A stretch of 20,967 nt of DNA from a virus. This document shows positions 1-20,967 of this stretch, one piece after another (position 1 is the first letter of the stretch; the number at the start of each line of letters is the position of its first letter). The stretch covers positions 1-20,967 of the IMG/VR virus record IMGVR_UViG_3300011116_000761; one strand, 5' to 3'. Made by a program: the position numbers and the translations under genes. The notes beneath the pieces were generated by a model. The model did no database searches and was not told the origin of the DNA. It was given only the letters and a program-made list of their open reading frames with translations.

Positions 1-2
1 TG

Positions 3-302
3 TTCGAGCATGAGGGTTCGGTGTCGGTCACGGATGACCCAGGCATCTTCGGGATGTACATGGGTATCTACACACGGGAACATCTCAGCCGAGTGGAGCT
101 GTACTCGCCGGTGACGCAACGGGATTCGATTCAGGCTGAGGTGGAATGGACTCGTGGCTATGCGGCTGCGGCAGGGAACGTGCCGGTGGTTTTCCCAGAG
201 TTTCGGGACTCACGCAACGTGGGATTCGTCGAGCATCATGGGCGCAGGAACATGGTGTTGGAGAACGACTATTTGAGAAAGTTCAAGGGAACATGGGGCT
301 GA
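3..302 (+). CDS. 3' end of an unrecognised phage gene (5' truncated by window)
   Basis: The frame is open from the first bases of the window (reading F-E-H-E-G-S from base 3) to TGA at 300-302, so this is the C-terminal ~99 residues of a longer protein. A GTG at 21 is possible but is probably internal. The fragment is mixed alpha/beta in character, with aromatic and charged residues and the endings ENDYLRKFKGTW and GFVEHHGRRN. I do not recognise a family. Its position directly before a methyltransferase and upstream of the head-tail connector would fit an enzyme that modifies sugars or the virion (glycosyltransferase-like), but that is a guess from context. It overlaps the next gene by 10 bp, so the two are probably co-translated. 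Confidence 0.6.
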   Translation, partial: FEHEGSVSVTDDPGIFGMYMGIYTREHLSRVELYSPVTQRDSIQAEVEWTRGYAAAAGNVPVVFPEFRDSRNVGFVEHHGRRNMVLENDYLRKFKGTWG

Positions 303-958
303 TTGGTCGGGAGATTCGTGGCGTGTTGTTCGGTTCGCAGGATGTGTATGCGGACGCAGGCCCATCAGATAACGGGTATCCGCACACCCATCTCTCAGAG
401 TCGTTGGTGGAGCGGGTGTTGCGTGAACGGCAGCCCCGCTATTGGGTTGAGGTGGGTTCGATGTTGGGTGGATCGGCGTTGCTGGTGGCACGGGTTGCTG
501 AGCGTCTGGGTCTGGATGTGGACATTGTGTGTGTTGATCCGTTCACGGGTGATGTGAACATGTGGGCGTGGGAGCAGGATTTGGTGCGTCAAGGGAAGTG
601 GCGGTTTCTTGGGTTGATGAATGGTGCGCCGACGATTCGGCAACGGTTCTTGGCGAATGTGAAGGATGCCGGGTTTGAGGATGTCATCACGCCTTTGCCT
701 GCGACGGGGATTGTGGGGATGCGTGTGTTGGAGCGTGTGTCTGGGTATCGCCCGGATGTGGTGTATGTGGATTCGGCTCACGAGCAGGATGAGACGTTCT
801 TGGAGTTGATGACTGCTTGGGATTTGTTGGTGAAGGGCGGGTTGTTGATGGGTGATGATTTAGATTGGCCTGCGGTTCGCCATGATGTATACAGGTTTGC
901 TGAGTCGTTGGGTGTGCAGGTGGAGGTTATTGGGAATCAGTGGCTCATTGGCAAGTAG
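293..958 (+). CDS. Class I SAM-dependent methyltransferase (Methyltransf_24-like)
   Basis: A 221-aa protein. The frame is open further upstream, but ATG 293 is chosen because AAGGGA (285-290) precedes it and the start overlaps the end of the previous gene. A Rossmann-type SAM fold is indicated by motif I VEVGSMLGGSALLVA (about residues 47-61), an acidic strand-end IVCVDPFTG at the end of beta-2, and PDVVYVDSAHEQ followed by KGGLLMGDDLDW, the late strands typical of class I enzymes. The layout resembles small methyltransferases that act on sugars or antibiotics. The substrate cannot be read from sequence; a sugar, virion protein or DNA are all possible. The gene sits between the truncated upstream gene and the connector, a place where accessory genes are often inserted. 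Its codons are strongly G/T-ending. Confidence 0.75.
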   Translation: MGLIGREIRGVLFGSQDVYADAGPSDNGYPHTHLSESLVERVLRERQPRYWVEVGSMLGGSALLVARVAERLGLDVDIVCVDPFTGDVNMWAWEQDLVRQGKWRFLGLMNGAPTIRQRFLANVKDAGFEDVITPLPATGIVGMRVLERVSGYRPDVVYVDSAHEQDETFLELMTAWDLLVKGGLLMGDDLDWPAVRHDVYRFAESLGVQVEVIGNQWLIGK

Positions 959-970
959 GATTGAGCAAGT

Positions 971-1600
971 ATGGCCAATGAGAATCTCTATGCGACTCGT
1001 GCGCAAATCAAGGCGGCGTTGCGTATCGGCACGGCTGACACGCTTGATGACACGCTGATTGACAACTGTGCTGGTGCAGCTTCTCGTCTCATTGACGGGT
1101 ATTGCAATCGCCAGTTCTGGGCTGCTGCGTCGGCTACGCCACGAGTGTTCCAAGCCAACACCGAGTTCGTCTGTGATGTGGATGACTTTTATACGACGAC
1201 CGGGTTCGTGTTGAAGACTTCGTCGTTTGCTGACGGCAACTTCGATACGACGTGGGCGACGAGCGACTACCAGTTGGAACCGTTGAACGGAATCTTGGAC
1301 GGACTCACTTGGTCCTATGACAAGATTCGTGCAGTTGGCAACTATCTATTCCCGACTGTCAATGCGAACTACGGTGAACAAGCTCTCGTTCAGGTGACTG
1401 CCCGTTGGGGTTGGGCGACTGTGCCAGACCCGATCACTCAAGCCTGCATCATTCAGGCGTCACGCATCTTCAAGCGGTACGACTCACCGTTGGGTGTGGC
1501 TGGGTTTGGTGACTTGGGTGCTATCCGTGTTTCTCGATTCCTTGACCCTGACATGGCTCAGTTGGTTGAGCCGTATCGACGAATGCGGATGTTCGCCTAA
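971..1600 (+). CDS. Head-tail connector / adaptor protein (gp6-like)
   Basis: A 209-aa protein that begins with the pattern of gp6-type connectors: NLYATRAQIKAALRI, then DTLIDNCAGAASRLIDGYCNRQF, the helical bundle in which residues pack around 'IDxxCxRxF'. The C-terminal part (ITQACIIQASRIFKRYDSPLGVAGFG...DLGAIRVSRFLDPDMAQLVEPYRR) is the usual ending, in which the last helix contacts the portal ring. It forms the ring between the portal and the tail terminator in siphoviruses. The stop overlaps the next start (TAATG). No Shine-Dalgarno is obvious; TAGGAT at 956-961 lies 9 nt upstream of the ATG and could be a -10 box. Confidence 0.8.
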   Translation: MANENLYATRAQIKAALRIGTADTLDDTLIDNCAGAASRLIDGYCNRQFWAAASATPRVFQANTEFVCDVDDFYTTTGFVLKTSSFADGNFDTTWATSDYQLEPLNGILDGLTWSYDKIRAVGNYLFPTVNANYGEQALVQVTARWGWATVPDPITQACIIQASRIFKRYDSPLGVAGFGDLGAIRVSRFLDPDMAQLVEPYRRMRMFA

Positions 1601-2010
1601 TGCCCGCAACACCGGCACAAGTCAAAGACGGACTCAAGTCCGCCATCCAAACCGTCCCCGGACTACGAGCCTTCGACTATCAGCCTGACCAGGTGAACCC
1701 TCCGTTCGCATGGCCGACGTTAGATGAGATTCGATTCCACCAGACAGGCATGGGCAGCGGTGGTGTGGTCATGGACTTCACCGTCACCATCGTGGTGAAT
1801 CGTGCGTCTGAGCGGACGGCTCAGGATGCGTTGGATCAGTACACCGCATTCTCTGGCGCACAATCGTTGCGTGCAGCCATCGAAGCAGACCGAACCCTCG
1901 GTGGTGTGTGCGATGACTTGATTGTGAACTCGGCAGGGAACTTCACGAACATTGACGCCAACGACACGCTGTATCTGACGATGGATTTCAAGGTCACGGT
2001 GTACGCTTAG
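1600..2010 (+). CDS. Tail terminator-like protein
   Basis: A 136-aa protein directly coupled to the connector (TAATG). Its size, position between connector and major tail protein, and the pattern of a variable N-terminal half, a beta strand (VVMDFTVTIVVNR) and a helix with AQDALDQYTAF...SLRAAIEADRTLGGVCDDLIV match the tail terminator proteins of actinophages. These cap the tail tube and join it to the head. The final strand (LYLTMDFKVTVYA) fits the same fold. The alternative is another neck or minor tail component. Confidence 0.65.
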   Translation: MPATPAQVKDGLKSAIQTVPGLRAFDYQPDQVNPPFAWPTLDEIRFHQTGMGSGGVVMDFTVTIVVNRASERTAQDALDQYTAFSGAQSLRAAIEADRTLGGVCDDLIVNSAGNFTNIDANDTLYLTMDFKVTVYA

Positions 2011-2013
2011 ACA

Positions 2014-2184
2014 ATGGCGAAGTATCTCGTTTCTGGGCCGTTCTCGGTCACTGGCGTTGAGCCGGGTGGACATGTGGACGGCACAGGCATCGACAATGTA
2101 GAGTTGTTGATTGGTGCAGGTATCCTGACGCCAGTCGAAGAATCTAAGAAATCCTCAAAGGCCGATAAGGCAGGAGACAAATAG
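2014..2184 (+). CDS. Small conserved protein between tail terminator and major tail protein
   Basis: A 56-aa ORF, too short for most gene callers, that fills the gap between two structural genes: the start is 3 bp after the previous stop and the stop is 2 bp before the next ATG. Sequence landmarks are KYLVSGPFSVTGVEPGG, GIDNVELLIGAGIL and a Lys-rich C-terminus. Proteins of this size with a 'P-G-G ... L-L-x-x-G-x-I' pattern are common in the same slot in actinophages, but I know no function for them. It is probably a small beta-rich head or neck accessory protein. No strong ribosome binding site is visible, so translational coupling to the terminator gene is likely. Confidence 0.65.
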   Translation: MAKYLVSGPFSVTGVEPGGHVDGTGIDNVELLIGAGILTPVEESKKSSKADKAGDK

Positions 2185-2186
2185 TC

Positions 2187-2594
2187 ATGGCAAAGTTGGT
2201 TCTCAACAACGCAAACATCACCTTCAACGGCACCGACATTTCTTCCAATGTCGCATCGGTCACGCTGTCCACCACGGCTGCTGAAGTTGCCACCACTGCC
2301 TTCGGATCGTCTGCCGTGACACGAGTGTCTGGTCTCATTGACAACTCCGTCACATTCAGCATCCACAACGACTACAACGCCATCGACGGAATCTTCTTCC
2401 CGCTCGTTGGCTCGACCGCAGTCACCTGCGTGATTCGTCCCGACGGCACGCCAGCTGGCACGACCCGACCAAGCTATACATTCCAAGTACTTGTGACCGA
2501 GTGGACTCCCGTGAACGGAGCCGTGGGCGAGTTGAACACTGCCGACGTCACCTTCCCAATCTCCGGTGCAATCACCAAGAGTCTCGTCGCCTAG
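2187..2594 (+). CDS. Major tail protein (tail tube subunit)
   Basis: A 135-aa beta-rich protein that starts MAKLVLNNANITFNGTDIS, followed by a series of alternating strands: SNVASVTLSTTAAEVATTAFG, VSGLIDNSVTFSIHNDYNA, PSYTFQVLVTEWTPVNGAVGEL and ADVTFPISGAITKS. The pattern (an early 'DxS' loop, a strand ending in an ExxDxTxFG-like segment, and a terminal V-T-F-P-I-S-G) is that of small siphovirus tail tube proteins. Many copies stack as rings to form the tube. GGAGA (2172-2176) lies 10 nt upstream of the ATG. The tail assembly chaperones follow, as usual. At 135 aa it lacks any Ig-like decoration domain. Confidence 0.8.
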   Translation: MAKLVLNNANITFNGTDISSNVASVTLSTTAAEVATTAFGSSAVTRVSGLIDNSVTFSIHNDYNAIDGIFFPLVGSTAVTCVIRPDGTPAGTTRPSYTFQVLVTEWTPVNGAVGELNTADVTFPISGAITKSLVA

Positions 2595-2624
2595 TTCTAA
2601 CAACTTCACCCTGCGGAGGTACAA

Positions 2625-2906
2625 ATGAAAATTGCGCTTATCGTCAAGACGGCGACCGAACAACGCAAAGCACTATGCGAGTTCGCTGACTTCGTCAAAT
2701 ACGAAGAAGTCCACAACGTCTCCATGTCCAACATCGAGACAAACCTCAAGACCCGTGACCTTGCATGGTTTGCATGGCACTCAGAGAAACGACGCAAGGT
2801 CACCACACTCGGCTTCGATGACTGGTGTGCAACCGTTGAAGGTATCGACATTGACACGGGTGAGGAACCGCTCGTCCCTTTGGAGAGCAGTCAGCCCACT
2901 GGCTGA
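2625..2906 (+). CDS. Tail assembly chaperone, short (G-type) product
   Basis: A 93-aa protein (MKIALIVKTATEQRKALCEF...) with a good ribosome binding site (GGAGG at 2615-2619). It ends at TGA 2904-2906, after the frameshift site. It lies immediately after the major tail protein and carries a -1 extension, so it is the G analogue of the lambda G/GT pair. These chaperones bind the tape measure and recruit tail tube subunits, and are absent from the mature virion. It is predicted mainly helical with the conserved-looking segment WFAWHSEKRRK. The short form is made by ribosomes that do not slip. Confidence 0.75.
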   Translation: MKIALIVKTATEQRKALCEFADFVKYEEVHNVSMSNIETNLKTRDLAWFAWHSEKRRKVTTLGFDDWCATVEGIDIDTGEEPLVPLESSQPTG

Positions 2907-3040
2907 TCGCCTATCTGGCGGTCGAGACGGGCATCGCCCCGTCAGTGTTGCTGACTGAATCCCCACGAATGCTCTACACGATGTCGGCGTACCTTCGCTG
3001 GAAGGCGGTCAAGATGAACCCGACACCGTACAATCGGTGA
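2625..3040 (+). CDS. Tail assembly chaperone, frameshifted (GT-type) fusion
   Basis: A -1 slip at C-CCT-TTG (2876-2882) joins the first 86 codons to a second frame that is open from GGA 2882 to TGA 3038-3040, giving about 138 aa. The extension reads ...HWLIAYLAVETGIAP, SVLLTESPRMLYTMSAYL and RWKAVKMNPTPYNR, which is the typical helical T domain. It has no start codon at its beginning, so it can only be made as a fusion. In lambda and relatives the T domain binds tail tube protein while G coats the tape measure, and the G:GT ratio is critical. The next gene starts 1 bp after this stop, which supports the fusion as real coding sequence. Confidence 0.8.
2876..2882 (+). other. Programmed -1 ribosomal frameshift site CCCTTTG
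   Basis: The heptamer matches X XXY YYZ in the zero frame (C CCT TTG), so the P-site and A-site tRNAs can re-pair with CCC and TTT after slipping back by one. It is 8 codons before the zero-frame stop, and the -1 frame is open across the site up to 3040. No strong downstream pseudoknot was obvious by eye. Confidence 0.75.
3029..3034 (+). promoter_or_regulatory. Candidate -10 box (TACAAT) for a leaderless transcript
   Basis: TACAAT fits the actinobacterial TANNNT -10 consensus and ends 7 nt before ATG 3042, so transcription would start at or next to the start codon. The gene has no Shine-Dalgarno. The context GTACAATCGG nearly repeats GTAGAATCGG upstream of the tape measure gene. No clear -35 is visible. 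Confidence 0.4.
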
Positions 3041-3041
3041 C

Positions 3042-3590
3042 ATGGCAACATCATCTGGAAGATACACGCTTGGTCGTGGTGAAGAGGTGGCGTTCGTTGC
3101 ACCGGGGTTGTTGCAATTCTTGCGTGAAGCATCGCAGGCTTCACCTCAGTTCAATCTTGAGATGCGCAAAGCTGCTCAGGTTGTCGCCGATTTCGTGGTG
3201 GAGGCAGCCAAGTCAAATGCTGCTGGGCAACCTCCGCATGGTGCGCAGCGTCCAGGCTCATCGGGCAGGTCTCAGGCTCAGGCTGTGGTGAGCGGGTTGC
3301 GTGCTCGACATGATCGCATCCCGACTATCAAGTTGGATTCCAAGCGTGGTTATGTATCGGCGTCCCGGTCGAACCGTAAGCGCAAGACGAAGGTGACGAT
3401 GGGTGACGTGTTCTTCGGTGCCGAGTTCGGTGGTCGTCGACGTCCAACGACCCAACAGTTCTTGCGTCATCGTGGCCGTCAAGGCTATTTCTTCTGGCAG
3501 GCAGTCCGGGACAATAAGGAGAAGATTGCCGTGGAGTACATGTCGGCTATCGACCTCGTGTTGAAGAAGCTTGCGGCTGGGGCTTCCTGA
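3042..3590 (+). CDS. HK97 gp10-like head-tail/tail completion protein
   Basis: A 182-aa basic protein starting 1 bp after the chaperone fusion ends. The core, FGAEFGGRRRPTTQQFLRHRG followed by GYFFWQAVRDN, is the characteristic C-terminal pattern of the HK97 gp10 family (gene product with an F-G-x-E-F-G turn, then 'H-R-G-R-x-G-Y-F-x-W'). The N-terminal helix (LLQFLREASQASPQFNLEMRKAAQVVADFVVEAAKS) also fits. Members help complete the head-tail joint. The position is unusual: gp10-like genes normally precede the major tail protein, whereas this one follows the chaperones. There is no Shine-Dalgarno; a TACAAT box sits immediately upstream. Confidence 0.65.
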   Translation: MATSSGRYTLGRGEEVAFVAPGLLQFLREASQASPQFNLEMRKAAQVVADFVVEAAKSNAAGQPPHGAQRPGSSGRSQAQAVVSGLRARHDRIPTIKLDSKRGYVSASRSNRKRKTKVTMGDVFFGAEFGGRRRPTTQQFLRHRGRQGYFFWQAVRDNKEKIAVEYMSAIDLVLKKLAAGAS

Positions 3591-3605
3591 CGCTACGCTG
3601 ACCTG

Positions 3606-3618
3606 TAAGGAGCCCGCC
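3606..3618 (+). promoter_or_regulatory. Strong RBS with conserved CCCGCC start-associated tail
   Basis: TAAGGAGCCCGCC abuts ATG 3619 and fixes that start over the in-frame upstream start at 3571, which lies inside the previous gene. Nearly the same string precedes the starts at 14966 (GAAAGGCCCGCCA) and 18632 (AAGGAGTCCCGCCA). It resembles the start-associated sequences described in cluster K mycobacteriophages. Confidence 0.6.
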
Positions 3619-4353
3619 ATGTTCCCAGAAGTTCAGTTGGATAACGTCCGTGCCGTCAGGTTCGACTACGTCAAGTCTGTCGTCCCCAAGCCGTTCGCTG
3701 GTTCGTGGGTGCAGTTGTGGTCTCGTCTGTGCATCCGTAAGGAAACCCGACGCAAGGATCAGCGTGCGCTGTGGTCGCCAGTTATCTACGCACCAGGCAC
3801 CACACGAAGCAACCGCAATGTTGAAGCGGTGACCTGTCTGGTGGTGGACATGGACGGTGAGTCGTTTGACCACGCTCGGTTGGATGGCTTGGAATGGTTC
3901 GCCTACACCACATGGTCGCATCGCCCAAACGATGAACACTGGCACTTGGTGCTCCCTCTCAAAGACCCGGTGCCTGCCCATCGTTGGGCAGAGGTGTGGA
4001 CTCGGCTGCATGAACGCATCAACGTCGTTGGCGACCCAGCCACGAAGGACCCTGCTCGTATCTTCTATCTGCCTCAGCATCCGGTGGGACGGTTTGATTG
4101 GTCGTCTCGGAAGTATGGGCATGGCGAGTTCTTGGATGCTGAGTTGGGTGAGTTGTTCGTTCCGCCTCGAATGGTGGTGTCGTCAATGCCGAAGGCTGCT
4201 CAAAGCAGTCGACCGAAGGCGTTGAGTGCGTTGCGTGAGGAATGGTGGAGTGAACCGCAGGACTTGTCACGGTTCGCTGGTTTGACGCAGAACGAGATTC
4301 ATCGTCGTCTGTACAGCGAATGGAAAGAGCTCACGAAAGACATGGTCTTCTAG
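3619..4353 (+). CDS. Archaeo-eukaryotic primase (AEP)-like protein inside the tail cassette
   Basis: A 244-aa protein. The start at 3619 is set by a strong ribosome binding site. It shows the three motifs expected of the AEP/RepB primase-polymerase fold: a hydrophobic strand ending in D-x-D (CLVVDMDG, D77 and D79), a strand with the sxH-like motif (HWHLVLPL, H109) preceded by YTTWSHRPND, and DPARIFYLP (D144, R147), matching the 'D-x-x-R-x-x-x-L-P' motif III. There is no helicase or zinc domain. The C-terminal ~60 residues are hydrophilic with RFAGLTQNEIHRRL. Such domains normally make primers or initiate plasmid and phage replication. This copy is separate from the PrimPol-helicase at 18632 and lies between the gp10-like and tape measure genes. 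Catalytic activity is inferred only from the retained acidic and His residues. Confidence 0.6.
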   Translation: MFPEVQLDNVRAVRFDYVKSVVPKPFAGSWVQLWSRLCIRKETRRKDQRALWSPVIYAPGTTRSNRNVEAVTCLVVDMDGESFDHARLDGLEWFAYTTWSHRPNDEHWHLVLPLKDPVPAHRWAEVWTRLHERINVVGDPATKDPARIFYLPQHPVGRFDWSSRKYGHGEFLDAELGELFVPPRMVVSSMPKAAQSSRPKALSALREEWWSEPQDLSRFAGLTQNEIHRRLYSEWKELTKDMVF

Positions 4354-4358
4354 TCAAG

Positions 4359-4364
4359 TAGAAT
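4359..4364 (+). promoter_or_regulatory. Candidate -10 box (TAGAAT) for a leaderless tape measure transcript
   Basis: TAGAAT fits TANNNT and ends 8 nt before ATG 4373. No Shine-Dalgarno lies between them. The surrounding GTAGAATCGG matches the box before the gene at 3042 with one change. No convincing -35 hexamer is visible. Confidence 0.4.
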
Positions 4365-4372
4365 CGGCGCTC

Positions 4373-6448
4373 ATGGCCGTTGAGCGCAACTTCATTGTCA
4401 AACTGCTCGCTGATCCGAAGCAGGTCATCTCGGCGTTCAACAAAGTTCAAGGTCAAGCCAATGCGACCTTCGGTTCTCAGGGTTTGGGTGGGAAACTGTC
4501 GGCCCTGTTGCCGTCGTTCAAGACCATCTCGATTGCTGGGACGGCTGCGTTTGGTGCGGTCACCGCTGCTGCCGGGTTCGCTATCAAGGCTGCTGCTGAG
4601 GATGCCGAGTCTCAGGAGAAACTTGCCCAGACATTGAAGACGACATTTGGTGAGTCTGAGATTCTGCGTGAGGAAACTGAACGCCTCATCACTCAGTTCA
4701 CGAAGTCGGCGGCAGTTGCGGATGACCAGCTTCGTCCGGCGTTCGGCAACCTGATTCGTGCGACGGGTGATTTCACTCAGTCGCAGAAGTTGTTGCAGGT
4801 GGCGTTGGACATCTCTGCTGGTACTGGTCGTGACCTTGAGTCGGTGACTATCGCCTTGTCTCGTGCGAGCCAGGGCCAGTTCACGGCGTTGACTCGTCTG
4901 GGTGTTCCGTTGGATCAGAACGCTGTCAAGACGAAGAACTTTGACAAGGTTGTGGGTGATTTGGCTGACACGTTCAAGGGTCAGGCTGAGGTGCAGGCGA
5001 ACTCGGCGGCTGGACGATTCCGTGCATTCGGTATCGCAGTCGAAGAATTGAAGGAACAGTTCGGAACCATCCTGCTCCCGGTCGTCACACAGGTCGTTGA
5101 CTTCTTGACGAACCGACTCATCCCTGCGGTGTCGTTGGCGATTGACCAGTTCCGTAGCCAGGGTGTTCGAGCAGGGTTGGCGTACTTCGTGGCTGCGTTC
5201 GGTGAGATGGGCAAAGCAGTTCTGGCTCAGATTCAGTCCATTGGCAACGGAATCTTCTCATTCTTGAATGGAATTGTCGGTGCGTTGGCTCCGTTGTTCG
5301 CAGGGATTGACGCAGTTCGTGCGTTCCTTGCGTTCGGTAAGCCCATCGTTTCAATTCAGGGAATGGTGAAGCAGGCTCAGGAGGGAATGAATGCGGCGTT
5401 CGCCGAGTTCGGTGCAGATGTTGACTACGCAGCCAAGAAACTTGACATCATGGCGAAAGGTCCGTTGGATACGGTCGAGCGTCGTTTGCAGGCCAACAAG
5501 GATGCGGCGATCCGTGCCAAGGGTTCTATCACCGACTTCGGTGATGAGGCCGAGAAGGCTGGTGGCAAGGCTGGGAAAGCTGGAGAGAAAATCAAGACGG
5601 TTGAACAGAAGTTGAAGGAGTACAGTTCGGCGGCCAAGTCAGCCAAGTCGGCATCCGATGCCTACGGTCGTAGTCAGCAGAGTGTGGCGAAGGCTCAGCA
5701 GTCTGTGTTGCAGGCGAATCAGGACTTGAACAAAGCTCAGGAGGAGTTGGCTGCTGCTCAGATGGGTGGCGACCCGGCTTCGATTGAGGCTGCTCAGCGT
5801 CGTGTGGCTGCAGCTGAGCGTGGGGTTGCCCGCTCGAAGTTTGGTGTGGAGCAGTCGGTCATTGCGGTGCGTGATGCTGAGCGTCGTTTGGCTGAGGTTC
5901 GTGCCGATGGGGAGTCGACGGCTGATGACATTCGGAAGGCTGAGATTGACTTGGCTGAGGCTCAGTTCTCGGTGGCTGATGCTCAGGACAGTGTCATTCA
6001 GGAGACGTTGGATTTGGATGAGGCTCGTCGCCAGTTGCGTATTAGCACGGAAGGGTTGCGTGCTGGTGATGAGGAGTTGGTGCCGTTCTTGGATGCGGTG
6101 CGTTCGGCGCAGGACAATCAGCGTGAGGCTGTTGAGAATTTGACTGAGGCGATTGACGATCAGCGTGAGGCGTTGGAGGAGTATCAGACTGCGTTGGCGG
6201 CGTTGGCTCAGGTGTCGGCTGCGTTCCCGAAGATTGCTGGTCAGAATCCTGTGACGGGGTTGGTTCCTGTGGTGCCTGCGGTGGGTGGTGGTTCACCTGC
6301 TGGTGGTGTTCCTGGTGTGAATGGGACGACGAAGGTTGACATCATTGTGCAGTCGGGTGTGTTGAATGGTGCGCAGGTTGGTGAGGAGATTTATCAGTAT
6401 TTGCGTGACTACGAGCGTGTCAACGGCCCTCTGAACTTGATGGTGTAG
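4373..6448 (+). CDS. Tape measure protein
   Basis: A 691-aa protein, the longest in the tail cassette, placed after the chaperones and before the minor tail proteins. The N-terminus (NFIVKLLADPKQVISAFNKV) and a following Ala-rich hydrophobic segment (about residues 47-71, SIAGTAAFGAVTAAAGFAI) are typical. A second hydrophobic stretch lies at about 255-320 (IGNGIFSFLNGIVGALAPLFAG). Residues about 405-625 form a long coiled coil rich in Ala, Gln, Glu and Arg with repeating 'AQxxVxxA' units. From the usual ~0.15 nm per residue, the tail would be about 100 nm. The C-terminus is a Gly/Pro/Val linker followed by a short folded end (VDIIVQSGVLNGAQVGEEIYQYL). No lysozyme or peptidase domain is visible. 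Codons become strongly G/T-rich after about 5640. Confidence 0.85.
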   Translation: MAVERNFIVKLLADPKQVISAFNKVQGQANATFGSQGLGGKLSALLPSFKTISIAGTAAFGAVTAAAGFAIKAAAEDAESQEKLAQTLKTTFGESEILREETERLITQFTKSAAVADDQLRPAFGNLIRATGDFTQSQKLLQVALDISAGTGRDLESVTIALSRASQGQFTALTRLGVPLDQNAVKTKNFDKVVGDLADTFKGQAEVQANSAAGRFRAFGIAVEELKEQFGTILLPVVTQVVDFLTNRLIPAVSLAIDQFRSQGVRAGLAYFVAAFGEMGKAVLAQIQSIGNGIFSFLNGIVGALAPLFAGIDAVRAFLAFGKPIVSIQGMVKQAQEGMNAAFAEFGADVDYAAKKLDIMAKGPLDTVERRLQANKDAAIRAKGSITDFGDEAEKAGGKAGKAGEKIKTVEQKLKEYSSAAKSAKSASDAYGRSQQSVAKAQQSVLQANQDLNKAQEELAAAQMGGDPASIEAAQRRVAAAERGVARSKFGVEQSVIAVRDAERRLAEVRADGESTADDIRKAEIDLAEAQFSVADAQDSVIQETLDLDEARRQLRISTEGLRAGDEELVPFLDAVRSAQDNQREAVENLTEAIDDQREALEEYQTALAALAQVSAAFPKIAGQNPVTGLVPVVPAVGGGSPAGGVPGVNGTTKVDIIVQSGVLNGAQVGEEIYQYLRDYERVNGPLNLMV

Positions 6449-6451
6449 CCG

Positions 6452-7705
6452 ATGGCGACGACGGCGATTTGGGGTCAGACGTATCGGGTGTTGATGGACA
6501 CCGGGCTAGTGCAGGACGCATTCACTTTGGATTCGTCCACACTCGACGGCCCTGATGTGTTGGATGGTTCAACAAACTTCGCTGACGTCACCGAGTATGT
6601 GACGAGTGTGTCGATTCGTCGTGGTCGTGCAACACAGTTGGACACGATGAGTGTCGGTCAAGCCACCATCGTGCTCGATGACAAGGCTTCTGGGCGTTCG
6701 TTTGATCCGGCGAACACGGCGTCACCGTTCGTGCAGGACGGGTACGGTATCGCCCCACGACGCTTCGTTCAGGTCTACGGTGGGACGGCAGGTCAGGAGC
6801 CGTTGTTCGTTGGTCGTGTGAACGACTTGGACATTGACTATCAGCAGCCGGACAACAGTTTCGCCATCGTCACCTGCGTCGACGATCTCTCCACGCTTGG
6901 TCGCACCAACCTGACCGCCTTCAATCCATCCAGCCAACTCACCTCCGCACGAGTCTCAGCCATCCTCGATCGACCCGAAGTCGCCTACTCGACAGCGACC
7001 CGCAGTATTGCAACTGGTGTGGCCACCGTCGGCACCGTCGCCTACGACGCCAACGACAATGTCAAGTCAGCCATCGACGCAGTCGTGCTCGCAGAGGACG
7101 GACGTTTCTTCGTGAACCGTGGCGGGACAGCAGTCTTCCAGCCGAGGATTTCGTTCTCCTTTGACACGGCAGACATCAAGTTCTCCGACACACCAGCCGG
7201 AACCGTCATCGCCTACCAAGAACTCTCCGTCGGCTACGGAGCCGAAACCCTCTACAACCGAGTCCAAGTCGGCGTCCAAGGCCTCGCCGTCTCCACCGCA
7301 GTCGACACCACCTCCACATCAGAGTTCGGCGTCAACACACTCAGCCTCAGCGACATCCCGCTCAACACCCAAGCAGCAGGCGACACCCTGGCAGCCAACC
7401 TGTTGGCGAAGTACAAAGACCCGGTCGTGCGCTTCAACGAAATGAGCGTCATCCTCAACGGCCTCACAGCCGCCAACGCCCAAGCCGTCTCCATCCTCGA
7501 CATCGGCGACCTCGTAGAAATCACCAAGACCTACACCACCGGCGCACCCACCACCGTCACCAAAACCATGTACATCGAGAACCTCGCCCACGACATCACC
7601 CCAGGTTCACACCGCATCCGACTCGGCCTCGGCCAAGCCCAACTCCTCACCCAATTCATCCTCAACACCAGCGAACTTGATGACACCAATGTTGGACTAG
7701 CATAG
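6452..7705 (+). CDS. Minor tail protein (distal tail / baseplate hub-type)
   Basis: A 417-aa beta-rich protein starting 3 bp after the tape measure stop, the slot of distal tail and hub proteins. It contains VTEYVTSVSIRRGRATQLDTMSVGQATIVLDD near residues 45-80, a beta sandwich opening seen in actinophage minor tail proteins, then FVGRVNDLDIDYQ, the 'G-R-V-x-D-L' strand typical of hub-like proteins. The C-terminal part (SILDIGDLVEITKT...YIENLAHDITPGSHRIRLGLGQ) also fits these hub proteins. It probably forms the ring at the tail tip and anchors the fibre downstream. Base usage changes sharply inside the gene: the first ~400 bases are G/T-ending, the remainder C/A-ending. Confidence 0.7.
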   Translation: MATTAIWGQTYRVLMDTGLVQDAFTLDSSTLDGPDVLDGSTNFADVTEYVTSVSIRRGRATQLDTMSVGQATIVLDDKASGRSFDPANTASPFVQDGYGIAPRRFVQVYGGTAGQEPLFVGRVNDLDIDYQQPDNSFAIVTCVDDLSTLGRTNLTAFNPSSQLTSARVSAILDRPEVAYSTATRSIATGVATVGTVAYDANDNVKSAIDAVVLAEDGRFFVNRGGTAVFQPRISFSFDTADIKFSDTPAGTVIAYQELSVGYGAETLYNRVQVGVQGLAVSTAVDTTSTSEFGVNTLSLSDIPLNTQAAGDTLAANLLAKYKDPVVRFNEMSVILNGLTAANAQAVSILDIGDLVEITKTYTTGAPTTVTKTMYIENLAHDITPGSHRIRLGLGQAQLLTQFILNTSELDDTNVGLA

Positions 7706-7713
7706 GCATCCGT

Positions 7714-8847
7714 ATGGCCAAGCAAACCTTCACCAGTGGACAGGTGCTCACCGCACAGCAGATGAACGATCTGCAAACCAACGACTTCAACATGTCGGTC
7801 TCCACACAAACCGCCAACTACACACTCGTCGCAGCCGACAAAGGCACACGAGAAGTGATGAACATGTCAACCGCAGGAACCGTCACCGTACCGAACAGCA
7901 CGTTCAATGCAGGTGATGCGGTGTGGTTGCATTCGATTGGATCAGGCACCATCACCATCTCAGCTGGTGCTGGTTTGACTCTCAACTCTTCAGCAGGTAC
8001 AGCACCGACATTGGCGCAATGGGAGGGCGGAGTCGTTTATTTCACCAGTGCGTCAGCAGCAATCTTTTTTCGCGGTGGCTCACGCAACACTCTAAACGTC
8101 GAGTTCCTGCTGGTCGGTGGCGGTGGTGCTGGCGGATACAACTTTGGAGGTGGCGGTGGCGGTGGCGGATTCGTCACGGGTTCAGGCATCATCGGCAAGA
8201 CCACCTACACAGTGAAGGTCGGTGCTGGCGGTGCGGCGGCACGAGCTCGTTATGTTCCGTCTGGTACTGCTTCATCATTTATTGGGTCATCTAATGGTGG
8301 TGGCGGCTCAGGAACAGATGACCAGAAGCAGGGTGCAAATGGTGGTTCGGGCGGTGGCGGTGGAAATGCGGCTAGCACAGGTGGAACAGGAATAAGCGGA
8401 GAAGGCAACAACGGTGGTTCTGGTTCTGGTGCTGGTGCTGGCGGTGGCGGTGGCGGTGCTGGCGGTGTTGGCTCTAACGGCTCTGGAACTACGGGCGGCA
8501 ATGGCGGTGCGGCATCAACAAACAACTACACAGGTACTACCATCTCGTATTCGGGTGGCGGTGGTGGAGGTGGTTCAACAGGCGGCACAGGTGGGACAAA
8601 TGCTGGAAACGGAAATCCAACAACGGCAACAGCAGGCGTAGCAAATCGTGGTGGTGGTGGCGGCGGTGCTGGCGCAGGTGGCGCAACCGATGGTGGCAAT
8701 GGCGGTTCGGGTCGTGTTGTCGTGCGGTGGCTCACTGCCAATGCTGCGGGACTCTCAATTAGCGTCACCGGAACAACAACCAATGGCACCGACGGTTCCT
8801 ACACTTGGTATGCCTGGGATTCGACCGGAACATTGGTGGTGGCGTAA
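7714..8847 (+). CDS. Glycine-rich minor tail / adhesin-like receptor-binding protein
   Basis: A 377-aa protein. The N-terminus (FTSGQVLTAQQMNDLQTN) is a short motif that recurs at the start of phage tail fibre proteins and probably attaches to the tail tip. Residues about 30-120 are beta-rich (STAGTVTVPNS, GTITISAGAGLTLN), resembling a small fibre-base domain. Residues about 134-330 are a glycine-rich domain that begins EFLLVGGGGAGG and includes YTVKVGAGGAA and SGRVVVRW, the pattern of polyglycine-II sandwich adhesins in other phages. Between the Gly runs are short variable loops that would contact the receptor. The last 40 residues form another strand-rich cap. It is probably the host-recognition protein. 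The ending overlaps the next gene by TAATG. Confidence 0.7.
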   Translation: MAKQTFTSGQVLTAQQMNDLQTNDFNMSVSTQTANYTLVAADKGTREVMNMSTAGTVTVPNSTFNAGDAVWLHSIGSGTITISAGAGLTLNSSAGTAPTLAQWEGGVVYFTSASAAIFFRGGSRNTLNVEFLLVGGGGAGGYNFGGGGGGGGFVTGSGIIGKTTYTVKVGAGGAAARARYVPSGTASSFIGSSNGGGGSGTDDQKQGANGGSGGGGGNAASTGGTGISGEGNNGGSGSGAGAGGGGGGAGGVGSNGSGTTGGNGGAASTNNYTGTTISYSGGGGGGGSTGGTGGTNAGNGNPTTATAGVANRGGGGGGAGAGGATDGGNGGSGRVVVRWLTANAAGLSISVTGTTTNGTDGSYTWYAWDSTGTLVVA

Positions 8848-9098
8848 TGGCACATTTCGCATTAGTAGATGACACGAACACGGTGCGTGAAGTGATTGTG
8901 ATTGGCAACGATGATTGTGGTGGTGGAGAGTTCCCCGAATCGGAACCAATCGGTCAAGCGTTCATTGCGTCCATCGGTCTGACTGGCACATGGTTGCAAA
9001 CGAGTTATCACGCTAACTTCAGGTCCAAGTATGCGGGCATCGGCGACGTCTATGTTGCCGAGTCTGACGAGTTCGTTTTGCCGACAACTGAGGCGTGA
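8847..9098 (+). CDS. Small phage virion-type protein (GTWLQTSYHxNFRxxYAGIG family)
   Basis: An 83-aa protein; ATG 8847 is chosen because it overlaps the previous stop (TAATG). A longer frame back to 8805 lies inside the previous gene. The sequence begins MAHFALVDDTNTVREVIVIGNDD and contains GTWLQTSYHANFRSKYAGIGDVY. I recognise this pattern ('M-A-H-F-A ... V-x-x-V-I-V-x-x-N-D' and 'T-W-x-Q-T-S-Y-N-x-x-F-R-x-x-Y-A-G-I-G') as a widespread small protein of aquatic phages, usually encoded close to tail fibre genes. Its function is unknown to me; it is probably a structural or fibre-associated component. Its stop overlaps the GTG start of the next gene. Confidence 0.7.
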   Translation: MAHFALVDDTNTVREVIVIGNDDCGGGEFPESEPIGQAFIASIGLTGTWLQTSYHANFRSKYAGIGDVYVAESDEFVLPTTEA

Positions 9099-10468
9099 AG
9101 CGTGCGCTGATTGCGCTCCCCGCCATACTCTTTGCGTTCTGGCCATACCAAGCGCAAGCAGAACCGTTGCCTGGACTCAATGCCGTCGGCTACACCTACC
9201 AGCCGACTGGGATACCAACTCGAAGTGACGACCTCTACCCGACATGCGGATCGGAGATAGAGAACAACATCAACCGCAACTACAACGGTGAACCATTCCA
9301 ATCATGCGGATGGGACTTCTTCATGATTCATTACTCCGGGTACATCACCATCCCCGAACACGACACAATCCGATTCATGGTCGCAGCCGATGATGGTGGC
9401 ACCATCAACATCGCCGGAACAGAGTTCGGCACATGGAACCTCAAAGGCTGCTCATGGTCTCAACAAGTCGCCCTCAACGTCCAACCCGGCTCACAACCGT
9501 TGGATGGCTGGTTCTTCGAGTGGGGTGGCGGAGCGTGCTACATGCTCGCCTGGAACATCGACGAAACAGGTTGGGCCATCGTCCCCGACGAAGCGTTCAC
9601 CCGCAACGAGGTTGCCTCACCGACCACGACCACCGAACCTGAGACCACCACAACCGAAGCCTCGACCACCACGACCGAGCCAGTCACCACCACAACTGAG
9701 GCCGTCACCACGACGATTGAACAGACGACGACTACAACCACCACTGTCTATGTCACCCCGGCAACAACGACATCCACCACTGTCTATGTCGAACCAACAA
9801 CTACCACGACAACCACGACTGAGCCACCAACCACCACCACCGAATCCACGACCACAACAACTCAGCCGGAGGAAACAACTACGACGACGCAGGCTCCTGA
9901 TCCAGTTCCCGTGACGACTCTGCCAGACGAGCCTGAGCTTCCTCAATCAACAACCACCGAACCAGCACCCACAACCACAACACTCCCGGAGCCAATAGAA
10001 GAGCCACAGCCAGAAGAAGAACCACAACCTGAAACGGCACTCTCCGAAGAACAGGTTGACGCAGCCATAGAAACCCTGCTCAAAGACGTCGCCGATCTCC
10101 CAGCCGAAGAGATTGTCGCAGCTGTCGCAACCGTCCTGGCTGCCCAACCCACCTCCGAGCAGGCAACCCAACTTGCCACCAGCGCCGAAGTGTTGGCGGT
10201 CATCACCGAGGAACAGGCTGAAGCAATCTTTGAGACCATCAGCGTCGAGGACTTGACGGCTGCTGATGGTGAAGCCATCGTCGAGGCAGTCCAAGACGCA
10301 CCCAAGAAAGTACGCAAAGCGTTCGAGGCGGCCATCAACGTGTTCACCGGACTGTTTGATTCCTATGTGATGATTGGCTCAACAATCCCGGTCAGCGAAC
10401 GAAGGACATTGGTTGCCGTGTCTTCTACACTTGTTGCCGTCGGCACCAGCCTGCGTAGACGGAATTAG
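9095..10468 (+). CDS. Secreted PA14-like, Thr-rich surface protein with hydrophobic C-terminus
   Basis: A 457-aa protein with a GTG start overlapping the previous TGA. Residues 1-22 are a signal peptide (basic MKR, hydrophobic core, AQA cleavage site). Residues about 25-165 resemble a PA14 beta domain: HYSGYITIPEHDTIRFMVAA followed by DDGG and INIAG, the calcium-binding 'D-D-G' turn, with four or more Cys (51, 71, 119, 148) that could form disulfides. Residues about 174-300 are Thr/Glu/Pro repeats like linkers in actinobacterial wall proteins. Residues about 315-420 are acidic Ala-rich helices. The end (RRTLVAVSSTLVAVG then RRRN) looks like a weak membrane anchor. It could be exported to the host envelope during infection or be a virion carbohydrate-binding protein. 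Both the role and the location are inferred. Confidence 0.65.
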   Translation: MKRALIALPAILFAFWPYQAQAEPLPGLNAVGYTYQPTGIPTRSDDLYPTCGSEIENNINRNYNGEPFQSCGWDFFMIHYSGYITIPEHDTIRFMVAADDGGTINIAGTEFGTWNLKGCSWSQQVALNVQPGSQPLDGWFFEWGGGACYMLAWNIDETGWAIVPDEAFTRNEVASPTTTTEPETTTTEASTTTTEPVTTTTEAVTTTIEQTTTTTTTVYVTPATTTSTTVYVEPTTTTTTTTEPPTTTTESTTTTTQPEETTTTTQAPDPVPVTTLPDEPELPQSTTTEPAPTTTTLPEPIEEPQPEEEPQPETALSEEQVDAAIETLLKDVADLPAEEIVAAVATVLAAQPTSEQATQLATSAEVLAVITEEQAEAIFETISVEDLTAADGEAIVEAVQDAPKKVRKAFEAAINVFTGLFDSYVMIGSTIPVSERRTLVAVSSTLVAVGTSLRRRN

Positions 10469-10470
10469 CA

Positions 10471-10647
10471 ATGTTCAAGAAAATCGGGCATGAAATACTT
10501 GCGCTCGGCTTCACCCTCGGCGCATCAGCCATCACCATCATGACCCTCTCTGGACCCATCCAGAACTGGGCGCTGTTCTTCACATTCCTGTCACTCGCAC
10601 TACACTTGGCAGGAACAGCAACACAGGGAGACGGAGATGACAACTGA
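10471..10647 (+). CDS. Small two-TM membrane protein (holin candidate)
   Basis: A 58-aa ORF starting 2 bp after the preceding stop and overlapping the next gene by 11 bp. It has two hydrophobic segments, roughly residues 9-27 (ILALGFTLGASAITIMTLSG) and 33-51 (WALFFTFLSLALHLAGTA), a basic N-terminus (FKK) and an acidic C-terminus (GDGDDN). This is the layout of a short class II-type holin and it sits two genes before the endolysin. An antiholin or an unrelated membrane peptide is equally possible. It is absent from usual gene calls because of its size. Confidence 0.55.
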   Translation: MFKKIGHEILALGFTLGASAITIMTLSGPIQNWALFFTFLSLALHLAGTATQGDGDDN

Positions 10648-10900
10648 CATGGGAATCAAACAGAATGCAACCATCGCACGCTTCCTCGACCTAGGTCAAC
10701 GACTCTTCTCGCTATTCCTCGCACGAGCACTCCCAGCCGTCACCGGCGGAGCAGTCATCGGCGTCTCCGTCAGCAAGGCAGCAATCTTGGCTGGTGCAAT
10801 GGCCGTCCTCGAAGTCGTCCAGAAGCTCGCCTCGGCATCGACCGACGGTGAATTGACCAGCGACGAAATCAAAGAAGCGTTCAGCAACGGCAAGAAGTAA
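10637..10900 (+). CDS. Membrane protein, holin-like
   Basis: An 87-aa protein with GGAGACGGAG immediately before ATG 10637. After an amphipathic N-terminus (ATIARFLDLGQRLFSLFLARA) there is a small-residue hydrophobic stretch (PAVTGGAVIGVSVSKAAILAGAMAVLEVV, about residues 33-61), then a soluble tail STDGELTSDEIKEAFSNGKK. The 'D-G-x-L-T-x-D-E-I-x-x-A-F' tail recurs in holin-like proteins of tailed phages. It directly precedes the endolysin gene, sharing TAATG, so it is the best holin candidate in the window. Confidence 0.6.
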   Translation: MTTDMGIKQNATIARFLDLGQRLFSLFLARALPAVTGGAVIGVSVSKAAILAGAMAVLEVVQKLASASTDGELTSDEIKEAFSNGKK

Positions 10901-11460
10901 TGGCTCGTCAACTTCCGATCGTCAAGGTTGTCTTCCCTTCCGACCTGAAGGGATGCAAACCCGGCGAGATTCCAGCCAACCTGCTTCGTGCAATCGAAGG
11001 CAAAGGCAAACTGCATCACCTCGCTGCCGACTGCTACGAGGCCATGGATGCGGCTGCCAACGCAGAAGGCATCGACCTCTCACCAACCTCACAGGCTGAC
11101 ACTTATCGCAGTTTGGAAACTCAGGAGTATGGCTTCTATCAGCGATACACCGACACCCCGAACAAGAAACAGATGAAGCAAAAGCCCAAGGTGTACAAAG
11201 GCAAAGCCTGGTATCTCAAGTCGCCGAAACTGGCGCCGATGGCGGTACCGGGTACCTCTATGCATAATTACGGGCTGGCCATTGACATTGCTAATGCATC
11301 CGGCAAGAGGCTTGACTGGCTGCTCGCCAATGCTCAACGCTTCGGATTTTCTTGGGAGCTACAGAGCGAGCCATGGCACCTGCGCATGGTGTGCGGTGAC
11401 CAAGTGCCGGATGCTGTGAAGGAATGGCTCGCCAACAAACCAGCAGAAGACAATGCTTGA
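10900..11460 (+). CDS. Endolysin: M15 (VanY-type) D,D/L,D-carboxypeptidase
   Basis: A 186-aa enzyme predicted to cut the peptide side chains of peptidoglycan. The M15 signature is complete: SMHNYGLAIDI (H122 and D129, two zinc ligands) and SEPWHLRM (E157 catalytic, H160 third zinc ligand), with FGFSWE between them. The N-terminal half (TYRSLETQEYGFYQRYTD) carries the 'Y-R-S-x-x-x-Q' substrate-side motif of the family. No signal peptide and no separate cell-wall-binding domain is visible, so release depends on a holin; two candidates lie directly upstream. The stop overlaps the next start by 8 bp. The stretch encoding the catalytic core (about 11215-11400) uses codons (CTG, GCG, AGG, CAT, AAT) that differ from its surroundings. 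Confidence 0.85.
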   Translation: MARQLPIVKVVFPSDLKGCKPGEIPANLLRAIEGKGKLHHLAADCYEAMDAAANAEGIDLSPTSQADTYRSLETQEYGFYQRYTDTPNKKQMKQKPKVYKGKAWYLKSPKLAPMAVPGTSMHNYGLAIDIANASGKRLDWLLANAQRFGFSWELQSEPWHLRMVCGDQVPDAVKEWLANKPAEDNA

Positions 11461-11713
11461 CCAAGGCTGGGCGCTCCTCCTCACCGCAGTAGTGGCTGGT
11501 GTTGCCTCGATCATCGTGGCCGTCATCCAGCAGTTTCGCCGGGAGAATCACGCCGACCATGCCAAGGTGATGGACGCACTCAACCGGGTATCCAACACAA
11601 TGGAACGAGTCGAGGGTAAGGTGGATTCACACATTGAATGGCACCTAACAGGAGGGACCACGAATGGGAGAGTTCCTAGACGCAGTAAAACAGGAAGCCG
11701 CAAAGCGTCCTAA
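11453..11713 (+). CDS. DUF2746-like membrane protein with coiled coil
   Basis: An 86-aa protein with one N-terminal TM helix (about residues 6-25, WALLLTAVVAGVASIIVAVI), followed by QQFRRENHADHAKVMDALNR and VEGKVDSHIEWH, a short coiled coil. The 'F-R-R-E-N-x-x-D-H' and 'V-x-x-K-x-D-x-H-x-x-W-H' signature matches a family common next to actinophage endolysins (DUF2746 as I recall it), sometimes listed as holin or lysis accessory. The start overlaps the end of the endolysin gene. The C-terminus is basic (RVPRRSKTGSRK) and its last 50 bp overlap the following gene. Confidence 0.65.
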   Translation: MLDQGWALLLTAVVAGVASIIVAVIQQFRRENHADHAKVMDALNRVSNTMERVEGKVDSHIEWHLTGGTTNGRVPRRSKTGSRKAS

Positions 11714-11894
11714 CGCCAACAAAGCCGACTCACGCCTCCGTGAGTTCCTCGGCGACCGATGGAAAGACTTCGAGAAAGCGTGCCGTGATGTTGGTATCGC
11801 CACCTCCGTCATCCATCGGGTACTCAAGAACCAAGGGTTCTCCATCTCCTACTCAGCGTTGACTCGTATCCGCACGGAGATTCAGGACTCATGA
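11664..11894 (+). CDS. Small helix-turn-helix-like protein
   Basis: A 76-aa basic protein whose start is fixed by AGGAGGG (11650-11656). It is helical, with KDFEKACRDVGIATSVIHRVLK followed by SYSALTRIRTEIQ, a spacing compatible with a helix-turn-helix or a small winged DNA-binding fold. It overlaps the previous gene by 50 bp, an unusually long overlap, and the next by 4 bp (ATGA). Pairing with a downstream phosphoesterase suggests that the two act together, but the role is unknown. It could be a regulator, or an accessory subunit for the phosphoesterase. Confidence 0.55.
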   Translation: MGEFLDAVKQEAAKRPNANKADSRLREFLGDRWKDFEKACRDVGIATSVIHRVLKNQGFSISYSALTRIRTEIQDS

Positions 11895-12898
11895 ACGCCT
11901 ATGAAGAACAATCACAAATTGACGAACTCCAACGCCTCCTCAAAAAGGCGCAAGGAGAAGCAGCCCGAAACAAACGACGAACCGACGACATCGTCCAAGC
12001 CATCTATCAGGCCGCCTATGAGGCCGCTAAGGCATCTGGGCGAGGACTCACTGTCAAGCGCCCTGCCGTGGATAAGCGACGTAAAGGGCATGAGGTCGCA
12101 TTGGTTCACGCCACCGACTGGCAGTTAGGCAAGAAGACATCGTCGTACAACATTGCGGTCGCTGATCGGCGCATCGCCGAGTTCACCGACAAGGTCATCA
12201 GCCTCACGGAGATTCAACGCAAAGACCACCCGGTTGATGAATGCGTCCTGATGTTGGGTGGGGACATGGTGGAGGGCGGTGGGAATGTATTTAGTTCTCA
12301 AGTTTGGGAGATTGAAGCCCACCTGTTCGAGCAGCTCTTTGAGACCGCTCGACTCATCGAACGGATGGTGCGCACGTTGCAGGCAAACTTCGCCAAACCG
12401 TTGCGTATCGTCTGCGAATGGGGCAACCACGGACGCCTCGGACGGTACGGTGACGGCACCTACGCCGGGGACAACGCCGACCGAATGGCCTACAAGATCG
12501 CCCAAGACCGAACCACCGACCTCCCAGCCATCTGGCAACACTCCGACGGCTGGTATCAACAATTCGCCGTCGGCAAGTATCGAGTCCTCCTCGTCCACGG
12601 AGACGAAATCAAGAGCTTCGGAGGGAACGTCCCCGCATTCGGCATCATGCGCAAAGTCAACGCCTGGGCATCAGGCGTCATCCCCGACTTCGACGACTGC
12701 TACATGGGCCACTACCACCAGAACATCACCATGACCCTCGCCAACGGTGGACGAGTGTTCGTCTCCGGCAGCATCGAATCAGACTCCGACTACGCCAAAG
12801 AGTTCGTCGCAGCCACCGGCAAACCATCCCAACGCCTCCACTTCATCAACCCTGAACGAGGCAGCGTCACCGCAGAGTACGTCGTATGGCTCTCCTAA
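11891..12898 (+). CDS. Calcineurin-like metallophosphoesterase
   Basis: A 335-aa protein with the standard dimetal phosphoesterase motifs in order: HATDWQLG (D76, with Gln78 in the place usually held by His), MLGGDMVEGG (D125), EWGNHGR (N179, H180), LLVHGDE (H236) and YMGHYHQN (H274, H276). The first ~65 residues are a charged helical extension (IDELQRLLKKAQGEAARNKR) that may form a coiled coil for oligomerisation. Phage members may act on nucleic acid or cyclic nucleotides; the substrate cannot be assigned. The 'D-W-Q' variant of motif I recurs in phage homologues as I remember them, so the enzyme is probably active. It overlaps the genes on both sides. Confidence 0.8.
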   Translation: MNAYEEQSQIDELQRLLKKAQGEAARNKRRTDDIVQAIYQAAYEAAKASGRGLTVKRPAVDKRRKGHEVALVHATDWQLGKKTSSYNIAVADRRIAEFTDKVISLTEIQRKDHPVDECVLMLGGDMVEGGGNVFSSQVWEIEAHLFEQLFETARLIERMVRTLQANFAKPLRIVCEWGNHGRLGRYGDGTYAGDNADRMAYKIAQDRTTDLPAIWQHSDGWYQQFAVGKYRVLLVHGDEIKSFGGNVPAFGIMRKVNAWASGVIPDFDDCYMGHYHQNITMTLANGGRVFVSGSIESDSDYAKEFVAATGKPSQRLHFINPERGSVTAEYVVWLS

Positions 12899-13146
12899 AC
12901 GAAGCAACCCTCGGCATCGTGACATGGCATGACGCCCACGCCGAATCAGAATGGCAAGACCTAGACAACCTCGACCAAGACCCATACGTCGTGCGGACAG
13001 CCGGATGGATACTCCCCGACCGCAAACCCGGACACATCGTCATCGTCCAATCCATCGGAGCCGACGACTCCTGCGACGGAGTGCTCTGCATCCCCATCGG
13101 AATGGTCGTCAATACCCAGGTAGTGAGCCGAACCGATCTCAGGTAG
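12886..13146 (+). CDS. Small conserved phage protein of unknown function
   Basis: An 86-aa acidic protein overlapping the phosphoesterase gene by 13 bp. It has strand-rich segments: LGIVTWHDAHAESEWQDLDN, PYVVRTAGWIL, GHIVIVQSIG and LCIPIGMVV. The 'W-x-D-A-H' start, the 'T-x-G-W-x-L' strand and the 'I-P-x-G-M-V' ending form a pattern that I have seen in small proteins of diverse tailed phages, always uncharacterised. Two Cys (DSCDGVLC) are close together. The last codons overlap a possible TAGGGT promoter element. It may be produced with the phosphoesterase. Confidence 0.6.
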   Translation: MALLNEATLGIVTWHDAHAESEWQDLDNLDQDPYVVRTAGWILPDRKPGHIVIVQSIGADDSCDGVLCIPIGMVVNTQVVSRTDLR

Positions 13147-13285
13147 GGTTCGACTTAGACATCACAAGGAGGTGTCCACTAGGCTGACGGACGGTAAGTC
13201 CTCGGCCTCGGCGGGCGTCACGAGTTGACTACCCCGCACAGTTTCCCTCCTTGGCTGTGCGGTCACACCCACGAAAGGTCACCTC
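13144..13285 (+). ncRNA. Candidate structured RNA leader with anti-Shine-Dalgarno loop
   Basis: The 139 nt before the secreted lysozyme gene hold no convincing ORF. A TANNNT -10 (TAGGGT, 13144-13149) precedes AAGGAGGTG (13166-13174), a full-strength Shine-Dalgarno with no good start codon behind it. Further on, CCGCACAG (13234-13241) and CTGTGCGG (13255-13262) form an 8-bp hairpin whose loop contains CCTCCTTG (13246-13253), perfectly complementary to CAAGGAGG (13165-13172). The loop equals the 16S anti-Shine-Dalgarno and can also pair with the AAAGG of the lysozyme ribosome binding site (13274-13278). A short GTG ORF of 18 codons (13172-13228) is possible. No known riboswitch class was recognised. 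Confidence 0.35.
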
Positions 13286-13804
13286 ATGCGAACCCTCACC
13301 GCAACCCTCACACTCACCCTCATAGCCATCCTCGGACTCGTCCCAGCCATGGCCGCAGAAGCCCCACAACAGCCCACCAAACGCCCTGTGGCATCCACTA
13401 GCACCACCACTACCACCCTGCCTCCAACGCCTCCCAGACGCCCTCTGAACGTCGCTGACGGGCAATCCTGCCCAGGCTGGATAGACATCGCCCGTGAGGT
13501 CGGCTGGCCTGAAGCCGAACTGCCGATGGTTGGGGCGATCACCTACTTCGAGTCCCGATGCCGAAGCGACGTCCGGGGCGACAAAGGCCGATCCTGGACC
13601 GCCTTCCAACTCCACACCACCTCATGGTGCCGACCCACCAAGTACTACCCGAACGGCTATCTGCAATCGTTGCAAATAGTGAAGACCTGCGAAGACCTCC
13701 TCGACCCACACACCGCAGCCCGTGCCGCCCTCGCCATCTGGCAGTACGGAGGCTGGAACCCGTGGACCACTCGCCACCTAGCATCCACCAGTCTCGGCCA
13801 CTAA
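13286..13804 (+). CDS. Secreted lysozyme / lytic transglycosylase-like protein
   Basis: A 172-aa protein with a clear signal peptide (residues 1-23, basic start, Leu/Thr-rich core, AMA cleavage site), a Thr/Pro linker (about 35-52) and a compact C-terminal domain. That domain contains MVGAITYFESRCRSDVRGD (candidate catalytic Glu89), WTAFQLHTTSWC and ALAIWQYGGWNPW, the order expected for an SLT/lysozyme-type fold ('E-S-x-C/F ... G-x-x-Q ... A-L-x-x-x-Y-G-G-W'). Cys 62, 92, 115 and 135 could form two disulfides, fitting export. It would cleave the glycan backbone from outside the membrane, complementing the cytoplasmic M15 endolysin. Superinfection or virion-entry roles are alternatives. AAAGG (13274-13278) precedes the ATG. 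Confidence 0.7.
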   Translation: MRTLTATLTLTLIAILGLVPAMAAEAPQQPTKRPVASTSTTTTTLPPTPPRRPLNVADGQSCPGWIDIAREVGWPEAELPMVGAITYFESRCRSDVRGDKGRSWTAFQLHTTSWCRPTKYYPNGYLQSLQIVKTCEDLLDPHTAARAALAIWQYGGWNPWTTRHLASTSLGH

Positions 13805-13840
13805 TGCCGTAAGGTCGAATCCGACCCACAAGGAGGGCTC

Positions 13841-14083
13841 ATGAAACCAAAAGAGAAACTGATACTGAACGGCTTGTTCATGTTCGCATGGATAGGACTC
13901 TGGCTCACCGGACCAGAAAACCCAGACAACAAATACACCGACTGGCAAATCGCAATCTTCATTGCGGTACTCGTCATCGGATTCGTGTCAGCGGTGCGTT
14001 CATGGTCGCAACTCATCCAGCAGCGTGACGCTGATCGACTCACCGAAATCTTGAAGCGCCGTGACCGACGAACCAATCGCTAA
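13841..14083 (+). CDS. Two-TM membrane protein (second holin candidate)
   Basis: An 80-aa protein with an AGGAGG ribosome binding site at 13831-13836 and a small dyad GGTCG/CGACC (13813-13826) just upstream. TM helices lie at about residues 8-24 (ILNGLFMFAWIGLWLTG) and 36-54 (WQIAIFIAVLVIGFVSAV). The C-terminus is highly charged (RDADRLTEILKRRDRRTNR), as in many holins. Following a secreted muralytic enzyme, it could be a pinholin or an accessory membrane protein; it could also be unrelated to lysis. Its 3' end overlaps the WhiB gene by 23 bp. Confidence 0.6.
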   Translation: MKPKEKLILNGLFMFAWIGLWLTGPENPDNKYTDWQIAIFIAVLVIGFVSAVRSWSQLIQQRDADRLTEILKRRDRRTNR

Positions 14084-14363
14084 CTGGACGAACGAAGACA
14101 ACGTCTTCGTCGGCAGACACCCAGTCTGGTATCGCTACGCAGCCTGCTACGGCAAATCAGGCGACCTGTTCTTTGAGGAAGGTGTGCGACGTCTCGTCAT
14201 TGAAGCCAAGTCGTATTGCATCAAATGCCCGGTACGCATCGACTGCCTTGAACATGCCATAAAGCATGAGGAGGTTGGTGTGTGGGGCGGGTTGACGACG
14301 ACGGAACGTAGGCGTGAGGCTCGTCGTAGGATAAGACTTCGTGGCACATCCAAACAAACGTAA
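14061..14363 (+). CDS. WhiB-family iron-sulfur transcriptional regulator
   Basis: A 100-aa protein, GTG start within the end of the preceding gene. The four cluster-binding cysteines are present: C29 (AACYGKSGDLFF), then C53 and C56 (SYCIKC) and C62 (RIDCLEHA), the CxxC-x5-C spacing of WhiB proteins, followed by the G-V-W-G-G turn (73-77) and a basic tail (ERRREARRRIRLRG) for DNA contact. WhiB proteins bind [4Fe-4S] and the host sigma factor SigA and are restricted to actinobacteria and their phages, so this is the strongest indicator of host phylum. It probably redirects host or phage transcription or interferes with a host WhiB. Its last 23 bp overlap the resolvase gene. Confidence 0.9.
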   Translation: MTDEPIANWTNEDNVFVGRHPVWYRYAACYGKSGDLFFEEGVRRLVIEAKSYCIKCPVRIDCLEHAIKHEEVGVWGGLTTTERRREARRRIRLRGTSKQT

Positions 14364-14688
14364 AGGCAACCGAGCCGAGCTGCTCGTCGCCAAATGGTTG
14401 CGCAAGTTCGGGTGGGTGAACGCTGAACGCAGTCGTGCCGGATGGACCGACGACCGAGGCGACATCGACGGAATCGTTGGGGTCTGTATTGAGGTCAAAG
14501 CGGAGAAGAAAATTGACCTACCTGGCTACATCCGAGAACTCGAAGTTGAGATGGCCAACGCCCGTGCATGGACAGGAGCCGTCATCGTCAAACGTCGTGG
14601 ATCAGAAGACGTGGACGACTGGTATGCCGTCATGCCAGCCAAAGTGTGGGCCGAGCTCCTTGCGATGCTCGACCAGCCAAAGGCATGA
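14341..14688 (+). CDS. Holliday-junction-resolvase-like PD-(D/E)XK nuclease
   Basis: A 115-aa protein with a GTG start overlapping the WhiB gene. An N-terminal basic helix (NKRKGNRAELLVAKWLRKFGW, Glu13 in the expected position) is followed by RGDIDGI (D41) and VCIEVKAEKK (E51, K53), the D...E-x-K core, and then by a helix and terminal strand (TGAVIVKRRG...WYAVMP). Size and layout match Hjc-like resolvases and related VRR-type nucleases used by phages to resolve branched DNA before packaging. It opens the recombination and replication half of the window. A restriction-like role is less likely given the length. Confidence 0.75.
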   Translation: MAHPNKRKGNRAELLVAKWLRKFGWVNAERSRAGWTDDRGDIDGIVGVCIEVKAEKKIDLPGYIRELEVEMANARAWTGAVIVKRRGSEDVDDWYAVMPAKVWAELLAMLDQPKA

Positions 14689-14699
14689 TTTGACAGGCA

Positions 14700-14708
14700 T
14701 GGTAAAAT
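14700..14708 (+). promoter_or_regulatory. Candidate extended -10 promoter (TGGTAAAAT)
   Basis: TG-N-TAAAAT lies in the 46-bp gap between the resolvase and the next gene, 26 nt before ATG 14735, with AAGGAGG in between. A TTGACA at 14690-14695 is only 7 nt upstream, too close to act as its -35. A related string (TAAGGTACATTCAG, 14915-14928) occurs before the RecB-like gene, suggesting two promoters of one type. Confidence 0.35.
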
Positions 14709-14734
14709 AGATTCAGGCAAGTAAGGAGGCCGAA

Positions 14735-14917
14735 ATGAATCTCAAGCAGTTTCGTGTTGCACCCGGTGAATACCGAATCGGAGACTGGACCATCCTTCGT
14801 GGCGGTCACAGCTATTGGCAAGTCCGAGATCAGTTCGATGATCTAGTCGAATACTTCCGCACCGCCACGGAAGCCATCCGATTCACCATCCACCACCAGC
14901 CAACACCCCACCGATAA
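14735..14917 (+). CDS. Small hypothetical protein
   Basis: A 60-aa protein with the strong AAGGAGG ribosome binding site and its own promoter candidate, so it is probably expressed well. The sequence (MNLKQFRVAPGEYRIGDWTI, then GGHSYWQVRDQFDDLVEYFR and a helix TEAIRFTIH) suggests a small beta-alpha fold: two or three strands and one helix, resembling in outline single-domain phage inhibitors or accessory proteins. I recognise no family. It stands alone between two intergenic gaps, unlike most neighbours, which overlap. Confidence 0.6.
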   Translation: MNLKQFRVAPGEYRIGDWTILRGGHSYWQVRDQFDDLVEYFRTATEAIRFTIHHQPTPHR

Positions 14918-14965
14918 GGTACATTCAGTAATCCCAATTAGCCCAACTACAAGAAAGGCCCGCCA

Positions 14966-16093
14966 ATGCCCGCCACCGACGACTTCACCACAGGTGAAGC
15001 ACCCAAAGACCGATGGGGTCGCTACCTCATCACCACACGCAGTGGGAAACAAACCTCATTCCCACGAGTCACCACCATCGCCAAATGCTTGGATGATGAA
15101 GGTGCGTTGACAGCGTGGAAGGGTCGCATGACTGCGACAGGTCTGGTGCAACGCAACGACCTCCTCGTCGCAGCATCAGCAGCACTCGAAGACCGCACCG
15201 CACTCGACCGCATCGTCCAACAAGCCATCGAAGCAGCAGGAGCATCCAGCAAAGCCAACATCGGCACCGCACTCCACTCACTCACCCAAGCGTTGGACCT
15301 CGGCCAGAAACCAGCAATCCTCCCCGGACTACAGGACGACGTTGACGCCTACCTCAAAGGCATCACCCAACACGGCGTCATCATCGACCCACGCTTCGTC
15401 GAAGTACTCCTCGTCAACGAAAAGTTCGAGTACGCAGGCACAGCGGATCGCATCGCCCGATTCAACACCCGCAAAAAGAAACAGGTGTTTGACTTGAAGA
15501 CGGGTTCCATCGACTACGCAATGAACGCCATCGCAGTCCAGATGGCGATGTACGCCAACGCCGAATACATCTACAACTGGCAAACCCAAGAGCACATACC
15601 GATGCCAGACATCGACAAGACACGAGGCGTCATCCTCCACCTGCCTGCTGGCAAAGGAGAACTCGCCCTCTACGAAGTAGACCTCGTCGCCGGGTGGGAA
15701 GCAGCACAGATGGCCATGGACGTTCGAGCATGGCGCAAACGCAAAGACCTGCACATCAAAGTGCATGTGGAGGTGGCGGCCAACGACGGGATTCCGCCCA
15801 CGACCGGAGTCGCCACCTCTACAGCACCCGACCTCAACCGCAACGACGCACTCACACGCATCAAAAACCTCCCAACCCCAGCACAAGAGCTGTTGAAGAA
15901 ACATTGGCCTGCACCAGGCGTCAAACTGCCCGACCTCAACGAAGAGCAGTTGGACATCCTGATGATTCGGTTGGATCAGTTGGAGACCGAGTTCTCTGCC
16001 GGGTTCCTCCCCAACAACGAACCCGACCTCCAACCCATCACCAAAGCACCAACCCGCAAAAAGGCACCAGCCAAGAAGAAGGTGGCAAAGTGA
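14966..16093 (+). CDS. RecB-like PD-(D/E)XK exonuclease
   Basis: A 375-aa protein with GAAAGG and CCCGCC before the ATG. RecB-family nuclease motifs are in order: GTALHSLTQ (H104), LLVNEKFEYAGTADRI (D161), QVFDLKTGS (D177, K179) and VQMAMYANAE (Q192, Y196), the 'G-T-x-H', 'G-x-x-D', 'D-x-K-T' and 'Q-x-x-x-Y' set shared with Cas4 and phage exonucleases. There are no Cys for an Fe-S cluster near the C-terminus, so it is not Cas4 proper. Residues about 285-345 are helical, and the last ~16 residues are Lys/Ala/Pro-rich (KAPTRKKAPAKKKVAK), a histone-like tail probably used to hold DNA. It is likely the exonuclease of the recombination module, working with the ssDNA-binding-like protein two genes on. 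Confidence 0.75.
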   Translation: MPATDDFTTGEAPKDRWGRYLITTRSGKQTSFPRVTTIAKCLDDEGALTAWKGRMTATGLVQRNDLLVAASAALEDRTALDRIVQQAIEAAGASSKANIGTALHSLTQALDLGQKPAILPGLQDDVDAYLKGITQHGVIIDPRFVEVLLVNEKFEYAGTADRIARFNTRKKKQVFDLKTGSIDYAMNAIAVQMAMYANAEYIYNWQTQEHIPMPDIDKTRGVILHLPAGKGELALYEVDLVAGWEAAQMAMDVRAWRKRKDLHIKVHVEVAANDGIPPTTGVATSTAPDLNRNDALTRIKNLPTPAQELLKKHWPAPGVKLPDLNEEQLDILMIRLDQLETEFSAGFLPNNEPDLQPITKAPTRKKAPAKKKVAK

Positions 16094-16500
16094 CACCGCT
16101 TGAAGGTCGCCTCGTTGACGAATCCGTCGTCACGATTCTCGCAATGCGATTCACCAAACTTGATGACAAGTCACGGCTCGTCATCCGAGACATCGCCGAT
16201 GAAGCCAACGGCTCCATCAGCATGAACCCGCCCACCGAACGTCGAATCGGCATCGCCCGCATCCTGCTGGAGATCGCCGAAAACGACGGCCATGTGGACA
16301 AAGACCTCGTGCGTAGCATCTGCGAACTACGCACAGGAAAGAAATACAACACCGCAGGAGAAGCCCTGGCTGACCTGTCATGGGTTGACGCCGAACGAGT
16401 TTGGTCGTCATTCCAAGACATCTACAACAACCGGGTGCAACTCGAATACCACCCCAAAACCAACAACTACACCATCAAGGAGTACAGCAATGTCCGATGA
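16090..16500 (+). CDS. Hypothetical protein between nuclease and ssDNA-binding-like protein
   Basis: A 136-aa protein; a GTG start at 16090 overlaps the preceding TGA (GTGA). The longer open frame upstream (from 15694) lies inside the nuclease gene and is rejected. It is predicted mostly helical: DESVVTILAMRFTKLDDKSR, RRIGIARILLEIAENDG, DLVRSICELRTGKKYNT and DAERVWSSFQDIYNNRV. I do not recognise a family. Its position between two DNA-handling genes, with overlaps on both sides, suggests a partner in replication or recombination. A recombination mediator or helicase loader could be considered, but no motif supports either. Confidence 0.65.
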   Translation: MTPLEGRLVDESVVTILAMRFTKLDDKSRLVIRDIADEANGSISMNPPTERRIGIARILLEIAENDGHVDKDLVRSICELRTGKKYNTAGEALADLSWVDAERVWSSFQDIYNNRVQLEYHPKTNNYTIKEYSNVR

Positions 16501-16897
16501 GTTCATGGAATCAACATCAGGTGGCCCGAAGCTGCCTGCACTCAAGTTCGCCAAAATTGGCGACACCCACACCGGCACCGTCACCGAAGTCACCAAACTT
16601 CAGGACAAGGACCCGGCAGGGAACGTCAAAACCTACGACAACGGCGACCCACGTTGGGTGTTCGTCTTCACCCTCGACACACCAATCGGTGCATCCAACC
16701 TGTGGGTGCGAGGACAGATGGTCAAAGCGATCCGTGAAGCAGCCGAGAAGGCAGGCGTCAAAACGCTCGTCGGCTCCACGCTGAGCGTGCGCTACACGGG
16801 TGACGGTGAGAAGAAGTCGGCTGCGTTCAACGCACCGAAGCTCTACGCCGCCAAAGTCGAAGCACCGAAGAACGATGCTTCGGCAGAGATGTGGTGA
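16490..16897 (+). CDS. Phage ssDNA-binding-like protein (OB-fold candidate)
   Basis: A 135-aa protein; the ATG overlaps the end of the previous gene by 11 bp, with AAGGAG (16478-16483) upstream. It has an N-terminal strand pattern (LKFAKIGDTHTGTVTEVTKL), then YDNGDPRWVFVFTLDT, LWVRGQMVKAIREAAEKAG and GSTLSVRYTGDGEKK. The order of strands and the 'G-D-x-x-x-G-x-V ... D-x-x-x-R-x-x-x-x-x-x-L-x-T ... L-W-V-R-G-x-M' pattern matches a family frequent in actinophage replication regions, regarded as single-stranded DNA-binding. The acidic, Trp-containing C-terminus (NDASAEMW) is compatible with protein partner binding. No direct proof of DNA binding is visible. Confidence 0.65.
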   Translation: MSDEFMESTSGGPKLPALKFAKIGDTHTGTVTEVTKLQDKDPAGNVKTYDNGDPRWVFVFTLDTPIGASNLWVRGQMVKAIREAAEKAGVKTLVGSTLSVRYTGDGEKKSAAFNAPKLYAAKVEAPKNDASAEMW

Positions 16898-16898
16898 C

Positions 16899-16982
16899 GT
16901 GGAACTGATTGTTCTCGTCGTCATCATTGGTGTTGTGACCTGGGTTGCCCTGCGTGGCCCAGGTCGCACACCGCAGCCATAG
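16899..16982 (+). CDS. 27-aa single-TM micropeptide
   Basis: A GTG start 1 bp after the preceding stop encodes MELIVLVVIIGVVTWVALRG and a short polar tail. This is a single predicted TM helix with acidic N-terminus and basic C-terminus. It would be co-transcribed with the ssDNA-binding-like gene and lies just before the 16987-17035 inverted repeat. Tiny hydrophobic peptides of this type can be membrane anchors or superinfection-exclusion factors, but there is no specific evidence. A chance ORF is the alternative. Confidence 0.45.
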   Translation: MELIVLVVIIGVVTWVALRGPGRTPQP

Positions 16983-16986
16983 AACT

Positions 16987-17035
16987 TGTGACCGGGGCAG
17001 GTTTTTCCCTTCCCTTTTTCCCTGTCCCGGTCACA
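16987..17035 (+). repeat. 15-bp inverted repeat enclosing a polypyrimidine mirror repeat
   Basis: TGTGACCGGGGCAGG (16987-17001) pairs with CCTGTCCCGGTCACA (17021-17035), with one G-T wobble. The 19-nt loop (17002-17020) is all pyrimidine, and 17002-17019 (TTTTTCCCTTCCCTTTTT) is a perfect mirror repeat. It lies in the only gene-free gap of the region (16983-17053). A rho-independent terminator would place the T run after the stem, not in the loop. A replication or regulatory element is possible. Confidence 0.75.
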
Positions 17036-17053
17036 TCCTGTTAGAAAGCATCC

Positions 17054-17185
17054 ATGACCAAACAAGAAATCAGGGACGCCATCGAGTTCCTACGCCGAGT
17101 GTTCGTCGGCCAAGGAGACGTGGATCGTCTTGAAGCAGCAATCAAAGCCCTAGAAGCCGAACTCACAAGGAGAAACAAGAAATGA
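17054..17185 (+). CDS. 43-aa helical protein of unknown function
   Basis: A short gene opening the tiny-gene operon, ATG 17054 with AGAAAG (17043-17048) nearby, and an ATGA overlap with the next gene. The sequence is amphipathic and helical: EIRDAIEFLRRVFVGQGD, then DRLEAAIKALEAELTRRNKK. It may form a helical hairpin or coiled coil and bind a partner. No family is recognised. The tight spacing and overlap support it as coding. Confidence 0.55.
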   Translation: MTKQEIRDAIEFLRRVFVGQGDVDRLEAAIKALEAELTRRNKK

Positions 17186-17406
17186 CCTACGACATTGACG
17201 CACTACGACAGATGAACGAGGAGGCACAGCTTCGCATCGCCGAACTGTCCACCGCCCTCGCACACGTCACCGAACAACGAGACAACCTCGAAGACTCGTT
17301 GACCGCAGCGATACGAGAAGTTGACGCCTACAAACAACAAACCGCATCGCTGAACGCCACCATCGAACGCCTCCGCCTCCACATCCAACAAGGAGTCGAA
17401 CTGTGA
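17182..17406 (+). CDS. Small coiled-coil protein
   Basis: A 74-aa protein predicted to be one long coiled coil: heptad-like Leu/Ile/Ala spacing from residue 6 onwards (DALRQMNEEAQLRIAELST, EQRDNLEDSLTAAIREVD, ASLNATIERLRLHIQQG). The charge is acidic overall. It overlaps the genes on both sides by 4 bp, so it belongs to the same translationally coupled cluster. The function is unknown; dimerisation is the only property that can be read. AAGGAG (17167-17172) serves as its ribosome binding site. Confidence 0.6.
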   Translation: MTYDIDALRQMNEEAQLRIAELSTALAHVTEQRDNLEDSLTAAIREVDAYKQQTASLNATIERLRLHIQQGVEL

Positions 17407-17729
17407 CCAAAGGTTCCGAAATCCTCACCGAAGCCCACGACCTCGTCAACGGCCCACGCCAAGACGCCTACAGCCACCCATTCGACGACTACTGGAAAGT
17501 CTCACAACTCTTCTACGCCTTCACCGGCATCAAGGTCTCGGTGAAACAGGCCATCATGTTCATGATCTGCGTCAAACTCGCACGCATCGCAACCAACGAC
17601 GCCAGCGGCCGTTGGCACCGAGACTCCGTCGTCGACGCAGCCGGATACCTCGCCTGCTTGAGCATGGTGCATGAACACATCGAGGACAAACACAACGATG
17701 CAGTCACACGCTTCAAGGAACAGCCATGA
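17403..17729 (+). CDS. DUF6378-like phage protein
   Basis: A 108-aa protein, GTG start overlapping the previous stop (GTGA). It begins with SEILTEAHDLVNGPRQDAYS and then carries KQAIMFMICVKLARIATND and HRDSVVDAAGYLACLSMV. The 'A-x-x-x-V-x-G-x-R-x-x-x-Y-x-x-P ... K-L-A-R ... H-R-D-S-x-x-D-x-A-G-Y' pattern is that of a helical family common in phage replication regions, which I associate with DUF6378. It resembles all-alpha nucleotide pyrophosphatases in outline, with acidic residues in two helices, but the catalytic E-x-x-E pair is not clear. A nucleotide-pool role is a hypothesis. Confidence 0.65.
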   Translation: MTKGSEILTEAHDLVNGPRQDAYSHPFDDYWKVSQLFYAFTGIKVSVKQAIMFMICVKLARIATNDASGRWHRDSVVDAAGYLACLSMVHEHIEDKHNDAVTRFKEQP

Positions 17730-17950
17730 GCATCACCGACCCGAAGTTCGCCACCGTCCTCGCCGACTCCGACGGCCACTCACGCTGGGTAGCACACATC
17801 GACGCAACCGACGTCATGAGCGCCTACCGTCAAGGTGGTGTACATCTACTCGTCACGCTCGATCCGGAAGGCAACATCACCGTGGCATTCAAGCCCGGCA
17901 GACATTGGGAAGCCACCTGGTCGCCGCCGATTACATTGGAACGACGATGA
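17726..17950 (+). CDS. Small hypothetical protein
   Basis: A 74-aa protein, ATGA overlap with the gene before and after. It is mostly strands: FATVLADSDGHSRWVAHIDA, GGVHLLVTLDPEGNITVAFK and HWEATWSPPITL, separated by a short helix (DVMSAYRQ). This suggests a small beta-barrel or sheet protein. No family is recognised. It is probably an early accessory protein of the cluster. Confidence 0.55.
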   Translation: MSITDPKFATVLADSDGHSRWVAHIDATDVMSAYRQGGVHLLVTLDPEGNITVAFKPGRHWEATWSPPITLERR

Positions 17951-18030
17951 ACCTCGACCCGCTCCGACCATGCGCCTGCGTACCAAACTCCAAACCCTGC
18001 TGCGACGGTCGTGATGACGAAGAGGACTGA
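17947..18030 (+). CDS. 27-aa Cys-rich acidic micropeptide
   Basis: The ATG overlaps the previous stop (ATGA) and the ORF ends within the next gene. The peptide MNLDPLRPCACVPNSKPCCD ends in GRDDEED: four Cys in C-x-C-x7-C-C, enough to bind one metal ion or make two disulfides, with a very acidic tail. It follows the same overlap rule as its neighbours, which argues for real translation. The function is unknown; a metal-binding inhibitor or adaptor is possible. Confidence 0.45.
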   Translation: MNLDPLRPCACVPNSKPCCDGRDDEED

Positions 18031-18259
18031 CCCCATCGAGCAATACCTCAACAGCACCGGGTCGGGCTGGTGCATCAAATACGTCCTCATCGCCGTCGTA
18101 GAAGACGAAGACTCCGACCAAAGCTTCTACATACAATGCCTAGAGAACCAGACGGCAGCCGAAACCATCGGCCTCTGCGAAGCCGTCTCCCACATACAGA
18201 AAGCCAAGATCGCCAAAGCATGGATGGAACGAGAAGCAGACTTCGACGACGACGAATGA
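18011..18259 (+). CDS. Small hypothetical protein
   Basis: An 82-aa acidic protein. The start is GTG 18011 or the adjacent ATG 18014, 20 nt inside the preceding micropeptide gene. It begins with a helix DPIEQYLN, strands KYVLIAVVEDED and SFYIQCLENQT, then an Ala-rich helix (AETIGLCEAVSHIQKAKIAKAWMEREADFDDDE). Fold and function are not recognised. The strand-strand-helix arrangement and acidic tail resemble small phage inhibitor proteins only in the broadest sense. It ends in an ATGA overlap with the zinc-ribbon gene. Confidence 0.6.
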   Translation: MMTKRTDPIEQYLNSTGSGWCIKYVLIAVVEDEDSDQSFYIQCLENQTAAETIGLCEAVSHIQKAKIAKAWMEREADFDDDE

Positions 18260-18366
18260 CCACCTGGTCATGTCCCCGGTGCTCGAATCGGGCTATCCTT
18301 CACATCACGCCGTCAGAGCCACCGCTCTGCACCCGCCACAACCCGCCACAACGAATGGAAACTTGA
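18256..18366 (+). CDS. 36-aa zinc-ribbon-like peptide
   Basis: An ORF with ATGA overlap at the start and TGATG at the end. The sequence begins MTTWSCPRCSNRAILHITPS and continues with PPLCTRHNPPQRMET: a C-x2-C knuckle followed after about 18 residues by C-x2-H, giving four zinc ligands in a rubredoxin-like or treble-clef-like half. Similar 'C-P-R-C ... C-x-x-H ... P-Q-R-M' peptides occur in actinophage genomes as far as I recall. It is likely a nucleic-acid- or protein-binding accessory factor. It is too short for many gene callers. Confidence 0.6.
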   Translation: MTTWSCPRCSNRAILHITPSEPPLCTRHNPPQRMET

Positions 18367-18602
18367 TGCCACGCCGACGCAAACACCCACAACCTAAATA
18401 CCCGGCACACCAACTCCTCCAACACCACACCACCACCTCAGCCCGACAACTCGCCCAACTCTTCCACGTCCACATCAGCACCATCCAACGATGGCGCAAC
18501 CCACACACCACACTCAACCAATGGGAAGCCGACAACTACGCCATCAAACTCGGCAAACACCCATCAGAAATCTGGACCAACTGGTTCGACATACCCTGCT
18601 AA
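18366..18602 (+). CDS. Helix-turn-helix DNA-binding protein
   Basis: A 78-aa very basic protein (MPRRRKHPQPKY start). The start overlaps the previous stop (TGATG). Residues about 22-44 (TTSARQLAQLFHVHISTIQRW) form a helix-turn-helix with a recognition helix ending in R-W-R, followed by a third helix (NQWEADNYAIKLGKHPSEIW) typical of Xre or MerR-like phage regulators. It sits directly before the primase-helicase gene and could regulate it, bind the origin-like repeats after that gene, or control the switch from early to late genes. It is the only clear HTH regulator besides WhiB. Confidence 0.65.
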   Translation: MPRRRKHPQPKYPAHQLLQHHTTTSARQLAQLFHVHISTIQRWRNPHTTLNQWEADNYAIKLGKHPSEIWTNWFDIPC

Positions 18603-18631
18603 CCTGACCAACCCAACAAGGAGTCCCGCCA

Positions 18632-20470
18632 ATGACAGTCCTAGACGCCGCTATCGCCTACGCACGGCGAGGCATCCGAGTCATCCCGATCCAACACGCC
18701 ACCAAAGTTCCGCTGTTGAAAGCCTGGACCACCGAAGCATCCAACGATGAAGCACAAGTGCGTGAATGGTTCACCACCACCTACAAAGGAGCAGGCGTCG
18801 GCATCGCCACCGGACGAGCAGCCAACCGACAATTCTTCGTCCTCGACATCGACGACAAAAACGGGAAGCGTGGCAGCGACACACTCGCCGATCTAGAAGC
18901 AGAACACGGCCAACTCCCCGACACCGTCACCGTCCTCACCCCAACCGGCGGACGCCACCTCTACTTCACCACCACCATCGAAATCCGCAACGACGCAGGC
19001 AAACGCCTCGGCGAAGGACTCGACATCCGAGGCATCGGCGGCTACGTCGTCGCACCACCATCCACCCACGAAAACGGAGGCCAATACACCTTCGAGCACG
19101 GCTACGCCATCACCGACCTCAAACCAGCCGACGCACCCACCTGGCTCATCCACCTCCTCACCATCCAACCCAAAATCGACCGAGCCAAACCACGAGACCA
19201 CGACGACTTCCTCAACGACCCAAACCTCCCCAGCAGCCGCTACAACGCCTCCACCGACTGGCACACACTGTTGACCGCAGACGGCTGGACACACGCCTAC
19301 CAACACGAAGGAACCGACTACTACATCCGCCCCGGCAAAACCCGAGGCATCTCCGCCAGCGTCAACCACAACGGCAACGACGCACTCATCGTGTTCAGTA
19401 CCAACGCCCCGGTGCCTGAAGGCGGATACTCACGCTTCGGCTACTACGCCCAAACACGACACGGAGGCGACTGGAAGAAAGCCACCAACGAATACCTCGG
19501 CCGCAACCCCACACCCATCACCTCAACACCCGACGAACTCCTCAACCAACTCGTCAACTGGTCAGAGTTCTGGAACCAAGACCACACCAGCGAAGACTGG
19601 ATCGCCTACCCACTCATCGCACGAGGACGCCAAACCGCACTCTTCGCCGTAGCCAAAGTCGGCAAGTCCTACCTCGCCCTCGCCTGCACCGCAGCCCTCG
19701 CCACCGGCAAACCCATCTTCGGACGCCCAGCCCAACCACCCGTCCACGTCCTCTACCTCGACTACGAAATGACACCAGGCGACCTCCTCGAACGCCTAGA
19801 ACGCCTCGGCTACACCGAAGAAGACAACCTCACCCACCTCCACTACGCCATCATCCCCAGCCTCCCCGCCCTCAACACCTACGAAGGCGCAGCAGCCGTC
19901 ATGAAACTCGTAGAGCTCACCGGAGCCCAAGTCGTCGTCATCGACACCACAGGACGAGCCGTAGAAGGCGAAGAGAACTCAGCAGACACCTACCGAGAGT
20001 TCGCACGCACCACAGGCCTCAGCCTCAAAGCCGCAGGCATCGCCATGCTCCGAACCGACCACGCAGGCAAAGACAAAGGCAAATCAGGCCAACGAGGCTC
20101 CTCAGCCAAAAACGACGACGTCGACCTCGTCTACCACATGGAACGAGAAGCCCACCACATCAAACTCACCCGACTCTTCTCACGCATCACCTGGGCACCC
20201 AACGAAGTAGAACTGGTAGAAGAAACCCTCGAAGACATCCACCCGATCCGACTCAAAGACTCCAACCAAACCTTCACCGAGAAGCAATACCAACTCGCCT
20301 CAGCCATCCTCCGACACTTCCCACACATCCGCCCCGGACAACGCCACAAAGCCTCACGAGACTTCAGGAAGCAGGTCCGGCAGGCAGGCATCAAGTACGA
20401 CACCAACGACCTAAGACCAGCCCTCGACGCCATCCACATGAACCGAACCAGCGACCCACTCGGGTTCTGA
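18632..20470 (+). CDS. Primase-polymerase (PrimPol) fused to RepA-like helicase
   Basis: A 612-aa protein started at AAGGAGTCCCGCC-ATG. The N-terminal domain (about 1-175) is a bifunctional primase/polymerase: VLDIDDKNG (D72, D74 metal ligands), TPTGGRHLYF (H109) and GLDIRGIGGYVVAPPS (D131). A middle region (about 200-295) carries additional strands. The C-terminal domain (about 320-540) is a RecA-fold ATPase of the AAA_25/RepA type: FAVAKVGKSYLA (Walker A, K345 S346; Ala and Lys replace two of the usual Gly), VLYLDYEM, VVVIDTTGR (Walker B, D438) and MLRTDHAGKD followed by the QRGSSAKNDD motif. The tail 545-612 looks like a small helical DNA-binding module. It would prime and unwind the phage genome. 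The overall plan matches actinophage and plasmid replication proteins. Confidence 0.85.
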   Translation: MTVLDAAIAYARRGIRVIPIQHATKVPLLKAWTTEASNDEAQVREWFTTTYKGAGVGIATGRAANRQFFVLDIDDKNGKRGSDTLADLEAEHGQLPDTVTVLTPTGGRHLYFTTTIEIRNDAGKRLGEGLDIRGIGGYVVAPPSTHENGGQYTFEHGYAITDLKPADAPTWLIHLLTIQPKIDRAKPRDHDDFLNDPNLPSSRYNASTDWHTLLTADGWTHAYQHEGTDYYIRPGKTRGISASVNHNGNDALIVFSTNAPVPEGGYSRFGYYAQTRHGGDWKKATNEYLGRNPTPITSTPDELLNQLVNWSEFWNQDHTSEDWIAYPLIARGRQTALFAVAKVGKSYLALACTAALATGKPIFGRPAQPPVHVLYLDYEMTPGDLLERLERLGYTEEDNLTHLHYAIIPSLPALNTYEGAAAVMKLVELTGAQVVVIDTTGRAVEGEENSADTYREFARTTGLSLKAAGIAMLRTDHAGKDKGKSGQRGSSAKNDDVDLVYHMEREAHHIKLTRLFSRITWAPNEVELVEETLEDIHPIRLKDSNQTFTEKQYQLASAILRHFPHIRPGQRHKASRDFRKQVRQAGIKYDTNDLRPALDAIHMNRTSDPLGF

Positions 20471-20581
20471 ACCACCCAACAGAATCCAGACACGGCATTC
20501 AGACACCGTTCTGAACCCGTTGGTGTACAAACAGACACCCGTGTGTGACGTAGTCACACGGTGTCTAGTACCGCGTCTGGA
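20463..20581 (+). repeat. Dyads and iteron-like repeats: candidate origin or operator
   Basis: The region from the helicase stop to 20605 has no gene. It holds two copies of the dyad GTTCTGAAC (20464-20472, overlapping the stop codon, and 20508-20516), three direct copies of CAGACAC (20487, 20500, 20532), an inverted GTGTCT (20561-20566), and a hairpin with AGACACC (20533-20539) and GTGTGAC (20543-20549) pairing with GTCACAC (20553-20559) and GGTGTCT (20560-20566) around a 3-nt loop. CCAGACACGG (20486) and CCGCGTCTGG (20571) are near-inverted ends. Iterons after a replication gene suggest an origin; an operator or terminator is also possible. Confidence 0.6.
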
Positions 20582-20605
20582 CCCTCTACTACCATTCAAG
20601 ACCTC

Positions 20606-20908
20606 ATGCCCATTCAACGCCCATGCCTCAGCTGCCGACGACTCACCACCCAACCCACCCGCTGCCCAACCTGCGAAGGCAAACGCCAAGCCATCCGCAA
20701 CGCCTCACGACCCCACTACCGAGGCGACTACCCAGAACGAGCCAGACTCGTGAGAGAGACCGCCACCTTCTGCCACCTCTGCGGGCAAGGTCCACGCCCC
20801 GACGACCCTTGGACAGCCGATCACGTCTTCGGCCCTGAGTCAGACGTCCTCGCAGCCGCCCATCGAAGCTGCAACTCGTCACGAGGCGCACGAGACCAAC
20901 GAGGCTGA
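20606..20908 (+). CDS. HNH endonuclease
   Basis: A 100-aa protein. ATG 20606 is chosen; an in-frame GTG at 20561 lies inside the hairpin and would add 15 unlikely residues. It starts with a first zinc knuckle (CLSC...CPTC) and a basic helix (GKRQAIRNASRPHYRGDYPE), followed by an HNH domain: FCHLCGQGP (C-x2-C), WTADHVFG (D and H of the ββα-metal motif) and LAAAHRSCNSSRGAR (H-x2-C-N). Such small HNH enzymes commonly lie next to the terminase genes and are needed for cos cleavage in HK97-like phages. The end of the window is where terminase would be expected. TACCAT at 20590-20595 could be its -10. Confidence 0.75.
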   Translation: MPIQRPCLSCRRLTTQPTRCPTCEGKRQAIRNASRPHYRGDYPERARLVRETATFCHLCGQGPRPDDPWTADHVFGPESDVLAAAHRSCNSSRGARDQRG

Positions 20909-20910
20909 CC

Positions 20911-20934
20911 CCACCCCGGCATCAACCGGGGTGG
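20911..20934 (+). terminator. Strong hairpin after the HNH gene (terminator candidate)
   Basis: CCACCCCGG (20911-20919) and CCGGGGTGG (20926-20934) form a perfect 9-bp stem with a 6-nt loop, 2 nt past the HNH stop. No T-run follows, which is common for actinobacterial terminators. The remaining 33 bp hold only the possible start of a gene at ATG 20963, cut by the window end. Confidence 0.55.
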
Positions 20935-20967
20935 CCTCAAATCTGGGCGAGGGTGGCTGGAAATGAC

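Follow-up and report, generated by a model that had tools for sequence, protein, structure and literature searches.

What use could a phage have for a secreted, lectin-like protein whose gene lies between its tail genes and its lysis genes? The question is raised by an open reading frame at positions 9095-10468 (+ strand; GTG start, 457 aa), referred to here as the surface gene, in a window of 20,967 bases that comprises an entire IMG/VR virus record (IMGVR_UViG_3300011116_000761). An earlier note, made from the letters alone, had described the product as an exported and envelope-anchored carbohydrate-binding protein of actinobacterial type. The reading frame is as described there, and the general description, transferred to a phage of actinobacteria, is borne out by the statistics on Sec signal peptides, by a PA14 fold with its aspartate pair and by a WhiB gene in the same window.

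The WhiB-family regulator domain is encoded at 14127-14315 (+ strand; PF02467, E=1.6e-20), and 24 of 31 related contigs also encode such a domain. The hosts should therefore be actinobacterial. For the exonuclease of the window, the closest sequences come from DSL-LC01, a metagenome-assembled Actinomycetia phage, and from a Streptomyces phage. The carriers appear to be viruses of uncultured aquatic actinobacteria. Rfam and tRNA searches over the window gave no matches. In the region of about 7-9 kb, GC skew and AT skew both reverse their sign, while the larger assigned genes are all located on the + strand; the change may mark an origin or a switch in the direction of replication.

The first 22 residues of the surface protein (9095-9160, + strand) constitute a predicted Sec (type I) signal peptide, MKRALIALPAILFAFWPYQAQA followed by E. 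It begins with basic residues, continues into a hydrophobic core and ends at an AxA site. Cleavage is predicted after AQA, and in the alignment of relatives the corresponding site reads AxA followed by D or E. Export was scored by a crude Sec rule, which is a rule of thumb. The rule recognised the surface protein and none of the 14 other larger window genes tested. Among 135 non-redundant family members, 117 were recognised, the misses being mostly truncated contigs, compared to 12 out of the 515 remaining ORFs in these loci that reach 200 aa or more. Judged by these counts, the signal peptide that had been proposed for the protein is above chance expectation. Two other ways of anchoring were considered and rejected. 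A lipoprotein is out, as a lipobox cysteine is missing and the cleavage site is AQA followed by E, and sortase anchoring is out, as the sequence has no LPXTG motif.

Residues 23-172 (9161-9610, + strand) form the head of the protein, for which a PA14-like domain with a D-D-G turn had been suggested. A profile search and a predicted structure had been named as checks on this assignment, and both came out in its favor. The Pfam profile PF07691 matched the surface protein with E=6.7e-5 and 23.2-24.0 bits, and the head domain alone with 24.8 bits, which is at the Pfam cut-off of 24; 32 of 46 relatives were detected at E<=1e-3. The AlphaFold2 model of the head, calculated with the 46 relatives as input, is all-beta (pLDDT 94.1, pTM 0.89) and represents a PA14 beta-sandwich. 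In Foldseek comparisons, the PA14 domain of RsgI3 and sugar-bound MpPA14 were the top matches (E=4e-8 for 6qe7, E=8e-8 for MpPA14), followed by Epa and Flo adhesins. On the basis of this model, the PA14 fold is well supported. The turn is located at D99-D100-G101, with both aspartates invariant in 46 of 46 relatives. D99-D100 aligns with the DDG of MpPA14 and RsgI3 and provides the two consecutive Asp residues characteristic of DcisD-type PA14 domains. Four cysteines (51, 71, 119, 148) are likewise invariant in all 46 PA14 heads and therefore fit an exported domain. In MpPA14, the Ca2+ through which sugar is bound is coordinated by the Asp-pair motif (PMC8092209). By this likeness, the head is a putative calcium-dependent lectin.

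The head is followed by a stalk, residues 173-318 (9611-10048, + strand), consisting of 44% T and 74% T+P+E, in line with the Thr/Glu/Pro linker recognised before. Its length differs between aligned relatives. The remaining residues, 319-457 (10049-10468, + strand), represent a conserved C-terminal module, which was defined by AlphaFold2, by a scan of IMG/VR and by comparison to BFVD. The module is modelled as all-helical (pLDDT 88.5), which agrees with the Ala-rich acidic helices noticed earlier. It carries the conserved motif YVPxGSxIPVxxRR and ends in a hydrophobic segment and an RRR tail. The hydrophobic and basic C-terminus of the earlier description is thus present, and the tail carries a net positive charge in all but three of 193 members (190), but hydrophobicity is marginal for a lone membrane span (mean best 17-residue Kyte-Doolittle value of 1.44 over the 193 members). 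The stretch is modelled as a helix at low confidence (pLDDT 54-66). The module matched no PDB fold at E<0.001. PDB sequence matches to protein A were considered to be noise from helical composition, and Pfam matches of the helical part to GatB, glycosyltransferase-3N and similar families to be helix-bundle noise. In BFVD, only phage proteins matched the module at E<=0.001, two of which carry the names 'PA14 domain containing protein' and 'Fibronectin type III', respectively.

Directly downstream, at 10471-10647 (+ strand), a gene was detected that is absent from the list of the earlier note. It specifies a membrane protein of 58 aa, in which two hydrophobic helices flank a conserved TLSG motif. 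Copies from two other loci belong to the phrog_29041 family (L019, E=6e-29; L086, E=5e-12), of which the window copy is probably a distant member (E=0.068). The arrangement of the two genes is almost constant. The two-helix gene follows the surface gene directly in 113 out of 114 loci with enough sequence, and at 89 loci the genes overlap by 1 or 4 nt. The only exception, L023, has kept the two-helix gene, which is split off from the surface gene by an inserted gene. The insert (L023:5317-5757) is HNH-endonuclease-like. A reciprocal scan starting from the two-helix protein found the surface protein directly upstream at 70 of 73 evaluable loci. At L133, L134 and L136, the two-helix gene and the lysis cassette are kept, and other genes occupy the slot of the surface protein. 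In phage DSL-LC01, the two-helix protein is fused onto the end of the module (residues 891-935 versus phrog_29041, E=1.8e-5). Constant adjacency and the fusion in DSL-LC01 are good evidence, at the level of sequence, that the two-helix protein is the physical partner of the C-terminal module in the membrane. Such a partner makes sense, since the C-terminal segment by itself is only marginally hydrophobic.

Upstream of the pair, genes were found for a tape measure protein, a protein of 417 aa, a Gly-rich tail protein and a small protein of the phrog_7759 family. The latter gene (8847-9098, + strand) directly precedes the surface gene and overlaps its start by 4 nt (GTGA). Among relatives that are almost identical elsewhere, the Gly-rich tail protein (7714-8847; Gly_rich_2, phrog_2295) differs strongly, which would be expected of a part that binds receptors. 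A correlated exchange of heads and tail fibre genes was considered and proved too inconsistent to be claimed.

Downstream of the pair, the genes overlap or touch each other. The first one (10637-10900, + strand; phrog_26427) specifies a small membrane protein of 87 aa, which looks like a holin because of its hydrophobic core and the adjoining endolysin gene; the label 'nuclease' attached to phrog_26427 is probably wrong for this protein. The endolysin is probably the VanY/M15 peptidase encoded at 10900-11460 (+ strand; Pfam VanY, E=1.9e-13). It is followed by a gene for a protein of 86 aa (11453-11713, + strand), for which a role in lysis is suggested by its family, phrog_32850, and by its neighbors. 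The protein has a single N-terminal membrane span and a coiled-coil-like tail, and its match to DpdH was judged to be a chance coiled-coil match. Given the membrane protein and the VanY endolysin downstream, the surface gene belongs to the region where tail genes give way to lysis genes. Of the direct coupling to tail fibre genes that had been proposed, the 4-nt overlap on the upstream side stands, but the steadier neighbors are the two-helix gene and the lysis cassette downstream. From its position in a tail/lysis operon, the surface gene is presumably expressed late.

Comparisons among loci revealed that the head is exchanged on a conserved scaffold. In the loci fetched, the C-terminal module is combined with the PA14 type of the window, with a second PA14 subclass (L126, L161), with a DVUA0089-like domain (L131; NF038127, E=4e-5) or with a beta domain that has no assignment (signature LGEWTYSQS). 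One locus, L148, contains the module without an obvious head. The DVUA0089-like and other non-PA14 heads may not be lectins. Two close relatives of the window illustrate the exchange. In L026, the head is 62% identical to that of the window, compared to 91% for the signal peptide, 94% for the C-terminus, 97% for the two-helix partner and 93% for the exonuclease. In L050, a locus with an open 5' end, the head belongs to the other PA14 subclass and is 27% identical, with the C-terminus at 85%, the partner at 95% and the exonuclease at 91%. Over 465 locus pairs, head identity tracked that of the other parts least (rho of 0.25-0.38 versus 0.44-0.58 among the others), these correlations being descriptive because locus pairs are not independent. 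Where C-termini were at least 80% alike (50 pairs), heads were at most 65% alike in 14 pairs.

We propose that the two genes at 9095-10468 and 10471-10647 form a surface display unit of the infected cell. The large protein would be exported through Sec, the Thr-rich stalk would carry the head across the cell wall, and the hydrophobic basic end of the helical module would, together with the two-helix protein, provide the anchor in the cytoplasmic membrane. To judge from gene order, production would take place late, just before lysis. It is likely that the surface protein functions in this manner, as a phage-made, Sec-exported and wall-spanning lectin displayed by the infected cell, and the effect of the unit, shortly before the cell bursts, is probably to make this cell sticky or to mask its surface. 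In the first case, an exchangeable lectin on display could mediate flocculin-like adhesion of the infected cell to neighbors with matching glycans, and the phage might profit because its progeny would find hosts close by. Such cell-cell capture, suggested by analogy, appears to be the most likely use of the unit, with a chance of somewhat less than even. It is favored because of the flocculin plan of the protein, its late position and the parallel to the curli cluster of phage HTVC008M.

In the second case, the lectin would bind glycans of the cell that made it and thereby mask receptors, which would block superinfection and keep progeny off the parent cell and its debris. Diverse heads on a constant scaffold would fit the matching of variable receptor glycans, the surface gene adjoins tail fibre genes, and a guard against superinfection has also been proposed for pelagiphage curli (PMC9599517). 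However, exclusion proteins are usually made early, whereas the surface gene is found in a tail/lysis operon, and glycans of the own wall could be reached without a long stalk crossing it. Moreover, PADLOC defence profiles matched neither the surface protein nor its two-helix partner, so that neither resembles exclusion or defence proteins known from this comparison. Receptor masking is therefore considered possible but rather unlikely.

The surroundings of the pair could also indicate a part in lysis itself. Together with the holin-like protein and VanY, the pair might tether the membrane to the wall or time lysis. The small membrane protein is encoded within 1.2 kb downstream at 78 of 93 loci and VanY within 2.5 kb at 72 of 93, and the genes overlap. 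Yet the pair also occurs without an adjoining endolysin gene, at L032, L034, L096, L108 and L111 as well as in DSL-LC01, so that the pair stands as an independent unit and not as a lysis gene, and exchangeable lectin heads would be unexpected in a lysis part. A lysis component is improbable on these grounds.

Still less probable is a structural protein of the virion, that is, a minor tail or decoration protein with a glycan-binding domain. Tape measure and Gly-rich tail genes are located upstream, and carbohydrate-binding domains are common on virions, but nearly all relatives possess a signal peptide, the cysteines are invariant, and the membrane partner is near-constant and even fused in DSL-LC01. 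The whole surface protein had no match in PHROG at E<=0.1, and a known tail fibre family was discarded as its identity for lack of a PHROG tail match.

To determine the distribution of the family, viral and cellular sequences were searched. The head scan revealed 40 related viral loci, their products sharing the plan of signal peptide, PA14, Thr-rich stalk and conserved C-terminus, while the scan with the C-terminal module yielded at least 559 loci in IMG/VR. Bacterial and archaeal genomes, 84,980 in number, were scanned with peptide patterns, once for the whole family and once for the C-terminal module. Pattern matches were obtained but no relative was confirmed, with the reservation that short exact peptide matches were required, so that distant host relatives could escape. 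The module was not detected in plasmids. A gene taken from the host, as had been offered as an alternative, and still specifying an ordinary host surface protein would agree with the Thr-rich stalks typical of actinobacterial surface proteins, but it is the least probable explanation, and recent capture is rejected, given a module at 559 or more viral loci and no relative of head or module that scans as sensitive as these could recover from the genomes.

PA14 lectins and surface proteins made by phages are known kinds. We could not find a description of a display module that is specific to phages, comes with a two-helix partner and accepts different heads, and none of the module family was found in open-licence papers. 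Since BFVD entries match the module, members have been deposited, though not described as a family in the open literature. Among 50,697 annotated phage records in INPHARED, only DSL-LC01 contains both module and partner. Whether the constant module and the two-helix protein, combined with interchangeable heads and used before lysis, represent a display system specific to phages and not derived from a known host anchor is almost an even call, with a slight leaning against. If it is right, hundreds of these phages give their host a new coat of a selected lectin ahead of lysis. An infected actinobacterial cell would then be a lectin-coated trap or shield shortly before it lyses. Module and partner are easily recognised and offer a handle on the function of many genes now labelled hypothetical, and from the heads one may learn which glycans a phage encounters.

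Several known systems share parts of this arrangement. The ice adhesin of Marinomonas primoryensis, with its domain MpPA14, and RTX adhesins resemble the surface protein in fold, in the DDG turn and in proposed Ca2+-dependent sugar binding, but the ice adhesin is a giant Gram-negative protein of type I secretion without such a stalk or anchor. Protein WJZ48438 of DSL-LC01, annotated only as a hypothetical protein, shares the C-terminal module, contains Thr-rich linkers and includes the two-helix protein as a fused part; it differs in its other, larger head and in the absence of an adjoining endolysin.

A second phage-encoded protein with a signal peptide and a related PA14 domain is AGE60352 of Pelagibacter phage HTVC008M, whose PA14 domain shares 35% identity with the window head along 56% of the latter's length (E=9e-4). 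Here, curlin repeats follow, CsgF and CsgG are encoded next to it, the host is Gram-negative, and neither the C-terminal module nor a two-helix partner is present. AGE60352 (L043:3737-5062) is listed as a hypothetical protein of the curli cluster; judging from its signal peptide, its match to PA14 (E=2.7e-6) and its curlin repeats (E=5e-8), it could be a curli subunit that carries a lectin at the tip. The main text of PMC9599517 does not mention PA14 in this cluster. For the HTVC008M cluster, cell aggregation and 'sibling capture' have been proposed (PMC7029224). If the display unit described here works as suggested, it would join pelagiphage curli as a second, independent example of how phages perhaps control contacts between cells in dilute water.

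In overall plan, the surface protein is most reminiscent of the yeast adhesins Flo1, Flo5 and Epa1, which also consist of a signal peptide, an N-terminal PA14 domain with the DD motif, a Ser/Thr-rich stalk and a C-terminal membrane attachment. Unlike these eukaryotic, GPI-anchored proteins, the phage protein has no GPI anchor signal at its C-terminus, which is the helical module with its basic tail, and it relies on this module and the two-helix partner instead. By analogy, the surface protein thus appears to work like a flocculin without being a member of the flocculin family.
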